A stretch of 64,000 nt of DNA. Source: Cupriavidus pauculus. Its GTDB lineage: Bacteria; Pseudomonadota; Gammaproteobacteria; Burkholderiales; Burkholderiaceae. The notes under the pieces were generated by a model. That model saw only the letters and a list, made by a program, of their open reading frames with translations. It ran no database searches and was not told the DNA's origin. Positions 1-64,000 of the stretch are shown piece by piece. The stretch's first letter is position 1. Every line of letters starts with the position of its first letter. Position numbers and translations under genes: made by a program. The DNA is taken from contig NZ_CP033970.1 of the NCBI RefSeq assembly GCF_003854935.1, forward strand, positions 1,488,001 to 1,552,000, written 5' to 3'.

Positions 1-173
1 CGTACCACCTCCAGCACCAGGTCGTCCTTGGCCGGGAAGTAGTAGTGGATGCTCGACGTCTTCACGCCCACCAGCTCCGCCAGGTCGCGGTAGCTGAAAC
101 CGTTGTAGCCCCGTTGCCGGATCAGCACGGAGGCGTGCTCGAGCAGTTGATCACGTACGGAATGCGTCTTCAT
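1..173 (-). CDS. TetR/AcrR-family regulator, N-terminal part (cut by window edge)
   Basis: Only the first 57 codons or so lie in the window; the rest is to the left of base 1. The visible part is a typical TetR DNA-binding domain: a helix beginning VRDQLLEHASVLIRQRGYNG, then FSYRDLAELVGVKTSSIHYY as the helix-turn-helix, then FPAKDDLV. It is the last gene of a minus-strand group that starts with the DGAR-repeat gene at 1000 and includes the 33-aa peptide gene at 350. TetR proteins usually repress their own operon and neighbours, so I infer that the palindromes at 1094-1111 and 1228-1245 are its operators. The ligand is unknown. Confidence 0.85.
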   Translation of the reverse strand, partial: MKTHSVRDQLLEHASVLIRQRGYNGFSYRDLAELVGVKTSSIHYYFPAKDDLVLEVV

Positions 174-248
174 TTCGGTTGCCCGCGCCAGCCTGGCGCC
201 GGACCCTCCTGTTATCGGTGCGTCGGCATCCTGCCCGGGGGGCAGGCG

Positions 249-350
249 TCAGACGGTCATCGTCTGCGCAACCAGCGATAGGACTGCGCCGCTGGCGAGG
301 CAAAGCACCACCCAGCCGCCCAGGATCAGGGCTGTGTCACGCAAGGTCAT
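249..350 (-). CDS. 33-aa single-span membrane peptide (hypothetical)
   Basis: A short open frame on the minus strand with a good Shine-Dalgarno sequence: GGAGTGACATC directly precedes the ATG. The product begins MTLRDTALILGGWVV and is almost wholly one hydrophobic segment (residues about 7-28) with a short charged N-terminus, as expected for a small inner-membrane protein. It lies between the DGAR-repeat gene (ends 416) and the tetR gene (starts 173), on the same strand, so it is probably co-transcribed with both. I recognise no family. The main doubt is whether it is translated; strand, ribosome site and hydrophobicity favour it. Confidence 0.55.
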   Translation of the reverse strand: MTLRDTALILGGWVVLCLASGAVLSLVAQTMTV

Positions 351-415
351 GATGTCACTCCAGAATTCGATGCCGGCGGCGTCCCGGGTTTGCCCGGGCG
401 CCACCGGCGCGGGTA

Positions 416-1000
416 TCAGGCCAGCGCGCCGTCGGTGTAGACGTCGGTCGAACGGGCGCCGTCGAAGTACGGGTTGCGCGGACCGTTGCCACGGGCGCCG
501 TCCAGGTACGGATCGACCTTGCGGGCCGGGCTGGCGGACACACCCTTCGTGTCCAGGCCGGCCACGGTGCGGGCACCGTCGGTGTACGGGTCGAACTTGC
601 CGATCTTGGCGCCGTCGGTGAACGGGTCGGCCTTGCCGATGCGGGCACCGTCGGTGAACACGTCGCGGCTGCCCACGGCGGCCACCAGGCCGTCACGGTT
701 GGTCACGCGGGCACCTTCGGTGAAGACGTCGCGCTGGCCGATGCCGGCCACCAGGCCGTCACGGTTCGTCACACGTGCGCCGTCGGTGTAGGCATCGCGG
801 GTGCCGATGCGGGCGCCTTCGCTGAACGAGTCGAACTTGCCTTGGCGGGCGCCGTCGGTGAAGGCGCTGCGCGGGTCATTGACGCGGTAGCTGTAGCCGT
901 AGACTTCGCCGGCCTTCTGCACGGCGGGGGCGGCCTGGGCGGCGCCAGCAACGAAAGCGGCGGCGAGGGCGGCGGCGGTAACGATGGTCTTGACGTTCAT
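416..1000 (-). CDS. Exported DGAR-repeat protein (uncharacterised)
   Basis: 194 aa. Residues 1-23 form a Sec signal peptide ending AGAAQA. The mature part carries ten copies of a short motif, [FY]-x-[DE]-G-A-[RKL], whose D/E-G pairs fall at residues 49, 61, 73, 95, 117, 129, 141, 167, 180 and 190. The core spacing is 12 residues, with 22 where a longer unit is duplicated. There is no Cys and no transmembrane segment after the signal. The start is supported by AAGGAGAGCATC before the ATG. The Asp-rich motif faintly resembles a calcium loop but lacks the usual position-3 acid. A second protein with the same period is at 16681-16992. Function is unknown; a periplasmic or secreted structural or binding role is inference only. 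Confidence 0.85.
   Translation of the reverse strand: MNVKTIVTAAALAAAFVAGAAQAAPAVQKAGEVYGYSYRVNDPRSAFTDGARQGKFDSFSEGARIGTRDAYTDGARVTNRDGLVAGIGQRDVFTEGARVTNRDGLVAAVGSRDVFTDGARIGKADPFTDGAKIGKFDPYTDGARTVAGLDTKGVSASPARKVDPYLDGARGNGPRNPYFDGARSTDVYTDGALA
647..778 (-). repeat. Tandem 66-bp in-frame duplication inside the DGAR gene
   Basis: Two adjacent 66-bp units (713-778 and 647-712) encode 22-residue units at residues 75-96 and 97-118. Both contain VTNRDGLVA and end in RDVFT[ED]G. They differ only at a few residues (GIGQ versus AVGS, E versus D), so this is a recent internal duplication within the repeat protein. Confidence 0.8.
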
Positions 1001-1093
1001 GATGCTCTCCTTTGCTCGGGCCGGCGATCCTGGTTCAGGGGCGGGTCGGGGGCCGATGTCTGTTTGGCGATATCGCGATCTTTCTTTGTTGCT

Positions 1094-1111
1094 ATCTACT
1101 GATAGGTAGAT
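1094..1111. promoter_or_regulatory. Palindromic operator-like site, promoter-proximal to the DGAR gene
   Basis: ATCTAC-N6-GTAGAT with perfect 6-bp arms, about 95 bp upstream of the DGAR start. It closely matches the second palindrome at 1228-1245 (both contain ATCTACT, then TAG, then TAGAT), so the two look like paired binding sites for one dimeric regulator. The TetR protein at the end of the same operon is the obvious candidate, by inference. Confidence 0.6.
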
Positions 1112-1119
1112 GGCGGGGG

Positions 1120-1215
1120 CTAAAAAAAAGACCGCTTCCGGTACTGACTATCCAACCTGTGATGCTTGGCTTCAGCGCTGTTCGCTTTGTCTTGCTGCGG
1201 CAGTGCGTCGTCCAT
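1120..1215 (-). CDS. Possible 31-aa leader ORF upstream of the DGAR gene
   Basis: Begins MDDALPQQDKANSAEAK just downstream of the promoter at 1223-1251 and ends in Ser-Phe-Phe. Its last codons are the T8 run that follows a short ACCG-GAAG-CGGT hairpin. It is hydrophilic, Lys/Gln/Ala rich, and similar to nothing I know. The ribosome site is weak (CGAG 4 bases before ATG). It may be a leader peptide whose end coincides with an attenuator, or simply untranslated leader. Confidence 0.25.
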   Translation of the reverse strand: MDDALPQQDKANSAEAKHHRLDSQYRKRSFF

Positions 1216-1222
1216 GGCTCGA

Positions 1223-1251
1223 ATATTATCTACTACTAGATAGATAAGCAA
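1223..1251 (-). promoter_or_regulatory. Sigma-70 promoter with operator in the spacer, reading into the DGAR operon
   Basis: On the minus strand: -35 TTGCTT (1246-1251), a 17-bp spacer, and -10 TAATAT (1223-1228). The spacer is almost entirely the imperfect palindrome 1228-1245 (ATCTAT...GTAGAT read on the minus strand). A protein bound there would block RNA polymerase directly, the usual mode for TetR repressors. The rest of 1001-1331 contains the second palindrome, a possible leader ORF and a T8 run; I see nothing else in it. Confidence 0.6.
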
Positions 1252-1331
1252 GGGAAATTTGGAGAAATTGCGATGTACTTCTGGAGGTCTGCCTCTAGAC
1301 CCTTCACTGGCCCATCGTAAGACTTTAAATT

Positions 1332-1372
1332 CAAAAAGAAAAAACGCCGGCACCGCTGACGCGATGCCGACG
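1332..1372 (-). terminator. Rho-independent terminator of the FAH/VOC operon
   Basis: A 12-bp stem (1345-1356 with 1361-1372, two or three G-T pairs) closed by a 4-base loop, followed on the minus strand by TTTTTTCTTTTT. It lies 26 bases after the stop of the FAH gene and separates that operon from the DGAR promoter. Confidence 0.9.
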
Positions 1373-1398
1373 CTCCGGCTTCCGGGGTCGCCCGGGCT

Positions 1399-2094
1399 CT
1401 AGCGCTGGCCAATCGAAAAAGCGATCTCGCCGACACCTTCCACGCCGCCGGTTACCTTGTCGCCGGGGTTCAATGCCCCCACGCCGGCCGGCGTGCCGGT
1501 GAAGATCAGGTCGCCGGGCTGCAGCGTCATCGCTTCGGAGATATAGGCGATGACGTCCGCCACCGGCCAGATCAGCTCGTTCAGGTCGCCCTGCTGGCGG
1601 GGCTCACCGTTGACCTTGAGCCAGATCGCGCCCTGGGCCGGGTGCCCGATGGCGGACACCGGCTGCAGCGGGCCACATGGGCCCGACGCGTCGAACGACT
1701 TCGACCAGTCCCACGGGCGGCTCATCTTCTTGGCCACGTCCTGCAGGTCGCGGCGCGTCAGGTCCACGCCCACGCCGTAGCCCCAGACCAGGTCCAGCGC
1801 CTGCGCCGGCTTGACGTTGGCGCCCGGCTTGCCGATGGCCACCACCAGTTCGATCTCGTGGTGCAGGTTCTCCGTCAGCGGCGGGTAGGGCACCGTGCCC
1901 TCGGCAGCCACCACGGCGTCGGCCGGCTTGGTGAAGAAGAACGGCGGCTCGCGGTCCGGGTCCTTGCCCATCTCGCGGGCGTGCGCGGCATAGTTGCGGC
2001 CTACGCAGAACACGCGGCGGATCGGAAAACGGGCCTGGCTGCCGGCCACTGCAACGCTCGGCTGCGGCGCCGGCTGGATGACGAAATCGGTCAT
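1399..2094 (-). CDS. Fumarylacetoacetate hydrolase (FAH) family protein
   Basis: 231 aa, the usual size for the short bacterial FAH proteins that hydrolyse fumarylpyruvate or acylpyruvates or act as hydratases/decarboxylases in aromatic catabolism. Visible family hallmarks are CVGRNYAAHA near residue 30, FFFTKPADAV near 52, the metal-binding HHEIELVVAIG (two Glu ligands) near 78, GYGVGVDLTRRDLQ with the Asp ligand, and the C-terminal IFTGTPAGVG. It follows the VOC gene by 39 bases on the same strand and is closed by a strong terminator. A gentisate-type pathway is possible, but no ring-cleavage enzyme is next to it, so the substrate is open. Confidence 0.88.
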   Translation of the reverse strand: MTDFVIQPAPQPSVAVAGSQARFPIRRVFCVGRNYAAHAREMGKDPDREPPFFFTKPADAVVAAEGTVPYPPLTENLHHEIELVVAIGKPGANVKPAQALDLVWGYGVGVDLTRRDLQDVAKKMSRPWDWSKSFDASGPCGPLQPVSAIGHPAQGAIWLKVNGEPRQQGDLNELIWPVADVIAYISEAMTLQPGDLIFTGTPAGVGALNPGDKVTGGVEGVGEIAFSIGQR

Positions 2095-2133
2095 GGTCTC
2101 GCTCGGTGGAAGAAATGGTGGGCTGACGGCCGG

Positions 2134-2559
2134 TTACTTGGCAAACACCTGGCTCATGTCGCCGAATGCCTTGAATTCCAGGGCGTTGCCCGACGGATCC
2201 AGGAAGAACATCGTCGCCTGCTCGCCCACCTGGCCCTTGAAGCGCACGTGCGGCTCGATCACGAAACGGGTGCCGGCGGCGCGCAGCTTGTCGGCCAGCC
2301 GCTCCCATTCGTCCATCGGCAGGATCGCGCCGAAGTGGCGGACCGGCACGTCGTCGCCGTCGACGGCGCTGGTGGCGCGATGGCCACACTCGTCGGGCGA
2401 CAGGTGCGCCACCACCTGATGGCCGTAGAAGTTGAAGTCGACCCAGGCATCGGAACTGCGGCCTTCCGGGCAGCCGAGCAGGTCGCCGTAGAACTGGCGG
2501 GCCGTCGCAAGGTCGTGGACCGGAAAGGCCAGGTGGAACAGGGGAATGGCGGCAGTCAT
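2134..2559 (-). CDS. VOC-superfamily (glyoxalase/extradiol-like) protein
   Basis: 141 aa with the two beta-alpha-beta-beta-beta modules of the vicinal-oxygen-chelate fold. It opens with [20 protein letters not shown] (first His ligand), has [19 protein letters not shown] in the second module, and ends [14 protein letters not shown], where the Glu is the usual last metal ligand. Likely a metal-dependent lyase, isomerase or dioxygenase of small molecules. It is first in a two-gene operon with the FAH hydrolase, divergent from a LysR gene at 2659, so it is probably under that regulator. Confidence 0.82.
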
Positions 2560-2591
2560 GGCTTTCTGTGGGGGTGTGGAAAGGACTGTCG

Positions 2592-2620
2592 TTGATTGTA
2601 ATCAGCAGAACTCGTAATAT
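2592..2620 (+). promoter_or_regulatory. LysR promoter fused to a T-N11-A palindrome; overlapping divergent promoter
   Basis: On the plus strand, -35 TTGATT (2592-2597), 17 bp, -10 TAATAT (2615-2620) point to the LysR gene. TGATT-GT-AATCA (2593-2604) is a perfect palindrome inside a T-N11-A frame, the usual LysR-type box, and covers the -35. On the minus strand TACAAT (2595-2600) with TTCATA (2618-2623) could serve the VOC gene. This arrangement suits autorepression plus control of the divergent operon. Confidence 0.5.
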
Positions 2621-2658
2621 GAAACGAATGATTTTCTGACTGAGCATCGAAATTTTCG

Positions 2659-3573
2659 ATGCCTGGCGCGCCGCTCCCTCCGCCATCCACACCGCCCCCC
2701 CGCCCCGTGCTCCGTTATTTCAAGACCTTCCTCGTCGCCGCCGAAACCGGCTCGTTCTCGGCCGCCGGCGCGCGGCTTGGCCTGACCCAGTCGGCGGTCA
2801 GCACCCAGATCCGCCGGCTGGAGGAAGACCTCGGCTGCACGCTGTTCGACCGCTCCGGCAAGTCCGTGACGCTGAGCGACGAAGGCCAGCAGGCGCTGGC
2901 CGATGCCGCGCGGATCGTGGCGCTCTATGAATCGATGAAAGGCGCGCGGGCGCAGCGCGATACGGCCCCACTGGACCTGGGCGCCGTGTCGACGGTGCAG
3001 TCGAGCCTGCTGCCGCGCGCGATGCAGCGCTTTCGCCAGGCGCATCCCGACACGCACGTGAACATCGTGCCGGGCATGTCGACGCAGTTGCTGACGCAGG
3101 TAGATGCCCGCGAGCTCGACATCGCCGTGCTGGTCAAGCCCCGGCTGGGCATCCCGCCCGAACTGAAATGGGTGCCGCTGATCCACGAGCGATTCGTGGC
3201 CGTGGCGCCGCCGGGGTCGCCGGACACGCTCAAGGCGCTGCTGGAAACCGTGCCGTTCATCCGCTACAACCGCCATTCAACCGGCGGCCAGCTGGTGGAC
3301 CGCTACCTGCGGCGCCACCGGTTCTGGGTGCGCGAGGGCATGGAGCTGGACGAGCCCGCCGTGATCCTGCAGATGGTCAGCGAGGGGCTGGGCTGCGCGA
3401 TCATCCCGTCGGCACTGGTGCCGCTGCGGCAGACGCCGAACATCGTCGAGGTGCCGATGCCGGGCCAGCCGCTGTATCGCGAGATCGGCGTGCTGGTGCG
3501 GCAGTCGGCGCTCAAGCGCGCGCCGGCCGCCGCGCTGATCGACGCTTTTGCCGCGGCCAGCCGCGATCTTTAG
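2659..3573 (+). CDS. LysR-type transcriptional regulator
   Basis: 304 aa. The N-terminal winged helix-turn-helix is clear (LRYFKTFLVAAETGSFSAAG, LTQSAVSTQIRRLEEDLG, LFDRSGKSVTLSDEG), after a Pro-rich lead of about 17 residues that may not all be translated; GTG at 2707 is an alternative start. The remaining two thirds is the periplasmic-binding-like effector domain, with the FVAVAPPGSP and GLGCAIIPSALV segments usual in the family. It is divergent from the VOC-FAH operon and meets the MFS gene tail to tail with only 3 bases between. Probable regulator of VOC-FAH. Confidence 0.88.
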   Translation: MPGAPLPPPSTPPPRPVLRYFKTFLVAAETGSFSAAGARLGLTQSAVSTQIRRLEEDLGCTLFDRSGKSVTLSDEGQQALADAARIVALYESMKGARAQRDTAPLDLGAVSTVQSSLLPRAMQRFRQAHPDTHVNIVPGMSTQLLTQVDARELDIAVLVKPRLGIPPELKWVPLIHERFVAVAPPGSPDTLKALLETVPFIRYNRHSTGGQLVDRYLRRHRFWVREGMELDEPAVILQMVSEGLGCAIIPSALVPLRQTPNIVEVPMPGQPLYREIGVLVRQSALKRAPAAALIDAFAAASRDL

Positions 3574-3576
3574 CGC

Positions 3577-4890
3577 TTACGCCTGCGCGGCGCGCACGGC
3601 CGGCTCGGGCGACTTGCGGCGCACCATCAGCGCCAGCAGCGCGGCCAGCAGGCAGGCCGATCCCGCCACATAGAGCGCCGGGGAATAGGTCAGCCACAGC
3701 GTGCGCGACAGCCCTGCGCCAAACGCCGCCGTCGCCGCGCCGATCTGGTGCGCGGCAAAGATCCAGCCGAACACCATCGGCGCGCGCTCGCGGCCGAACG
3801 TGCTGCCGGCCAGCTTGATCGTCGGCGGCACCGTGGCAATCCAGTCCAGGCCGTAGAACATCGCAAAGATCGACAGGCCGTAGAGCGTGAATTCCGAATG
3901 CGGCAGCCAGAACAGCGACAGGCCGCGCAGCGCGTAGTACCAGAACAGCAGCTTGCGGCTGTCGTAGCGGTCCGACAGCCAGCCCGACAGGATGGTGCCG
4001 ACGAAGTCGAACGCGCCCATCATCGCCAGCGCCGATGCCGCCGGCACGGCCGACATGCCGAAGTCCGCGCACAGCGCGATGAAGTGCGTCTGGATCAGCC
4101 CGTTGGTCGACAGCCCGCAGATGAAGAACGTGCCGGCCAGGATCCAGAACGTCTGCGTCCGGGCGGCCTCGCCCAGCACGACGAACGGGCCCTTCCAGGA
4201 CATCGGCACGGCCGCCGGCCCTGGGGCGGGCGCGGCCGGGGTGGCCGGGGTGGCCGGTAACTCGCCGAATGGCGCCAGGCCCACGTCGGACGGGCGGTTG
4301 CGCATCAGCCCCAGCACGACCAGCGCCAGCGTGCCGCACGCCGCCAGCACCGGCAGCACGGCCACGCGCCAGCCCATGTGCTCGATCAGCCAGGCCGCCA
4401 CGGGCAGGAAGGCCAGCTGGCCGGTGGCCGAACTGGCCGTCAGCAGGCCAATCACGAGCCCGCGCCGCGCCGTGAACCAGCGGTTGGCGACCAGCGCGGC
4501 CAGCACCAGCGCCGTCAGGCCGGAGCCAACGCCGAGCATCAGCCCCCAGGCCAGGAACAGTTGCCAGAGCTGGGTTGATACCGTGGCCAGCGCCATGCCG
4601 CCGGCAATCAGCGCCAGCGCCGCGCAGACCACGTTGCGAATGCCGAAGCGCTCCATCAGGATCGCGGAAAACGGCGCCATCAGGCCGAACAGCGCAAAGC
4701 GGAAGGCCAGGATCGACGAGACCTGGTCGGTGCTCCAGCCCATCTCGGCGGTCAACGGTTTCAAGAAGGCGCCGGGCAGACCGAGCGCGGCGGAAGTGGT
4801 CAGCATCACGCAGAACGTGAGGCTGGCGACGATCCAGGCGTAATGGACGCCGCGCCGGTCCAGCCGGCGGGAAAGGGCTTGCGCGAACAT
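3577..4890 (-). CDS. Major facilitator superfamily transporter
   Basis: 437 aa with about twelve hydrophobic segments in two halves joined by an Ala/Pro-rich loop (APAPGPAAVP, residues about 220-232). The loop 2-3 signature is only loosely kept (SAILMERFGIRNV), and GWLSDRYDSRK in the second half is the matching motif. Probably a proton-coupled uptake or efflux carrier in the inner membrane; substrate unknown. It lies 36 bases after the TetR gene at 4927-5535 and is likely co-transcribed with it, so its expression is probably controlled by that repressor. Confidence 0.88.
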   Translation of the reverse strand: MFAQALSRRLDRRGVHYAWIVASLTFCVMLTTSAALGLPGAFLKPLTAEMGWSTDQVSSILAFRFALFGLMAPFSAILMERFGIRNVVCAALALIAGGMALATVSTQLWQLFLAWGLMLGVGSGLTALVLAALVANRWFTARRGLVIGLLTASSATGQLAFLPVAAWLIEHMGWRVAVLPVLAACGTLALVVLGLMRNRPSDVGLAPFGELPATPATPAAPAPGPAAVPMSWKGPFVVLGEAARTQTFWILAGTFFICGLSTNGLIQTHFIALCADFGMSAVPAASALAMMGAFDFVGTILSGWLSDRYDSRKLLFWYYALRGLSLFWLPHSEFTLYGLSIFAMFYGLDWIATVPPTIKLAGSTFGRERAPMVFGWIFAAHQIGAATAAFGAGLSRTLWLTYSPALYVAGSACLLAALLALMVRRKSPEPAVRAAQA

Positions 4891-4926
4891 GGGGCTCCGG
4901 GATGGGTGGGGGCTCAGAAAAGGAAG

Positions 4927-5535
4927 TCAGGCGGCGGCGGGCACCGGGTCGGCCAGCAGGGCGGCGCGGGCGGCGTCGAGAATTTCGTCGGACAGCGCGT
5001 CGCCGGCCGTGGCGCGCGCCAGCGTGATGGCGCCGACCATCGTGGCCAGTTCCAGCAGGGCGGTGCGATGGGCGGCGTCGGCCGTGTCCGGCTGGGCCGG
5101 GGCGGTCGATTTCCAGGCGGCCAGCAGTTGCCGGATGCCGTCGACATACGCCTGCCGCACGGGTTTGCCGGCCGGTTCGCGCGCCACGTCGCCAACCAGT
5201 GCCGACGCGGGGCAGCCATGCCCCGGCGCGTCGCGGTGCCGCTCGTGCAGGTACGACGTGACCAGTGCCTCGCGGGCGGCGCGCGGGCTGCCGGCGTCGG
5301 CGATCCGCTGTTCCCACAGCGCGGCGGAATCGCTGAACGCCCGCGCGCAGGCGACGGCTGCCAGGTCGTCCTTCGACGCAAAGTGACCGTAGAAGCCGCC
5401 GTGCGTCAGGCCCGCGTCGGCCATCACCTGTGCGACCGATACGCCATGCAGGCCATGCTGGCGGAACAGGCGGGCTGACGAAGCCTCGATGGCCGACCTA
5501 TGCTGATCGGCAACTGCCCGCGATGCGCGTGCCAT
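4927..5535 (-). CDS. TetR-family transcriptional regulator
   Basis: 202 aa. The HTH is VSVAQVMADAGLTHGGFYGH followed by FASKDDLAAV, the pattern of the large TetR subgroup that controls MFS pumps and SDR or nitroreductase genes. The C-terminal ligand domain is helical with two Cys. It begins a minus-strand pair with the MFS gene and is divergent from the SDR gene at 5708. The 172-bp gap contains repeated CATCCA words and GATGAC/GTCATC arms that could be its operators. Inducer unknown. Confidence 0.87.
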   Translation of the reverse strand: MARASRAVADQHRSAIEASSARLFRQHGLHGVSVAQVMADAGLTHGGFYGHFASKDDLAAVACARAFSDSAALWEQRIADAGSPRAAREALVTSYLHERHRDAPGHGCPASALVGDVAREPAGKPVRQAYVDGIRQLLAAWKSTAPAQPDTADAAHRTALLELATMVGAITLARATAGDALSDEILDAARAALLADPVPAAA

Positions 5536-5580
5536 ATCCGTTCCTCCCCCGATGCAATCGTGCAGATAGAAAAATTGCGC

Positions 5581-5609
5581 TTGCCAGGAGTTTAGATGAC
5601 ATCCATACT
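5581..5609 (+). promoter_or_regulatory. Probable sigma-70 promoter of the SDR gene
   Basis: TTGCCA (5581-5586), 17 bp, CATACT (5604-5609), about 100 bp upstream of the SDR start. GATGAC and GTCATC arms near 5595 and 5628 flank the -10 and may be regulator half-sites. Confidence 0.4.
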
Positions 5610-5707
5610 TTATTCAATAGATGTTGGTCGTCATCCAAATGACCCGATGGCGGGCCAGCGTCGACACCCCCGTTGAAACCTCTGTCTCATCCAAAGGAGA
5701 ACCTGCC

Positions 5708-6472
5708 ATGTTCAAACTGTTCGATATGTCCGGCCGCGTCGCGGTGGTGACCGGATCCACCAAGGGAATGGGCCTGGAGATGGCCCGCGCGCTGGGCCAG
5801 GCCGGTGCGCGCGTGGTTGTGTCGGGCCGGGCGGCCGATGTGTCCGAGCAGGTGGCGGCCGGGCTGCGCGAGCAGGGCATCGACGCCACGGGCATTGCCT
5901 GCGACATCGTCGATCTGGCCAGCGTGCGCGCGTTTGCCGACCAGGTGCTGGCCAAGTTTGGCCGCGTGGACGCGCTGGTGCTGAACGCGGCCGGCAGCAC
6001 GGCCGTCGGGTCGATGCTGGGGCAGGGGCCCGAGCAGTTCGACGAGGTGATGGCCGGCAACGTGCGCGGCAACCTCGTGCTGGTCAACGCGCTGGCACCG
6101 CAGATGATGGAGCGCAAGGACGGCTCGATCACGTTCATGTCGAGCATCGCCGCGCGCCGCGGATCGGCCATGCTGGCGCTCTACAGCATCTCCAAGGGCG
6201 CCACGGACCTGGCCATGCGCAACCTCGCGCAGACGCTGGGACCGTACAACATCAACGTCAACAGCATCAACCCCGGCCCGGTACGCACCGATTTCTCGCG
6301 CGACGCGCTCTGGGGCGACCCCGAACGCGAAAAGGCCCTGTCCGCCGGCATCCCCCTGCGTCGCATCGCCGAAGCAGTCGACGTGGCCGGCCTTGCCCTG
6401 CTGCTGGCCTCGCCGGCAGGCCGCTATATCTCCGGACAGACGATCGGGGTGGATGGCGGGGCTACGGCTTGA
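5708..6472 (+). CDS. Short-chain dehydrogenase/reductase (SDR)
   Basis: 254 aa, classical SDR length. TGSTKGMG (residues about 15-22) is the cofactor-binding TGxxxGxG, LNAAGS the structural NAG-type motif, FMSSIA holds the catalytic Ser, YSISK is the active-site YxxxK, and [10 protein letters not shown] the post-catalytic loop. The end, [14 protein letters not shown], is typical of 3-oxoacyl reductase-like members. ATG at 5708 is chosen because AAAGGAG lies 7 bases upstream; the frame is open back to 5621 without a better site. Divergent from the TetR-MFS pair, so likely in the same regulon. Substrate not predictable. Confidence 0.9.
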
Positions 6473-6500
6473 GGTAAGGGGTTTCAAGCGGCTACGGTTT

Positions 6501-6626
6501 CTCCCCTCTCCCGCGCGCGGGAGAGGGGTTGGGGGAGAGGGCGTCGAGGCTCTGCTTGCCGACCCGTCGCATATAGCGCCGCCGGCCCTCTCCCCCAACC
6601 CCTCTCCCACAAGTGGGAGAGGGGAG
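6501..6626. repeat. 126-bp intergenic inverted-repeat element, copy A
   Basis: Begins CTCCCCTCTCCC and ends GGGAGAGGGGAG. Each end is itself a hairpin (CTCCC-GCGC-GGGAG type). The centre contains GGCTCTGCTTGCCGACC, shared with copies at 19124, 29503 and, weakly, 45552. This copy lies after the SDR gene and before the chemoreceptor gene, and may act as a transcription terminator or REP/MITE-like element. The rest of the gap (6627-6809) shows nothing recognisable. Confidence 0.85.
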
Positions 6627-6809
6627 CCAACCATCGGCGTGAGACGCTCGTCGCAGCGCCAAATCCGTGCCCCGCCGCACCCCCACTGTGCGCGGCCTGC
6701 ACCCCGGTTGTGCAACATCAAAATCCCTCCGAAATCGCAGGAAAAACGGCTTCATTCCGCGGCATTGACGCCGTTACAGCGGGCAAAGGACTTCGATACA
6801 AGGAGCATC

Positions 6810-8753
6810 GTGACCGCTTTCCTGACCCCTGCCATCCGCCTGATGGCGCGGCTGACCATCTCGCGTAAGCTGGTGCTGTTGTCCGTGCTCTTCCTGATCC
6901 CGCTGTGCGGGGCGCTGTTCGCCGTGCTGAACCAGTCGGTGCAGTCGATCCACGAGACGCGCGACGAGCAGCGCGGCCTGAAGCTGGCCGGGCTGGCGCT
7001 GGATTTCATGCGCGAGACGCAGGTGCGCCGTGGCGCGGCCAACGGCGTGCTGCTGGGCAACGCCAGCTTCCGGCCCACGTTCGATGCAGCCGATGGCAAG
7101 GCCGGGCAGCACCTGGCGGCGTTGCTGGCCGAGGCGGCGGCCGTGCAGACCTTCGACGTGGTGCCCGACGCCAGAAAGCTTGACGAAGGCTGGCAGCAGA
7201 TTCGCCGGCTCGGGCTGGACACGGCCGCCGCGCCGCTGTTCGGCCGCCATACGGACCTGGTCAAGCAGACGCGTCTGTTCATTGCGGACGTGGCCGACCG
7301 CTCGTCGCTGGCGCTCGATCCCGAGGCCGGTTCCTACTACCTGGTCAACTTGATGGTCGGGCCGATGCCCAAGCTGGCCGAGGTCAGCGCGCTGGCACGC
7401 GGGCGCGGCGCCGGCATCATCGCGCAGGGTGGCTACTCCGACGCCGCCCAGCAGGCCGACCTGGCGGCGCTGGCCGACCAGATCCAGGACGGGCTGGAAA
7501 CGGTGCGCCGCGACATGGCGCGCGTGGAGCACGGCGCGCCGCAGTACCGCGACCGCGTGGCCGCGGCGGTGCGCCAGCTGGCCGCCGTCGACAACTTCTA
7601 TCGCACGCTCAAGGTCAGCATGCTGGGGTCCGCTGGCATCACGATCGACGCCAAGACGTACTTCGCCGAAGGCACGGCCGCGATCGACGCCGTGTCGGCC
7701 GTCAGCCGCGAGTTCGCGACGCTGGCGCAAACCATGCTGGCCCAGCGAGTGGCAGCGGAACAGCGCAAGCTGGCGCTGCTGGCCACCATCGCGTTGGCGA
7801 CGGTCGGCGGCGCGCTGTACCTGTTCGCCGGGTTCAGCCGGGGCATGCGCGACGACGTGCGCGACGTGGCCGACCTTGTGGCGCGCATCAACAGCGGCGA
7901 CCTGTCCGTGCGGATCGCGGCCCACGGCCGCGACGAACTGAGCGACGTGAAGCGGCACCTGATGACGCTGGTGGACGCGTGGCGCGGCATCATCGGCGAC
8001 ACGCGCGACAGCGCGCAGAACGTGCTGGTGGCGGCCGGCCAGATCGCGCAGGGCAACGCCGACCTGTCGCAGCGCACCGAGGCGCAGGCGTCGTCGCTGG
8101 AACAGACGGCGGCGAGCATGGAGGAACTGACGTCGATCGTCCAGCAGAACGCCGGCAACGCCAGCCAGGCCAGCACGCTGGCGGCCGAGGCGGCCAGCGT
8201 CGCGGTGGCCGGCGGCGAGGCCGTGGTGCGGATGCGCCAGACCATGAGCGAGATCGAGGCCGATTCGCGCCGCATCGTCGACATCATCGCCGTGATCGAC
8301 AGCATTGCCTTCCAGACCAATATCCTGGCGCTCAATGCCGCCGTGGAAGCGGCCCGTGCCGGCGAGCTGGGGCGCGGCTTTGCCGTGGTGGCGGGCGAGG
8401 TCCGCACGCTGGCGCAGCGTGCCGCGACGTCGGCCAAGGAGATTCGCGCGGTGATCTCGCAGTCGGCCGGGCGCGTGGCCAGCGGCACGGCGCTGGCCAA
8501 CGACACGGCGGCGACCATGGACGGCGTGGTGGCAGCCGTGCAGCGCATGACCGGCATGATGGACGACATCAGCCGCGCCTCGCACGAGCAGAGCGGCGGC
8601 ATCGCACAGGTGAACCAGGCCGTCACGCAGATGGACCAGGTGACGCAGCAGAACGCCGCGCTGGTGGAAGAGGCCGCGGCGGCCGCGCGGGCGCTGCAGG
8701 AGCAGGCCGAGCGGATGGAACAGGCGGTCAGCGTGTTCCGGCTGGCGGCCTGA
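6810..8753 (+). CDS. Methyl-accepting chemotaxis protein
   Basis: 647 aa with a GTG start chosen because AGGAG lies 4 bases upstream; ATG at 6843 is the alternative. Transmembrane segment 1 is [20 protein letters not shown]; a periplasmic helical ligand domain of about 270 residues follows, then transmembrane segment 2 ([20 protein letters not shown]), a HAMP domain and the signalling domain. The hairpin tip ([20 protein letters not shown], then [17 protein letters not shown]) is canonical. The periplasmic domain has a nitrate/nitrite-sensor-like helical look, but I cannot name the ligand. No CheW-pentapeptide tail is seen. It stands alone, far from any che genes in this window. Confidence 0.92.
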
Positions 8754-8787
8754 CCGGCGGACAGTCATCGGGGTGCCGGCCCGGACA

Positions 8788-8818
8788 TAAAAAGGGCGCC
8801 CGCTGTGACACAGGCGCC
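8788..8818 (-). terminator. Terminator of the BON-domain gene
   Basis: On the minus strand a GGCGC-CTGT stem pairs with ACAG-CGG-GCGCC and is followed by CTTTTTATG, about 65 bases after the BON gene stop. It lies between convergent genes and could also slow transcription from the chemoreceptor gene. Confidence 0.6.
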
Positions 8819-8883
8819 AAGTCCCAATCAGCCTTCCGGACGGAGGCGGTGGCCAGGGCGGCGGCAAGGCGCCGCCGCCGCGA

Positions 8884-10107
8884 TCACCAGCCGTTGAAGC
8901 CGCCGGCGCCGCTTACCGCTTTATCGACATCCTGCGGCCGCTGGACGCGGATGTTGTTCTCGACCTCGGTGACGCCGAACGTGTTGTCCGCCAGGTCCTC
9001 GATGTCGTACTTCTGGCCGCGCGTCTGCACGGTGCCGCTCAGCGTGACCTTGCCCTTGTCGACGTCGACGGACACCTCGCGGACGTCGAGCCCGGTGGTG
9101 AACGTCAGGCGCTCGCAGATCTCGTCGCGGATGCGCTCGTCGGTGCGCGTGTAGCCGCGCGGGCCGGTGCGCTTTTCCTCGGAGTCCGAACCGAACCATT
9201 CGCTCATGACCTGGCCGATGCGGTGGCCCAGGTTGTAGAGCGGGCCGTGTTCTTCCGCGCGGTACTCGCGGTCGTCGTCGTCACGGTCGCGCCAGTCGTT
9301 GCCGGACGAACGGCGCTGGCCGTAGCCAAGCTCCTCGTCGTAGCCGCGCGACGACATGTAGTCGCGCCCGTAGCGCTGCGCGTGCTGCGGGCGGTTGTCG
9401 CCCCATTCGTCGCGCGGTTCGGTCCAGTAGCGGGTGTCGCTGCGCAGGTCGTTGAAGTAGGCGGTCTGCCCGCCCTGGCCACGCTGGCCCCGATAGGCCG
9501 GCGCGCGCCGCTCGGCTTCGCGCAGCCATTCCTGGTCCGCATTGCCGAAGCCACGCTGCTGGCCGTAGCCGCTGTCGCTGAACTGGCCGCGCTGCTGGCT
9601 GCCGTAGCGCTCGCCCGACCCGCCGCCGTAGCCGGAGCCGTAGTTGCCGCCGTAGCCGCCATAGCCACTTTCGCCGCCGAAGTCGCGCTGCTGCTGCCCG
9701 CGCTGCCGGCCGCGCTGGCCGCCCGTGTCGCCCACGTCACCGTAATCGCCATATTCACTGGCGTATTGCCGGCTCTTGTACTGCTCCTGCAGGCGCCAGT
9801 TTTCTTCCTGCTCCGGCTCCCAGCCGTAGCCGCCGTTGAGCCCGTAGCGCAGGTTGCTGCCCTGTTCGCTGCCGCTGCGGTAGCCCGACGGCACGGGGCC
9901 GCCTTCGCTCAGTTGTCCCGGCGTCAGCCGCTGGCGGCGGCGCGCCTCGTCCCAGCTATCGCCCGACGATTCTGGCTGCCAGTCGTCACGGGTCCATCGG
10001 GAGCCGCGGTTGTCGTCCCAGGGGTCACCCAGGTCGTCGTCGCGCCGGTTGTCCTCGGCTCGCCAGGGGGTGTTCCGGCGATATCGCTCGCTTTGGTAGT
10101 CGCCCAT
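8884..10107 (-). CDS. BON-domain protein with long Tyr/Gly/Arg-rich disordered region
   Basis: 407 aa. ATG at 10107 is preceded by AGGAGCG; the frame runs on upstream without a better start. About 300 residues are low complexity and hydrophilic: an acidic/Arg N-terminus, then runs rich in Gly, Tyr, Gln, Arg and Ser (SGYGGYGGNYGSGYGG, RGQRGQGGQ), with many Trp-Asp/Arg pairs. The C-terminal 85 residues form one BON domain (ERLTFTTGLDVREVSVDVDK, GKVTLSGTVQTRGQKYDIED, VTEVENNIRV), a fold linked with phospholipid or periplasmic binding. No signal peptide is visible, which is unusual for BON proteins. Role unknown; possibly stress-related. Confidence 0.85.
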   Translation of the reverse strand: MGDYQSERYRRNTPWRAEDNRRDDDLGDPWDDNRGSRWTRDDWQPESSGDSWDEARRRQRLTPGQLSEGGPVPSGYRSGSEQGSNLRYGLNGGYGWEPEQEENWRLQEQYKSRQYASEYGDYGDVGDTGGQRGRQRGQQQRDFGGESGYGGYGGNYGSGYGGGSGERYGSQQRGQFSDSGYGQQRGFGNADQEWLREAERRAPAYRGQRGQGGQTAYFNDLRSDTRYWTEPRDEWGDNRPQHAQRYGRDYMSSRGYDEELGYGQRRSSGNDWRDRDDDDREYRAEEHGPLYNLGHRIGQVMSEWFGSDSEEKRTGPRGYTRTDERIRDEICERLTFTTGLDVREVSVDVDKGKVTLSGTVQTRGQKYDIEDLADNTFGVTEVENNIRVQRPQDVDKAVSGAGGFNGW

Positions 10108-10339
10108 GTTGCGCTCCTGAAAAGTTGCGGTTGCCATGCGTGCCGCAACGGGCATCCCGCCGGGCACGGCTGGCCATGTCGCTGGCCATTCCAGGATGGG
10201 GGCAAGTTCCGTACCGTCGCCGCCCGCCCTTGTGGAGACTGGCGTGGCGGGCGAAGGGGCGGGGCCGGCGCCATGCAAGCGTTGCCCGGCTGCATGTAAA
10301 GACTGCACGTCGGCGGGGCGGGGCAGGGACCGGCGCGTG

Positions 10340-10717
10340 TCAGGGAGCGTTCACACGGCGCAGGTTGCCCGATGGCGGGGCCAGCATCGGCGCCCCGGCC
10401 GCTGGCGAGGACGGCGCCGGGCCCGGCGACGGCTCGGGGCGGGCGCTGCGCGGCTCCCGGACCGGCGCGATGCCTTCCACGGTATTGAACAGCTGGCTGT
10501 GGGCGTAATCGACGGCCGTGGCTTCCAGGAAATTGGGCAGCGTCGGCTGCGTGGGCGGGTTCGGCAGCGGGCGGTCGGCGTGCGCCCCGGCGTGCCAGCA
10601 GAGCAGCAGCACCCGCAACAGCAGGATGAATCCGCGCAGGCGGTAGCGGAAGAAGCGGGCTTCGGGCGGCAGGCGCGGCGCGACGGCGCCCGGCCGCGGC
10701 TGGGGCGGAATCAACAT
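10340..10717 (-). CDS. Hypothetical single-span membrane protein
   Basis: 125 aa from ATG at 10717, which has GGAGACCGTC just upstream; the frame extends upstream to 10756. After a Pro/Arg-rich start comes one hydrophobic stretch (FILLLRVLLLCWHA), then a Pro-rich tail with PTQPTLPNFLEATAVDYAHS and a very Pro/Ala/Ser-rich end. It could be membrane-anchored with an extracytoplasmic Pro-rich tail. No family recognised. It lies on the same strand as, and 232 bp upstream of, the BON gene. Confidence 0.5.
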   Translation of the reverse strand: MLIPPQPRPGAVAPRLPPEARFFRYRLRGFILLLRVLLLCWHAGAHADRPLPNPPTQPTLPNFLEATAVDYAHSQLFNTVEGIAPVREPRSARPEPSPGPAPSSPAAGAPMLAPPSGNLRRVNAP

Positions 10718-10914
10718 GACGGTCTCCGGGGGAGCGCGAACGCTCGGAATCAGCAAGGCGGCGGCGCCGCGCTCGATGCCGCGGCGGGCGCCGCGGATGC
10801 TCCGTCAGATTGCAGAGAACATGCCATCGGAAATCCCGGCCCCGGAAGGCGGCCAACGCCACTTTCGACGCGACAAAACGGGATGCCTGGGCAGAGAATG
10901 CCAACACCGGGTGC

Positions 10915-10942
10915 CAGACCGTCGGCCGGCGCCCAACAGTCT
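10915..10942. other. Intergenic hairpin after the patatin gene
   Basis: CAGAC...GTCTG arms extend to an 11-bp stem with two G-T pairs and a loop of about 6-7 bases, just past the patatin stop. There is no T tract, so it may be an mRNA 3'-end structure rather than a classical terminator. The gap 10718-10953 shows nothing else. Confidence 0.4.
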
Positions 10943-10953
10943 GGATGGCCGGG

Positions 10954-11910
10954 CTAGTGGAGGCCGCGCTGGGTGGTCGAGTGGTCGTGCCCGTGATGGG
11001 TGGGGATGGCGCCGGGCGCGGGCATGCCGATGTCGGCGCTGCAGCTCGGGTTTTCGGCGTCGTGCTCGTGTGGCTCCAGCGCGCCGGGCACGCGGCGGCT
11101 TTCCAGCCCACCCGCCCGCAGCCACGCCAGCGTGGCCCCGGCCGCGCGGTCGATCAGCTCGCCGCAGCGGCTGTAGTCGTACGGCGAGACGTCCAGCGGA
11201 CACAGCGGCGGCACGACGGCGATGTGCGCGTGATCGCCCCAGCGTTCCAGGTCGTGCACGAGCTGGCGGGCCACCAGCAGCGACAGGGCGTTGAACGCGT
11301 GCTCGATCGCCCCCTTGGGCGGCCGACGCTCCGCGCACGCAAAGCCGGCTGGCAGCACGATGATCCGCGTGGCGCCCAGCCGGATCGCCGTGGACACCGG
11401 CGTGTTGTTGGCAACGCCCCCATCGATCAGCTTCTGGCCGTCGATCTCGACCGGCGGGAACACGCCGGGAATGGCGGCGCTGGCCAGCACCGCCTTGACC
11501 ATGTTGCCCGACGACAGCACTACCTCCGCGCCGCTATGCATGTCGGTGGCCACGATGTGCAACGGCAGCCGGGCGTCCTCGATCCGGGCCTCGCCAAAAT
11601 GGCGGGTCAGCAACCGCTTCAGCGCCTGCGACTCCACCAGATGCCCCCGGTTGCCCATGATCATCCCGAGCATGCTGCGCCACGACCACGGCAACACCTC
11701 CGCGCGCGTGATGCTGCGCCACAGGCCTTCCAGTTTCGCCGTGCCGTCGGCGTGCGGATTGCTGGCAAAGTACGCGCCATTGATGGCGCCCGCCGACGCC
11801 CCGATCACCAGGTCGGCCGATACCCCCCAGTTCACCAGTTCCCGGAGCATGCCGACCTCGATGGCGCCCAAACTGCCGCCGCCGGCAAACACGAATGCAG
11901 TCTTTTCCAT
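10954..11910 (-). CDS. Patatin-like phospholipase family protein
   Basis: 318 aa from ATG at 11910. The complete patatin catalytic set is visible: the oxyanion loop FAGGGSLGAIEVG at residue 8, the nucleophile elbow GASAGAING, and the dyad Asp in LIDGGVANNTPV. These enzymes are Ser-Asp lipid acyl hydrolases. There is no signal peptide, so it is probably cytoplasmic or membrane-peripheral. The C-terminus is Arg/Pro rich and ends in a His-containing tail (HHGHDHSTTQ). Stand-alone gene; neighbours give no pathway. Confidence 0.88.
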   Translation of the reverse strand: MEKTAFVFAGGGSLGAIEVGMLRELVNWGVSADLVIGASAGAINGAYFASNPHADGTAKLEGLWRSITRAEVLPWSWRSMLGMIMGNRGHLVESQALKRLLTRHFGEARIEDARLPLHIVATDMHSGAEVVLSSGNMVKAVLASAAIPGVFPPVEIDGQKLIDGGVANNTPVSTAIRLGATRIIVLPAGFACAERRPPKGAIEHAFNALSLLVARQLVHDLERWGDHAHIAVVPPLCPLDVSPYDYSRCGELIDRAAGATLAWLRAGGLESRRVPGALEPHEHDAENPSCSADIGMPAPGAIPTHHGHDHSTTQRGLH

Positions 11911-12019
11911 GGTCTCGAAGATCGGGCGCGCGCCCGTCAATGGGTCGAATTGGCGTGGTGTGGAGAGAATAGGCCACTTCGCGGCCGGGCAAAAGCTCGG
12001 GGAAGTGCGAGGGGGCCGG

Positions 12020-12544
12020 TCAGGTTAGCAGCGGTTCGAGCTGCTGGCGGACTTCGGGCGGCAGGCGGGTTGCGCTGCGGGCAAGATTGACCTGCATGGT
12101 GGCCTGCGCCACATCGAGCAGGATCGGGTCGATGTCATAGCTGCCACGTTGGGCCAGCCAGTGCAGTACGTCGGCCAGATGCCAGACCGAGGCAGACCCC
12201 TCGTGCACCGGCAACGGAAACGACGCCGAATGGCTTGTCATGAGCTTGCGCATGTTCTGGCGCGACACGCCGATGGTTTCCGCAACGTCGGTCAGGCCCA
12301 CCAGATCGGGCGTGGCTTCGACCAGCCTTGCCGCGGGGACGGCCGCGCGGACGTCGGCCAGTGCGGTCACGATCGCCGCGTTGGCAGATTCCGCCTCCCG
12401 CGCGAACATCAGGGCGATGCGCCCGGGAATGCCGATGCCGACCAGGGCGTCGTCGCAGCCGGCCGCGCCCAGGCGTTCCACGATCTCGTCGTGATCGTTG
12501 TCGTCATCGGAAAGTTGGTATTTCAGCGTGAAGTTGTATTCCAT
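12020..12544 (-). CDS. HTH DNA-binding protein (small uncharacterised regulator)
   Basis: 174 aa. The N-terminal half (YNFTLKYQLSDDDNDHDEIV, then a GCDDALVGIG segment) resembles a small alpha/beta sensory or ferredoxin-like domain. Residues about 100-130 hold a clear helix-turn-helix, VGLTDVAETIGVSRQNMRKL, followed by VWHLADVLHWLAQR, the layout of MerR/excisionase-type winged helices. No close family name comes to mind. Its own promoter overlaps an inverted repeat (12572-12608), so autoregulation is likely. Confidence 0.75.
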   Translation of the reverse strand: MEYNFTLKYQLSDDDNDHDEIVERLGAAGCDDALVGIGIPGRIALMFAREAESANAAIVTALADVRAAVPAARLVEATPDLVGLTDVAETIGVSRQNMRKLMTSHSASFPLPVHEGSASVWHLADVLHWLAQRGSYDIDPILLDVAQATMQVNLARSATRLPPEVRQQLEPLLT

Positions 12545-12571
12545 GTCTTGTTCGACCCATCAGCCCCACCC

Positions 12572-12608
12572 ACGTTAGGTTGCAAAGAGTCGGTTGTCAA
12601 GCGACAAC
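12572..12608 (-). promoter_or_regulatory. Promoter/operator of the HTH gene
   Basis: Minus strand: -35 TTGACA (12595-12600, perfect), 17-bp spacer, -10 TAACGT (12572-12577), 28 bp upstream of the HTH start. GTTGTC-AAGC-GACAAC (12593-12608), a perfect 6-bp inverted repeat, overlaps the -35. A repressor bound there would block transcription; the HTH protein itself is the natural candidate. Confidence 0.55.
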
Positions 12609-12762
12609 ATGGGCTGCGCTTGATCCACACCGACGCCCGCGCAGCCTACCAACCCGGCGACGCCATGTGGGGCTTTCATCACACTTTGTCACGCTCTCGC
12701 GCGGTTATGTGTCTGCAATTAACTGCCATGCGATCGCCCCGGCCGCATGCGTGGCCATCAAG

Positions 12763-12793
12763 AAAAAAGCCCGAAGCAAACGCTTCGGGCTTT
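12763..12793 (-). terminator. Rho-independent terminator of the CoA-transferase gene
   Basis: AAGCCCGAAGC-GTTT-GCTTCGGGCTT followed by TTTTC on the minus strand: a perfect 11-bp stem, 38 bases after the CoA-transferase stop. Confidence 0.95.
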
Positions 12794-12830
12794 CGCACCC
12801 ATCACCTGCGAGTCGCCCCGCAGGCAAGCC

Positions 12831-14357
12831 TCAGGCCGCCAGTTCCTCGTTGGCTGCCTTGCCCGCCTGCGTCGGCATGGTGCCGTGCTCGCGGTAGTGG
12901 ACGTGCCACGCGAACGCTTCTTCCAGTACGTGGGGTGTCTGGCCGCCGCGCAGGCAGGCGCGGCGGTAGTAGTCCAGCAGGCCGTCGCGGTATGCCGGGT
13001 CGGCGCAGTTCTGGATGACCTGCAGCGCGCGCTCGCGCGGGGCCAGGCCGCGCAGGTCGGCCAGGCCGTGCTCGGTCACCAGGATGTCCACGTCGTGCTC
13101 GCTGTTGTCCACGTGCGTGACCATCGGGACGATGCTGGAGATCCGGCCGTCCTTGGCCACGGATTTGGTCACGAACACGGACAGGTAGGCGTTGCGCGCG
13201 AAGTCGCCCGAGCCGCCGATGCCGTTCATCATGTGCGTGCCGCCCACGTGGGTGGAGTTCACGTTGCCGTAGATGTCGCATTCCAGCGCCGTGTTGATCG
13301 TGATCAGGCCCAGCCGGCGCAGCACTTCGGGATGGTTGCTGATCTCCTGCGGCCGCAGCAGCAGCTTCTGGCGGTACCGGTCGATGTCGGCCAGCACGCG
13401 GTGGTACACCGGGGCGGACAGCGTCATCGACGCGGCCGAGGCAACGCGCATCTTGCCGGCGTCGAGCAGCGCGATGGTGCTGTCCTGCAGGACCTCCGAA
13501 TACATGGTCAGGTCGTGGAACGGCGAGTCGGCCAGCCCGTGCAGCACGGCGTTGGCGATCGTGCCGATGCCGGCCTGCAGCGGTTGCAGCGACGGCGCCA
13601 GCCGCCCCGCGCGCACTTCGCGCTCCAGCAGCGCGTTCAGGTGGCCGGCAATCTGGCTGGTCTCGGCGTCGGGCGGCAGCGCGTTCGACGGGCTGTCGTC
13701 GCGCGCCGTGATGACGATGGCCGCGATGCGGGCCGGGTCCACGGGGATGTAGGGCAGGCCGATGCGCTGCTCCACGGCGATCAGCGGGATCGGCTGGCGG
13801 TAGGGGCGTTGCACCGGGTAGGCGATGTCATGCAGCCCTTCCAGCCCGGCCGGCATGTTCAGGTTCAGCTCGACGATGACCTGCCGGGCCATCCGCGCGA
13901 AGCTGGCCGAGTTGCCGACCGACGTGGTCGGCACGATGCCGCCGGTCTCGGTGATGGCAACGGCCTCGATCACCGCCACGTCGACCGGGCCGATCTGGCC
14001 GCTGCGCAGCTGCTCGGCGGTCTCGCCAAGGTGCTGGTCGATGAACATGACCTCGCCATCGTTGATCTTGCGGCGCAGGGCGGCGTCGGACTGGAACGGC
14101 AAGCGGCGCGCCAGCACGTTGCTTTCGGCAAGGATCCGGTCGGTGTCGTGGCCCAGCGATGCGCCCGTGATCAGCGTGATCTGCAGCGGATCGGTGGCGG
14201 CGCGGCGGGCCAGCGCCAGCGGCACGGCCTTGCAGTCCCCGGCGCGGGTGAAGCCGCTCATGCCGACGGTCATGCCGTCCTTGATCAGCGTCGCGGCGTC
14301 TTCGGCCGACATGATCCTGTCCTGGAGGGCGGCCAGGCGAATGCGATCGCGGTACAT
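12831..14357 (-). CDS. Acetyl-CoA hydrolase/transferase family (succinate CoA-transferase-like)
   Basis: 508 aa, the full length of the class that moves CoA between acetyl- or propionyl-CoA and succinate. Family features: the start RIRLAALQDRIMSAEDAATL, TVGMSGFTRAGDCKAVP, LITGASLGHDTD, GIGTIANAVLHGL, the glycine-rich GIGGSGDFARNAYLS, and VTEHGLADLRGLAPRERA near the C-terminus. It probably balances acyl-CoA pools in central metabolism. It is monocistronic, with a strong terminator downstream. The nearest relatives could prefer acetate, propionate or acetoacetate, which sequence reading alone does not settle. Confidence 0.88.
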   Translation of the reverse strand: MYRDRIRLAALQDRIMSAEDAATLIKDGMTVGMSGFTRAGDCKAVPLALARRAATDPLQITLITGASLGHDTDRILAESNVLARRLPFQSDAALRRKINDGEVMFIDQHLGETAEQLRSGQIGPVDVAVIEAVAITETGGIVPTTSVGNSASFARMARQVIVELNLNMPAGLEGLHDIAYPVQRPYRQPIPLIAVEQRIGLPYIPVDPARIAAIVITARDDSPSNALPPDAETSQIAGHLNALLEREVRAGRLAPSLQPLQAGIGTIANAVLHGLADSPFHDLTMYSEVLQDSTIALLDAGKMRVASAASMTLSAPVYHRVLADIDRYRQKLLLRPQEISNHPEVLRRLGLITINTALECDIYGNVNSTHVGGTHMMNGIGGSGDFARNAYLSVFVTKSVAKDGRISSIVPMVTHVDNSEHDVDILVTEHGLADLRGLAPRERALQVIQNCADPAYRDGLLDYYRRACLRGGQTPHVLEEAFAWHVHYREHGTMPTQAGKAANEELAA

Positions 14358-14424
14358 CTAGTCTCCTTGCTGGGGGCTGTCTGGTCTGCCGCCCGGGGCC
14401 CCGGAGGTCCGCGACGGACGGTGC

Positions 14425-14444
14425 GTCCTGAAGGCGCGCAGGAC
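14425..14444. promoter_or_regulatory. Inverted repeat upstream of the CoA-transferase gene
   Basis: GTCCTG-N8-CAGGAC, perfect 6-bp arms, 68 bp upstream of the CoA-transferase start. Operator or leader hairpin; unassigned. The remainder of the divergent gap 14358-14713 is AT-richer near 14460-14500 and probably contains both promoters, but I cannot fix them. Confidence 0.3.
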
Positions 14445-14713
14445 AGTGTAGCGAGCGCTTAATATTCTCACCATGATTTAAAGCTCTGGAAATCAGTCGG
14501 TTTTTTCATCGTCATGACGGTGGCACGCCGGCGGCGTAGCGTGCGAAACCATACAGGGGGCGCCCCGGACGACGCATGACCATGCGCAAGGACGGTGCAT
14601 GCGCGGCGTGTCCCAAAGTCCGTCTGTGATTCCTGCCTAGGCGGATTACTATCTTCTGCAGCGCGGCCGGTGTACGGGCCAGGCAATCTTGACCACCGAA
14701 CTTGGGGAACAGC

Positions 14714-16468
14714 ATGGAGATGACGCAGGCAACGTCGGAACTCGACGCCCGGCCAGACAACGACGAGGTGCCGGGCGCGCAGGCGCCGGCGGCCGAACTG
14801 GAGGCGCCGTTCTCGAATCTGGAGACACGACGCCATCAGATGTTTCCCACGCTGACGCAGGCCGAGATCGCGCGCATCCAGCGCTTTGGCCAGGTGCGCA
14901 CGTGGCAGGCCGGCGAGCTGGTGTTCCGCGTGGGCGATGCGGGGCGCGGCATGCACGTGGTGCTGTCCGGCCGGGTGCGCATCGACCGGCGCGACGGCCT
15001 GGGCCATAGCTCGCCGATCACCGAGGAAGGGCCGGGCCAGTTCCTGGCCGAGGTCGGGCAACTGACCGGCAAGCCCGCGCTGGTGGATGCGGTGGCGCTG
15101 GAGGACTGCACGATCCTGGTCATCCCGCCGGCCAGCCTGCGCGCGTTGCTGGTGGCCGAGGCCGACCTGGGCGAGCGCATCATGCGTGCGCTGATCCTGC
15201 GGCGGGTGGGGCTGATCGAGCAGGGCGGCGGACCGGTGCTGGTGGGCAAGGGCACCCAGCCGCTGCTGCTGTCGCTGCAGGCGTTCCTGCGGCGCAACGG
15301 GCATCCGCACCGGGTGATCGACGTGGAGACCGACACCGATTCCGTCTGCCTGCTCGACCTGAGCAAGGCGCCGGCCAGCGACTTCCCGATGGTGATCTGC
15401 CCCGACGGCAGCGTGCTGCGCGCGCCCGACGAGGGCCAGCTTGCCAGTTGCCTGGGGCTGGTGCCCGAGTTCGATCCGGACCATGTCTACGACGTGATCG
15501 TGGTCGGTGCCGGGCCGGCCGGGCTGGCGACGGCGGTCTACGCGGCGTCCGAAGGGCTATCGGTGGCCGTGATCGATTGCCGCTCGCCGGGCGGGCAGGC
15601 GGGCGCCAGTGCGCGCATCGAAAACTACCTGGGCTTTCCGACGGGCATTTCCGGGCAGGCGCTTGCCGGCCGCGCGTTCGTGCAGGCGCTGAAGTTTGGC
15701 GCGCACCTGGCGATTCCGCTCGAAGCCCGCGCGCTGCATTGCGGCGAGAGCCCGATCGTGCTGGAACTGAACGACGGCCAGCGCATCCAGACGCGGACCG
15801 TGGTCATCGCCAGCGGCGCGCAGTACCGGCGTGCCGAGATCGAATCGCTGGACAAGTACGAGGGGCGCGGCGTCTATTACTGGGCGTCGCCGGTGGAGGC
15901 CAAGCTGTGCAAGGACGAGCACGCGATGCTGGTGGGCGGCGGCAATTCGGCCGGGCAGGCCGCCGTGTACCTGGCATCCCACGCGGCGGAGGTGCACATG
16001 CTCGTGCGCGGCGAGGGGCTGGAAGCCACGATGTCGCGCTACCTGATCGACCGCCTGCGCAGCCTGCCGAACGTCTACCTGCACACCCACGCGCAGATCA
16101 CGGCGATGGAGGGCGACGGCTGGCTGTCGACGGTGCGCTACCGCGAGCGCGCGCAGGGCCCGGACTGCGTGGCCGTGCCGATGCGCCACGTGTTCCTGTT
16201 CATCGGCGCCGCGCCCAACACCGAATGGCTGCGCTCGTGCCACGTGGAAACCGACAACAAGGGCTTCATCCTGACCGGCTACGAGGCGCACCATTCGTGC
16301 ACGGACCGGGCCGACTACACGCTGGAAACCAGCGTGCCCGGCGTGTTTGCGATCGGCGACGTGCGCTCGGGATCGACCAAGCGCGTGGCGGCGGCCGTGG
16401 GCGAGGGCGCCGCCGTGGTCGCGCAGATCCACCGCTACCTGGCCACGCTCCAGCACGCGCGGGTCTGA
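14714..16468 (+). CDS. cNMP-binding-domain / thioredoxin-reductase-like flavoprotein fusion
   Basis: 584 aa from ATG at 14714 (GGGGAA upstream; TTG at 14702 possible). Residues about 45-165 form a cyclic-nucleotide-binding-like domain (GDAGRGMHVVLSGRVRI). A thioredoxin-fold-like linker follows (FLRRNGHPHRVIDVETD). From about 258 there is a pyridine nucleotide-disulfide oxidoreductase: VIVVGAGPAGLATA for FAD, GGGNSAGQAA near 407 for NADPH, and GVFAIGDVRSGSTKR for the FAD tail. The redox-active CxxC of true thioredoxin reductases is absent: the equivalent stretch reads YYWASPVEAKLCKDE. Such fusions are known in proteobacteria, but the electron acceptor is unknown. Confidence 0.87.
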   Translation: MEMTQATSELDARPDNDEVPGAQAPAAELEAPFSNLETRRHQMFPTLTQAEIARIQRFGQVRTWQAGELVFRVGDAGRGMHVVLSGRVRIDRRDGLGHSSPITEEGPGQFLAEVGQLTGKPALVDAVALEDCTILVIPPASLRALLVAEADLGERIMRALILRRVGLIEQGGGPVLVGKGTQPLLLSLQAFLRRNGHPHRVIDVETDTDSVCLLDLSKAPASDFPMVICPDGSVLRAPDEGQLASCLGLVPEFDPDHVYDVIVVGAGPAGLATAVYAASEGLSVAVIDCRSPGGQAGASARIENYLGFPTGISGQALAGRAFVQALKFGAHLAIPLEARALHCGESPIVLELNDGQRIQTRTVVIASGAQYRRAEIESLDKYEGRGVYYWASPVEAKLCKDEHAMLVGGGNSAGQAAVYLASHAAEVHMLVRGEGLEATMSRYLIDRLRSLPNVYLHTHAQITAMEGDGWLSTVRYRERAQGPDCVAVPMRHVFLFIGAAPNTEWLRSCHVETDNKGFILTGYEAHHSCTDRADYTLETSVPGVFAIGDVRSGSTKRVAAAVGEGAAVVAQIHRYLATLQHARV

Positions 16469-16522
16469 CGCGCCGCCCCGAGGTTTACCCCCGGTGCAGG
16501 ACCGAAGTCCCACGTCCCGGCA

Positions 16523-16555
16523 CCGGGTTTTCCCGCGAACGCCCGGAAAACCGGG
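16523..16555. other. Hairpin between the flavoprotein and second DGAR gene
   Basis: CCGGGTTTTCC pairs with GGAAAACCGGG over 10 of 11 positions across a loop of about 11 bases. It lies 55 bases after the flavoprotein stop and 126 bp before the DGAR gene. There is no T tract. It may end the upstream transcript or shape the leader of the downstream one. Confidence 0.4.
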
Positions 16556-16680
16556 ACACCCGTCTCCTACGCACCATCGCGCCATTTCCGACAATGTCGT
16601 CACGGATCGGCCAGCGCCATCCCGGCCAAGGCCATCCGTGTTCGTCTTCTGATCGGAGTTCAAAAGTTGGAGTAGTCGCG

Positions 16681-16992
16681 ATGCGTACGTTTGTTGCAAA
16701 GACCCTGGTTGCCGTTTCCACAGTTTCCGCCGTTTCCGTATTGACCATCGGATTCGCCCCGGCCGCCCACGCGGCGTGGAGCGAAGCATTCATGCCGGCG
16801 AACGGCTCGGCGCTGCATGTGGGCAAGTCCGCCTGCAAGCGCGGGGCGTTCGATCCTTACACCGATGGCGCCCGAATGGGGCCGCGCGATGCGTTCAGCG
16901 ATGGCGGCAACCGCATGGGCCCGCGCGATGCGTACACCGACGGCGCCCGCAGCGTGGGCGGCCCGGGCGACTGCGCGATGCGCGCCGCCTGA
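16681..16992 (+). CDS. Second exported DGAR-repeat protein (short paralogue)
   Basis: 103 aa with an N-terminal Sec signal (about residues 1-31, ending AAHA) and a short mature part carrying three repeat motifs: DPYTDGAR, DAFSDGGN and DAYTDGAR. The D-G pairs are at 62, 74 and 87, the same 12- to 13-residue period as in the protein at 416-1000, and two units share RMGPRDA. Two Cys (52 and 98) bracket the repeats and could form a disulfide in the periplasm. The ribosome site GGAG lies 10 bases upstream of the ATG. Function unknown. It is flanked by the hairpins at 16523-16555 and 17121-17146. Confidence 0.75.
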   Translation: MRTFVAKTLVAVSTVSAVSVLTIGFAPAAHAAWSEAFMPANGSALHVGKSACKRGAFDPYTDGARMGPRDAFSDGGNRMGPRDAYTDGARSVGGPGDCAMRAA

Positions 16993-17120
16993 CGCCTGGC
17001 GCGTCACGCGGTCCGGGCCCGCCGCAGTCGGACGATGTCCGGCTGACGACGGCCGAGCTTGCTGATCCGGCGGACCCCGGAACCGCCTTCCCGGCCGCAT
17101 GGCAGCCCCGTGCGGCCGAT

Positions 17121-17146
17121 GCCTTGCCGGCGCGGGCCGGCAAGGC
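17121..17146. terminator. Perfect 11-bp hairpin downstream of the second DGAR gene
   Basis: GCCTTGCCGGC-GCGG-GCCGGCAAGGC, a perfect stem with a 4-base loop, 128 bp after the DGAR stop. There is no T tract, so terminator activity is uncertain. The remaining 16993-17373 shows no gene that I can support. Confidence 0.4.
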
Positions 17147-17373
17147 GCGTCCATCCCCCAACCGTGGCGTATCCGATCCGGCGCGTGGCCCACGCCCCGC
17201 GTCTGGCCTTCCGCACATTGCGCGGCCGACTGTCCTCATCGATGTCGGCGAGGCGGGGTTCGTTGTCTAAGATAGGTGAGTCGCGCGGCACCACCCCGGG
17301 CGGCGCGCCATCGCCCGTCCACCGGCGGCGGCACGCCGCGCCGCCTGTAACCTGCCCCGCGCGCGACCCGCCC

Positions 17374-18450
17374 ATGCCGATGCTCAAGCAGCAGATCCGC
17401 CTATGCACCTGCCCGGACCGAGTACGCCTGGCGTATGCCATCACGGGCAGCGGCACGCCGCTGGTCAAGGCCGCCAACTGGATGAGCCACCTGGAGTTCG
17501 ACGTCGGCAGCCCGGTCTGGAGCCACATGCTCTGCGCGCTGTCCGAGCAGCACACGCTGATCCGCTACGACGAACGCGGCTGCGGGCTGTCGGACCGCCA
17601 TGTGGACGACCTGTCGTTCAACGCCTGGCTGCGCGACCTGGAAACCATCGTCGACGCGATGAACGTGGACCGCTTTGCGCTGCTCGGCATCTCGCAGGGC
17701 GCGTCCATCGCCGTGGCGTACGCGGTGGCGCACCCCGAACGGGTCAGCCACCTGGTGCTGCACGGCGGCTACGCGCGCGGCCGCCTGAAGCGCAACCAGG
17801 GCCCCGAGATGTGCGAGGAAGCCGAGCTGATGATCCGGCTGGCCGAGATCGGCTGGGGCCAGGAAAATCCGGCCTTCCGCCAGTTCTTCACCACGCAGTT
17901 CATCCCCGGCGGCACGGCCGAGCAGCACCGCTGGTTCAACGAACTGGAGCGCGTGTCGACGTCGCCGGTCAACGCCGCGCGCTTCATGCGGATCTTCAAC
18001 GACATCGACGTGGTGGAGCTGCTGCCCCAGGTTGCGTGCCCGACGCTGGTGCTGCACGCCGTGCGCGACGCCCGCGTGCCGTTCGACGAAGGCCGGCTGA
18101 TCGCCAGCATGATCCCCAACGCGCGGTTCGTGCCGCTGGACAGTGGCAACCACCTGCTGCTGGAGTCAGAGCCGGCCTGGGAGCGCTGGATCGAGGAAGT
18201 GCGCGCGTTCCTGCCGGCACCGGCGCCGTCGACCGATCCGGCCTTCGGCACGCTGACGCGGCGCGAGCGCGACATCGTCGTGCTGATCGCGCAGGGCCGC
18301 GACAACGCCCAGATCGCCGCCCACCTTGGGCTGTGCGAGAAGACCGTGCGCAACCACATCACCAGCATTTTCTCGAAGCTCGAAGTGGAAAACCGTTCGC
18401 AGGCCATCGTCCTGGCGCGTGAATCGGGCTTCGACCGCCAGCGGGCATAG
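17374..18450 (+). CDS. Alpha/beta hydrolase fused to a LuxR-type HTH
   Basis: 358 aa from ATG at 17374 (17380 also possible; upstream frame is Pro/Arg-rich and unlikely to be translated). Residues about 10-285 form an alpha/beta hydrolase with a complete triad: the GISQGAS nucleophile elbow near 106, Asp in HAVRDARVPF, and His in DSGNHLLLE. Residues about 290-358 form a LuxR/FixJ HTH (LTRRERDIVVLIAQGRDNAQ, IAAHLGLCEKTVRNHITSIF, SKLEVENRSQAIV). The protein is therefore probably a transcription factor whose hydrolase-like domain binds or cleaves a small ligand. Targets are unknown; the neighbours (DGAR gene upstream, DUF1348 gene downstream) are candidates. Confidence 0.85.
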   Translation: MPMLKQQIRLCTCPDRVRLAYAITGSGTPLVKAANWMSHLEFDVGSPVWSHMLCALSEQHTLIRYDERGCGLSDRHVDDLSFNAWLRDLETIVDAMNVDRFALLGISQGASIAVAYAVAHPERVSHLVLHGGYARGRLKRNQGPEMCEEAELMIRLAEIGWGQENPAFRQFFTTQFIPGGTAEQHRWFNELERVSTSPVNAARFMRIFNDIDVVELLPQVACPTLVLHAVRDARVPFDEGRLIASMIPNARFVPLDSGNHLLLESEPAWERWIEEVRAFLPAPAPSTDPAFGTLTRRERDIVVLIAQGRDNAQIAAHLGLCEKTVRNHITSIFSKLEVENRSQAIVLARESGFDRQRA

Positions 18451-18472
18451 CCGCGCAGACGGCAATTTGTCC

Positions 18473-18518
18473 TTGACATACAGATCTGTCTACCCAACAC
18501 TATGAGACAGATCTGTCT
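18473..18518 (+). promoter_or_regulatory. Promoter with two TetR-type operators, DUF1348 gene
   Basis: A perfect -35 TTGACA (18473-18478) and a -10-like CACTAT (18498-18503). Operator 1, ACAGATCTGTCT (18480-18491), lies between them. Operator 2, AGACAGATCTGTCT (18505-18518, perfect palindrome), lies just after the -10. The same word, AGACAGACCTGTCT, covers the promoter of the TetR gene at 27633, so that regulator is the likely repressor of both. Confidence 0.65.
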
Positions 18519-18581
18519 ACATCAGGTCGACACGTATTCCATCCCGTTCCGACGAATCCCATCCTTTCTGGAGCCTTGCCG

Positions 18582-19061
18582 ATGTCGAGCCAACCCGAAG
18601 TCCGCCCGCCGCTGCCCCCGTTCACCCGCGAAACCGCCGCCGCCAAGGTGCGCGCGGCCGAAGACGGCTGGAACAGCCGCGATCCCAACCGCGTGGCGCT
18701 GGCCTACACCGTCGACAGCGCCTGGCGCAACCGCGCGGAATTCGTCAACGGGCGCGAGCAGATCGTCGCCTTCCTGGCGCGCAAGTGGCAGAAGGAACTG
18801 GACTACCGGCTGATCAAGGAACTGTGGGCCCACGACGGCAACCGCATCGCTGTGCGCTTTGCCTACGAATGGCACGACGACTCGGGCAACTGGTTCCGCT
18901 CGTACGGCAACGAGAACTGGGAATTCGACGAAAACGGCCTGATGCGCCGCCGCTTCGCATGCATCAACGACGCCCCGATCCGCGAGGCCGACCGCAAGTA
19001 CCACTGGCCGCTGGGCCGCCGGCCCGACGATCACCCGGGCTTGAGCGAACTGGGGTTTTGA
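18582..19061 (+). CDS. DUF1348 / NTF2-like (SnoaL-fold) protein
   Basis: 159 aa, the usual size for DUF1348. The opening ([40 protein letters not shown]) and [20 protein letters not shown] are characteristic, as is the C-terminal FACINDAPI. The NTF2-like cone fold binds small hydrophobic molecules in its cavity; catalysis in this subfamily is not established. ATG 18582 has GGAG 8 bases upstream. The gene sits alone behind a promoter with two TetR operators, so it is probably induced by an effector of the TetR protein encoded at 27633-28205. Confidence 0.85.
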
Positions 19062-19123
19062 GGGGGGGCGATCCGCTAGCGGCCGCCCGCTCTCCCTGCC
19101 CCGAATCCGCACTGGTTGTTTGC

Positions 19124-19248
19124 GCCCCTCTCCCGCGCGCGGGAGAGGGGCCGGGGGTGAGGGCAGGCGGTCCAAATTGCGACCTGTCGGCAAGCAGATC
19201 CTCAACGCCCTCACCCCCAACCCCTCTCCCGCAGGCGGGAGAGGGGAG
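19124..19248. repeat. Intergenic inverted-repeat element, copy B
   Basis: About 125 bp, starting GCCCCTCTCCCGC and ending GCGGGAGAGGGGAG. Its centre, containing CCTGTCGGCAAGCAGATC, is the reverse complement of the centre of copy C (29503), so the element occurs in both orientations. It lies between the convergent DUF1348 and M20 genes, where it could act as a two-way terminator. Confidence 0.85.
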
Positions 19249-19338
19249 CAAACCGAGCCGGTCTGCGGGAAGCGAAATCGAAAATCGACAACCGACAAGA
19301 AACAACCGTCCCCATCCCCGCTCCCCTGACCCACCCCC

Positions 19339-21075
19339 TCACTGCATCCGTTCCAGGTTCCCCACCCGCACCAGCATCTCCGTGAACATCTGCATGTCCA
19401 GGTTCAGGTCGGAGACTTCCTTGTATTCCTTGGCGTTGTGGGCGGTGTATTTCTTGCCGGGCATGGCCGGGCCGAAGTTGATGGCGTTGGGCATCAGCTT
19501 GGCCGTGGTGCTGCCGGCCGTCGGCACGGGCTTGGCTTCGAGCCCGGTGGTGTCACCGTAGATGTTCAGCAGCGTGGCCAGCCATGCGCCCTTGGGGTCG
19601 CGGGCCATCCAGTCGCCCTGGTCGTGCTGGATCTCCAGCGCGGTGCCGGTCCGGGACGACCACGCCTGGATGCGTTCCGCGATGCGGCTGCGTAGCGCGT
19701 CGGGTGTGCTGCCGCGAGGCATGCGCACGTTGGCGGTGACTTCCAGCTTGCCGTTGCGCGCGCGGATCAGCGTGGGCGAGACCGTCAGCGGGCCCATGAA
19801 GTCGTCGCGATAGCCCACGCCAAGCTGTTCGGCCAGGTAGCCGGTGCCGTACAGGTCCGTCAGGTAGCGCGTGGCGCGTGCGTAGTGGTTGTCGGCGAAC
19901 GGCACGCCAGACGCCTGCAGGAACATCGCCAGGCGCGGTACCGGGTTCACGCCTTCCTCGGGCCGCGATCCGTGGGCCGAGACGCCCGTGACCTTCACGT
20001 CGACGGCGTCGGCGCTGCGCGCGATGTCGATCGAGAACTTGCCCTGCGCGGCGTGCTGCGCGATGAAGGCGTCGCGCGCGCGTTCCAGCGTGGCCGCCAC
20101 CTGGTTCAGGTCGCCGCCGGTGATGCGCGCGGTGGCCGTCTGCGGGATCGCGTTGGCCGACGCCGCGCCCGCCATGGCGACGATGGCCGGCGTCTTGCCA
20201 TCCACCGGCTGGTCGGCAAAGCGCACGGTCAGCGCGCCGGAGCCTTTCTCGGCCACCACGGCCGGGTACTTGCTGTCCAGCACGATGTTGTACTCGGGCA
20301 GGGCGGTCTTGTCGCGGTAGTACTTCATGCCGTCGCCGCCGGTCTCCTCGGTGGTCTCGATCATCAGCCGGATCGTCCGCGCCAGCGGCACGCCGCTCTC
20401 GCGCACGGTCTTCATCGCGTAGAGCGCGGCGGCGATCGACCCCTTGTCGTCGATCGTGCCGCGCCCGTACAGGTAGTCGCCCACGCGCGTGACCTTGAAC
20501 GGGTCGAGCTTCGTGCCGTCGTCGAGCATCCATTCGTCGGCCACCACGGGCACCACGTCGGCGTGCGTGAGGATGCCGAACGTCTCGCTGCCCTGGCCCG
20601 GCAGCATCACCTCGAACACGCGATTGTCGACGTTGCGGAACTGCAGGCCGAAGTCACGCGCCATGCGCGCCACGAGCTTGCCGAAATCGACGATGGCCGG
20701 GTTTTCGTGCTGCGGCACCTTGTCGTCGCGCACGGTGCGCAGCGCCACCATCTCGCTGATGCTGTCCAGCACCGCCTGGTGGTTGTGCACGCGGTTGTAG
20801 ATGCCAAGCAGGCGGCCGATGTTGACCAGGTCGTCGCCGTGCAGCGGCTGGCTGGCGCGGTAGGCGCGCACGCTGCGGGCCAGCTTGGGGTCGGCCTTGA
20901 CGGCCGTGTCCAGAAACGCGTTGAAGCTGGCGGGCGGCGTGGCGGTGGCGCTGGCCACGAGCTTGTCGATCTCGGGCTTGGCCAGCGGCGCGGCAATCGT
21001 GCTGCCGGGGGTGATGGCAAGCAGCGCGGCGGCCAGCAGGGTAGCCGCGGGCAGCCGGACGGGCAGGCGAGTCAT
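19339..21075 (-). CDS. Exported M20-family dipeptidase
   Basis: 578 aa from ATG at 21075; residues 1-29 are a signal peptide (LLAAALLAITPGSTIAAPLA). Metal and catalytic motifs of M20 (PepV/DapE-like) peptidases are all present: FGILTHADVVPV with the first His, YGRGTIDDKGSIAA with bridging Asp, ETTEETGGDG with the catalytic and ligand Glu, and GVSAHGSRPEEG with the domain-interface His. Expected to be a zinc or manganese dipeptidase in the periplasm, longer than cytoplasmic PepV. The gene is divergent from the peroxiredoxin gene and convergent with DUF1348. Precise substrate is not readable. Confidence 0.88.
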   Translation of the reverse strand: MTRLPVRLPAATLLAAALLAITPGSTIAAPLAKPEIDKLVASATATPPASFNAFLDTAVKADPKLARSVRAYRASQPLHGDDLVNIGRLLGIYNRVHNHQAVLDSISEMVALRTVRDDKVPQHENPAIVDFGKLVARMARDFGLQFRNVDNRVFEVMLPGQGSETFGILTHADVVPVVADEWMLDDGTKLDPFKVTRVGDYLYGRGTIDDKGSIAAALYAMKTVRESGVPLARTIRLMIETTEETGGDGMKYYRDKTALPEYNIVLDSKYPAVVAEKGSGALTVRFADQPVDGKTPAIVAMAGAASANAIPQTATARITGGDLNQVAATLERARDAFIAQHAAQGKFSIDIARSADAVDVKVTGVSAHGSRPEEGVNPVPRLAMFLQASGVPFADNHYARATRYLTDLYGTGYLAEQLGVGYRDDFMGPLTVSPTLIRARNGKLEVTANVRMPRGSTPDALRSRIAERIQAWSSRTGTALEIQHDQGDWMARDPKGAWLATLLNIYGDTTGLEAKPVPTAGSTTAKLMPNAINFGPAMPGKKYTAHNAKEYKEVSDLNLDMQMFTEMLVRVGNLERMQ

Positions 21076-21312
21076 GGATGGATGTCCCTTCGTGGTTTTT
21101 GGTGTGTGCGCATGATAGCCACGGCGGCAAGTCAGCGAAAGCGGCCCGGACACCACCCGATAGCCTGGGTCAATCGCCTTTCGACGATTGATAATAGTTA
21201 GTTTCAATGAGTGCGGTAAAAACAATAAATTTCCCGCATCACATTCAGACAGGGAGAATGCACTCCGTCGTCACCGCACGTGACGCCCAACTAACCCAAA
21301 GGAGTGTTTCCG

Positions 21313-22044
21313 ATGCTGCAATCCCGTGAAGGCCAACGCGTTCCCAACGTCACGTTCCGAGTGCGTGACAACAACGAGTGGAAGGACGTGACCACGGCCG
21401 AGCTGTTCCATGGCAAGACCGTAGCGGTGTTCTCGCTGCCGGGGGCCTTCACGCCGACGTGTTCGTCCACCCACCTGCCGCGCTACAACGAACTGGCCCC
21501 GGCCTTCCGCGCCGCCGGCGTGGACGCCATCCTCTGCGTGTCGGTCAACGACACCTTTGTCATGAACGAGTGGAGCAAGGACCAGGAGTCCGAGAACATC
21601 GTCATGATCCCCGACGGCAACGGCGAGTTCACCGACGGCATGGGCATGCTGGTCGACAAGGCCGATCTGGGCTTCGGCAAGCGTAGCTGGCGCTATTCGA
21701 TGCTGGTCAAGGACGGCGTGGTGGACAAGATGTTCATCGAGCCGGAAGAGCCGGGCGACCCGTTCAAGGTGTCCGACGCCGACACGATGCTGAACTACAT
21801 CGCCCCGGACGCCCGCCGCCCGGACCAGGTGGTGGTGTTCTCGAAGGTTGGCTGCTCGCATTGCGCCAAGGCCAAGCAACTGCTGCAGGACAAGGGCTAC
21901 GAGTACATCGACGTTCCGCTGGACAACAAGATCCGCGGCAAGGTGCTGGGCGCCGTGTCCGGTGAAATGACCGCGCCGCAGGTGTTCATCAACGGCAAGC
22001 TCGTGGGCGGCGCCGCCGCGCTCGAACAGTACCTGGGCGCCTGA
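21313..22044 (+). CDS. Peroxiredoxin-glutaredoxin hybrid (Prx5-Grx)
   Basis: 243 aa. Residues 1-165 are a Prx5-type peroxiredoxin with the peroxidatic Cys50 in [14 protein letters not shown]. Residues about 172-243 are a glutaredoxin domain with [12 protein letters not shown] (CxxC) and [10 protein letters not shown]. The fusion reduces hydroperoxides using glutathione, the Grx part recycling the Prx part. ATG 21313 is preceded by AAGGAG at 8 bases; GTG 21304 is overlapped by that site and rejected. The upstream region (21076-21312) is AT-rich and must hold its promoter; I find no convincing OxyR site. A flavoprotein disulfide reductase follows in the same direction. Confidence 0.95.
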
Positions 22045-22234
22045 TCCTCCCCCCGCCCGGGCCCGGCTCCCCCGGCCGGTGTCCTGGGCACCTTTTCCCC
22101 CCGCACTCCAACCGCCGCCCATCGCGGCAACAACGTTGCAGTCGCCGGACCCGATGGCATTGCCTGGCCGCGCCATGGCGGGCCGTGCCATCCGATCCGC
22201 CGATTGATAGCCCGGCAGTACAAGGAAAACGACC

Positions 22235-23641
22235 ATGAAAACAATTCAGACCGACGTGGCAGTGATTGGCGCGGGAACGGCCGGCCTGGCCGCCTACCGC
22301 GCCGCCATCGAAGCCGGCAAGCGCGCCGTGATCATCGAGGGTGGCGAGTACGGCACCACCTGTGCCCGCGTGGGCTGCATGCCGTCGAAGCTGCTGATCG
22401 CCGCCGCCGAGGCCGCCCACGAGGCGCGCCACACCGCCCCGTTTGGCGTCCATGTCGATGGCCCGGTGCGCGTGGACGGCCGCGAGGTCATGCAGCGCGT
22501 GCGCAGCGAGCGCGACCGCTTTGTCGGCTTCGTGGTGCGCGGCGTGGAGAATATTCCCGAGGCAGACCGCCTGCGCGGCCACGCCTACTTCATCGACAAC
22601 ACCATCCTGCAAGTAGGCAGCGACACCGTGGTGCGCGCCAGCCGCGTGGTCATCGCCACGGGTTCGCGCCCGGCCGTGCCGCAGCCGTTCGCGGTCTTCG
22701 GCGACCGCCTGATCATCAACGACGACGTGTTTGCCTGGGATGACCTGCCCGCCAGCGTGGCGGTCTTCGGCCCCGGCGTGATCGGGCTGGAACTGGGCCA
22801 GGCGCTGTCCCGGCTGGGCGTGCGGGTGCGCGTGTTCGGCGTGGGCGGCGGCGTGGGCCCGCTGACGGACCCGGACGTGCGGGCCTATGCCGCACAGGCG
22901 TTCCAAGGCGAATTCTCGCTGCTGCCCGACGCGAACGTCGTCGACATGCGCCGCGAAGGCGACGAGGCCGTGCTGACGTTCGACGACGAGACTGGCACCA
23001 GGGTGACCGAACGCTTTGCATACGTGCTGGCCGCCACGGGCCGCCGGCCGAACGTCGATACGCTGCAGATCGAGAACACTGCCCTGGTGCTGGACGCCCG
23101 CGGCGTGCCGGTCTTCGATCCGGTGACGCTGCAGTGTGGCGACGCGCCCGTGTTCATCGCCGGCGACGCCAACAACGTGCTGCCGCTGCTGCACGAGGCC
23201 GCCGACGAGGGCCGCATTGCCGGCGAGAACGCCGCGCACTGGCCCAAGCTGCGCCCGCTCAAGCGCCGCGCGCCCATCGCCGTGGTGTTCTCGGACCCGC
23301 AGATCGCCATGGTCGGCAAGCGCTTTGCCGACCTGACCCAGGGCAGCTTTGTCACCGGCGAGGTCAGCTTCGAGGACCAGGGCCGCAGCCGCGTGATGCT
23401 GAAGAACCGGGGGCTGATGCACGTGTACGCGGACCGCGCCACGGGCCGCTTCCTGGGGGCCGAATGGATGGGCCCGCGCGCCGAGAACATCGCGCACCTG
23501 CTGGCGTGGTCGTACCAGCAGGGCCTGACCATCGCCGACATGCTGGCGATGCCGTTCTACCACCCGGTGGTGGAAGAGGGCCTGCGCACCGCGCTGCGCG
23601 ATGCCCAAGCGCAGCTGACGCAACTCAAGGCCGCGGCCTGA
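22235..23641 (+). CDS. Dihydrolipoyl dehydrogenase-like NAD(P)H:disulfide oxidoreductase
   Basis: 468 aa, class I pyridine nucleotide-disulfide oxidoreductase. VIGAGTAGLAA binds FAD; the redox pair is in GTTCARVGCMPSK (Cx4C); VFGPGVIGLELGQAL is the NAD site; FIAGDANN binds FAD; and the C-terminal FYHPVVEEGLR has the His-Glu pair that activates the thiol. The second CxxxxC half fits lipoamide or mycothione-like reductases, but no E2/E3 partner genes are near. Since it lies 190 bp after the Prx-Grx gene, a supporting role in peroxide or thiol homeostasis is more likely than a role in pyruvate dehydrogenase. Confidence 0.87.
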   Translation: MKTIQTDVAVIGAGTAGLAAYRAAIEAGKRAVIIEGGEYGTTCARVGCMPSKLLIAAAEAAHEARHTAPFGVHVDGPVRVDGREVMQRVRSERDRFVGFVVRGVENIPEADRLRGHAYFIDNTILQVGSDTVVRASRVVIATGSRPAVPQPFAVFGDRLIINDDVFAWDDLPASVAVFGPGVIGLELGQALSRLGVRVRVFGVGGGVGPLTDPDVRAYAAQAFQGEFSLLPDANVVDMRREGDEAVLTFDDETGTRVTERFAYVLAATGRRPNVDTLQIENTALVLDARGVPVFDPVTLQCGDAPVFIAGDANNVLPLLHEAADEGRIAGENAAHWPKLRPLKRRAPIAVVFSDPQIAMVGKRFADLTQGSFVTGEVSFEDQGRSRVMLKNRGLMHVYADRATGRFLGAEWMGPRAENIAHLLAWSYQQGLTIADMLAMPFYHPVVEEGLRTALRDAQAQLTQLKAAA

Positions 23642-23721
23642 TCGCAGCGTGACGGGGCAGGGCGGGGCTGGGCGGGGCGGTGGGGCGGGAATCTCCGGCC
23701 GCCCGGCCGATCGAACGGCCT

Positions 23722-24273
23722 ATGGAACCGACTCCCGTCCCCCGTTTTTCCTTGTCCCGCTGGATCGCGCCGGCGCTGCTCGTCGCCATCGCCTGGGCCG
23801 CGTGGCCGTGGCTGGCGCCGGCCATCGACCGGATGATCTACGCGGCCCGGCTGTCCGCGCAGCCCGCGCCGACGTCGCTGCCCGTGCCGGTGCAGGGCGT
23901 ATCGCGCAAGGCGCTGCGCGATACCTGGGGCGGCGCCCGCAGCGGGGGCCGCAAGCACGAAGGCATCGACATCTTCGCCAGCCGGGGCCGGCCGGTGCTG
24001 TCCGCCACCGAGGGCATCGTCACGCGGGTCGGCACCAACCGGCTGGGCGGCAACGTGGTCTGGGTGATGGGGCCGGGGCGGCAGATGCACTATTACGCCC
24101 ACCTGGACGGCTACGCGCCGATCCGCGCCGGCGACCGCGTGGCGCCCGGCACCCCGCTGGGCTACGTCGGCGACACCGGCAACGCGCGGGGCACGCCGCC
24201 GCACCTGCACTACGGCGTCTATGGCGCGGGCGGCGCGATCAATCCCTATCCGCTGCTGACGGCTTCGCCATGA
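23722..24273 (+). CDS. M23-family (LytM) peptidoglycan metallopeptidase
   Basis: 183 aa from ATG 23722 (GTG 23680 is the alternative; neither has a strong ribosome site). A short cytoplasmic start is followed by one membrane anchor ([20 protein letters not shown]). The catalytic LytM domain is complete: KHEGIDIF gives HxxxD, YYAHL the third His and HLHYG the HxH. It likely cleaves peptidoglycan cross-bridges in the periplasm or serves as an M23 cell-wall remodeller. Its 3' end overlaps the converging YbhN-like gene by 35 bp. Confidence 0.88.
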
Positions 24274-25258
24274 AGTCGCCGCGCGGCTTGGCCTCCACCG
24301 CGCCGGCCCGGGCGCCGCGCAGTTCCATCCACGCATAGGCTGCCGATGCGATGACCATCGGCAGCAGGTAGTACAGCGCGCGGTAGGCGATCAGCGCCGC
24401 CACCACCACATGCTCCGGCGCCACCGGGCGCAACATCACCACGAACACCGCTTCCAGCACGCCGATGCCGGCCGGGATATGCGCCAGCGCGCCGGCCACG
24501 GCGCCCACCAGCAGCGCGCCCAGCGCCTGCCAGAGCGTCACCTCCTTGGGCAGCAGCAGGTTCAGGATGCTGGCCAGCACGATCCAGTTGGTCACCGACA
24601 GCGCGTTCTGCAGCAGCGCGAACCGGAAGCCGGGCAGCCGGAACACGTGCCGCTTGAAGCGGATGCTGCGCGTCCTGGCCTTGGCGCAGGCCAGCCAGTA
24701 GCCCAGCCCGCAGGCCAGCATCAGTACGCCCAGCGCGCGCAGCATCCACGGCGTGATGCCCCAGTCGGCCGGCAGCGTCGGCGGCATCGCCGTCAGCACC
24801 ACGCCCGCCAGCAGCATGTAGCCCGTCCAGTTGGTGATGATGGCGATGGTGTAGATGCCCGCCACCTGCGACCCGCTGACGTTGGCGCGCGAATAGAGCC
24901 GCAGCCGCATGCCCAGCCCGCCGATCATCGCCCCCACGTTCAGGTTGAACACGTAGGCGATGAACGCGATGACCATCACGCGCGGCGCGGACAGGTGGTG
25001 GCCGGTGTAGCGGCGCCCCAGGATGTCGAACGACGCATGCAGCGCGAAGCTGACGCACGCCAGCCCCACCACCGGCAGCAGCGTGGCCACGTTGTAGGCT
25101 TTCAGCGACTGCCAGACCTGCGGCCAATCCACGCCGCTGAGGCTGCGGTAGATCAGGTACACGACCACCGCCACGAACGCGATGCCGAGCACGCGCTTGA
25201 CGATGGACCAGCGGATGCCGCGCCGCAGCGAGCGGCGGAGGTTGGTGGACGTCGTCAT
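24239..25258 (-). CDS. ybhN: YbhN-like (UPF0104/lysylphosphatidylglycerol synthase TM) membrane protein
   Basis: 339 aa with about eight hydrophobic segments in the flippase-like arrangement of UPF0104 ([54 protein letters not shown]). The IPAGIGVLE stretch is the family signature. Proteins of this family are related to the flippase half of MprF and are thought to move lipids or polyprenyl-linked molecules. It overlaps the ClsB-like gene by 4 bases (ATGA), which indicates translational coupling; the same pair occurs in enterobacteria as clsB-ybhN. Confidence 0.85.
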
Positions 25259-26526
25259 GGGCCATCCCCTTGCACGCGCTGCACGGGCGGCACGGGCCGC
25301 ACCGGCATCGCGGCGGATTGCTCGGCCGGCGTGGGCACCTCGGGCGCCACCAGCCGGGGGGTATGCGCGGGCAGCCATCCCGCCCAGGCGGGAAACTTGC
25401 GCAAGAAGTGGAAGATCACCGGCGTGGCGATGCGGTGCCACCAGCGGCCATGGGCGTGGTCCGCCGCTGACACCTCGGTGCAACTCCGCGACATCAGCCC
25501 GCGCAGGTTGTGCTTGAGCGTGGCGACGAACTCCGCATCGCGGATGATCAGGTTGGCCTCCAGGTTCAGCGACAGGCTCAGCGGGTCGAGGTTGCTCGAT
25601 CCCACCGTGGCCCAGTCGTCGTCGACCACGGCCACCTTGCTGTGGTTCGGCCGCTCGCAGTATTCGAAGATCCGCACGCCCGCTTCGCGCAACCGGGCAT
25701 AGAGCATGTCCACCGTGCGCTTGACCCACAGCATGTCGGGCCGGCCCTGCAGGATCAGGCACACGTCCACGCCGCGCCCGGCCGCCGCGCAGATTGCTTC
25801 CAGCAGCCGGTAGCCGGGCAGGAAGTAGGCGTTGGCGATGATCACCTCGCGCCGCGCGGCGCGGATCGCCATCAGGTAATGGCGCTCGATGTCGTTGCGG
25901 TGGTCCTGGTTGTCGCGCGTGACCAGCAGCGCCGCGCCGGCCAGCGCCGGGTCGTAGCCGTCGCCCGCGCCCGGACGCGGCAGCCGGCGGCGCCGGCGCG
26001 CGTGGGGGCCGGTGGCGCCGGCATCGATCGCTTCGAGCATGAAGCTGTGGATGACCTGCGCGGCCGGGCCGTGCACTTCCACCGCGTAGTCCTGCTTGGA
26101 CAGCGGGCTGGCCTTGACCAGATGCTCGACCGACAGGTTGATGCCGCCGACGAATGCCAGCGACGCGTCCACGGCCACGAGCTTGCGGTGCAGCCGGCGG
26201 AACAGGTTGGTGCGCTTGCCAAGCAGCCGCCGGCCCGGCGAGAACAGGCGCAGCACCACGCCGGCCTCGGTCAGCCGCGCGATGTAGTCGGTCGACAGGT
26301 CAGCCGTGCCGAAGCCGTCGACGGTCAGCGCCACCTGCACGCCGCGGCGCGCGGCGCGGGCCAGCGCGTCGGCCAACTGGTTGCCGACGTCATCCTCGAA
26401 CAGGATGAACGTTTCCAGCAGTACGGTGGCGCGGGCGGCGTCGATGGCGGCGATCAGGCGGGGGAAGTATTCCTCGCCGTTTTCCAGCAGCCGGAACCGG
26501 TTTCCGGTAGTCCATTCGTATTTCAT
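25255..26526 (-). CDS. clsB: Cardiolipin synthase B-like phospholipase D family protein
   Basis: 423 aa from ATG 26526 (TTG 26535 possible). Two HKD motifs are visible: HRKLVAVDASLAFVGG near residue 115 and HSKVAVVDDDWATVGS near 300, the phosphatidyl-transferase pair. The start (FRLLENGEEYFPRLIAAIDA, ILFEDDVGNQLADAL) is characteristic of ClsB. No N-terminal membrane segment is present, as in ClsB. It should form cardiolipin by transphosphatidylation. A Pro/Ala-rich C-terminal tail of about 35 residues is extra. Translationally coupled to the YbhN-like gene. Confidence 0.88.
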   Translation of the reverse strand: MKYEWTTGNRFRLLENGEEYFPRLIAAIDAARATVLLETFILFEDDVGNQLADALARAARRGVQVALTVDGFGTADLSTDYIARLTEAGVVLRLFSPGRRLLGKRTNLFRRLHRKLVAVDASLAFVGGINLSVEHLVKASPLSKQDYAVEVHGPAAQVIHSFMLEAIDAGATGPHARRRRRLPRPGAGDGYDPALAGAALLVTRDNQDHRNDIERHYLMAIRAARREVIIANAYFLPGYRLLEAICAAAGRGVDVCLILQGRPDMLWVKRTVDMLYARLREAGVRIFEYCERPNHSKVAVVDDDWATVGSSNLDPLSLSLNLEANLIIRDAEFVATLKHNLRGLMSRSCTEVSAADHAHGRWWHRIATPVIFHFLRKFPAWAGWLPAHTPRLVAPEVPTPAEQSAAMPVRPVPPVQRVQGDGP

Positions 26527-26717
26527 TTCCGGCAACTAGCACGATTGATGCCTGCCGCGCCGCCTGCGTCCGGCGGGCGTTCCCGCCCCGCCGTGGTGGA
26601 AAACGCGCTGCCCGAACGGGCGTGCCATGTAGGAATTGCCCGGCTGGCAGGCAGGGCCGGCCCCTTGCTATCCTGAAGTGAAGACATCGCCCCCGCACCC
26701 GACAAGAGGAGAGCACC

Positions 26718-27575
26718 ATGTGCCGTTGGCTGGCCTATTCGGGCCGCTCCGTGCCGCTAGAGGCCGTACTGTTCCAGCCCGAGCATTCGCTGATCGACCA
26801 GAGCCTGAACGCCCGCCTGGGCCATACCACCACCAATGGCGACGGTTTTGGCGTCGGCTGGTACGGCCGGCATTCCGAACTCCCGTTCCGCTACCGCTGC
26901 CTGCATCCGGCCTGGAGCGACACCAACCTGCGCGAGGCCGCCCGGGCCGTGCGCGCCCCGCTGTTTGTGGCGCACGTGCGCGCGGCCACCGGCACGCCCA
27001 CGCAGGAGACCAACTGCCACCCGTTCCGCTTTGGCCGCTGGCTGTTTGCCCACAACGGGCTGATCCGCGAATATCCGCTGCTGCGGCGCGACCTGATGAT
27101 GTCCGTGGCGCCGCACCTGTTCCGCTGGATCGAAGGCTCGACCGATTCCGAGGTGATGTTCTTCCTGGCGCTGACCTTCGGGCTGGAACGCGATCCGCAG
27201 GGCGCGCTGGAGCAGATGGCGGGCCTGATCGAGGAGGTCGGCCGCCGGCACGACGTGGCATCGCCGCTCAACATGACCGTCTGCGTGACCGACGGCCAGC
27301 AGATCGTGGCGGCGCGCTATTCCAGCGAGCGCGATTCGCGGTCGCTGTTCCACAGCACGTCGTTCCGGCAGTTGCGGGCGCTGTACCCCGAGGACCCGCG
27401 TATCATCGCCGCCGGTGACGACGCCTTCCTGGTGCTGTCCGAGCCGCTGATCGACGTGCAGGGCGTGTGGGAGGAAATTCCCGAGGCGACCATCCTGGTG
27501 GCGCGCGGCGGCCAGATCCAGCAGCGCTGCTTTGAACCCCGGCTGCCGGACATGAACATCGCCCAGCGCGCGTGA
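26718..27575 (+). CDS. Class II glutamine amidotransferase (YafJ/EgtC-like)
   Basis: 285 aa. Cys2 directly after Met is the Ntn nucleophile (MCRWLAYSG). Family features include HTTTNGDGFGVGWYG, LFVAHVRAATGTPTQETNCH and the Asn-Gly pair AHNGLIREY. Good AAGAGGAGAGCACC site before the ATG. These proteins hydrolyse the gamma-amide of Gln or a related gamma-glutamyl bond; in EgtC-type members the substrate is an ergothioneine precursor, but no egt genes are nearby. Its stop is immediately followed by the operator/promoter of the TetR gene. Confidence 0.9.
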   Translation: MCRWLAYSGRSVPLEAVLFQPEHSLIDQSLNARLGHTTTNGDGFGVGWYGRHSELPFRYRCLHPAWSDTNLREAARAVRAPLFVAHVRAATGTPTQETNCHPFRFGRWLFAHNGLIREYPLLRRDLMMSVAPHLFRWIEGSTDSEVMFFLALTFGLERDPQGALEQMAGLIEEVGRRHDVASPLNMTVCVTDGQQIVAARYSSERDSRSLFHSTSFRQLRALYPEDPRIIAAGDDAFLVLSEPLIDVQGVWEEIPEATILVARGGQIQQRCFEPRLPDMNIAQRA

Positions 27576-27576
27576 A

Positions 27577-27598
27577 AGACAGACCTGTCTCCTATAAT
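27577..27598 (+). promoter_or_regulatory. TetR gene operator and -10 element
   Basis: AGACAG-AC-CTGTCT (27577-27590), a perfect 6-bp inverted repeat, lies in the spacer just before a consensus TATAAT (27593-27598). The -35 (around 27570-27575) is poor. A repressor bound here would block the promoter, fitting autorepression by the TetR protein encoded 35 bp downstream. Same word as at 18505-18518. Confidence 0.65.
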
Positions 27599-27632
27599 GG
27601 CGGGTATCCAGCCTCTTACTCAATAGACCGCC

Positions 27633-28205
27633 ATGGCCACCCCTTCCGCCCGCGAGCGCATTCTCGATACCGCCGCACGGCTGTTCTACCGCGACGGCTA
27701 CCGCGCCACGGGCATCGACCGCATCATTGCCGAGTCGGGCGTGGCGAAGATGTCGCTATATCGCCACTTTCCGTCGAAGAACGACCTGATCTTCGAATAC
27801 CTGCAGCGGCGCCATGCGTTCTGGATGGACTGGTTCGAGGCGGGCGTGCGGCAGCGGCTGGCCGCGCGGGCCAACCTCGACGTGCTGGCCGATACGCTGG
27901 GCGAGTGGTTCGGCACCGACGACTTCCGCGGCTGCGCGTTCATCAACATGGTGGCCGAGTCGGGCGGCGGCGCCGGCGACGACCACCGGCTGCTGGAGCA
28001 GGCCGTGTCGCACAAGGCGTCGCTGCAGCGCTTCGTGGCCGCCGTGGCGGCCGAACTGGGACTGCGCCAGCCCGACGAGGTGGCGCAAGAGGCCATCCTG
28101 ACCATCGAAGGCATGATCGTCCGCGCCCAGACCACCCACGATGCGGCGGTCGTGGCGGCGGGACGACGCTCGCTGGCCCGGCTTCATGCCGCTTACGCCA
28201 CCTGA
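27633..28205 (+). CDS. TetR-family regulator (probable autorepressor)
   Basis: 190 aa. HTH: GIDRIIAESGVAKMSLYRHF then PSKNDLIFEYL. The C-terminal helical domain contains GCAFINMVAES, typical of the TetR_C subgroup that often regulates genes for hydrolases and NTF2-like proteins. Its promoter carries AGACAGACCTGTCT, and the DUF1348 gene at 18582 carries two copies of AGACAGATCTGTCT-like sites, so both are probably in its regulon. Ligand unknown. The following OpgC gene lies 121 bp downstream in the same direction. Confidence 0.9.
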   Translation: MATPSARERILDTAARLFYRDGYRATGIDRIIAESGVAKMSLYRHFPSKNDLIFEYLQRRHAFWMDWFEAGVRQRLAARANLDVLADTLGEWFGTDDFRGCAFINMVAESGGGAGDDHRLLEQAVSHKASLQRFVAAVAAELGLRQPDEVAQEAILTIEGMIVRAQTTHDAAVVAAGRRSLARLHAAYAT

Positions 28206-28326
28206 CAACATCGCGTAACGCGCTGAAACACTGCCATACAAGGTAAACCCTGAGGTCACGGTAAGATGCGGGCCGTGATTGCCGCGTGGCGCCCTGGGCT
28301 GCCGGCAAGCCTTGGGAAGCCCTTCC

Positions 28327-29490
28327 TTGAACGCAGTGAACAACAACCAGCGGCGCACCGAGATCGACCTGATTCGCGGGATCGCGCTGCTCTTCATCGT
28401 GGTCGATCACGTCAATGGCAGCGTGCTGGCCGACTACACGATCCGCAATTTCCAGCTCTTCGACGCCGCCGAGGTGTTCGTCTTCCTGGCCGGCTATTCG
28501 GCCGGCGCCGCGTATCTGGCGATGGAGGCCCGCCACGGCGCCAGCGCCGCGCGTCGCCGCCTGCGCCGCCGTAGCTGGGAAATCTACCAGGCGTTCGTGC
28601 TGACCGGCGTGCTGATGCTGCTGTTCGGCCTTGTGCTGGCGATGTGCCGCATCCCCGCGCCAGCCGTGCGCGCCACCGAGGCGCTCGATTTCATGGCGCA
28701 GCCGCTGGCCACCGTGCTGGAGGTGATCGGGCTGGCGCGCCAGCCGTTCGTGTCCGACGTGCTGCCGATGTACGCGGTGTTCATCGGCCTGGCCCCGCTG
28801 GCCATCCGCTGGGCGCGCGCACAGCCGCTGGCGTTCATCTGCGGCAGCGTGGCGCTGTGGATCATGTCGCCGACGCTGCTGCCGCTGCTGCCCAGCAGCG
28901 AACCGCGCGGCTGGAGCTTCAACCCGTTCGCCTGGCAGTTGATGTTCGGTATGGGCCTGCTGGCCCGGCTGCGGCCCGACTTTGTGCTGCCGCAGCAGGC
29001 GCTGGTACGCCGCGCCTGCACGGCCGGCGCCGTGGTCGTGGCGCTGGTCTGCATGGCGGCCGCCTACCTTTGGATGCGTCCGCACCTGTACGAAGCCTGG
29101 CTGCCCGCGTGGATTCCGGCCATGGCCTTTCCGCTGCCCAAGCAAAGCCTGGCGGCGCTGCGCGTGGTCAGCTTCCTGGGGCTGGCATGGCTGGTCTACC
29201 TGGCCGTGCGCGCCGGCTGGATCGCCCGGCTGGCGCGTTTCATGGGCCCGGTGGTGCAGATTGGCCGCCACAGCCTGTTCTGCTTCGTGCTGGGCGCCGT
29301 GGTCTCGGTGGGCATCGAAGGACTGACCTACGGCGTGGCCGGCGGCCGGCCCACGCGCCCCGTCGCCCTGACCGGCGACCTGATCGCCGTGGCGGTGCTG
29401 CTGGTGGTGGGCGGCTGGTACGGCCGCCGCAAGGACGCCCGGAAGATGGCGGCAAAGCAGGCCGCGTCGGCAAAGATGGTGTCGGCGTAG
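28327..29490 (+). CDS. opgC: OpgC-like membrane acyltransferase
   Basis: 387 aa from TTG 28327 (GGAAG 7 bases upstream); GTG 28336 is the other candidate. About ten transmembrane segments. The start (RRTEIDLIRGIALLFIVVDH, then FVFLAGYSAGAAY) matches OpgC-domain proteins, which succinylate osmoregulated periplasmic glucans at the inner membrane. LFCFVLGAVVS near the end is also usual. No opgG/opgH partner is in this window, so it may act on another glucan or stand apart from the biosynthetic genes. Confidence 0.83.
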   Translation: MNAVNNNQRRTEIDLIRGIALLFIVVDHVNGSVLADYTIRNFQLFDAAEVFVFLAGYSAGAAYLAMEARHGASAARRRLRRRSWEIYQAFVLTGVLMLLFGLVLAMCRIPAPAVRATEALDFMAQPLATVLEVIGLARQPFVSDVLPMYAVFIGLAPLAIRWARAQPLAFICGSVALWIMSPTLLPLLPSSEPRGWSFNPFAWQLMFGMGLLARLRPDFVLPQQALVRRACTAGAVVVALVCMAAAYLWMRPHLYEAWLPAWIPAMAFPLPKQSLAALRVVSFLGLAWLVYLAVRAGWIARLARFMGPVVQIGRHSLFCFVLGAVVSVGIEGLTYGVAGGRPTRPVALTGDLIAVAVLLVVGGWYGRRKDARKMAAKQAASAKMVSA

Positions 29491-29502
29491 GGGGCGGTGT
29501 GG

Positions 29503-29628
29503 CTCCCCTCTCCCGCCCGCGGGAGAGGGGTCGGGGGTGAGGGCGTTGAGGATCTGCTTGCCGACAGGTGGCAATTTGAACCGCTGGCCCTCACCCCCGA
29601 CCCCTCTCCCGCGCGCGGGAGAGGGGAG
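29503..29628. repeat. Intergenic inverted-repeat element, copy C
   Basis: 126 bp, CTCCCCTCTCCC...GGGAGAGGGGAG, with a GGATCTGCTTGCCGACAGG centre matching copy A in the same orientation and copy B inverted. It lies between the convergent opgC and catM-like genes, where two-way termination is plausible. Confidence 0.88.
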
Positions 29629-29641
29629 GAAAACCGTTCCC

Positions 29642-30529
29642 CTACGATAGATCGCCTGCCTGCGCCCTGACCCATGCCACGGCGCGCGCCAGTTGCGGCG
29701 ACGTGTCCCCGGCGCGGTAGCTCATGATGACCGGCGAGACAAAGCCGGGGGCGTCGACCGGCACGTAGCGCACGTCGTCCCGATGCAGCCGCTGGACCGA
29801 CGACGGCACCAGCGTGATGCCCAGCCCTGCGGCCACCAGTCCCAGCGCGGTCTGGAGTTCGTTGGCTTCCTGCACCACGCGCGGCTGCAGGCCCTGGGCG
29901 CGGAACAGCGACAGCACGTGGTCGGCGTAGCTGGGCCGGGGGCGGGCCGGATAGAGGATCAGCGGCTGGCGGGCCAGCGATGCGGCGTCGAACGGTCCGG
30001 CCGGCGCGGGCGCGGTCACCGGCATCGCCGCCACCAGCGTCTCGGCCATCACCACCTGCTGGACGATGGCGGCGTCGCCGAACGTCAGTCGGCCGAACGC
30101 CAGATCGATCCGGCCGGACTTCAGCGCTTCGAGCTGCTGGACGGTAATCATCTCGGTCAGCCCGACCTCCACCTCACTGTCGTCGCCGCGCAGCACGCGG
30201 ATCAGCTCCGGCAGCACCCCATACAGTACCGACGGCACGAAGCCGATGCCGAACCAGCGCTTCTCGTTGCGGCCGATGCGCCGCGTCCCTTCCAGCGTTT
30301 CCTCCAGCCGCTGCGTCAGTTGCAGCGATTGCTCCAGCAGGAAGCGCCCCGCCTCGGTCAGCTTCAGCCCCCGCCCGACCCGGTCGAACAGCGGCACGCC
30401 CACCTCTTCCTCGAACTGCCGGATCTGGCGCGACAGCGGCGGCTGCGCCATGTGCAGCTTTTCTGCCGCCCGCGTCACATTGAGTTCCTGGGCAACGGTC
30501 TGGAAATAGCGAAGATGGCGGAGTTCCAT
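29642..30529 (-). CDS. LysR-type regulator of the CatM/BenM/CatR group
   Basis: 295 aa from ATG 30529 (MELRHLRYF); an in-frame start exists at 30556 but lies in the regulatory region. HTH: VTRAAEKLHMAQPPLSRQIR, then FEEEVGVPLFDRVGRGLKLT. Divergent from catB, with an exact ATAC-N7-GTAT site (30555-30569) between the genes. In Acinetobacter and Pseudomonas, CatM/BenM/CatR activate catBC in response to cis,cis-muconate, which is the expected ligand here. Very likely the activator of the catB-catC-bug-pcaD operon. Confidence 0.87.
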   Translation of the reverse strand: MELRHLRYFQTVAQELNVTRAAEKLHMAQPPLSRQIRQFEEEVGVPLFDRVGRGLKLTEAGRFLLEQSLQLTQRLEETLEGTRRIGRNEKRWFGIGFVPSVLYGVLPELIRVLRGDDSEVEVGLTEMITVQQLEALKSGRIDLAFGRLTFGDAAIVQQVVMAETLVAAMPVTAPAPAGPFDAASLARQPLILYPARPRPSYADHVLSLFRAQGLQPRVVQEANELQTALGLVAAGLGITLVPSSVQRLHRDDVRYVPVDAPGFVSPVIMSYRAGDTSPQLARAVAWVRAQAGDLS

Positions 30530-30554
30530 GGCGGGGAGCGGGCAGGGCAGTTGC

Positions 30555-30569
30555 ATACCCGGAAGGTAT
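30555..30569. promoter_or_regulatory. CatM/BenM-type binding site
   Basis: ATAC-CCGGAAG-GTAT matches the known ATAC-N7-GTAT consensus exactly. It is centred about 90 bp upstream of catB and 33 bp from the divergent lysR start. A second ATAC half-site occurs at 30615-30618, in the position where a weaker activation site is expected. Confidence 0.75.
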
Positions 30570-30651
30570 CGATCGAGACATCATCGGTCTTGGACGCACC
30601 AAAGGTCAAGGTCCATACTGCGAGGCAAGAACGCTATTGCATGGAAAAGGT

Positions 30652-31788
30652 ATGACTTCGGGTATGACAGCAACGATTTCCGCCATCGAGGCCGTCCTGG
30701 TGGACCTGCCGACGATCCGCGCCCACCAGCTGGCGATGGCCACGATGCAGCAGCAGACGCTGGTGATCGTGCGCCTGCGCTGCAGCGACGGCTTGGAGGG
30801 TATCGGCGAGGCCACCACGATCGGGGGCCTGTCCTACGGCGACGAAAGCCCCGAAGGCATCAAGCTGACGATCGACACCTACCTGGAGCCCGCGCTGGCC
30901 GGGCAGGACGCCACCAACATCCACGCCGCGATGGCCCGCCTGAACAAGGTGGCGCGCGGCAACCGGTTTGCCAAGAGCGCGCTGGAATCGGCGCTGCTCG
31001 ACGCGCAAGGCAAGCGGCTGGGCGTGCCGGTGGCCACGCTGCTGGGCGGCGCGGTGCGCAGCACGCTGCCGGTGCTGTGGACGCTGGCCAGCGGCGACAC
31101 GGCCCGCGACATCGAGGAAGCCGAGCAACTGCTGGAGGCACGCCGCCACAACACGTTCAAGCTCAAGATCGGCCGCCGCAGCGTGCGCGACGACGTGGCG
31201 CACGTGTCGGCCATCAAGCGCGCACTGGGCGACCGCGCGCGCGTGACCGTCGACGTCAACCAGGCGTGGAACGAGGCCGACGCGGCCACGGGCATTGCCA
31301 TGCTCGAAGCGGCCGGCATCGACCTCGTCGAGCAGCCCACCCCGCGCGAGCACCGCACCGCGCTGGCCCGGCTGGCCGCGCGCTTTGTCGTGCCGATCAT
31401 GGCCGACGAGGCCGTGACCGGCCCCGAGGACGCGATGGAACTGGCGCGGCTGGGCGCGGCCGACGTGTTCGCGCTCAAGATCGCCAAGTCGGGCGGCATC
31501 TTCGGCATGCTGCGCACGGCCGCGGTGGGCGACGCCGCTGGCATTGCGCTGTACGGCGGCACGATGCTCGAAGGCGCCGTGGGCACCATCGCGGCGGCCC
31601 ATGGCTTCTGCACGCTGCAGCAACTGGCATGGGGCACCGAACTGTTCGGCCCGCTGCTGGTAAAGGACGACATCGTCGCCGAGCGGCCCGTCTTCAAGGA
31701 TTTCGCGCTGCACCTGCCGCAGGGCCCGGGGCTGGGCCTGGAGATCGACGAGGACAAGCTGCGCCACTACCGCCGCAAGGCGGGCTGA
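30652..31788 (+). CDS. catB: Muconate cycloisomerase
   Basis: 378 aa. It converts cis,cis-muconate to muconolactone in the catechol branch of the beta-ketoadipate pathway. The enolase-superfamily layout is clear: capping domain with VLVDLPTIRAHQLAMATMQQ, catalytic FKLKIGRRS (KxK), metal ligands in VDVNQAW, DLVEQP and MADEAV, and KIAKSGGI with the second Lys. ATG 30652 begins MTSGMTAT, like known CatB; ATG 30664 is the alternative. First gene of catB-catC-bug-pcaD; likely activated by the divergent CatM-like regulator with muconate. Confidence 0.94.
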   Translation: MTSGMTATISAIEAVLVDLPTIRAHQLAMATMQQQTLVIVRLRCSDGLEGIGEATTIGGLSYGDESPEGIKLTIDTYLEPALAGQDATNIHAAMARLNKVARGNRFAKSALESALLDAQGKRLGVPVATLLGGAVRSTLPVLWTLASGDTARDIEEAEQLLEARRHNTFKLKIGRRSVRDDVAHVSAIKRALGDRARVTVDVNQAWNEADAATGIAMLEAAGIDLVEQPTPREHRTALARLAARFVVPIMADEAVTGPEDAMELARLGAADVFALKIAKSGGIFGMLRTAAVGDAAGIALYGGTMLEGAVGTIAAAHGFCTLQQLAWGTELFGPLLVKDDIVAERPVFKDFALHLPQGPGLGLEIDEDKLRHYRRKAG

Positions 31789-31818
31789 TTCCCGATACAC
31801 AGGACACAGGAGACCACG

Positions 31819-32097
31819 ATGCTGTTTCTCGTCAGGATGGACGTGCAGATTCCGCACGACCTGCCGGCCGACACGGCCGACGCGATCAAGGCACGCGAAA
31901 AGGCGTACGCACAGGACCTGCAGCGGCAGGGCAAGTGGCAGGCGCTCTACCGCGTGGTGGGCGAGTACGCCAACTACAGCGTGTTCGACGTGGAGTCGAA
32001 CGATGAACTGCACACGCTGCTGTCCGGCCTGCCGCTGTTCCCGTACATGAAGATCCACGTCACGCCGCTGGCGCGGCACCCGTCGTCGATTCGCTGA
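31819..32097 (+). CDS. catC: Muconolactone delta-isomerase
   Basis: 92 aa, the standard size for CatC. It starts MLFLVRMDVQIPHDLP and has the typical GKWQALYRVVGEYANYSVFD and LPLFPYMKIHVTPLARHPSS. The cytoplasmic decamer isomerises muconolactone to 3-oxoadipate enol-lactone, the substrate of the PcaD-like gene two positions downstream. It lies 30 bases after catB. Confidence 0.96.
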   Translation: MLFLVRMDVQIPHDLPADTADAIKAREKAYAQDLQRQGKWQALYRVVGEYANYSVFDVESNDELHTLLSGLPLFPYMKIHVTPLARHPSSIR

Positions 32098-32136
32098 AGC
32101 GGACCGCGGCGCCCTAGAAGAGAAGGAACGGAGACA

Positions 32137-33129
32137 ATGATTACCCTGCTGCAACGCCCGGCTGGCCTGCCGGCCGCACTCGCCCTGACCGCCGCGCTGC
32201 TGTGCTCGGCCGCCGCGCCGGCCCACGCCGCGTATCCCGACCACCCGATCCGCTGGGTCGTGCCGTTCCCGGCGGGCGGCGCGATGGACAACATCGCCCG
32301 CACGCTGGGCGAGGAAATGTCGAAGACGCTGGGCCAGTCCATCGTCGTGGAAAACCGGCCCGGCGCCGGCGGCAACATCGGCGCCGAACTGGTGGCCCGT
32401 GCGCCGGCCGACGGCTACACGCTGATCATCGTGGCCAACGGCATGGCCGTGAACCCGGCGCTCTACGGCAAGCTCAACTACGACCCGGTGAAGGATTTCG
32501 CGCCGGTGTCGCTGCTGGCCGTGGTGCCCAATGTGCTGGTGACCAACAAGGCCCGGAACCCGCAGAAGACCGTGGCCGAGGTCATCGCCAGTGCCAAGAA
32601 CAAGCCGGGCAAGTACACGTATGCGTCGGCCGGCAACGGCACGTCGATCCACCTGGCGGGCGAGCTGTTCACGTCGATGGCCAAGGTCGACATGCTGCAC
32701 ATCCCGTACAAGGGCTCGGGTCCGGCGATGACCGACCTGCTGGGCGGCCAGGTGGACTACATGTTCGACAGCATCACGTCGGCCAAGCCCCATATCGACA
32801 GCGGCAAGCTGACCGCCATCGCGGTGACCACCAGCAAGCGGTCGTCGGCGCTGCCCAACGTGCCGACCGTGGCCGAGGCCGGCGTGCCCGGCTACGACCT
32901 GTCGCCATGGTTCGCCGCGTTCGTGCCGGCGCGCACGCCGCCGGCCGTGGTGGAGACGCTGAACAAGGCCATGCTCGACGCGCTGAAGAAGCCCGCCGTG
33001 CAGCAGCGCCTGGCCGGCATCGGCGCCGAGCCGATCGGCAGCTCCCCGGCGCAGTTGAAGGACCACCTGGCGCGCGAAACGGTCAAGTGGGGCGCGCTGA
33101 TCCGCGAGCGGGGCATCCATGCCGATTGA
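32137..33129 (+). CDS. Bug-family (TctC-type) periplasmic binding protein
   Basis: 330 aa. Signal peptide to about residue 30 (TAALLCSAAAPAHA), then the Bug signature: YPDHPIRWVVPFPAGGAMDN, ENRPGAGGNIGAELVA, and AGNGTSIHLAGELF. These periplasmic proteins are very abundant in Burkholderiales and bind carboxylates or aromatic acids, usually without a TctAB partner. Placed between catC and pcaD, it probably captures an intermediate or an aromatic acid, or acts as an extracytoplasmic sensor. It overlaps the pcaD start by 11 bases. Confidence 0.92.
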   Translation: MITLLQRPAGLPAALALTAALLCSAAAPAHAAYPDHPIRWVVPFPAGGAMDNIARTLGEEMSKTLGQSIVVENRPGAGGNIGAELVARAPADGYTLIIVANGMAVNPALYGKLNYDPVKDFAPVSLLAVVPNVLVTNKARNPQKTVAEVIASAKNKPGKYTYASAGNGTSIHLAGELFTSMAKVDMLHIPYKGSGPAMTDLLGGQVDYMFDSITSAKPHIDSGKLTAIAVTTSKRSSALPNVPTVAEAGVPGYDLSPWFAAFVPARTPPAVVETLNKAMLDALKKPAVQQRLAGIGAEPIGSSPAQLKDHLARETVKWGALIRERGIHAD

Positions 33130-33895
33130 GCCAGGCCGCCAGTTGCACTACGTGATCGAGGGCGACGCGGACAAGCCCGTGCTGGTCATGTCGAATTCGC
33201 TCGGCACCACGCTGGAGATGTGGGACCCGCAGATGCCGGCGCTGACCCAGAACTACCGCGTGCTGCGCTATGACGCGCGCGGGCATGGCCGTTCGGCGCT
33301 GCCGGCCGGGTCGTTCGACATGGCCGAGCTGGCCGCCGACGTGATCGCGGTGATGGACCACGCGGGCGTGGCGCGCGCGCATTTCTGCGGCTTGTCGATG
33401 GGCGGGATGACCGGGATGGTGCTGGCCCGGCACCACGCCAGCCGCTTCGGCCGCTTCGTGCTGGCCAACACGGCCGCGCTGATCGGCCCGGCATCGGTCT
33501 GGGACACGCGCATCGCCACCGTCCAGCGCGACGGCATGGCCGCCATCGTCGACGGCGTGCTGGCCCGCTGGTTCACCGACCACTACCTGCTGACGCGCCG
33601 CGACGAACTGGCGCCGGTGCGGCGGATGCTGGACACCGCGAGCCCGGCCGGCTACACGGCCAACTGTGCCGCCGTGCGCGACGCCGACCTGCGCGGCCTG
33701 CTGGGCGCCATCGACGCTCCGGTGCTGGTCATCGCCGGCGAACACGACCTGGCCACCACGCCCGCCCAGGGCCGCGAAGTCGCCGCATCGATCCCGGGCG
33801 CGCAATACGCAGCACTGCCCGCCGCGCATCTGTCGAACTGGGAATTGCCGGAAGCGTTTGGAAATGCGGTGGTGGGGTTCTTGGGGCAGCGGTAA
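33119..33895 (+). CDS. pcaD: 3-oxoadipate enol-lactonase
   Basis: 258 aa alpha/beta hydrolase. It hydrolyses beta-ketoadipate enol-lactone to beta-ketoadipate, where the catechol and protocatechuate branches join. Motifs: LHYVIEGDADKPVLVMSNSL, RYDARGHGRS, CGLSMGGM with the nucleophile Ser, and VIAGEHDLATTP with the acid. Its ATG lies within the end of the Bug gene, so translation is coupled. The next steps (pcaI/J, pcaF) are absent from the window. Confidence 0.92.
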   Translation: MPIEPGRQLHYVIEGDADKPVLVMSNSLGTTLEMWDPQMPALTQNYRVLRYDARGHGRSALPAGSFDMAELAADVIAVMDHAGVARAHFCGLSMGGMTGMVLARHHASRFGRFVLANTAALIGPASVWDTRIATVQRDGMAAIVDGVLARWFTDHYLLTRRDELAPVRRMLDTASPAGYTANCAAVRDADLRGLLGAIDAPVLVIAGEHDLATTPAQGREVAASIPGAQYAALPAAHLSNWELPEAFGNAVVGFLGQR

Positions 33896-33966
33896 GCATC
33901 CGAACCCCGCCGTGCTCCCCGTTCCCGCCGTGCGGGAGCGGAGAGGCAGCGGGCGTGGCGCAGCGG

Positions 33967-35049
33967 CTACGGCACCACCGTCAAGAACAGATACGCCGCG
34001 AAAATCACCATATGCACCACGCCCTGCAGGATCGTGGTGCGGCCCATGCCCAGCGTCAGCGACGCGACGATCATCGTCAGGAACAGCAGCACCATTTCCT
34101 TGGGGTTGAGCCCGAGCTCGATTGTTCGGCCCAGCGAAATGAAGACCACGGCCACGGTCGGGATGGTCAGGCCGATGCTGGCCAGCGCCGAGCCCAGCGC
34201 CAGGTTCAGGCTGGTCTGGATGCGGTCTGACCGCGCGGCGCGCAGCGCGGCCAGCCCTTCGGGCAGCAGCACCATCGCGGCGATCACCACGCCCACCACG
34301 GCGGCCGGCAGGCCCGCTTCCGCCACGGCCTTTTCCACCGACGGCGACAGCAGCTTGGCCAGCGCCACCACGGCCACCAGGCAGACCAGCAGCAGCGCGC
34401 CACTGGCCGCGGCCACGCGCCCCGGCGGCGGCGGGGCGTGGACGTTCTCGTCGCGGGTGCCTTCCACCAGGAAGTAGTCGCGGTGCCGCACGGTCTGGAC
34501 GAACACGAAGCAGCCGTAGAGCAGCAGCGACATCACCCCCGAGAACGCCAGTTGCGACGGCGAGAACGCCGGCCCCGGCGTGGTGCTGGTGAAGTTCGGC
34601 AGCACCATGGTCAGCCCGAGCAGCGTGACCAGGATGGCCATCGCGGCGTTGGCGCCGGGCGCCTGGAACGCCTGCTCGCGGTGGTGCAGCGCGCCGACGA
34701 ACAGGCAGACGCCGACGATGCCGTTGCAGATGATCATCACGGCGGCGAATACCGTGTCGCGCGCCAGGCCCGATTTCTCCGGGCCCGAGGACAGCATCAC
34801 GGACACGATCAGCGCTACCTCGATCACCGTCACGGCGATGGCCAGCACCAGCGTGCCGAACGGCTCGCCCACCTTGTGCGCCACCACCTCGGCGTGATGC
34901 ACGGCGGAGAACACCGCGCCGGCCAGCGCGATGGTCATCACCGCGATCGTCCAGATCTGACCCGTCATCAGAAGGCCCAGGCCGAAGGCGGCCCAGGCGG
35001 CCAGCGGCGACCAGATGGTCCACGCCGGCAGCTTGTTGGAAGTTGCCAT
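33967..35049 (-). CDS. chaA: ChaA-type cation/proton antiporter
   Basis: 360 aa, about eleven transmembrane segments in two homologous halves. The half-repeat signatures are HHAEVVAHKVGEPFGTLVLA with AVTVIEVALI in the first half, and LLPEGLAALRAARSDRIQTS with LNLALGSALASIGLTIP in the second. ChaA exchanges Ca2+, Na+ or K+ for protons across the inner membrane. Preceded on the same strand by the 55-aa membrane protein gene (35171-35338), 121 bp upstream. Confidence 0.92.
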   Translation of the reverse strand: MATSNKLPAWTIWSPLAAWAAFGLGLLMTGQIWTIAVMTIALAGAVFSAVHHAEVVAHKVGEPFGTLVLAIAVTVIEVALIVSVMLSSGPEKSGLARDTVFAAVMIICNGIVGVCLFVGALHHREQAFQAPGANAAMAILVTLLGLTMVLPNFTSTTPGPAFSPSQLAFSGVMSLLLYGCFVFVQTVRHRDYFLVEGTRDENVHAPPPPGRVAAASGALLLVCLVAVVALAKLLSPSVEKAVAEAGLPAAVVGVVIAAMVLLPEGLAALRAARSDRIQTSLNLALGSALASIGLTIPTVAVVFISLGRTIELGLNPKEMVLLFLTMIVASLTLGMGRTTILQGVVHMVIFAAYLFLTVVP

Positions 35050-35170
35050 GTTTGTTCCCTTTCTTCTTGTGGCTCACAGGCGCGAGCGTGCGCCCCGCGG
35101 AACGCGGGCGCAAGAGGTTCAGGCAACGCAGGCAGGCGGCAGTTCCCGCCGGGGGCGATCTGGCGCGCGA

Positions 35171-35338
35171 TCAGTCCGCGGCGGGACCAGGCGCCGGGAC
35201 GCCGGCGCGCTTGTCGCGGCGGGGCACGGGCGGATCGAGATCGCGCAGGGCGGGGTGGTGCCGGTAGATCCAGCGGGCCGCCACGATGACGACCACCAGA
35301 AACGCCACACCATATCCGACGAAGGAGACTGCATGCAT
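35171..35338 (-). CDS. 55-aa single-span membrane protein (hypothetical)
   Basis: It begins MHAVSFVGYGVAFLVVVIVA, one transmembrane segment, then WIYRHHPALRDLDPP and a basic, Pro-rich tail. No strong Shine-Dalgarno is seen. It is upstream of chaA on the same strand, so it may be a small accessory or leader peptide of the antiporter. I know no family for it; conservation beside chaA would decide. Confidence 0.5.
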   Translation of the reverse strand: MHAVSFVGYGVAFLVVVIVAARWIYRHHPALRDLDPPVPRRDKRAGVPAPGPAAD

Positions 35339-35655
35339 GGTTCTGACCCGGTTGGTCCGGCTCTTCTGGCCGGTGGAGGGTCAGTATGGGTGCCCGGCCG
35401 TCGTGCGGACACCCTCTATCGGAGGGGCGCAACCATCACCCATCCGAGGGCTGCACGAATGGCGCGGGTGTGCTCCAGCCGGACCGTTTGAGCGGTCAAC
35501 AAACCGGTCAGATTCTGCTAAATGTCGTGCCTGGGCAACACATTGTCGCAGCCGCAATACATTACGGCCGTCATTCGATGTCAAGGCTACAAACGCGAAC
35601 TGTTATCACTTACATTCATGGCCTTTCGTAAGCATCTTGTGACAAGGGATTGACC
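35339..35655. other. Divergent intergenic region before the TonB receptor
   Basis: 317 bp without a supportable gene. It is GC-rich near 35390-35500, then AT-richer at 35580-35650, where the receptor promoter must be. I looked for a Fur box and for a cobalamin riboswitch and found only a weak TGTTATCACTTACATTC stretch near 35600. Confidence 0.4.
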
Positions 35656-37770
35656 ATGAGTTCGAGCCGCCGACCACTGCCAGCCGTCGCGCCCCATTTC
35701 ACGCTGTGCGCCACGGCGCTGGCCGTCTCCACGCTGTGCCTGATGCCGCAACTGGCGGCCGCCCAGACGGCCGATGCGCCGGCGGCGGGCTCGGAAAAGA
35801 TGCTGGAAACGGTCCAGGTGTCCGGCAACTGGCTCGGTACCGGCCTGCAGAACAGCGTGAAGACCTTTCCCGGTGCGCGCACCGTGGTCAACGAGCAGCA
35901 GATCGAACAGAGCGGCGCCCAGAACATCGGCGACGTGATGCGCCGCATCCCCGGCGTGCAGTCGACCGACAACTCGGGCACGGCCGGCAGCGCCATCTCG
36001 CTGAACATCGGCGTGCGGGGCCTGACCGGCCGCTACACGCCGCGCTCCACCGTGCTGCTGGACGGCATCCCGATGGCCGTGGCGCCGTACGGCCAGCCGC
36101 AGCTCTCATTCGCGCCGGTCAGCCTGGGCAACATCGAGTCGATCGACGTGGTGCGCAGCGGCGGCGCCGTGCGCTACGGGCCGCAGAACGTGGGCGGCAT
36201 CATCAACTTCAACACCAAGCCGATTCCGGGCGTGTTCAGCGGCGATGCGTCGGTGCGCCAGAACATCTTCACCGAAGGCGGCGGCAACAACACCCAGTAC
36301 AGCGCGTTCGTCGGCACCACGCTGGACAGCGGCCTGGGCATCGCGCTGCTGTACTCGGGCATGACCGGCCGCGAATGGCGCAAGGGCAGCGACGACGACG
36401 TCAACGACCTGGCCGTCAAGTTCGCGTACGACATCACGCCCACGTCGCAGGTCTACGGCAAGCTGTCGTACTACGACGTGAAGTCCCGCACGCCGGGCGG
36501 CCTGACCGTGGCGCAGTTCAACGCCGACCCGTTCCAGAACACGCGCCCGAACGACTACTGGAGCGGCAACCGCTACGGCTTCGACCTGGGCTACGTGAAC
36601 ACGATCTCGGCGAACCAGGAGTTCGAGATCCGCACGTTCTTCAACGACAGCTACCGCCAGAGCACGCTGCAGCAGAGCGCCACGGTCATCGCGCACCAGC
36701 CGCGCAACTACACCACGTTCGGCGTGGAGCCGCGCTACACGCAGCGCTTCGGGCTGGGCCCGACCACGCATGACGTGACGGTCGGCTACCGCTACATCCG
36801 CGAGCGCGGCGACGACAACCAGTACAGCACCACGATCCGCACCGGCGTGAACGGCCCGACCACCACGTTCGACAACGCCACGGACGCCCACGCGGTCTAC
36901 ATCGACGACCGCATCGCCTACGGCAACTGGCGCATCGTGCCGGGCGTGCGGTTCGAGCACATCGACACCACGCGCCAGCAGCGCAACACGGCCACGCAGT
37001 GGGACAGCGTGAACAACAAGGCGCTGCCGTCGATCAACGTGTCGTACCTGGTCAACAGCGCCTGGACCGTGTTTGCCGACTACAGCACGTCGTTCGGCCC
37101 GGTGCAGAACACGCAACTCAACTCCCAGACGCCGAACAACCCGCTGCAGCCCGAAGTGGCCAAGACGTTCGAAGTGGGCACGCGCTGGACGGACAACCGC
37201 ATCAAGGGCGAGCTGACGGCCTTCAAGATCAAGTTCGACAACCAGATCCTGCAGGTGCCGGGCCTGTTCCCGGCCACGTTCCAGAACATCGGCGCCACCG
37301 ACCACGACGGCGTGGAAGCGGCCATCGACTACACGTTCGAGCGCGGCAGCCTGCTGGGCGGCCTGAACCTGTACGCCAACTACACCTACACGCGGGCCAT
37401 CCAGAAGTCGGGCACCACGGCGGGCCTGGACGTGCCGTTCTACTCGCGCACCACCGACACGCTGGGCGCGCGCTACGACTGGCGGAGCTGGACGTTCAAC
37501 GTCTCGACCACGCACCAGAGCAAGCAGTACGCCGACCTGGCCAACACGGTGGCCGAGACGCCGGACGGCGCCAACGGCCTGATCCCGGGCTTCCGCACGT
37601 GGAACATCCAGGCGATGTTCAAGGTGCCGCAGCGCAAGAACACCGACATCGCCATCGGCATCAACAACCTGTTCGACAAGCGCTACTACACGCGCACGAC
37701 CGACAGCAACGCGGGCCGCCTGGTCGGCGCGCCGCGCATGGTCTACATCCAGGCGCGCGCAGGGTTCTGA
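35656..37770 (+). CDS. TonB-dependent outer-membrane receptor (FecA-like)
   Basis: 704 aa from ATG 35656 (AAGGGA upstream). A signal peptide (to AAAQT, about residue 38) precedes the plug domain (GDVMRRIPGVQSTDNSG, VRSGGAVRYGPQNVGGIINF) and a 22-strand-like barrel; the last residue is Phe, as needed for BAM-mediated insertion. The N-terminal STN signalling domain of transducers is absent, so no FecIR-type cell-surface signalling is expected, and no such genes are nearby. Probable substrate: an Fe(III)-dicitrate or other siderophore complex, by overall resemblance only. The TonB box is not clear. Confidence 0.88.
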   Translation: MSSSRRPLPAVAPHFTLCATALAVSTLCLMPQLAAAQTADAPAAGSEKMLETVQVSGNWLGTGLQNSVKTFPGARTVVNEQQIEQSGAQNIGDVMRRIPGVQSTDNSGTAGSAISLNIGVRGLTGRYTPRSTVLLDGIPMAVAPYGQPQLSFAPVSLGNIESIDVVRSGGAVRYGPQNVGGIINFNTKPIPGVFSGDASVRQNIFTEGGGNNTQYSAFVGTTLDSGLGIALLYSGMTGREWRKGSDDDVNDLAVKFAYDITPTSQVYGKLSYYDVKSRTPGGLTVAQFNADPFQNTRPNDYWSGNRYGFDLGYVNTISANQEFEIRTFFNDSYRQSTLQQSATVIAHQPRNYTTFGVEPRYTQRFGLGPTTHDVTVGYRYIRERGDDNQYSTTIRTGVNGPTTTFDNATDAHAVYIDDRIAYGNWRIVPGVRFEHIDTTRQQRNTATQWDSVNNKALPSINVSYLVNSAWTVFADYSTSFGPVQNTQLNSQTPNNPLQPEVAKTFEVGTRWTDNRIKGELTAFKIKFDNQILQVPGLFPATFQNIGATDHDGVEAAIDYTFERGSLLGGLNLYANYTYTRAIQKSGTTAGLDVPFYSRTTDTLGARYDWRSWTFNVSTTHQSKQYADLANTVAETPDGANGLIPGFRTWNIQAMFKVPQRKNTDIAIGINNLFDKRYYTRTTDSNAGRLVGAPRMVYIQARAGF

Positions 37771-37783
37771 TGGCGACGGCCGG

Positions 37784-38449
37784 CTAGTCCGAGGGTGGCG
37801 GCGGCCCCTTGGTCGCCCCCCGGGGCGGCAGCGGGGCCGGCTCCGCCACCAGGCGGTCGGCCGGCAGCAGGCGCAGGAACGTGCGCGCCGCCTCCGGGTC
37901 GCGGCAACCGAGCCAGCCGTCCCAGTCCTCGCGCGGCAGGATCACCACGCCGCGCTTTTCGTCCCCGGGCTTGTGAAACCGCTGCATCAGCGGATGATGG
38001 TCGGCGTTGACCGTCGGCATCGTGAACGACACGGCCCCGTCGGGCCACGCCCGCCATACCCCCGCAATCGCAAACGGCTCGCCGTCCGGCAGGCCGATCT
38101 TCCAGCGCACCGCCTTGCCGCTTTCGTAGTTCGGCTCGAAGAACGCCGTGGCCGGGATCAGCGCGAACTGGCACGCCTTCCAGAACCGCGCGAACGACGA
38201 CAGCTTGCCGATGGTCTCGACCCGCGCGTTGGCCGTGGGAAAGTAGCGCGTACCGGGCGGGATGGTCGCTTTCGGCACCATGCTGAACGACGCCAGCACG
38301 CTTTCCCAGGCATCCGCATCGGTCCGCTGCCGGACGATCGGGGCCGCGTAGTCGGGCCAGGTTTCCGACGGATACAGGCCGGGCGGCGGCTCGACGCCAA
38401 AGATCTCGCGCAGGATGCGCCGCTGGACGGGGGCGTAGTTGACGCACAT
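37784..38449 (-). CDS. yedK: SRAP (HMCES/YedK) abasic-site DNA-protein crosslinking protein
   Basis: 221 aa from ATG 38449; Cys2 immediately after Met is the residue that forms the thiazolidine link with an abasic site in single-stranded DNA. Other catalytic marks: NARVETI (Asn), IPATAFFEPNY (Glu) and NADHHPLMQRF (His). The protein protects replication forks from abasic lesions. A Pro-rich C-terminal tail is extra. It ends 14 bp from the convergent receptor gene. Confidence 0.92.
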   Translation of the reverse strand: MCVNYAPVQRRILREIFGVEPPPGLYPSETWPDYAAPIVRQRTDADAWESVLASFSMVPKATIPPGTRYFPTANARVETIGKLSSFARFWKACQFALIPATAFFEPNYESGKAVRWKIGLPDGEPFAIAGVWRAWPDGAVSFTMPTVNADHHPLMQRFHKPGDEKRGVVILPREDWDGWLGCRDPEAARTFLRLLPADRLVAEPAPLPPRGATKGPPPPSD

Positions 38450-38527
38450 GGTGGGGCGCTCATGTGGCTGGGGTGGGCCTATCGTGGCGCAACGCCCGGC
38501 GCCGGTCAACCGTGGACGGCCCAGGGG

Positions 38528-39475
38528 TCAGTACGTGATCGTCGCCGTCACCGTGTCGGCATAGGTGCCCGGCGTGGGCGTCACCTGCGGCGGAATCCGG
38601 CCGTAGACGTTGAGTGTCTGGGCCGTGCCCGTGCCGGTGCCGCCCACGGTGGATGTGCCGCGCGAACCGTCGCCCCACGGCACCGTGCGCGCGGCGTCCG
38701 AATACAACTGGTAGCTCACGGTCTGCTGGCCGCCGCTGCGCGTCATGCGGCGTGCGGCGACGTTGGCGCCGTTGCCGGTGCCGGCGTTGAGCGCGATCGA
38801 ATAGGGTGCGCTGGCGGTGCATTGCACGGTCAGTGTGCTGGCCGCGTCGCGGTTGCCGGTCAGCAGGCCGACCGAGCCGAAATCGAGCGGCGTGGCCGAG
38901 ATATTGCAATCGGCCACCACGGTGGCGCTGGCCGTGAACGTGATCGGCAGGCTGTTGGTGGCAAGCGTGCTGCACGCGGGCGGCGACAGCAGGTATTCGA
39001 CGTAGGTGACCTCGGCGTTGAGCCCGGTGAACTGGGATGTGTAGGCGCCGGCCGTGGCCGCCGTCTGGTTGGCCAGGATGCGCCCGTAGTAGCTCACGGA
39101 CGCGCTGCCGTTGCCCAGCAGCGCGCCAAAGTCGAGCATCACGGGCGTCGCCGTGGTGCCGGTGCTGCGCGACCCCCAGATCTGCGTGCGCGCGCTGTCC
39201 GTGTAGAGGTTGAAGCCGAGCGTGCGGCTGCCGTTGGCCATCACGCGCGGCGACACGGTGGTGCCGGCCGAGCCGGTGCCGATGTTGATGCACGCCCGCA
39301 CGCGCGCCGACACCGCAATGCCGGTGCAGCTCACCGTGATGGTGCCCTGGATGTCGACCGGGCTGCCGCTGACCGGGCTGTAGTTGCCGAACGCAACCGA
39401 CGGCGCCGTGGCCGTGCAGACGGCCCGCGCGGCCGGCGCGGCCATCAGCAGTATCGCCAGCCAGGCGGCTTTCAT
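38528..39475 (-). CDS. Two-domain spore coat U/SCPU fimbrial protein, CsuE-like tip adhesin
   Basis: 315 aa from ATG 39475; signal peptide LAILLMAAPAARAV. Two SCPU domains in tandem: the first from VCTATAPSVAFGNYSP, the second from CNISATPLDFGSVGLLTGN. Both have typical SCPU blocks (YGRILANQT, YGRIPPQVTPTPGTYADTV). A single-domain protein is the usual rod subunit; a two-domain one at the end of the operon is expected to be the tip adhesin. Its ATG overlaps the usher stop (ATGA). Confidence 0.88.
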   Translation of the reverse strand: MKAAWLAILLMAAPAARAVCTATAPSVAFGNYSPVSGSPVDIQGTITVSCTGIAVSARVRACINIGTGSAGTTVSPRVMANGSRTLGFNLYTDSARTQIWGSRSTGTTATPVMLDFGALLGNGSASVSYYGRILANQTAATAGAYTSQFTGLNAEVTYVEYLLSPPACSTLATNSLPITFTASATVVADCNISATPLDFGSVGLLTGNRDAASTLTVQCTASAPYSIALNAGTGNGANVAARRMTRSGGQQTVSYQLYSDAARTVPWGDGSRGTSTVGGTGTGTAQTLNVYGRIPPQVTPTPGTYADTVTATITY

Positions 39476-41799
39476 GGTGCTTCCGCCGCGCAGCGCACGG
39501 GCCCGAGCCTGGGCAGCGGGTCTGCGCTGGCGCGGTAGTGCAGCCGGGCCGTGCACACGCCGGCGTCGGTCTCCGCGCGGAACGTGTTGTCGTCGCCCAG
39601 GGCGCCGAAGAACGCCAGCCCGTCGTAGCCCACCACGGTGCGGCCGCCGCTTTCCAGATGGACGATGGCCGTGCCGGGCGGCAGCGGCGTCTCCTCGCCG
39701 TCGACGAACATCACCTGGGCGCCGCGGAACGATTCGATCCGGAACGTGGCCAGCGCGCCCGACTGCAGCGCCGGCGCGATCGACAGCCGCGTGGAACTGA
39801 GCCGCGTGTTGACGGGCAGCGCCAGCGCGTCGATCTCCACGCGGTTGGCGTCGTACGCCAGCAGGTTGGGCACCAGGATATGGCCCGAGCGGTTAGTGTT
39901 GCCGATCCGGCGGTTCTCCACGAGCACGGGCAGGTCCGCCACGCCGCCCGTCGACACCAGCGCAAAGCTCTGGTCGATGCGCCGCCCGGCCATCACCGTG
40001 CCGTCCATCGCCACCAGCGACCCGCTGGCGCCAAGCTGCGTGCTCACGCGGCCCTGCAGGTCCTGCACCGCGCCGAACACGTCGCCGTAGCGGCCGCGGA
40101 AGTTGGCCTGCGCAAAGCCGCGCCACATGCCCGCGCCTTTCTGGCCGGCCACCTGCCAGCCCCAGCCGCCTTCGTACGGCGTGGCGTGGCTGACCGTGCC
40201 GATCACCGTGGGATTGCCGCTGTCGCGCCCCACCGTGGCCGACGCCGTCGTGTCGCTGTCGATCAGGTAGGTCAGCGTCAGCGACGCGCCGTACGACGAC
40301 CCGGCCGCGAAGTCGCGGTAGGCGCTGGCCGTGAGCGACGTGCGCCGGTTCCACTGTGCCGTCCACGCCAGCGATCCGATGCGCGACGCGCCGTAGACCA
40401 GGTCCGACAGGTTCACGTAGCTGGCCGCGATATTGCCGTTGCGCGCCACGGGCACCGACACGGTCGCCCGGTACAGCGCCCGCGGCATCGGCGCGCCCGA
40501 GCGCGCGGCCAGGTCTTCGTAGTGGCCGAACGCGCGCGTGCCCTGTACGTCGATGCTGAAGCGCGGCGTGCGCCACTGGTAGCCAAGCCCGAGCTGCGCG
40601 CCGCCCGCCGCGCTGGCGCTGGCCGCCACGTTCAGCACGCCGGTCAACGGCAGCTTGAACAGCACGCCAGCGCCGCCAATGCCCACACCGCGCGACGCCT
40701 CGGCGTGCGCTTCCAGCGTGACGCTATCGGTCCAGCCGTAGCGGACGGACCCGTTCGCGGCCGGCGCGCTGTCGTAGCGGAACGAATCCACGCCGTACTG
40801 CGTGCGCAGAAAGCCCACTTCGAGCGCGTAGTCGAACAGGCCCGGCGCCAGCAGCCGCGCATCCACGTAGAGCGGCACCGTGGTGCTGACGTCGCGGCCC
40901 AGCGCGTCGCGCACGACGATGGTGGCCTGGCCGGCACCGCTCAGCGCCGGCGCGTTGTTGATCACGAACGGGCCGCTGGGCACCTGCCCGGAGTACTGGC
41001 GGACGTTGTTGATGTAGAGGTCCACCGCGCCCGGCACGGCCGCCGAGCCCGCCAGCGCGGGCAGGGGATAGGTGATCAGGTCCGGCCTCAGCCCGAAGTT
41101 GCGGCGCAGCTGGAAGCCGCCAAGCCGTACCGGGCGCGACCACGGCAGCGCGCCGGTGATCATGTCACCGATCAGCACCGACTGCATGCCGGTGGGGTCG
41201 GCGTGGGTCCAGCTGGTGTCGAGCCGCACGTAGCGGGTGCTGCGGTCGTACACGGTGGCGACACCGGTGTTGCTGAACACCCCGCCGGGATGAAAGAGGC
41301 GCTGCTCGCTGTACAGCCCGAGCTGCTGGCCCGTGTCGGGCTGGGCGTAGGCGTCGTAGTTCAGCACGAACCCGGTGCCGGGCGTGACCGGTGGCCGCTC
41401 GCGCGCCCGCGTGCCCAGTTGCGCCGGCATGCGCTGGCCGTCGGGCACGGTCAGGTAGACGCGCTGCATCGCGGGGTCATAGCGCCACGTCACGCCGGGC
41501 AGGCGGTCCAGCGCGACCATGCCCTGGGCGTCGGCCAGCGCCGGGTCGGCGCGCAGGCCCAGGTCGAGCAGTTCGTCCACCGGCGTCAGCAGCGTGCCGT
41601 CGCGGTCCGCGAAGCGGGCGACGCTTCCGGTTGATTCGCCGTTGACCATAACCTCCAGGTAGGCGGTGTGTCCGGGTACCTTGTCGATCGTCTGCGCACG
41701 GAGCGGGCTGCTCGCCACGGCGCCGGTCAGCGAGACGGCGATCATGGCAAGCCGCGACAGCGTCGCGCGGCGGGGCGTGGGACGCCGTCGCCATGTCAT
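39472..41799 (-). CDS. Archaic chaperone-usher pathway outer-membrane usher (CsuD-like)
   Basis: 775 aa from ATG 41799. Signal peptide to about 36 residues, N-terminal plug-interacting domain (YLEVMVNGESTGSVARF, GLRADPALADAQG), 24-strand barrel with RNFGLRPDLITYPLPALAGS and VDLYINNVRQYSGQVPSGPF, and a C-terminal domain. The conserved GPFVINN and GAGQATIVVRDALGR are usher hallmarks. It assembles and secretes pilin subunits delivered by the chaperone. Overlaps both neighbours by 4 bp (ATGA), so the operon is translationally coupled. Confidence 0.93.
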   Translation of the reverse strand: MTWRRRPTPRRATLSRLAMIAVSLTGAVASSPLRAQTIDKVPGHTAYLEVMVNGESTGSVARFADRDGTLLTPVDELLDLGLRADPALADAQGMVALDRLPGVTWRYDPAMQRVYLTVPDGQRMPAQLGTRARERPPVTPGTGFVLNYDAYAQPDTGQQLGLYSEQRLFHPGGVFSNTGVATVYDRSTRYVRLDTSWTHADPTGMQSVLIGDMITGALPWSRPVRLGGFQLRRNFGLRPDLITYPLPALAGSAAVPGAVDLYINNVRQYSGQVPSGPFVINNAPALSGAGQATIVVRDALGRDVSTTVPLYVDARLLAPGLFDYALEVGFLRTQYGVDSFRYDSAPAANGSVRYGWTDSVTLEAHAEASRGVGIGGAGVLFKLPLTGVLNVAASASAAGGAQLGLGYQWRTPRFSIDVQGTRAFGHYEDLAARSGAPMPRALYRATVSVPVARNGNIAASYVNLSDLVYGASRIGSLAWTAQWNRRTSLTASAYRDFAAGSSYGASLTLTYLIDSDTTASATVGRDSGNPTVIGTVSHATPYEGGWGWQVAGQKGAGMWRGFAQANFRGRYGDVFGAVQDLQGRVSTQLGASGSLVAMDGTVMAGRRIDQSFALVSTGGVADLPVLVENRRIGNTNRSGHILVPNLLAYDANRVEIDALALPVNTRLSSTRLSIAPALQSGALATFRIESFRGAQVMFVDGEETPLPPGTAIVHLESGGRTVVGYDGLAFFGALGDDNTFRAETDAGVCTARLHYRASADPLPRLGPVRCAAEAP

Positions 41800-42560
41800 G
41801 GGCTCGCTTCGGGTCGGCCGGCGGCCACGGGCAGGCGCTGCGTCTCGCCGTTGACGTCGGCTTCGAGCCGCATCCCGGCAGCCGGCGCGAACGCGGCGGG
41901 CAGGCGCACCTTCCAGACGCGCGTGGCGCCCCGCAGCGCGTAGCCGAGCAGCCCTTCGGTCACCGTGGCGCGGCGGCTGCCGCTGACCAGCGTCACAGCG
42001 CTCAGCCGCGCGTGGCGCACGCCCTCGTTGCGCGCGGCCAGCCGCCATTCGCCGTCGTCGCGCCAGAGCGCCACGGCCAGGCGCGGCACGGGGCCATCGG
42101 GCGGCGTGCCGGCGAACACCGGCACCGAATAGCGTAGCTGCACGCGCACGCCGCTCTGGTCGGCCGGGGCGTCGCGCTGCGGCAGCTCGTCGATCAGCAG
42201 CCGGTACGACTGCTCGGCCGTGGCGGGCGTCTTGCCGGGCCGCACCACGCGGATCATCTGCTCGCCATTGCCGCCAATGCGCACGATGGGCGGGCTGGCC
42301 AGTACGTCGTCGGCGGGTGTCAGCACGTCGTCGCCGTCGGCCTGCGTCCAGCGGAACACGCGCACCTGGGCGTGGATGGGCGCGCCCGCGGCGTTGCGCA
42401 GCGTCAGCGCGGCAGCGCCCGGGCCGGCCGGCAGGTCCACCCGGACCGGCGAGATCTGCAGCGAGGTGGCATGCACCGGCAGGCAAAAGCCCGGCACGGC
42501 CAGCGCCAGCGCGGGCCAGGACCAGGATGCCGGCCGCCACGCGGGGGCGGCAATCGGCAT
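41796..42560 (-). CDS. PapD-like periplasmic pilus chaperone (CsuC-like)
   Basis: 254 aa. Signal peptide ending VHA, then SLQISPVRVDLPAGPGAAAL, ALTLRNAAGAPIHAQVRVFR (G1 edge strand), and SYRLLIDELPQRDAPADQSG, typical of FimC/PapD-family chaperones in the archaic branch. It donates a strand to pilin subunits and carries them to the usher. Its ATG overlaps the pilin stop by one base (TGATG) and its end overlaps the usher start by four. Confidence 0.92.
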   Translation of the reverse strand: MPIAAPAWRPASWSWPALALAVPGFCLPVHATSLQISPVRVDLPAGPGAAALTLRNAAGAPIHAQVRVFRWTQADGDDVLTPADDVLASPPIVRIGGNGEQMIRVVRPGKTPATAEQSYRLLIDELPQRDAPADQSGVRVQLRYSVPVFAGTPPDGPVPRLAVALWRDDGEWRLAARNEGVRHARLSAVTLVSGSRRATVTEGLLGYALRGATRVWKVRLPAAFAPAAGMRLEADVNGETQRLPVAAGRPEASP

Positions 42561-43054
42561 CAGAAGTTGACGGTGGCGGTGACGGTGGTGGTGTAGGTGC
42601 CCGCGGCCGGCGTGGATTGCGGCGGCACGCGGCCGTACATCGTGATGGCCTGCGCGGCGCCGTTGCCGGTGCCGCCCACGGTATCGGTGCCGGGCGTGTT
42701 GCCCCAGATCTGCGTGCGGCTGCTGTCGCGGTAGATCTGGTATTGCACGGTCGCGGCGCCGGTGCCGGCCATCAGCCGGTTGGCGATGCTGCTGCCTGCG
42801 GCGGTGCCGCCGTCAAGCCCCACCTGGTACGGCGCACTGTTGCTGCACGTGACCGACAGCGACGAGGTCTGGTCGACATTGGCGGCCAGCACGCCCTGCG
42901 AGCCGAAATCGAGGTCGCTGGCGGTAATCGTGCAGTCGGCGGTCAGCGTCAGCCGGACCGCGAACGTGGTGGTCTTGGTGGCCGCGCCCAGCCAGACCGG
43001 CAGGGCCGCGAGGGTGGCGAACACTGCGACGCGAAAGTGGCAAGACGGCGTCAT
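42560..43054 (-). CDS. SCPU-domain major pilin subunit (CsuA/B-like)
   Basis: 164 aa from ATG 43054; signal peptide to about residue 26 (ALPVWLGAAT). One SCPU domain: TADCTITASDLDFGSQGVLA, SVTCSNSAPYQVGLDGG, and the end TMYGRVPPQSTPAAGTYTTTVTA. It lacks its own complementary strand and so should polymerise by donor-strand exchange with the chaperone's help. First gene of the operon; promoter in 43055-43432. Confidence 0.88.
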   Translation of the reverse strand: MTPSCHFRVAVFATLAALPVWLGAATKTTTFAVRLTLTADCTITASDLDFGSQGVLAANVDQTSSLSVTCSNSAPYQVGLDGGTAAGSSIANRLMAGTGAATVQYQIYRDSSRTQIWGNTPGTDTVGGTGNGAAQAITMYGRVPPQSTPAAGTYTTTVTATVNF

Positions 43055-43270
43055 GGGCTTCTCCGTGGCAACCGACGCCCCGATCTTAGCGATGGCGCCG
43101 TCACCCGGCATCCGCTTTTACGATGTTCAGCAATGCTTAACGCGCAGAGTCGGAGACATTAGCGACATTGAATACAGTACAACCGCCGGAAACCGTTGTC
43201 AGGACTGGGTTTCAGGCTGCCTGATGCAGTCTTGCGCGGGCCGCCGCACGTGGCGTCGGCGGCGCAACGG

Positions 43271-43283
43271 ATGTTTGAAACAT
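43271..43283. promoter_or_regulatory. Palindrome in the pilus/BON intergenic region
   Basis: ATGTTT-G-AAACAT is a perfect 6-bp inverted repeat between the divergent pilus operon and BON gene. A TATAAT at 43332-43337, reading toward the BON gene, is the only other recognisable element in 43055-43432. Regulator unknown. Confidence 0.35.
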
Positions 43284-43432
43284 CGACGCCGCGCCGATGG
43301 CCGGGCGCGCAGACATCGCCGGCCCCCTTCCTATAATGGCTCTGTGGTGCGGCGCCATGCCGCCCCCACGCGCGCTTGCAGGCAGGGGCGCGCTTCCCAG
43401 CCATCTCCACGTCAACGGGGGAGACACACATC

Positions 43433-44164
43433 ATGCTGAGTAGCGAAGCGGTGCTGACGCAGGCGCGAGCCGCGCTGGCGCATGTGCCATACCAGGGCCA
43501 CCAGATCCATCCCACCATCCACCTGCGGCTGTCCGACGGCGCCCTGATCCTTGAGGGCGAGGTGCCCGACGTCATGGACAAGGCCCGCGCCGTGGCCCGG
43601 CTGCGCCGGGTGGACGGCGTATCGACCGTGATCGACCATCTGCGCATTGCGCACGCCGGGCCCGTGGTGGGCGACGGCGACCTGCGCGCGGCCGTCTGCG
43701 AGCGGCTGGCCAATGCGATCGACTTCCGCAACTGCAAGCTCTGCGCGAAGGTCAAGGGGCAGCCCGAGCCGGTGCGCGAGGCCGTGGGCGAGCGCAGCGG
43801 CTGGATCGAGGTGGCCGTCCACGACGGCGCGGTGATGCTGAGCGGGCATGTCATCAGCCTGTCCCACATGCGGCTGGCCGGTGTGCTGGCATGGTGGACG
43901 CGCGGTTGCCGCAACGTGGTCAACGACATCGTGGTGGCGCCGGCAGAGGCCGACAGCGACGAGGAACTGAGCGAGGCGCTGCAACTGGTGCTGGAAACCG
44001 ACCCGTTCGTCGATGCATCGCGGCTACGGGTGCGCACGGCCGGGCGGGTGGTGACGCTCGACGGCTACGCATCGAGCGAGGGCGCGCGCCGCCAGGTGGA
44101 ACGCGACGCCTGGTACGTGCATGGCGTGGAGGAGGTGGTCAACCACATCACGCTCAGCAGCTAG
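43433..44164 (+). CDS. Triple BON-domain protein
   Basis: 243 aa from ATG 43433 (GGGGGAGA upstream). Three BON domains in tandem: residues about 15-70 (HLRLSDGALILEGEVPDVMD), about 110-165 (WIEVAVHDGAVMLSGHVISL) and about 180-240 (LRVRTAGRVVTLDGYASSEG). The second carries two Cys (NCKLCAK). No signal peptide is seen. BON domains bind lipids or ligands and occur in stress proteins such as OsmY and Kbp; this layout without a LysM or CBS partner is uncharacterised. Confidence 0.85.
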   Translation: MLSSEAVLTQARAALAHVPYQGHQIHPTIHLRLSDGALILEGEVPDVMDKARAVARLRRVDGVSTVIDHLRIAHAGPVVGDGDLRAAVCERLANAIDFRNCKLCAKVKGQPEPVREAVGERSGWIEVAVHDGAVMLSGHVISLSHMRLAGVLAWWTRGCRNVVNDIVVAPAEADSDEELSEALQLVLETDPFVDASRLRVRTAGRVVTLDGYASSEGARRQVERDAWYVHGVEEVVNHITLSS

Positions 44165-44271
44165 CGTCCGGGCCGGCAACGCCCCGCGCGCGTGGACGCG
44201 CGGGCTTCCCTGCAAGATGCCGCAAGCGGTACATTGGAGCCTCCTATCCCACACCAACAACAGGAGACACC

Positions 44272-45525
44272 ATGCCGCTTTCCCTTCGCCACCTTGCCAT
44301 CGCCGCTGCTGCCGCCGTGGCGTGCCACGGGGCCCTTGCCGCGCAGGCCGACCCGGCGCTGCTGGACGCCGCGCGCGCCGCGCAGCCGGCCGTCGTGCAG
44401 TCGCTCAAAGACATGGTGTCGATCGAATCGGGCAGCGCCAACATTGCCGGGCTGACGCGCATGGCCGACTACGTGACGCAGCGGCTGCAGGCGGCGGGCG
44501 CCAAGGTGGAGCGGCTGCCGATGACGACCAGCGCCGCGCCGATGGTCAAGGCCACGCTGACGGGCGCCGGCAAGCGCCGGATCATGCTGATCGGCCATAT
44601 GGACACGGTGTACCCGGCCGGCATCCTGGCCACGCAGCCGATCCGCGAGGATGGCAACCGGCTCTACGGGCCCGGCATCGCCGACGACAAGGGCGGGCTG
44701 GCCGTGATCCTGCACGCGTTGGACATCCTCAAGGCGCAGGGCTGGAAGGACTACGCGCAGATCACCGTGCTGCTGAACCCGGACGAGGAAATCGGCTCGC
44801 AGGGATCGGGCGAGACCATCGCCACGCTGGCCGCCCAGCATGACGTGGTGCTGTCGTGCGAACCCAACGTGGCCAAGTCGGTGGCGAAGTCCGAATCGCT
44901 GCTGCTGGCCGCCGCCGGCACGGCCACGGCGACGATGCAGGTCAAGGGCCGCGCATCGCACGCGGGCGCCGCGCCGGAGCTGGGCCGCAACGCGCTGCTG
45001 GAGCTGGCCTACCAGATGCAGCAGACGCGCGACACGGCGCGCCAGATTCCCGGTGCGCAACTGAACTGGACGCAGGCGCGCACCACGGGACCGCTGAACC
45101 AGATTCCCGAATCGGCCAGCGCCACCGGCGACGTGCGCGTGACCGTGGGCGGCGCCGCGCAGAAGCTGCAGGCCGCGCTGCAGGAAAAGGTGGCCGCCGG
45201 CCATCTGATCCCCGATACGCAGACCACGGTGGCGATGGAGGAGGGGCGTCCCGCCTACGTGGCCGACGCGCGTTCCAGGCAACTGGCCGCCCGCGCGCAG
45301 CAGATCTACGCCGAACTGGACGGCCGCCAGCTCATCCTGATCCCGGGCACGGGCGGCGGCACCGACGCGGGCTTTGCGGGCCGCTCGGGCAAGGCGGTGG
45401 TGCTGGAAAGCTTCGGGCTGTCAGGCTTCGGCTACCACGCACGCGACGAATACGTGGAACTGGACTCGATCGTGCCGCGGCTCTACCTGATGACGCGGAT
45501 GCTGCAGGAGATCGGGAAGGAATAG
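44272..45525 (+). CDS. Exported M20 metallopeptidase (glutamate carboxypeptidase-like)
   Basis: 417 aa. ATG 44272 has AGGAGACACC upstream. Signal peptide to about residue 24 (AAAAAVACHGALAAQ). Motifs: IMLIGHMDTVYPAGIL with metal His/Asp, YGPGIADDKGGLAVIL with bridging Asp, LLNPDEEIGSQGSGE with catalytic Glu, and GRASHAGAAPELGRN. This is the layout of carboxypeptidase G2-type enzymes that remove C-terminal Glu from folates or peptides in the periplasm. Substrate not certain. The 3' end is followed by repeat copy D. Confidence 0.9.
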   Translation: MPLSLRHLAIAAAAAVACHGALAAQADPALLDAARAAQPAVVQSLKDMVSIESGSANIAGLTRMADYVTQRLQAAGAKVERLPMTTSAAPMVKATLTGAGKRRIMLIGHMDTVYPAGILATQPIREDGNRLYGPGIADDKGGLAVILHALDILKAQGWKDYAQITVLLNPDEEIGSQGSGETIATLAAQHDVVLSCEPNVAKSVAKSESLLLAAAGTATATMQVKGRASHAGAAPELGRNALLELAYQMQQTRDTARQIPGAQLNWTQARTTGPLNQIPESASATGDVRVTVGGAAQKLQAALQEKVAAGHLIPDTQTTVAMEEGRPAYVADARSRQLAARAQQIYAELDGRQLILIPGTGGGTDAGFAGRSGKAVVLESFGLSGFGYHARDEYVELDSIVPRLYLMTRMLQEIGKE

Positions 45526-45551
45526 GGGAACAGGCTGCGGGAAGGGGGTTG

Positions 45552-45677
45552 CTCCCCTCTCCCGCGCGGCGGGAGAGGGGCCGGGGGTGAGGGCCAGCGC
45601 ATCCAAAGAGACAGGTCGCGGATGGAAACGCCATGCCCGCATCCACGACTCCTCGCCCGCGCGGCGGGAGAGGGGAG
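45552..45677. repeat. Intergenic inverted-repeat element, copy D (diverged)
   Basis: 126 bp with the same ends (CTCCCCTCTCCC, GGGAGAGGGGAG) but a centre that has diverged; only a GACAGGTCGC word recalls copies B and C. It lies between the convergent M20 and LysR genes. Confidence 0.75.
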
Positions 45678-45689
45678 CCACCCGTGAAC

Positions 45690-46616
45690 CTACGCCGCCA
45701 ACTGCTGCGGCGCCGCGCCGAAGTGCGGGTGCCGCGAGAAGATCTCGGCGGCCCAGTTCACGAATACCCGCACCTTGGCCGACAGGTGGCGGTTCTGCGG
45801 ATACATCGCCGAGATCGGCAGTTCGTCGGTCTGCCAGTCGGCCATGACTTCCACGAGCCGGCCGCTGTGGATGTACGGCTCCGCCATCGCCCGCGAGATG
45901 CGCGCGATGCCGTGGCCTTCCACCGCGCAGCCCAGGTAGACGTCGGCGTCGTTGGTCGAGATGACCGAGGGCAGCAGCACCTCGGTGCGCTCGCCGCCGC
46001 GCGCCAGCGTCCAGGGCGTCTCGCGTCCGGTGCGGTTCGACAGGAAGTTTACGGCCTTGTGCTGGGCCAACTCCGTCAGGTCGCGCGGCGTGCCGAAGCG
46101 GCGCAGGTAGATTGGCGACGCATAGAACGCCAGCTTTACCTGGCCGATGCGGCGCGCCACCATGGCCTCGTCCAGCGTCCCGACGCGCAGCACCACGTCC
46201 ACGCCTTCCTTGAGCAGGTCGATGGGCTTGCCGTTGATGGTCAGCTCCAGCTTCAGCTCCGGGTAGGCGTTGAAGAAGTCGTGCAGTTGAGGCATCAATA
46301 CCATCTGCGCCAGCCCGCTCGTGGTGTCCACGGCCAGCGTGCCGCGCGGGGAGTTGTTGTGGCGCGTCAGCGACTGTTCGGCTTCCTCCACGTCGGCCAG
46401 GATGCGGACGCAGCGTTCGTAGTAGGCGGCGCCGTCGGTGGTCACGCTGATGCGGCGCGTGGTCCGGTGCAGCAGCTTGACGCCCAGGTGGGTTTCCAGG
46501 TTTTGTATGAGCCGGGTGAGCGTGGCCTTGGGCAGGTCCAGAGACTCCGCCGCGCGCGCAAAGCTGCCGACATCCACCACCCGAGTGAATGCCTGCATTG
46601 AGACAAGACGATCCAT
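45690..46616 (-). CDS. LysR-type regulator of the RND efflux operon (CeoR/BpeT-like)
   Basis: 308 aa from ATG 46616 (MDRLVSMQAF). HTH: SFARAAESLDLPKATLTRLI, then HLGVKLLHRTTRRISVTTDG. Divergent from llpE, with a 371-bp gap. In Burkholderia, CeoR and BpeT are LysR activators next to LlpE-CeoAB-OpcM and BpeEF-OprC, and CeoR responds to salicylate; the identical order here suggests the same role. Sequence closeness to those proteins cannot be measured here. Confidence 0.8.
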   Translation of the reverse strand: MDRLVSMQAFTRVVDVGSFARAAESLDLPKATLTRLIQNLETHLGVKLLHRTTRRISVTTDGAAYYERCVRILADVEEAEQSLTRHNNSPRGTLAVDTTSGLAQMVLMPQLHDFFNAYPELKLELTINGKPIDLLKEGVDVVLRVGTLDEAMVARRIGQVKLAFYASPIYLRRFGTPRDLTELAQHKAVNFLSNRTGRETPWTLARGGERTEVLLPSVISTNDADVYLGCAVEGHGIARISRAMAEPYIHSGRLVEVMADWQTDELPISAMYPQNRHLSAKVRVFVNWAAEIFSRHPHFGAAPQQLAA

Positions 46617-46987
46617 GATGTTGCTTTCGAAAGGAGTAAGACCGAGGCTACGTTCCGAAGGATGTCTGGCGGGATCGGGTCCGCTGCATGTCAAGTGCGC
46701 GGCCTGGATTTGCTGCCGGCGGTCCGCCAGTGGCGGCCGGAGCGGGGACGGGTGGAGGGTTGGGGCGCCGGCGTTTGCGCTGTTTCCCCAAGTGCGCAGA
46801 TGCCGAAGGACCGGAGTGAATCACATTTCCACTATCCATTTCAAGCCATGTGGGATCACTTCGACGATTATTCCAACGCAGAAACAGTGCATTGGCAATA
46901 GCTCGCTTTATCCCGTTGTTGTCAATCACCATAATTCGCTGCATCGCAATACAGCATCGACGGCCATTGCCGGTCGCCCGGACAACC
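46617..46987. promoter_or_regulatory. Divergent lysR/llpE regulatory region
   Basis: 371 bp without a gene. Candidate elements: palindrome ATTG-G-CAAT (46891-46899), and a nod-box-like ATCA-N6-CGAT (46855-46868), one base off the MexT spacing. Neither is decisive. The AT-rich 46880-46950 stretch is the likely promoter zone for llpE. Confidence 0.35.
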
Positions 46988-47860
46988 ATGACCAAGACCA
47001 CGACTCCCCGTAGTTCCGCCGTACAACCGGCCGCAGAACAGGGCGAGGCCATCGTGATCCAGCACGTGGTGTCCAGCGGCGAGCGGGAGATCAAGGTCTG
47101 CGTCTGTTACCCCGCAGGTTATTGGCCCGTGAGCGCCGGTGCGCCATTGTTGCCATGGATGATCTACCTGCACGCGGGTGGCTTCGTCGACGGCGGCGTG
47201 GAAGCCGCGAAGGAACTGGTGCGGGATCTGGCGGAGTCGGTCCCGGCCGTGGTGGTGACGCCCGACTATTCGCTGGCGCCCGAAAACCCGTTCCCGGCGG
47301 CCCCCGAAGACGCGGTCAGTACTGTGGCGTGGGTGCTCAAGCAGGCGCGCAAGCTCAAGGTCGACAAGCTGCGCTTTGCGCTGGTCGGCGAGGAAGCCGG
47401 CGGCAACCTGGCGATCGCCACGGCGCAGATGCTGCGCGACCGCGGCCTGCCGCAGCCGGCTGGCCAGTGGCTGATCCGGCCCGTGACCGACCCGTGCCTG
47501 CAGCACGCGTCCGGCGGGCAGGTGCCGATGGAAATGCTGCGCAAGCTGGCCTGCAACTATCGCGACTACCTGCCCACGCCGGCAGCCACGGTGCACCCGT
47601 ACGCGGCGCCGGCGCTGGCGTCGCGGCTGGCGGGGCTGCCGCCCACGCTGGTGCAGGTGGCAGAGCAGGATGCGCTGCGCGCCGAGGGCGAAGCCTTCGC
47701 CGCCAAGCTTGCCAAGGCCGGCATTCCGGCCAAGGCGTTGATCATGCCCGGCGCCTGTGGCGACGGGGTGGAACAGTCCCATGAGATGTGTCAGGCATGG
47801 GTCAAAGAAGGTGCGCGGTTCCTGCGCGAAAGTTTCGCGAAGGCCGACGACGCCTCGTAA
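46988..47860 (+). CDS. llpE: LlpE-like alpha/beta hydrolase with degenerate active site
   Basis: 290 aa from ATG 46988. HSL/esterase-type fold: YLHAGGF (62-66, oxyanion loop), TPDYSLAPENPFPAAPEDA, and the nucleophile elbow at 134-140, which reads GEEAGGN where the family has GDSAGGN, so the catalytic Ser is Glu136. The usual C-terminal HGF is also missing (ACGDGVEQSHEM). It is therefore probably not an esterase but a binding or regulatory protein. Position between lysR and the adaptor gene matches llpE of Burkholderia efflux operons. Confidence 0.82.
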   Translation: MTKTTTPRSSAVQPAAEQGEAIVIQHVVSSGEREIKVCVCYPAGYWPVSAGAPLLPWMIYLHAGGFVDGGVEAAKELVRDLAESVPAVVVTPDYSLAPENPFPAAPEDAVSTVAWVLKQARKLKVDKLRFALVGEEAGGNLAIATAQMLRDRGLPQPAGQWLIRPVTDPCLQHASGGQVPMEMLRKLACNYRDYLPTPAATVHPYAAPALASRLAGLPPTLVQVAEQDALRAEGEAFAAKLAKAGIPAKALIMPGACGDGVEQSHEMCQAWVKEGARFLRESFAKADDAS

Positions 47861-48088
47861 TCCGGTCCGAACGCCGGCCGGCGCCGTGAAAGCAGTGACG
47901 GTGCCGGATTCTCCCGCCAGCGCCCTTTGAGGCTGGCACCCCTGTAGTGGCTTTGCTTCGCTCGTTCCCGGGCGGAGTACCCCTTGCTGTTCCCGTTTTT
48001 CCGGCCCATCGAGCCGGCGGGAGACGTTCGGCCCGGAGTTTTGCTTTTCCAGTTGAAGAAACCCGACGAAAACACGGAGTGAAGAAAG

Positions 48089-49336
48089 ATGAATCACAAG
48101 TCTCGACGCACGCTGATCGCCTTTGCCATCGTGGCAATCCTTGGGGCGGGCGTGGCAACCTCGGTACTGCGTCCCTGGCACGGCGGGGAAGCGCAGGCCA
48201 ATACCCCGCCCCCGGCACCGGCGGTGGAAGTGTCCGCGGCGGTGGGCCAGACCATCACCGAATGGGATGAGTTCTCCGGCCGCATCGAGGCCGTGGACCG
48301 CGTGGAAATCCGTCCGCGCGTTTCCGGCACGATCGAAACGGTGCACTTCCGCGAAGGCTCGATCGTGAAGAAGGGCGACCCGCTGTTCACGATCGATCCG
48401 CGCCCGTACGCGGCCGAAGTGGCCCGCGCCGAAGCCGCACTGGCCGCCGCGCAGGTGCGCGCCTCGCACGCGCAGACCGAGAAGGCCCGCGCCCAGCGCC
48501 TGCTGGACGACAACGCGATCTCGCGCCGCGAGTTCGACGAGCGCATCAACGCGGCCAGCGAGATGTCGGCCGACGTGCGCGGCGCGCAGGCGGCGCTGGA
48601 AGTGGCCAAGCTGAACCTGAGCTACACGCGCATCGTGGCGCCGGTGGCGGGCAAGGTGTCGCGCGCAGAGATCACGGTGGGCAACCTCGTGGCGGCTGGC
48701 GCGGCGTCGCCGCCGCTGACGTCGGTGGTGTCGGTCTCGCCGGTCTATGCAAGCTTCGACGTCGACGAGCAGAGCTACCTGCGCTACACGGCGCCGGGCG
48801 CCGGCGGCGGCAAGAACGACCTGCCGGTGTTCCTGGGCCTGGCCAACGAGGACGGCAACCCGCACAAGGGCAAGATCCATTCGATCGACAACCGGCTCGA
48901 CACGCGCAGCGGCACTATCCGCGTGCGGGCGGTGTTCGACAACGAGGACGGCCGCCTGCTGCCGGGCCTGTACGCCAAGGTCAAGCTCGGTGGCGGTTCG
49001 CCGCATCCGGCCGTGCTGATCAACGACCGCGCCATCGGCACGGACCAGGGCAAGAAGTTCGTGCTGGTGGTGGACAAGGCCAACAAGCTCGTCTACCGCG
49101 AGGTGGAACTCGGGCCCACGTACGAAGGGCTGCGCGTGATCCGCAAGGGGCTGCAACCGGGCGAGAACATCGTCGTGAACGGCCTGATGCGCGTGCGCCC
49201 CGGCGACACCGTGGCGCCCAAGGCCGTGGCCATGGCGTACCGCAGCGAACTGGAGCCGCGCGGCACCACCCCCGACCGCAAGCAGGCCGCGGACGACGGG
49301 CGTGCCGACAAGGCGGGCAAGGCCAAGGTGGGCTGA
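48089..49336 (+). CDS. ceoA: RND efflux periplasmic adaptor (CeoA/MexE-like)
   Basis: 415 aa. N-terminal signal/anchor (LIAFAIVAILGAGVATSVL), barrel and lipoyl halves (IEIRPRVSGTIE is written EIRPRVSGTIETVHFREGS here), a long hairpin (RAEAALAAAQVRASHAQTEK...ALEVAKLNLSYT), and C-terminal membrane-proximal domain (LQPGENIVVNGLMRVRPGD). It joins the pump to the outer-membrane channel. A Lys/Asp-rich tail of 25 residues ends the protein. The intergenic 47861-48088 shows no gene. Confidence 0.93.
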   Translation: MNHKSRRTLIAFAIVAILGAGVATSVLRPWHGGEAQANTPPPAPAVEVSAAVGQTITEWDEFSGRIEAVDRVEIRPRVSGTIETVHFREGSIVKKGDPLFTIDPRPYAAEVARAEAALAAAQVRASHAQTEKARAQRLLDDNAISRREFDERINAASEMSADVRGAQAALEVAKLNLSYTRIVAPVAGKVSRAEITVGNLVAAGAASPPLTSVVSVSPVYASFDVDEQSYLRYTAPGAGGGKNDLPVFLGLANEDGNPHKGKIHSIDNRLDTRSGTIRVRAVFDNEDGRLLPGLYAKVKLGGGSPHPAVLINDRAIGTDQGKKFVLVVDKANKLVYREVELGPTYEGLRVIRKGLQPGENIVVNGLMRVRPGDTVAPKAVAMAYRSELEPRGTTPDRKQAADDGRADKAGKAKVG

Positions 49337-49431
49337 GCGCCGCCCCGGCACCAAACTGAAATTTCCCCTGAAGCTGTATGGCGTCCGCTTCCGAGCGGAC
49401 GGCCAGGGGGACTGCTTTCGCCGAGACCAAG

Positions 49432-52400
49432 ATGAATCTCTCGAAATTCTTTATCGATCGCCCGATCTTTGCGGGCGTGCTGTCGGTGCTGATCTTCCTG
49501 ATCGGCGCCATCTCGATGTTCAAGTTACCGATCTCGGAGTACCCGGAAGTGGTGCCGCCGTCGGTGGTGGTGCGCGCGCAGTTCCCGGGCGCCAACCCGA
49601 AGGTGATCGCCGAGACCGTGGCCACGCCGCTGGAAGAGCAGATCAACGGCGTCGAGGACATGCTGTACATGAACTCGCAGGCCAACAGCGACGGCAACCT
49701 GACGCTGACGGTGACGTTCAAGCTGGGCACCGACCCCGACAAGGCCCAGCAGCTCGTGCAGAACCGCGTCTCGCAGGCAGAGCCGCGCCTGCCGGAAGAC
49801 GTGCGCCGGCTGGGCATCACCACGGTCAAGAGCTCGCCTGACCTGACCATGGTGGTGCACCTGACGTCGCCGAACGACCGCTACGACATGACGTATCTGC
49901 GCAACTACGCGCTGATCAACGTGAAGGACCGCCTGGCGCGGATCCAGGGCGTGGGCCAGGTGCAGATGTTCGGCGCGGGCGACTACTCGATGCGCGTCTG
50001 GGTGAACCCGGAGAAGATCGCCGAGCGCGGCCTGGCCGCGTCCGACGTGGTGCGCGCCATCCGCGAGCAGAACGTGCAGGTGGCGGCCGGCGTGATCGGC
50101 CAGTCGCCGTCGCTGCCGGGCACCGACCTGCAGCTTTCCGTGAACGCGCAGGGCCGGCTGCAGACCGTCGAGGAGTTTGGCGACATCATCGTCAAGACGT
50201 CGCCCGACGGCGTGGTCACCTACCTCAAGGACATCGCCCGCATCGAACTGGGCGCCTCGGAATACGCGCTGCGCTCGCTGCTGGACAACAAGTCCGCCGT
50301 GGCGCTGCCGATCTTCCAGTCGCCGGGCTCCAACGCGATCCAGATCTCCAACGACGTACGCAAGACCATGGCCGAGCTGAAGGCCAACATGCCGGAAGGC
50401 GTGGACTACAGCATCGTCTATGACCCCACGCAGTTCGTGCGTCACTCGATCGAGGCCGTGGTCCACACGCTGTTCGAGGCCATCGCGCTGGTCGTGCTGG
50501 TGGTGATCCTGTTCCTGCAGACGTGGCGCGCATCGATCATCCCGCTGCTGGCCGTGCCGGTGTCGATCGTCGGTACGTTCGGGCTGATGCACGCGTTTGG
50601 CTTCTCGATCAACGCGCTGAGCCTGTTCGGGCTGGTGCTGGCGATCGGTATCGTGGTGGACGACGCGATCGTGGTGGTGGAAAACGTCGAGCGGAACATC
50701 GAGGAGGGCCTGTCGCCGAAGGAAGCGACGTACAAGGCCATGCGCGAGGTGAGCGGCCCGATCATCGCCATCGCGCTGACGCTGATCGCCGTGTTCGTGC
50801 CGCTGGCGTTCATGACGGGCCTGACCGGCCAGTTCTACAAGCAGTTCGCGCTGACGATCTCGATCTCGACGATCATCTCGGCGTTCAACTCGCTGACGCT
50901 GTCGCCGGCGCTGTCCGCGCTGCTGCTCAAGGGCCACGACGCCCCGAAGGACTGGCTGACGCGCGGCATGGACAAGGTGTTCGGCAAGTTCTTCGCCCGC
51001 TTCAACCGCTTCTTCGGGCGCAGCTCGGAAAGCTACGGCCGCGGCGTGAAGGGCGTGATCCGCCGCAAGGGCTCGGTGTTCGGCGTCTACGCCGTGATGC
51101 TGGTGGCCACGTGGGGCGTGTTCCAGATGGTGCCGAAGGGCTTTGTGCCGGCGCAGGACAAGCAGTACCTGGTGAGCTTTGCCAAGCTGCCCGACGGCGC
51201 CACGCTGGATCGCACCGAAGACGTGATCCGCCGCATGTCGGACATCGCGCTCAAGCATCCGGGCGTGGAGTCGGCGGTGGCGTTCCCGGGCCTGTCGATC
51301 AACGGCTTCACCAACAGCCCCAGCGCCGGCATCGTGTTCGTCACGCTGAACCCGTTCGACGAACGCAAGAGCGCCGAGCTGTCCGGCAACGCCATCGCGG
51401 CAGACCTGAACAAGCAGTACGGATCGATCCAGGACGCGTTTATCGCCGTGTTCCCGCCGCCGCCGGTACAGGGCCTGGGCACCATCGGCGGGTTCAAGAT
51501 GATGATCGAGGACCGTGCCGCGCTGGGCTACGACGAGCTGTTCAACGCGACCAACGCGTTCATGACCAAGGCGCGCGCCACGCCCGAGCTGGCCGGCATC
51601 TTCAGCAACTACCAGGTGAACGTGCCGCAGCTTGACGTGCAGCTCGATCGTACCAAGGCCAAGCAGCTTGGCGTGCCCGTGACCGACGTGTTCGAGACGC
51701 TGCAGACCTACCTGGGCTCGTCGTACGTGAACGACTTCAACAAGTTCGGCCGCACGTACCAGGTCAAGGTCCAGGCCGACGCGCAGTTCCGCCAGCATGC
51801 GGAGGACATCCTGCAGTTGAAGGCGCGCAGCGCTTCCGGCGAAATGGTGCCGCTGTCGTCGCTGGTGAAGGTCAAGCAGAGCTTTGGCCCCGACAGCGTG
51901 ACGCGTTATAACGGCTTCACGGCCGCCGACATGAACGGTGGCCCGGCGCCGGGCTTCTCGTCGGGCCAGGCCCAGGCCGCCGCCGAGCGCATTGCCGCGG
52001 AAACGCTGCCCAAGGGCATCGGCTTCGAGTGGACCGAGCTGACCTACCAGGACATCCTGGCCGGCAACGCGGGCGTCTGGATCTTCCCGCTGTGCGTGCT
52101 GCTGGTGTTCCTGGTGCTGGCCGCGCAGTACGAAAGCCTGACGCTGCCGCTGGCGGTGATCCTGATCGTGCCGATGAGCCTGCTGGCCGCCATGACCGGC
52201 GTGTGGCTCACGCGTGGGGACAACAACATCTTCACGCAGATCGGTTTCATCGTGCTGGTGGGGCTGTCCGCGAAGAACGCGATCCTGATCGTGGAGTTCG
52301 CCCGCGAGCTGGAGCACCAGGGCCGTACCGTGGTGCAGGCCGCGATCGAGGCCAGCCGCCTGCGTCTGCGCCCGATCCTGATGACGTCGTTCGCGTTCAT

Positions 52401-52623
52401 CATGGGCGTGGTGCCGCTGGTGATCTCCACCGGCGCCGGCGCGGAAATGCGCCATGCCATGGGCGTGGCCGTGTTCGCGGGGATGCTGGGCGTGACGTTC
52501 TTCGGCCTGTTCCTGACGCCGGTGTTCTACGTGGCCCTGCGGCTGCTGGCCACGCGCAAGCAGCGCCGCGAGGCCGTATCGACCGATGTGTCGGCGTCGC
52601 ACGCCGTACCGTCGGCTGAGTGA
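49432..52623 (+). CDS. ceoB: RND multidrug efflux pump, inner-membrane transporter (CeoB/MexF-like)
   Basis: 1063 aa from ATG 49432. The 12-segment HAE1 layout with two large periplasmic loops is complete. Proton-relay residues are visible: the DD pair in GIVVDDAIVVVENVERN, and Lys in SAKNAILIVEFA. The start MNLSKFFIDRPIFAGVL is typical. It exports hydrophobic or amphiphilic drugs by proton antiport. In relatives, chloramphenicol, trimethoprim, quinolones and salicylate are substrates; this is family knowledge, not read here. TGATG joins it to the next gene. Confidence 0.95.
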   Translation: MNLSKFFIDRPIFAGVLSVLIFLIGAISMFKLPISEYPEVVPPSVVVRAQFPGANPKVIAETVATPLEEQINGVEDMLYMNSQANSDGNLTLTVTFKLGTDPDKAQQLVQNRVSQAEPRLPEDVRRLGITTVKSSPDLTMVVHLTSPNDRYDMTYLRNYALINVKDRLARIQGVGQVQMFGAGDYSMRVWVNPEKIAERGLAASDVVRAIREQNVQVAAGVIGQSPSLPGTDLQLSVNAQGRLQTVEEFGDIIVKTSPDGVVTYLKDIARIELGASEYALRSLLDNKSAVALPIFQSPGSNAIQISNDVRKTMAELKANMPEGVDYSIVYDPTQFVRHSIEAVVHTLFEAIALVVLVVILFLQTWRASIIPLLAVPVSIVGTFGLMHAFGFSINALSLFGLVLAIGIVVDDAIVVVENVERNIEEGLSPKEATYKAMREVSGPIIAIALTLIAVFVPLAFMTGLTGQFYKQFALTISISTIISAFNSLTLSPALSALLLKGHDAPKDWLTRGMDKVFGKFFARFNRFFGRSSESYGRGVKGVIRRKGSVFGVYAVMLVATWGVFQMVPKGFVPAQDKQYLVSFAKLPDGATLDRTEDVIRRMSDIALKHPGVESAVAFPGLSINGFTNSPSAGIVFVTLNPFDERKSAELSGNAIAADLNKQYGSIQDAFIAVFPPPPVQGLGTIGGFKMMIEDRAALGYDELFNATNAFMTKARATPELAGIFSNYQVNVPQLDVQLDRTKAKQLGVPVTDVFETLQTYLGSSYVNDFNKFGRTYQVKVQADAQFRQHAEDILQLKARSASGEMVPLSSLVKVKQSFGPDSVTRYNGFTAADMNGGPAPGFSSGQAQAAAERIAAETLPKGIGFEWTELTYQDILAGNAGVWIFPLCVLLVFLVLAAQYESLTLPLAVILIVPMSLLAAMTGVWLTRGDNNIFTQIGFIVLVGLSAKNAILIVEFARELEHQGRTVVQAAIEASRLRLRPILMTSFAFIMGVVPLVISTGAGAEMRHAMGVAVFAGMLGVTFFGLFLTPVFYVALRLLATRKQRREAVSTDVSASHAVPSAE

Positions 52624-52634
52624 TGGGGATCGAC

Positions 52635-54119
52635 ATGCAAGACAACGTGATGAAGCAGTACCTGCCGAGGCTGGCCACGCTGGCTGCCGCCCTGGTGCTG
52701 GCCGGCTGCTCGCTGGCACCGACCTACAAGGTGCCCGAGACGCCCACCGCCGCCACCTTCAAGGAGGCCGACGCGGCCGCCGCCGAGGGTGCGCAGTGGA
52801 AGACCGCCACGCCGGCCGAGGGCCAGCAGCGCGGCGACTGGTGGAAGGTGTTCGGCGACGCCGAGCTGGACCGCCTGATCGACGCGGCCAACGCCCACAA
52901 CCAGGACCTGGCCGCCGCGGCGGCCCGCCTGAAGCAGGCGCGGGCGTTCACCGGCGCCACCGAGGCGGACATGTACCCGCAACTGAGCGCCGGGCTGGAC
53001 CCGACGCGCACGCAGCCGTCGGCGGCCTCGCAGGGCCTGCCCGATGGCACGCGCGTGTCGCCGCAGACGGTGTACAAGGCGCGGCTGTTTGCCAACTACG
53101 AGCTGGACCTGTTCGGCCGCGTGGCCAGCAGCGTCAACGCGGCGCGGGCGGAAGAGAAGGGCGCGGAAGACCTGTACCGGTCGGTGCAGCTTGCGCTGCA
53201 GGCCGACACGGCGCAGGCGTACTTCGCGCTGCGTACGCTGGACAGCGACCGCGAGCTGCTGCACGCCACGATCAAGCTGCGCGAGGATTCGCTGTCGCTG
53301 CTGCGCAAGCGGTACGAGGCCGGCGAGACCACCGACCTCGATCCGGCCCGCGCCGAATCGGAACTCGGCACCGCGCGTGCGGACCTGGCCAGCATCGAGC
53401 GCCGCCGGGCCAACCAGGAGCATGCGCTGGCCGTGCTGACCGGCGTGGCACCGTCGCAGTTCGGACTGGCCGCGCGGCCGTTCGATACCGCACCGGTGGC
53501 TGTGCCGGCCGGGCTGCCGTCCGAGCTGCTGGAGCGGCGTCCCGACATCGCGGCGGCCGAACGCCAGATGGCGGCGGCCAACGCGCGCATCGGCATCGCC
53601 AAGGCCGCGTTCTTCCCGCGCATCTCGCTGACGGCGCTGTTCGGCTTCGAGTCGGCGGACCTGTCGAACCTGTTCAAGTGGTCGTCGCGCACCTGGATGC
53701 TCGGGCCGCTGGTGGGCACGACGGTGGCGCAGACCATCTTCGACGGGGGCCGCAACAGCTCGAACCTGGCCGGCGCCCGCGCCGCGCACGAGGAAAGCGT
53801 GGCCCGCTACCAGCAGACCGTGCTGGTGGCGTTCCGCGAGGTCGAGGACAGCCTGGCCGACGTACGCTGGCTCAGCCAGCAGGCTACGGCGCTCGATGGC
53901 GCACTGGCCGGCGCCCGCCGCGCGCAGCGCATCTCACGCAGCCGCTACGATGCCGGCGCGGTCGACTACCTGACCGTGATCGACGCGGACCGTACCGTGC
54001 TGCAGTCGCAGCGCGATGCCAACGCGGTAGCCGGCCTGCGCGCCGCCGCCACGGTGGCGCTGGTGCGCAGCCTCGGCGGCGGCTGGGGCCCGACGTCCGA
54101 GACCGTGGCGAAGAACTGA
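52635..54119 (+). CDS. opcM: RND outer-membrane channel lipoprotein (OpcM/OprN-like)
   Basis: 494 aa from ATG 52635 (GGGG 6 bases upstream); ATG 52623, within the ceoB stop, is the alternative. Lipoprotein signal with lipobox LAGC, then the paired TolC/OprM repeats: NQDLAAAAARLKQARAFTGA, YELDLFGRVASSVNAARA, and the second half from RRPDIAAAERQMAAANARIG. It forms the trimeric exit duct of the pump. The last gene of the operon; a strong hairpin follows. Confidence 0.94.
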   Translation: MQDNVMKQYLPRLATLAAALVLAGCSLAPTYKVPETPTAATFKEADAAAAEGAQWKTATPAEGQQRGDWWKVFGDAELDRLIDAANAHNQDLAAAAARLKQARAFTGATEADMYPQLSAGLDPTRTQPSAASQGLPDGTRVSPQTVYKARLFANYELDLFGRVASSVNAARAEEKGAEDLYRSVQLALQADTAQAYFALRTLDSDRELLHATIKLREDSLSLLRKRYEAGETTDLDPARAESELGTARADLASIERRRANQEHALAVLTGVAPSQFGLAARPFDTAPVAVPAGLPSELLERRPDIAAAERQMAAANARIGIAKAAFFPRISLTALFGFESADLSNLFKWSSRTWMLGPLVGTTVAQTIFDGGRNSSNLAGARAAHEESVARYQQTVLVAFREVEDSLADVRWLSQQATALDGALAGARRAQRISRSRYDAGAVDYLTVIDADRTVLQSQRDANAVAGLRAAATVALVRSLGGGWGPTSETVAKN

Positions 54120-54143
54120 GCGCGGCCTGACCTGTCCGCGTTC

Positions 54144-54173
54144 GCCCCTCTCCCGCGCCATCGGGAGAGGGGC
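54144..54173 (+). terminator. Hairpin ending the RND operon (solo repeat end)
   Basis: GCCCCTCTCCCG-CGCCAT-CGGGAGAGGGGC: perfect 12-bp stem, 24 bases after the opcM stop. It matches the terminal hairpins of the 126-bp elements but stands alone, so it may be a half-element acting as terminator. Confidence 0.6.
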
Positions 54174-54247
54174 GCCTGCCATTTTCCCGATGGCAGGCCG
54201 CCGCCAATCCTGCACAATACCGGCTTCCCCACTCCCACCCCGCCGCC

Positions 54248-54709
54248 ATGGCACACGCCGGTTCCCCGCTGGGGCTCAAAAGCATTGCGTTGTTCGAAGC
54301 CGCCAAGGGCGCGCTGGTCATCCTGGCCGGTCTTGGCCTGGTGGCGCTGCTGCACAGCGACGCCCAGGCGGTGGCCGAGTCCATCGTCGCGCGGCTGCAC
54401 CTGAATCCCGCCGGCCACTACCCGAAGATCTTCCTGGCGCTGCTGAACCATCCCGCCGACGGCCGGCTCTGGGCCATCGGTGGCTCCGCCGCCGTGTACG
54501 CGCTGATGCGCTTTGCCGAAGCCTACGGCCTGTGGCACGGCCGGGCCTGGGGCAACTGGATCGGCGTGTGGTCTGGCGGCATCTATATCCCGGTAGAGGT
54601 GTACGAGGCCGTGCGCCACCCCACGTGGCTCCATGTCGGACTGGCGGTGGCCAATGCGCTGGTGGTGGCCTACCTGGTGCAAAGCCTGGCGCGGCGGACG
54701 GTCAAGTAA
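54248..54709 (+). CDS. DUF2127 small membrane protein
   Basis: 153 aa with four hydrophobic segments (ALVILAGLGLVALL, AIGGSAAVYALMRFAEAYGL, WGNWIGVWSGGIYIPVEVYE, LAVANALVVAYLVQSLAR). The start GLKSIALFEAAKGALVILAG and the RAWGNW loop are typical of DUF2127. The family is of unknown function and found in many proteobacteria. No evident operon partner; ABM-domain gene follows after 88 bp. Confidence 0.82.
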   Translation: MAHAGSPLGLKSIALFEAAKGALVILAGLGLVALLHSDAQAVAESIVARLHLNPAGHYPKIFLALLNHPADGRLWAIGGSAAVYALMRFAEAYGLWHGRAWGNWIGVWSGGIYIPVEVYEAVRHPTWLHVGLAVANALVVAYLVQSLARRTVK

Positions 54710-54797
54710 GCCGCCTGGCGCAAATCTGCTAAGGTAGAACGCGCGTGCCGCGCTGTCAGACAGGCACCGATATCAAGCCACCCAGAGAAGACCCATC

Positions 54798-55088
54798 ATG
54801 ATTCACGAAATTGCACAGATCACGATCAAGCCCGGCATGGAAGCGCAGTTCGAGGCCAACGTGGCCAAGGCAAAGCCGCTGTTCCTGCGTTCCCGCGGTT
54901 GCCACGGCCTGAACCTGCAGCGCTCGATCGAGCAGCCGTCGCAGTATGCGCTGGTGGTGGCCTGGGAAACCGTGGAAGACCACATGGTCCACTTCCGCGA
55001 ATCTGACGAGTTCCAGGAGTGGCGCAAGCTGGTCAGCGACTGCTTTGCCGCGCCGCCGGCCGTGCATCACGTGAACACCGTACTCTGA
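54798..55088 (+). CDS. ABM-domain (antibiotic biosynthesis monooxygenase) protein
   Basis: 96 aa, single ABM fold. Typical layout: IHEIAQITIKPGMEAQFEAN, RGCHGLNLQRSIEQPSQYAL, VAWETVEDHMVHFRESDEFQ. Such dimeric ferredoxin-like proteins act as cofactor-free quinone monooxygenases or bind small aromatics. CTGTC-A-GACAG (54753-54763), a perfect inverted repeat, lies 35 bp upstream and may be an operator. Start supported by GAGAAGA upstream. Confidence 0.85.
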   Translation: MIHEIAQITIKPGMEAQFEANVAKAKPLFLRSRGCHGLNLQRSIEQPSQYALVVAWETVEDHMVHFRESDEFQEWRKLVSDCFAAPPAVHHVNTVL

Positions 55089-55136
55089 CCGTCCGGGCGC
55101 CCGGCCCGGGCGCCAACGCACAAAGGAGTCCGCCGC

Positions 55137-55775
55137 ATGTCCACCCCTCAGCAGCGCCCCAGGCATTTCTCGATGCTGCGCGACTTGCAGCTTGCGGACT
55201 TCTTCACGCTGGCCAACGCCGCGTGCGGCATGGGCTCCGTCTTCTACGCGATGTACTTCGTCGCGGAGCCCACGCTCCGGTATTTCTACATCGCGGCGGC
55301 ACTGGCGCCGGCCGCGTTCATCTTCGACGTGCTCGACGGCCGCATCGCCCGCTGGCGCCACGCGCATTCCGCGCTGGGCCGCGAGCTCGATTCGCTGTCC
55401 GACATCATCTCGTTCGGCGTCGGCCCCGCCACGCTGGCCTTTGCGGCCGGCATGCGCGGCGGCTGGGACCTCGCCGCGCTGATCTACTTCGTCTGCTGCG
55501 GCGTCAGCCGCCTGGCCCGCTTCAACGTCACGGCCGAAACGCTGGCCGAGGGCTCCGCGCAGGGCAAGGTCAAGTACTTCGAAGGCACGCCCATCCCAAC
55601 CAGCGTGGTGCTGACCGGCGTACTGGCCTGGTGCGCATCGCGCGGCCTGATCGGCGACGCCTTGCCCGGCGGTGCATGGGACATCGCCGGCGGCACGTTC
55701 CACCCGCTGGCGCTGCTGTTCGTGCTTAGCGGCAGCCTGATGATCAGCAAGACGCTGAGGATTCCGAAGTTCTGA
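55137..55775 (+). CDS. pssA: CDP-diacylglycerol-serine O-phosphatidyltransferase
   Basis: 212 aa. The CDP-alcohol phosphatidyltransferase signature DG-x2-AR-x8-G-x3-D-x3-D is exact (DVLDGRIARW, then GRELDSLSD), and membrane segments flank it; the IISFGVGPATLAFAAG stretch is typical of the PssA membrane-bound subtype. It makes phosphatidylserine, the precursor of phosphatidylethanolamine. Ribosome site AAGGAG is 9 bases upstream. A second pssA elsewhere on the chromosome is possible. Confidence 0.88.
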   Translation: MSTPQQRPRHFSMLRDLQLADFFTLANAACGMGSVFYAMYFVAEPTLRYFYIAAALAPAAFIFDVLDGRIARWRHAHSALGRELDSLSDIISFGVGPATLAFAAGMRGGWDLAALIYFVCCGVSRLARFNVTAETLAEGSAQGKVKYFEGTPIPTSVVLTGVLAWCASRGLIGDALPGGAWDIAGGTFHPLALLFVLSGSLMISKTLRIPKF

Positions 55776-55880
55776 CGCAGGGGCAGGGCGCGGCGCCGTC
55801 TGCACGGATTTCCGCGGCCGCCTACAATTCCCCGGGACATTGGCCGTGTCCCGGCGGCCAGCAAGACGACAAGGAACCCC

Positions 55881-56996
55881 ATGCCCCATCTCTTCGACCC
55901 CTACCGGATCGGCGAACTCGCGCTGTCCAACCGGATCGCCATTGCGCCGATGTGTCAGTACTCCGCGGAACAGGGTTCGGCCACTGACTGGCACATGATC
56001 CACCTTGGCAGCCTGGCGCTTTCGGGCGCGGGGCTGATGATCGTGGAGGCGACGGCCGTGTCGCCGGAGGGCCGCATTTCGCCGGCCGACCTGGGGCTTT
56101 ACAGCGACGCCAACGAAGCCGCGCTGGGGCGCGTGCTCGATGCCGTGCGCCGCTACTCGCCGATTGCCGTGGCCGTGCAGCTTGGCCATGCCGGGCGCAA
56201 GGCGTCCAGCCAGGCGCCGTGGGACGGCGGCGCGCAGATCCGTCCGGACGCGCCGGCCGGCTGGCAGACCGTGGCGCCTTCGGCCGTGCCGCATGCGGCC
56301 GACGAGGCGCCGCCCACCGCGCTGGACAAGGCCGGCCTGCGCAAGATCCGCGATGACTTCGTGGCGGCCGCCCGGCGTGCCGCGCGGCTGGGCGTGGAGG
56401 GCATCGAGGTGCACGGCGCGCATGGCTACCTGCTGCACCAGTTCCTGTCGCCGATTGCCAACCATCGCACAGATGAGTACGGCGGCAGCCTGGAAAACCG
56501 CATGCGCTTTCCGCTGGAGGTGTTCGATGCCGTGCGCGAGGCGTATCCCGCCGAACGGCCGGTCTGGATGCGCGTGTCGGCCACGGACTGGGTGCCGAAT
56601 GGCTGGGACATCGACGGCACGATCGCGCTGTCCCATGCGCTCAAGGCGCGCGGCTGCGCGGCGGTGCATGTGAGCACCGGCGGCGTGTCGCCGCAGCAGG
56701 CCATCAAGATCGGCCCGGGCTATCAGGTGCCGTACGCCCAGCGCGTGAAGGCCGAGGTGGGCCTGCCGACGCTGGCCGTGGGCCTGATCACCGAGCCCGA
56801 GCAGGCCGAGGCGATCATCGCCAACGACGAGGCCGACATGATCTCGATTGCCCGCGCGATGCTGTACGACCCGCGCTGGCCGTGGCATGCCGCCGCCAGG
56901 CTTGGCGCCCAGGTCGACGCGCCAAAGCAGTACTGGCGCTCGCAGCCGCGCGGCCTGGAGAAGCTGTTCCGCGACGCCCATTTCGGCCAGCGATAG
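55881..56996 (+). CDS. Old Yellow Enzyme family NADH:flavin oxidoreductase (YqjM/XenA-like)
   Basis: 371 aa TIM-barrel flavoprotein. YqjM/XenA marks: IAIAPMCQYSA with the conserved Cys near 25, VAVQLGHAGRKASSQAPWDG, EVHGAHGYLLHQFLSPIANH with the substrate-binding HxxH, and DEYGGSLENRMRF. These enzymes reduce alpha,beta-unsaturated carbonyls, nitro compounds and other xenobiotics with NAD(P)H. No regulator is adjacent; ribosome site AAGGA precedes the ATG. Confidence 0.92.
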   Translation: MPHLFDPYRIGELALSNRIAIAPMCQYSAEQGSATDWHMIHLGSLALSGAGLMIVEATAVSPEGRISPADLGLYSDANEAALGRVLDAVRRYSPIAVAVQLGHAGRKASSQAPWDGGAQIRPDAPAGWQTVAPSAVPHAADEAPPTALDKAGLRKIRDDFVAAARRAARLGVEGIEVHGAHGYLLHQFLSPIANHRTDEYGGSLENRMRFPLEVFDAVREAYPAERPVWMRVSATDWVPNGWDIDGTIALSHALKARGCAAVHVSTGGVSPQQAIKIGPGYQVPYAQRVKAEVGLPTLAVGLITEPEQAEAIIANDEADMISIARAMLYDPRWPWHAAARLGAQVDAPKQYWRSQPRGLEKLFRDAHFGQR

Positions 56997-57022
56997 ACCC
57001 CCCGTCCGCCTATAGCTGCAAT

Positions 57023-57047
57023 CCCTCGCCCGCCACGCGGGTGAGGG
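57023..57047 (+). terminator. Hairpin after the OYE gene
   Basis: CCCTCGCCCGC-CAC-GCGGGTGAGGG, 11-bp stem with one G-T pair, 26 bases after the OYE stop. No T tract. It resembles one end of the 126-bp repeat family, diverged. Confidence 0.45.
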
Positions 57048-57184
57048 GCCCCGGCGATACGAAAGCCTGAACACCCCCCCGCTCCAGATTTCCCTTGACT
57101 TCCCCCGCCGCCCCGAGCGGTATCCCCCCGGTCTCCCATCCCGCGCCGCAGCATTGTTAAAACGCCAGAAATGGAGGGATTACC

Positions 57185-57229
57185 ATGATTGCCGCGTCCC
57201 CCCGATGGCGCGACCATCGGTCGCAATAG
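57185..57229 (+). CDS. Possible 14-aa leader peptide
   Basis: ATG with a strong Shine-Dalgarno (GGAGGG 6-7 bases upstream) encodes MIAASPRWRDHRSQ, then TAG. It lies 85 bp upstream of the 55-aa membrane protein gene. Three Arg and Trp could make it a translation-sensing leader, but no attenuator structure is obvious. The rest of 56997-57314 shows only the hairpin at 57023. Confidence 0.25.
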   Translation: MIAASPRWRDHRSQ

Positions 57230-57314
57230 ATTGCAGTGGGCAGTACCCGGGCGCCCCCGAAGAGCACGCCCGTCATCACAGAAGTAGTCGAAGAACGCAC
57301 TCTGGGAGACATCC

Positions 57315-57482
57315 ATGCAAGTCTATGACGGCCTTGTCTTTGGCTGCGCCATGATCCTCGTCTGCATGTACGCCTATCTGGGCGTGCAGTCGCAGAGCCT
57401 TGCGCTGAAGTACGTGTCGCCGGCCATCGTCGGCGTGCTGGTGCTGGCCTACGCGCTGTTGCCGATGCGGATGATCGGCTGA
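57315..57482 (+). CDS. 55-aa two-span membrane protein (hypothetical)
   Basis: Good site GGGAGACATCC before ATG. The sequence begins MQVYDGLVFGCAMILVCMYA, one transmembrane segment, then GVQSQSLALKYVS, then a second segment (PAIVGVLVLAYALLPMRM). It is very hydrophobic with almost no charge. Convergent with the hybrid kinase, stop to stop 19 bp. No family recognised. Confidence 0.6.
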   Translation: MQVYDGLVFGCAMILVCMYAYLGVQSQSLALKYVSPAIVGVLVLAYALLPMRMIG

Positions 57483-57501
57483 CGGCCCCCCCATGTCCTG
57501 C

Positions 57502-59301
57502 TTATCGTTCGGCCGGTTTCCATTCGGCCGGGGCGTCGGCGTGGGCGGAAGCCTCGTGCAGCAGTGCGGCGATGGCCGCCTGCAGCTCGCCCGGTACCAC
57601 TGGCTTGTGCAGCAGCGCCACGCCGCCAGCATGGACGTTGCGTAGCGGGTCGGCCGCCGTGTCGCCGGTGATGACGATGGCGGGCACGTCGCGCCCGGCC
57701 TGCGCCCGGATAGCGGCGATGGCTTCCAGCCCGGTGCGATGGCCGCGCAGCCGGTAGTCGGCCAGGATCAGGTCCGGCGCGAAGGTCGCGGCCAGCGCCA
57801 GCGCCTGTTCCTCGGTCTCGGCCGTGCGGCTGTCGCAGTGCCAGACCGCCAGCAGCCCGGCCATGGCATCGCGGATGGCCGGATCGTCGTCGATCACCAG
57901 CACGCGCAGCCCGTCGCACCGCATCGCCAGCCCCGGCTCCGCGGCTTCCTCGGGCGCGGCCCACGCCAGCGGCATCCGCAGCCGGAACACCGAGCCGCGG
58001 CCCGGCGTGGAGCCCAGCGTCACCACCGTGCGCATGGTGCGCGCCAGCCCGTCGACGATGGCCAGCCCCAGGCCCAGCCCCTTGCGCTGGTCGCGCTCCG
58101 GATTCCCGAGCTGGTGGAACTCGCGGAAGATCGCCCGGTGGTGCTCGGCCGGGATGCCCACGCCGGTGTCCCAGACCTCGATCGACACGTGGAAGCGCCG
58201 CGCGCGGCAGGCCACCAGCACGCCGCCGGCGCGGGTGTAACGGATGGCGTTGGCAATCAGGTTGCGCAGGATCAGCTCGGTCAGCGTCGGGTCGCCGAAC
58301 AGCGTGGCCGTGGTATCGCGTGTGCGGTAGACCAGCCCGCGCGCATTGGCCTGTGGCGCGAATTCGTTCTCCAGCTTGTGCAGCAGCGGCTGGAGCCGGA
58401 ACGGGCGGGGCCGCGACGTGACCACGCCGGCGTCCAGCTTCGAGAAATCGAGCAACGTGTTCAGCATCTCGCGCGCGGCGCCCGACGAGGCTTCGATGTG
58501 GTCCAGCAGTTGCCGCTGCCGCGCGTCGAGCGGCGTGCGGGCCAGCGAGACCAGGAACAGCCCCAGCGCATGCAGCGGCTGGCGCAGGTCGTGGCTGGCC
58601 GATGCCAGGAACACCGACTTGGCGCGATTGGCCTCCTCGGCCTCGCGCTGGGCCCGCCCGGCGCGCGCGGTCTGGTCGCGCAGTTGCGAGATCAACTCGA
58701 CGTTCTCGAACCGTAGCGCCAGCGAGTGGCGCGCCATGCGCGAGTAGTTGCGCGCAAACACGATCAGCACGAACAGGTAGAGCGGCGTGGCCAGGAACAT
58801 CGGCAGGTAGGCGATATCGTGCGTGACGATGAACACGGCCCACACCGGCATGATGGCCGGGATGAAGAAGCCCACGGCCACCGGCAGGCAGGCCGAGAAC
58901 ACGGCCAGCGCCGCGGCGCTCATGCCGGCGATCAGCGACAGCACGCAGATCACCACGGCCGGCGACCGGATGTCGAGGTAGAGCCAGCCGGCCAACCCCC
59001 AAAGGCACCCGATCAGCACCAGCACGACCGTCATGCCGCGCGCGTACAGGCCGCAGCGCGCCTCGCTCAGGCGGTCCGGCACGGCGCGCCGGCCGAAATG
59101 CGCGATGGCGCAGACCATGGTCACGGCCGCCGCCCACGGCAGCGCGCCGGGATGGCCGTCGGTCAGCGCCAGCCCGGTGCCCAGGAAGATCGCCGCCAGC
59201 GTGCAGCCCAGCATCGCCATGCCGAAGCTCTGGTCGATCAGCTCCATCTGCGCGGACAGCAGCCGCGGCTCGTCGTAGTGGGGCAGGAAGGGCAGCGCCA
59301 T
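57502..59301 (-). CDS. Hybrid sensor histidine kinase
   Basis: 599 aa. About six transmembrane segments in residues 25-190, a short coiled linker (AGRAQREAEEANRAKSVFLA), HisKA with SHDLRQPLHALGLFLVSLAR, HATPase with NLIANAIRYT, DTGVGIPAEHH and GLGLGLAIVDGLAR, and a C-terminal receiver (VLVIDDDPAIRDAMAG, phospho-Asp in LILADYRLRG, Lys in LLHKP). The membrane sensor has no recognisable ligand domain. It lies 24 bp after the response regulator, forming a two-gene operon; phosphotransfer from its own receiver to the regulator would need an Hpt, which is not seen. Confidence 0.9.
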   Translation of the reverse strand: MALPFLPHYDEPRLLSAQMELIDQSFGMAMLGCTLAAIFLGTGLALTDGHPGALPWAAAVTMVCAIAHFGRRAVPDRLSEARCGLYARGMTVVLVLIGCLWGLAGWLYLDIRSPAVVICVLSLIAGMSAAALAVFSACLPVAVGFFIPAIMPVWAVFIVTHDIAYLPMFLATPLYLFVLIVFARNYSRMARHSLALRFENVELISQLRDQTARAGRAQREAEEANRAKSVFLASASHDLRQPLHALGLFLVSLARTPLDARQRQLLDHIEASSGAAREMLNTLLDFSKLDAGVVTSRPRPFRLQPLLHKLENEFAPQANARGLVYRTRDTTATLFGDPTLTELILRNLIANAIRYTRAGGVLVACRARRFHVSIEVWDTGVGIPAEHHRAIFREFHQLGNPERDQRKGLGLGLAIVDGLARTMRTVVTLGSTPGRGSVFRLRMPLAWAAPEEAAEPGLAMRCDGLRVLVIDDDPAIRDAMAGLLAVWHCDSRTAETEEQALALAATFAPDLILADYRLRGHRTGLEAIAAIRAQAGRDVPAIVITGDTAADPLRNVHAGGVALLHKPVVPGELQAAIAALLHEASAHADAPAEWKPAER

Positions 59302-59325
59302 GGTCGCGGCGGGGTCGGTGGCGGG

Positions 59326-59979
59326 CTAGCGCCGGGTCTGCACCAGCCCGCGGCGCTGGGCCTCCAGGATGGCTTCGACGCGGCTGACCACGCCAAGGTG
59401 GTTCAGGATGGCTGCCACATGCACGCGCACGGTGTTCTCGGACAACCCCATGTGGTAGGCGATGACCTTGTTCGACCGCCCCAGGCTCAACTGCGACAGC
59501 ACCTCCAGCTGGCGCGGCGTGAGCTGGCTTGGCTCGTAGGCCGGCGGCGGGTCACCGCTGGCGCCGGGGTCTGCGCCGTGGCCGAGGCCGTCGGCCGAGA
59601 AATGCGTGCCGCCGGCCAGGCAACTGGCGATGGCGCGCTCGATGTCGAGCGCGTCGGCCGACTTCGGCAGGAATCCGGCAATCTCGCGGCGCGCCTCGGG
59701 CGGGATGGCGTCGATATGTGACGTGCCCGACACGATCACGATCCGCGCGGCCGGAAAGTGGCGCCGCAGCACCTTGACGCCCTCGATGCCGTTCAGCCCC
59801 GGCATCTGGATATCGAGCAGCAGGATGTCCACCGGCTGGCTGCCGTGCGCCTCGACGGCCTCCATGACCGACCCGGCCTCGATGATCGTCGCCACGCTGG
59901 GGCTGTCGGCCAGCAGCAGTTTTAGCCCGGTGCGAAACAGGGTGTGGTCATCGATCAACAGCAGGCGGGCACGCGACAT
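59326..59979 (-). CDS. NarL/FixJ-type response regulator
   Basis: 217 aa from ATG 59979. Receiver with LLIDDHTLFRTGLKLLLAD, phospho-Asp in DILLLDIQMPGLNG, and Lys in GFLPKS; LuxR-type output HTH: LTPRQLEVLSQLSLGRSNKV, IAYHMGLSENTVRVHVAAIL. First gene of the pair with the hybrid kinase, so its probable partner. Target genes unknown. The gap 59980-60255 shows no gene that I can support. Confidence 0.92.
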   Translation of the reverse strand: MSRARLLLIDDHTLFRTGLKLLLADSPSVATIIEAGSVMEAVEAHGSQPVDILLLDIQMPGLNGIEGVKVLRRHFPAARIVIVSGTSHIDAIPPEARREIAGFLPKSADALDIERAIASCLAGGTHFSADGLGHGADPGASGDPPPAYEPSQLTPRQLEVLSQLSLGRSNKVIAYHMGLSENTVRVHVAAILNHLGVVSRVEAILEAQRRGLVQTRR

Positions 59980-60255
59980 GGGGCAGGCGGGGCAGGGCAG
60001 GGGCGGCAAGTGCTCGATTGGACTGGATTCCCGCCGCGTTGTCCATGCGCCCAAACCGCCGATGTGGCGAAGCTGCCATACGTGTCAGGTACGCGACAAA
60101 TACGTGACAGCCGCTGACTAGTCCGGAAAGATTATTGGCAGCGCAATGATGCGATGACAGCATTTTTCCCGTGGACGAATTCCGCGACTTGTCCATACCA
60201 CTTCTGTACCTGCTCCTCCCGGCTGCGGGTATTTTTTTTGTCCGCCGCGTGCGGG

Positions 60256-60951
60256 TCAGGCCGGCAATGCCAGCGGCCCGGCGGTCACGTCCCAGCGCCG
60301 CTCGCCCAGGAACCAGCGTGCCGCGTGCGGCCCGTGCAGCGCAAAGGCGTTGCCCGACACGCGCACCCAGTCGCCTTCGGGCAGGCCCAGCACGGGCGTG
60401 TCCGGCGACAGCGTGGTGAATTCGGCCAGCCGCTGGTCACGCGTTTCGCCGCGAAAGCCTTCGATTTCCACGTTGTAGTAGTGCGGATTGATCTGGAACG
60501 GCACAAGGCCGAGCGCGTCGAAGCCGCCTGGGTCCACCACCGGCATGTCGTTGGTGGTGCGGATGGTCGGCGCGGCCAGGTTCGAGCCGGCGCTCCAGCC
60601 GATGTAGCGCGCGGCGCCGCTGCGTACCCGCGCCGCGATCGGCGCCAGCAGTCCCTGCTGGCGCAGCACCTGCAGCAGGCGGAACGTGTTGCCGCCGCCC
60701 ACCACGATCAGCGTCGCGGCGGCCACGGCCGCCTGCGGGTCGGCCTGCTCGTGCAGGCTCGCCACCGCGATGCCGGCCGGCGCCAGCGCCTCGCGCACCT
60801 GCGCGGCATAGCCGTCCCAGTCGCGCGTCACCCCGGCGTAGGGTACGAACAGCGCGTGGGTGCGGCCATCGGCCAAACTTTCGATGGCTTGGCGGGCATG
60901 GACGAGGTAGCCCTCGTCCGACGTCGAATTGCTGAGCAGAAGCAGGTCCAT
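60256..60951 (-). CDS. pepE: Peptidase E (alpha-aspartyl dipeptidase)
   Basis: 231 aa from ATG 60951. S51 family marks: DLLLLSNSTSDEGYLVHA, VGGGNTFRLLQVLRQQ, nucleophile Ser in YIGWSAGSNLAAPT, INPHYYN with the His. It cleaves N-terminal Asp dipeptides in the cytoplasm. The 104 bp between it and the phosphodiesterase gene suggests an independent or distal unit of the operon upstream. Confidence 0.92.
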   Translation of the reverse strand: MDLLLLSNSTSDEGYLVHARQAIESLADGRTHALFVPYAGVTRDWDGYAAQVREALAPAGIAVASLHEQADPQAAVAAATLIVVGGGNTFRLLQVLRQQGLLAPIAARVRSGAARYIGWSAGSNLAAPTIRTTNDMPVVDPGGFDALGLVPFQINPHYYNVEIEGFRGETRDQRLAEFTTLSPDTPVLGLPEGDWVRVSGNAFALHGPHAARWFLGERRWDVTAGPLALPA

Positions 60952-61066
60952 GTCAGGGAGAAAAGCGCGGGCCGGCGGGCGGCGCCCCGGTCCGGCATCG
61001 GGAAAATGAAACCGGGGATGGTACCGCAATGCCACTTCGGTGCGGGCCCGCCGTGCGGGCGGCCGG

Positions 61067-61924
61067 CTAGTCGATCAGCTTGCCCTGGGCGTCGAAGAAC
61101 GGGTGCAGTGGGCCGTGGTCGCCAATGGCCGCCAGGTGCGTGACCAGCCCGTGCGCGGGATGCCACCAGTGCAGCAGGTAGCCGGGCGGCTCCATGCGGA
61201 AGCGCGACGCGGCCTGCGGGTCCAGGTCCAGCGCCACCTGGTGCGCGGGGCCCGGCGCGGTCATGGCGATGGTGCCGCCAAAGCGCCGCGTGATATGGCG
61301 GTGCAGATGGCCGCAGATCACGCGCTCCACGTGCGCGTGCCGCGCAATCACCGCTTCCAGCCCGGCCGCGTTGCCCAGCCCCTGGGCGTCCATGTGGCCG
61401 ATGCCGGTATGGAACGGCGGATGGTGCAGCATCACCAGCGTGGGCCGGCCCGGCGCCGCCGCCAGCGTGGCGTCGAGCCAGGCCAGCCCGTCGGGCGTGG
61501 CATGGCCGCCCGGCTGGCCGGGCACCGTGCAGTCGAAACCGACCAGCCGCAGCGGGCCCGCGTCGATCGCGTAGTGCACCGGTGCCTCGGCATCGCCGTG
61601 CGCGAACAGGTAGTCGTGGTCGTGGAACACGGCACGCAGCGACGTACGGTGGTCGTGATTGCCCGGCAGCAGCTTCACCGGCATCGGCAGCCGTTGCAGG
61701 ATGTCGCGCAGGAAGCGGTATTCGTGCGGATCGCCAAAGTCGACGAGGTCGCCGGTGACCACCACCACGTCGGGCAGTTGCGGCGCGGCCAGCAGCGTGT
61801 CGATGGCGGCGTGCAGCGCGCCGGCGGTGTCCACCATCCGGTAAGACAGCTTGCCGCCCGCCTTGATGTGCAGGTCGGTCAGTTGCGCCACCAGGCAGGC
61901 GGGTGCGGAGGATGCGGGGGTCAT
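61067..61924 (-). CDS. GpdQ/CpdA-like metallophosphodiesterase
   Basis: 285 aa from ATG 61924 (overlaps the ATPase stop, ATGA). Class III cyclic nucleotide/glycerophosphodiester phosphodiesterase with all five metal blocks: DLHI, VVTGDLVDFG, LLPGNHDHR, LMLHHPPFHTG, and ICGHLHRH. No signal peptide, so it acts in the cytoplasm. Glycerophosphodiesters or cAMP are the candidate substrates; being translationally coupled to an ABC importer favours an imported phosphodiester. Confidence 0.87.
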   Translation of the reverse strand: MTPASSAPACLVAQLTDLHIKAGGKLSYRMVDTAGALHAAIDTLLAAPQLPDVVVVTGDLVDFGDPHEYRFLRDILQRLPMPVKLLPGNHDHRTSLRAVFHDHDYLFAHGDAEAPVHYAIDAGPLRLVGFDCTVPGQPGGHATPDGLAWLDATLAAAPGRPTLVMLHHPPFHTGIGHMDAQGLGNAAGLEAVIARHAHVERVICGHLHRHITRRFGGTIAMTAPGPAHQVALDLDPQAASRFRMEPPGYLLHWWHPAHGLVTHLAAIGDHGPLHPFFDAQGKLID

Positions 61925-62979
61925 GCGGCTTCGGCGAGCGTGATCAGGTGGTTGGTATCGATGCGCAGGCCCACGCGCGCGCCGGCTGCCCACGCGTCGC
62001 GGCGCGCGGTGTCGACGATCAGCGGCGTGGCGGCGCCCACGTCCACCAGCAGCCGCGTGTGGTTGCCCAGGAACAGCGCCGTCACGACCACGCCTTCCAC
62101 GTGGGCGTCATCGGCGTGTACCAGTGCCACGTCCTCGGGCCGGAACATGAGCCGCGCGTTGGCGGACACCGGTGCGTCATCGGGCGGGCCCATCGGCACC
62201 GTCCCGCCCGGCACGCGCCAGCGGCCGGCCTCGGCCGTGCCGGGCAGGTGGTTCATGGTGCCGATGAAATCGGCCACGAACGCGTTGGCCGGCGCGCGGT
62301 AGATGTCCTGCGGCGTGCCCACCTGCGCGATGCGGCCCTTGTCCATCACGATGATGCGGTCGCCCAGCGCCATGGCCTCGGCCTGGTCGTGGGTCACGTA
62401 GACGGCGGTGATGCGCAGGCTGCGCAGGAGCTGGTTGATGTCGGCGCGCAGCGTGTCGCGCAGCTTGGCGTCCAGCGCGGTCAGCGGCTCGTCCAGCAGC
62501 AGCACGCGCGGCTGCACGGCGATGGCGCGGGCCAGCGCCACGCGCTGGCGCTGGCCGCCCGACAACTGGTCGATGCGCCGGTCGGCAAACGGCTCCAGGT
62601 GCATCATCGCCAGCATCTCGTCCACGCGGCGGCGGCGGGTTGCGCCATCCACGCGGCGCACGCGCAGGCCGTAGGCAATGTTCTCGGCCACGCTCATGTT
62701 CGGAAACAGCGCGTAGTTCTGGAACACCATGCCCACGCCGCGCTGCTCGATCGGCAGGTCGGTCACGCGGGTGTCGCCAAACCAGACGTCGCCGCCCGCG
62801 TCGGGCTGCTCCAGCCCGGCGATGATGCGCAGCGTGGTGGTCTTGCCGCAGCCGGACGGCCCCAGCAGCACCACGGTCTCGGCGGCGCCGATGTCCAGGT
62901 CCAGCGGGTGCAGCGCGAGCGTGCCGTCGGCAAACGTCTTGGCGCACTGGCGCAGGCGGATGGGGGTCGGTTCATGCAT
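61921..62979 (-). CDS. ABC transporter ATP-binding protein (CUT1/polyamine-iron type)
   Basis: 352 aa from ATG 62979. Walker A GPSGCGKTTT, Q-loop VFQNYALFPNMSV, signature LSGGQRQRVALARA, Walker B VLLLDEPLTALD, H-loop VTHDQ, and a C-terminal TOBE domain (MFRPEDVALV). The type used by importers of Fe3+, polyamines, phosphonates or glycerol phosphates. It overlaps the permease by 8 bp and the phosphodiesterase by 4. Confidence 0.93.
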   Translation of the reverse strand: MHEPTPIRLRQCAKTFADGTLALHPLDLDIGAAETVVLLGPSGCGKTTTLRIIAGLEQPDAGGDVWFGDTRVTDLPIEQRGVGMVFQNYALFPNMSVAENIAYGLRVRRVDGATRRRRVDEMLAMMHLEPFADRRIDQLSGGQRQRVALARAIAVQPRVLLLDEPLTALDAKLRDTLRADINQLLRSLRITAVYVTHDQAEAMALGDRIIVMDKGRIAQVGTPQDIYRAPANAFVADFIGTMNHLPGTAEAGRWRVPGGTVPMGPPDDAPVSANARLMFRPEDVALVHADDAHVEGVVVTALFLGNHTRLLVDVGAATPLIVDTARRDAWAAGARVGLRIDTNHLITLAEAA

Positions 62980-63859
62980 GGCGGCGTTCGGCAACAGGGG
63001 TGACGGGCGGGGCGCCGGCCGGCAGGACGGCGGCGGCATCGGCAGGCAAGGCATGGCGGCGGGTGCGGGCGCCCAGCGCGCTCAGGGCCTGCATGAACAC
63101 CAGCAGCGGGATGATCATGACGAAGAAGACGATGGTGTACGCGGAGCCAATCTCCAGCCGCATCGACGCATAGCTGTCGGCCAGCCCCACGGGCAGCGTC
63201 TGCGTGGTGGGCGTGTGCAGCATCCACGTCAGGTTGAATTCGCCCACCGACAGCGTGACCACCATCAGCGCGCCGGCCAGGATGCCCTGGCGGCAGTTGG
63301 GCAGCACCACCGTGAAAAAGCGCTGCAGCCGCGTGGCGCCCAGGCTGGCGGCGGCGTCTTCGAGCGTGCGGATGTCGATGGCCGCCAGGATGGCCAGCAC
63401 CGCCCGCACCATGAACGGCAGCGTGAACACCACGTGGCCGATCAGGATGAACACCCAGCTCGTGCGCAGCCCCTGGAAGCTGCCGTAGAGCAGGATCAGC
63501 CCCAGCGCCGTGGCCAGCCCCGGCAGCGCCACCGGCAGCATCAGCAGCTCCTCGATCAGCCGCGTCACGCGGTTGCGCCGCAGCGCCATGTAGTAGGCGG
63601 CGGGCACGCCGATCACGAGCGTGCAGGCCAGGCAGGCCAGCGCAATGCCCAGCGACAGGAAGATCGTGTTGCGATAGAGCGCCCAGACCTCGGCCAGCCA
63701 GCGCGTGGTCAGGCCACTGGACACGCCCACGAAGATGTTGTTGGTCAGGCCGGCCAGCACTGACAGCACCACCGGCACGGTCATGAACGCGCAGACCAGC
63801 AGCGTCAGCGCAAGCTGCAGCCAGTAGCCGGTGCGGCGGGGGAGCAGGGATGGGCGCAT
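62972..63859 (-). CDS. ABC transporter permease (second permease)
   Basis: 295 aa from ATG 63859, six predicted transmembrane segments. The EAA loop EDAAASLGATRLQRFFTVVLP contacts the ATPase. Its start overlaps nothing upstream; it follows the cut permease gene by 10 bp, so the pair makes a heterodimeric channel. An Ala/Pro-rich tail of about 30 residues follows the last segment. Confidence 0.9.
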   Translation of the reverse strand: MRPSLLPRRTGYWLQLALTLLVCAFMTVPVVLSVLAGLTNNIFVGVSSGLTTRWLAEVWALYRNTIFLSLGIALACLACTLVIGVPAAYYMALRRNRVTRLIEELLMLPVALPGLATALGLILLYGSFQGLRTSWVFILIGHVVFTLPFMVRAVLAILAAIDIRTLEDAAASLGATRLQRFFTVVLPNCRQGILAGALMVVTLSVGEFNLTWMLHTPTTQTLPVGLADSYASMRLEIGSAYTIVFFVMIIPLLVFMQALSALGARTRRHALPADAAAVLPAGAPPVTPVAERRHA

Positions 63860-63869
63860 GCGGCGGTCC

Positions 63870-64000
63870 TCAGGCCGTGGCGGCGACGGCATCGCCGGAG
63901 TACCAGCGCGCCAGCGCCAGCAGGGCCCACGTGACCGCGCCCAGCAGGATCGAGAGCGCGGCGGCCATGCCGAAGTTGGCGTAGTTGGTGAATTCGTTGT
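63870..64000 (-). CDS. ABC transporter permease, C-terminal end (cut by window edge)
   Basis: Only the last 43 codons are visible: NEFTNYANFGMAAALSILLG, then AVTWALLALARWYS and VAATA stop. The final hydrophobic helix and its place before the second permease indicate the first permease of a CUT1/Fe3+-type importer. The solute-binding protein gene is expected to the right of base 64000. Confidence 0.75.
   Translation of the reverse strand, partial: NEFTNYANFGMAAALSILLGAVTWALLALARWYSGDAVAATA

What the first reader, a model, noticed from the sequence alone, without database searches (positions are those of the whole stretch)
1..1251. TetR-controlled operon for a secreted DGAR-repeat protein and a 33-aa membrane peptide
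Seen: DGAR gene, small membrane ORF and tetR lie in line on the minus strand, behind a promoter whose spacer is a palindrome (1228-1245), with a matching palindrome at 1094-1111. Inferred: one autoregulated unit that makes an exported 12-residue-repeat protein with a small membrane partner in answer to a ligand. I know of no described system of this composition.
Basis: partly seen in the sequence, partly recalled or inferred. Interest (0 to 1): 0.8.

Follow-up and report, generated by a model that had tools for sequence, protein, structure and literature searches.

The report
Stress-switch operon for metal-induced repeat protein
A small bacterial operon makes an exported repeat protein of a family known to be switched on by toxic metals, and its own repressor looks like a cysteine-based stress sensor that may both block the promoter and stop leftover transcripts at a fixed distance from a second binding site.

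Summary
In detail: on the minus strand lie promoter/operator O1, a hairpin with T-run, operator O2, the DGAR gene, a 33-aa membrane ORF and tetR. DGAR itself is not new. It belongs to the CopQ/CzcJ/MmsQ family of metal-induced exported proteins and, by gene order, is the counterpart of C. metallidurans mmsQ. Its control appears undescribed: one TetR clade, one operator (TATCTA-N4-TAGATA) and the membrane ORF travel with it across Cupriavidus. All 46 cassette TetRs compared have cysteine where NemR has its sensing Cys106. In Burkholderia and Paraburkholderia the same clade and operator stand before ohr and a hydrolase, and the published B. cenocepacia tetR-ohr-lipase genes rise with H2O2 and bleach. 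The likely signal is therefore thiol stress (oxidants, electrophiles, thiophilic metals). In 53 of 55 leader clusters a T-run ends 12-14 bp before O2, although O1-O2 spacing varies from 88 to 147 bp. This suggests that TetR on O2 stalls polymerase at the T-run and makes a weak terminator conditional. The geometry did not appear in a wider TetR sample. Binding, co-transcription, stimulus and termination are untested.

The parts
1246..1251 (-). -35-like hexamer TTGCTT of promoter P1
   Evidence: TTG at this place was a condition for collecting leaders, so its conservation there is by construction; seen without that condition
1227..1242 (-). operator O1, TATCTAGTAGTAGATA, inside the promoter spacer
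1223..1228 (-). -10-like hexamer TAATAT of P1
   Evidence: same place in aligned leaders
1120..1215 (-). 31-codon ORF beginning about where transcription should start; length and sequence not conserved, perhaps a relic of a tetR start after P1
   Evidence: Burkholderia tetR starts at the same place after P1
1131..1142 (-). short hairpin ACCG-GAAG-CGGT
   Evidence: 48 of 53 leader clusters have a perfect stem of 4 or more pairs there, 7.4% in shuffles
1122..1129 (-). run of 8 T, 3' end 13 bp before O2
1093..1108 (-). operator O2, TACCTATCAGTAGATA, in the leader
416..1000 (-). DGAR gene, 194 aa, signal-like N-terminus, CopQ/MmsQ-type repeat protein
249..350 (-). 33-aa single-span membrane ORF
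   Evidence: (median dN/dS 0.32)
1..173 (-). tetR, first 57 codons; complete (201 aa) in L009 1568-2173

Best explanation
This is an autoregulated thiol-stress operon. TetR dimers occupy O1 in the promoter spacer and O2 in the leader. O1 blocks initiation. Polymerases that escape run into TetR on O2 and stall with the RNA 3' end in the T-run, where a weak hairpin and the U-rich hybrid let them fall off. Oxidants, electrophiles or thiophilic metals modify the conserved Cys98, TetR leaves both sites, and initiation and read-through rise together. DGAR (exported, probably disordered, carboxylate-rich, MmsQ-type), the 33-aa membrane peptide and more TetR are then made, and the system resets. DGAR probably protects the envelope as a multivalent, cysteine-free, cation-binding polymer. 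Shown by sequence: gene order, operators, geometry, conservation, conserved Cys, family likeness. Inferred: binding, co-transcription, stimulus, conditional termination, DGAR and peptide function.
For: Operator enrichment and confinement. The 311-bp promoter-leader stretch (with the first DGAR codons) matches in 55 of 60 genomes of the genus, some matches covering only part of it. tetR within 500 bp downstream of 47 of 57 DGAR genes. HTH nearly invariant, and Cys at the NemR Cys106 column in 46 of 46 (two fragments of one split tetR dropped). NemR is among sequence and fold relatives. Same TetR clade and operator before ohr and a hydrolase in Burkholderia/Paraburkholderia; the B. cenocepacia tetR, ohr and lipase genes rise 5.9, 49.3 and 96.6-fold with H2O2 and 3.8, 20.3 and 11.3-fold with NaOCl (PMC2830190, passages). 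mmsQ and mmtQ are reported as metal-induced; mmtQ highly by Cd, Hg, Pb, moderately by Zn, not by Cu or Ni (PMC2864759, passages, there 'data not shown'). T-run end to O2 13.04 +/- 0.47 bp in 53 of 55 clusters against O1-O2 129 +/- 10.7. No conserved TTG before O2 and no conserved last T of a -10 after it, so O2 is not a second P1.
Against: NemR's Lys175 column is Arg in 46 of 46. A Cys at this place also occurs in solved TetR relatives of unknown function, so it does not prove sensing. In the B. cenocepacia study other ohr genes, next to OhrR-type regulators, rise as well, so induction alone does not show that this TetR is the sensor. Of 27 TetR loci outside the genus read from a phylum sample, 8 have an operator-like site and none has a T-run of 5 or more at 12-14 bp. 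The window hairpin has only 4 pairs and a standard terminator scan misses it. Leader clusters share ancestry. In L010 tetR has its own promoter with an operator-like site, so tetR need not ride on the DGAR transcript. DGAR gave no usable model (pLDDT 46).
Confidence: 0.6

Rival explanations
1. O1 and O2 work by DNA looping or cooperative repression; the T-run and hairpin are only the end of an ancestral tetR transcript kept by inertia.
For: Two operators 88-147 bp apart. Over all 117 pairs the spacings cluster at one helical phase (R 0.51 at 10.5 bp), though relatives are counted many times. In Burkholderia hairpins follow the tetR stop.
Against: Over the 30 distinct spacings the phase is weak (R 0.07-0.31), while T-run to O2 is nearly fixed and hairpins change sequence but stay in place (17 stems in 48 leaders).
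Confidence: 0.25
2. O2 overlaps a second promoter, with the T-run as its UP element; the DGAR gene is transcribed mainly from there.
For: An A/T-rich stretch lies at a similar place above O1. ohr is induced more than tetR in B. cenocepacia, as a separate promoter would allow. One leader (L064) has a fair -10 at O2.
Against: No conserved -35 at O2 and no conserved last T of a -10. In several other lineages the start codon is 17-26 bp after the operator, too close for a start point plus ribosome site (those loci were chosen by the T-run pattern).
Confidence: 0.2
3. TetR answers an organic ligand (quinone, lipid peroxide product, solvent) rather than thiol chemistry; metal induction is indirect.
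For: TetR C-terminal domains of this sort often bind small molecules (recalled); Arg replaces NemR Lys175.
Against: Cys98 invariant including the ohr-linked TetRs; the ohr-linked genes answer H2O2 and bleach.
Confidence: 0.25
4. The leader makes a roughly 100-nt small RNA ending at the T-run, and DGAR is expressed by read-through.
For: P1, hairpin and T-run define such a transcript.
Against: Leader sequence and short ORF poorly conserved; no Rfam family reaches its gathering score.
Confidence: 0.1

Closest known systems
MmsQ (Rmet_4908) and the CopQ/CzcJ/MmmQ/MmtQ/MmrQ/PrsQ family of Cupriavidus
   Same: Signal-like sequence, repeated (R)DxxTDG motif, found in the own genus and one other of 25 genera; same gene order as mmsQ (glyoxalase family, FAA hydrolase, DGAR, membrane ORF, tetR, Exo_endo_phos gene).
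   Different: The passages read report no TetR regulator, operator or 33-aa partner; PrsQ2 is under the response regulator AgrR.
NemR of E. coli
   Same: TetR fold; Cys aligned to Cys106; one relative locus has an old-yellow-enzyme gene after operator and DGAR gene (L226).
   Different: Arg in place of Lys175; different targets; a second operator inside the transcript.
Burkholderia tetR-ohr-alpha/beta hydrolase operon (BCAS0084-0086 type)
   Same: Same TetR clade, operator, promoter layout and T-runs before downstream operators.
   Different: tetR comes first; effectors are a peroxide enzyme and a hydrolase.
Repressor roadblocks (LacI, PurR, CcpA, CodY) and Reb1-type roadblock termination
   Same: A DNA-bound protein stops elongating polymerase (PMC10310618, passages).
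   Different: Here a hairpin and T-run lie at a near-fixed distance before the site; the passages read name Mfd, possibly Rho, as what releases the polymerase.

Membership tests
CopQ/MmsQ repeat family | signal sequence | tested here: inconclusive
   N-terminus MNVKTIVTAAALAAAFVAGAAQAA looks like one; no signal-peptide predictor was available
CopQ/MmsQ repeat family | RDxxTDG-like motif repeated with spacers | tested here: met
   10 DGA/EGA motifs; the pMOL30 protein at the czcJ place has the same motif
CopQ/MmsQ repeat family | restricted to Cupriavidus and Ralstonia | tested here: met
CopQ/MmsQ repeat family | metal induction | not testable with these tools
   reported for mmsQ in PMC2864759 (passages)
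TetR family | TetR_N DNA-binding domain | tested here: met
   PF00440 E 2.6e-11; AF2 model pLDDT 89, TetR fold matches
NemR | Cys106 | tested here: met
   Cys in 46 of 46
NemR | Lys175 | tested here: not met
   Arg in 46 of 46; its need is disputed in PMC8748444 (passages)
NemR | response to HOCl or electrophiles | not testable with these tools
   only the ohr-linked genes have reported induction by NaOCl
Intrinsic terminator | GC-rich stem followed by T-run | tested here: inconclusive
   stem of 4 pairs plus T8 in the window; scan with a 5-pair minimum misses it; 21 of 53 clusters have 5 or more pairs

The most novel reading that the evidence does not exclude
Repressor-gated terminator: a TetR bound 13 bp downstream of a T-run stalls polymerase exactly over a weak terminator, so one repressor controls both initiation (O1) and termination (O2). 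A bacterial counterpart of T-rich element plus bound-protein terminators, reused before DGAR, ohr and possibly other stress genes.
Probability: 0.4. Interest if true: 0.8.

Novelty: new variant of a known kind. Interest (0 to 1): 0.62.

Why it matters
The CopQ/MmsQ proteins are strongly metal-induced, confined to two genera and still poorly characterised (PMC2864759, PMC7563307, passages). This gives part of the family a candidate regulator, an operator, a likely stimulus and a conserved membrane partner, and links it to peroxide and electrophile defence genes. The near-fixed T-run-to-operator distance makes a simple, testable case for a repressor that also acts at a terminator.

Tried and rejected
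Rfam search of the leader: three matches, all far below gathering scores. Leader ORF as a regulatory uORF: start conserved in most leaders, but sequence, length and stop are not. Helical phasing of O1-O2: R 0.51 at 10.5 bp over 117 pairs but 0.21 over the 30 distinct distances; the pair list includes relatives and some pairs read from the wrong strand. AlphaFold of DGAR: mean pLDDT 46, not used for a fold search. Direct soft-metal binding by DGAR through Cys: 0 Cys, 0 Trp, 12 His and 18 Met in 8484 residues of 56 proteins. Universality of the T-run geometry: not seen in a phylum sample of this TetR (57 of 398 genomes have one at E<=1e-20; 30 loci read, 27 outside the genus). The scan of genome contigs used the exact 13-bp spacing as its pattern (114 stretches; 80 of 114 read, 69 of 80 with a TetR relative within 2.5 kb, 17 with an Ohr relative), so it shows where the module occurs, not that 13 bp is enriched. 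In one search one locus of 13, L216, was left out because its downstream sites lie beyond the 900-bp limit (a T-run lies 9 bp before one of them). The second DGAR genus (g24): 0 of 16 genomes have this TetR at E<=1e-25 (which holds no positive control of its own), and 1 operator hit against 6 control hits. Locus tag of mmtQ: Rmet_4187 assigned to L064 only by interpolating gene numbers between zntA (Rmet_4594) and DGA places.

Full report
What is there. On the minus strand of the window start lie, in order, promoter P1 with operator O1, a short leader with a 4-pair hairpin and a run of eight T, operator O2, the DGAR gene (194 aa), a 33-aa membrane ORF and tetR. The window starts inside tetR; the complete gene is 201 aa. 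O1 fills the 17-bp spacer of P1 (TTGCTT, TAATAT). O2 is an 11-of-12 match. The distance from T-run to O2 is 13 bp.

The exported protein is of a known family. No Pfam or NCBIfam model matches DGAR convincingly (best E 0.25 and 0.17). It has relatives in 57 of 300 genomes of the bacterial family searched, in 2 of 25 genera. One relative genome (G031) is C. metallidurans CH34, judged by an identical replicon length and hit position. [quoted passage not shown] PMC7563307 (passages) counts 21 copQ homologues in CH34; an HMM of DGAR proteins also finds 21 places there at E<=0.01. PMC7380067 (passages) reports loss of silver resistance in prsQ1 and prsQ2 deletion derivatives of a resistant mutant; these proteins are called CopQ-like there. 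The CH34 locus L062 has the window's gene order, including an Exo_endo_phos gene that fits xthA3 (Rmet_4910), so its DGAR gene is taken to be mmsQ (Rmet_4908). mmsQ1 (Rmet_5594) fits L063 and mmtQ (Rmet_4187) probably fits L064; these are inferences from near-identity and gene numbering.

The cassette is conserved. The 311-bp stretch from P1 to the first DGAR codons finds a match in 55 of 60 genomes of the genus; some matches cover only part of it. In 43 loci (3 of the window's own genome, 40 chosen from those matches) 57 DGAR genes all have an operator within 400 bp upstream, as expected from the choice; 47 have this tetR within 500 bp downstream, and 40 have the membrane ORF (38 with the narrower pattern). 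In a wider set, 77 of 126 distinct DGAR genes have a membrane-ORF match, one of them (L104) clearly spurious; 61 distinct 33-aa coding sequences, compared without gaps, give a median dN/dS of 0.32 over 1567 non-independent pairs. Six DGAR genes of the window's genome outside the operator loci (L012, L013, L014, L016, L017, L020) were in that test and have none. Three DGAR genes with the ORF have no such tetR downstream (L011, L060, L066), so the ORF goes with DGAR rather than with tetR.

The operator is specific. TATCTANNNNTAGAT has 190 forward and 177 reverse hits in 60 genomes against 4 and 6 for the reversed pattern. 25 of 26 loci read (of 29 returned) carry a DGAR frame. In CH34 the six forward hits are two at each of the three cassettes. 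The second genus with DGAR-type proteins shows no operator enrichment (1 hit, 6 control hits, 16 genomes) and none of its 16 genomes has this TetR at E<=1e-25.

The regulator. It is a TetR with a TetR_C_13-like C-terminus: below the curated cut-off in the window's protein, above it in two of three relatives scanned. Nearest solved relatives are 2g7s and 3on4, with NemR (4yze) also found by sequence and fold. NemR Cys106 aligns with Cys in 46 of 46 cassette TetRs, NemR Lys175 with Arg in 46 of 46. PMC8748444 (passages) shows that the Cys106 equivalent is needed for HOCl response in a NemR-based probe and disputes the Cys-Lys bond there.

The same clade elsewhere. In Burkholderia and Paraburkholderia the clade and operator precede ohr and an alpha/beta hydrolase (Pfam for unnamed relatives; annotated). 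B. cenocepacia shows the order too (L256). In PMC2830190 (tables seen as passages) BCAS0084 (TetR), BCAS0085 (Ohr) and BCAS0086 (exported lipase) rise 5.9, 49.3 and 96.6-fold with H2O2 and 3.8, 20.3 and 11.3-fold with NaOCl. That strain's record was not held, so orthology rests on gene order; other ohr genes next to OhrR-type regulators also rise in that study. In a Cupriavidus locus (L226) an operator and a DGAR gene precede an old-yellow-enzyme gene. In Achromobacter the operator precedes a DUF4148 small protein and then this tetR (L252, L253). Further loci have GST, SDR, OYE, F420_oxidored and cupin genes after the operator, but those loci were selected by the T-run pattern, and 80 of 114 were read.

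The geometry. Among 98 distinct leaders, 55 clusters were kept. In 53 a run of at least 5 T ends 12 (5), 13 (41) or 14 (7) bp before O2; mean 13.04, SD 0.47. O1-O2 distances in the same clusters have mean 129 and SD 10.7. 52 of 55 leaders hold one such T-run, one holds two, two hold none. A perfect stem of 4 or more pairs abuts the T-run in 48 of 53 (7.4% in shuffles), with 17 distinct stem sequences, so the hairpin changes while its place does not. O2 has no conserved -35. In Burkholderia-type loci chosen by TetR or operator, not by T-run, 10 of 12 with a downstream operator within 900 bp have a T-run (5 T, or T-rich with one A or G) 10-13 bp before one of them. Against generality, of 27 TetR loci outside the genus read from a phylum sample, 8 have an operator-like site and none of these has a T-run of 5 or more at 12-14 bp. 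That polymerase's front edge reaches about 13-15 bp ahead of the RNA end is recalled; one literature search for it found nothing. Roadblock papers (PMC10310618, PMC4132739; passages) describe repressor roadblocks and Mfd-driven release.

Not found in print. Searches for the repeat letters, czcJ, the Q-gene names, PrsQ, Rmet tags, TetR with ohr, and roadblock with terminator (listings, and passages of eleven papers) gave no description of this TetR cassette or of a repressor-gated terminator of this form. Only open-licence papers were searched, and the 2019 paper on PrsQ1/PrsQ2 was seen only as cited.

Verdict. A real, conserved regulatory unit around a known but unexplained protein family. The likely stimulus and the gated-terminator idea are inferences from comparison and need bench tests.

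Noticed in passing
L252, L253, L270 (Achromobacter): Operator followed by a DUF4148 small exported protein (Pfam in L252 and L253; by likeness in L270) and then the same TetR clade: an independent pairing of this regulator with another unexplained exported protein.
   Followed up: partly
L226 2596-4454: Cupriavidus locus with operator, DGAR gene and an old-yellow-enzyme (NADH:flavin oxidoreductase) gene in a row.
   Followed up: partly
L068, L070, L073, L078, L079, L084-L089, L092-L094: Two operator-DGAR-tetR cassettes one after the other; DGA-motif number differs between the two copies in most of them.
   Followed up: partly
L090 3008-3573: The tetR of this cassette is split into two frames, so the downstream regulator may be broken there.
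   Followed up: no
own genome, contigs C2, C3 and C4: More than a dozen further DGAR-type places outside the three operator loci, with varied repeat number.
   Followed up: partly
L231, L232, L240, L258, L309 (Legionella): The T-run plus 13 bp plus operator pattern follows a TetR relative in several Legionella species; no clear hairpin seen there.
   Followed up: partly
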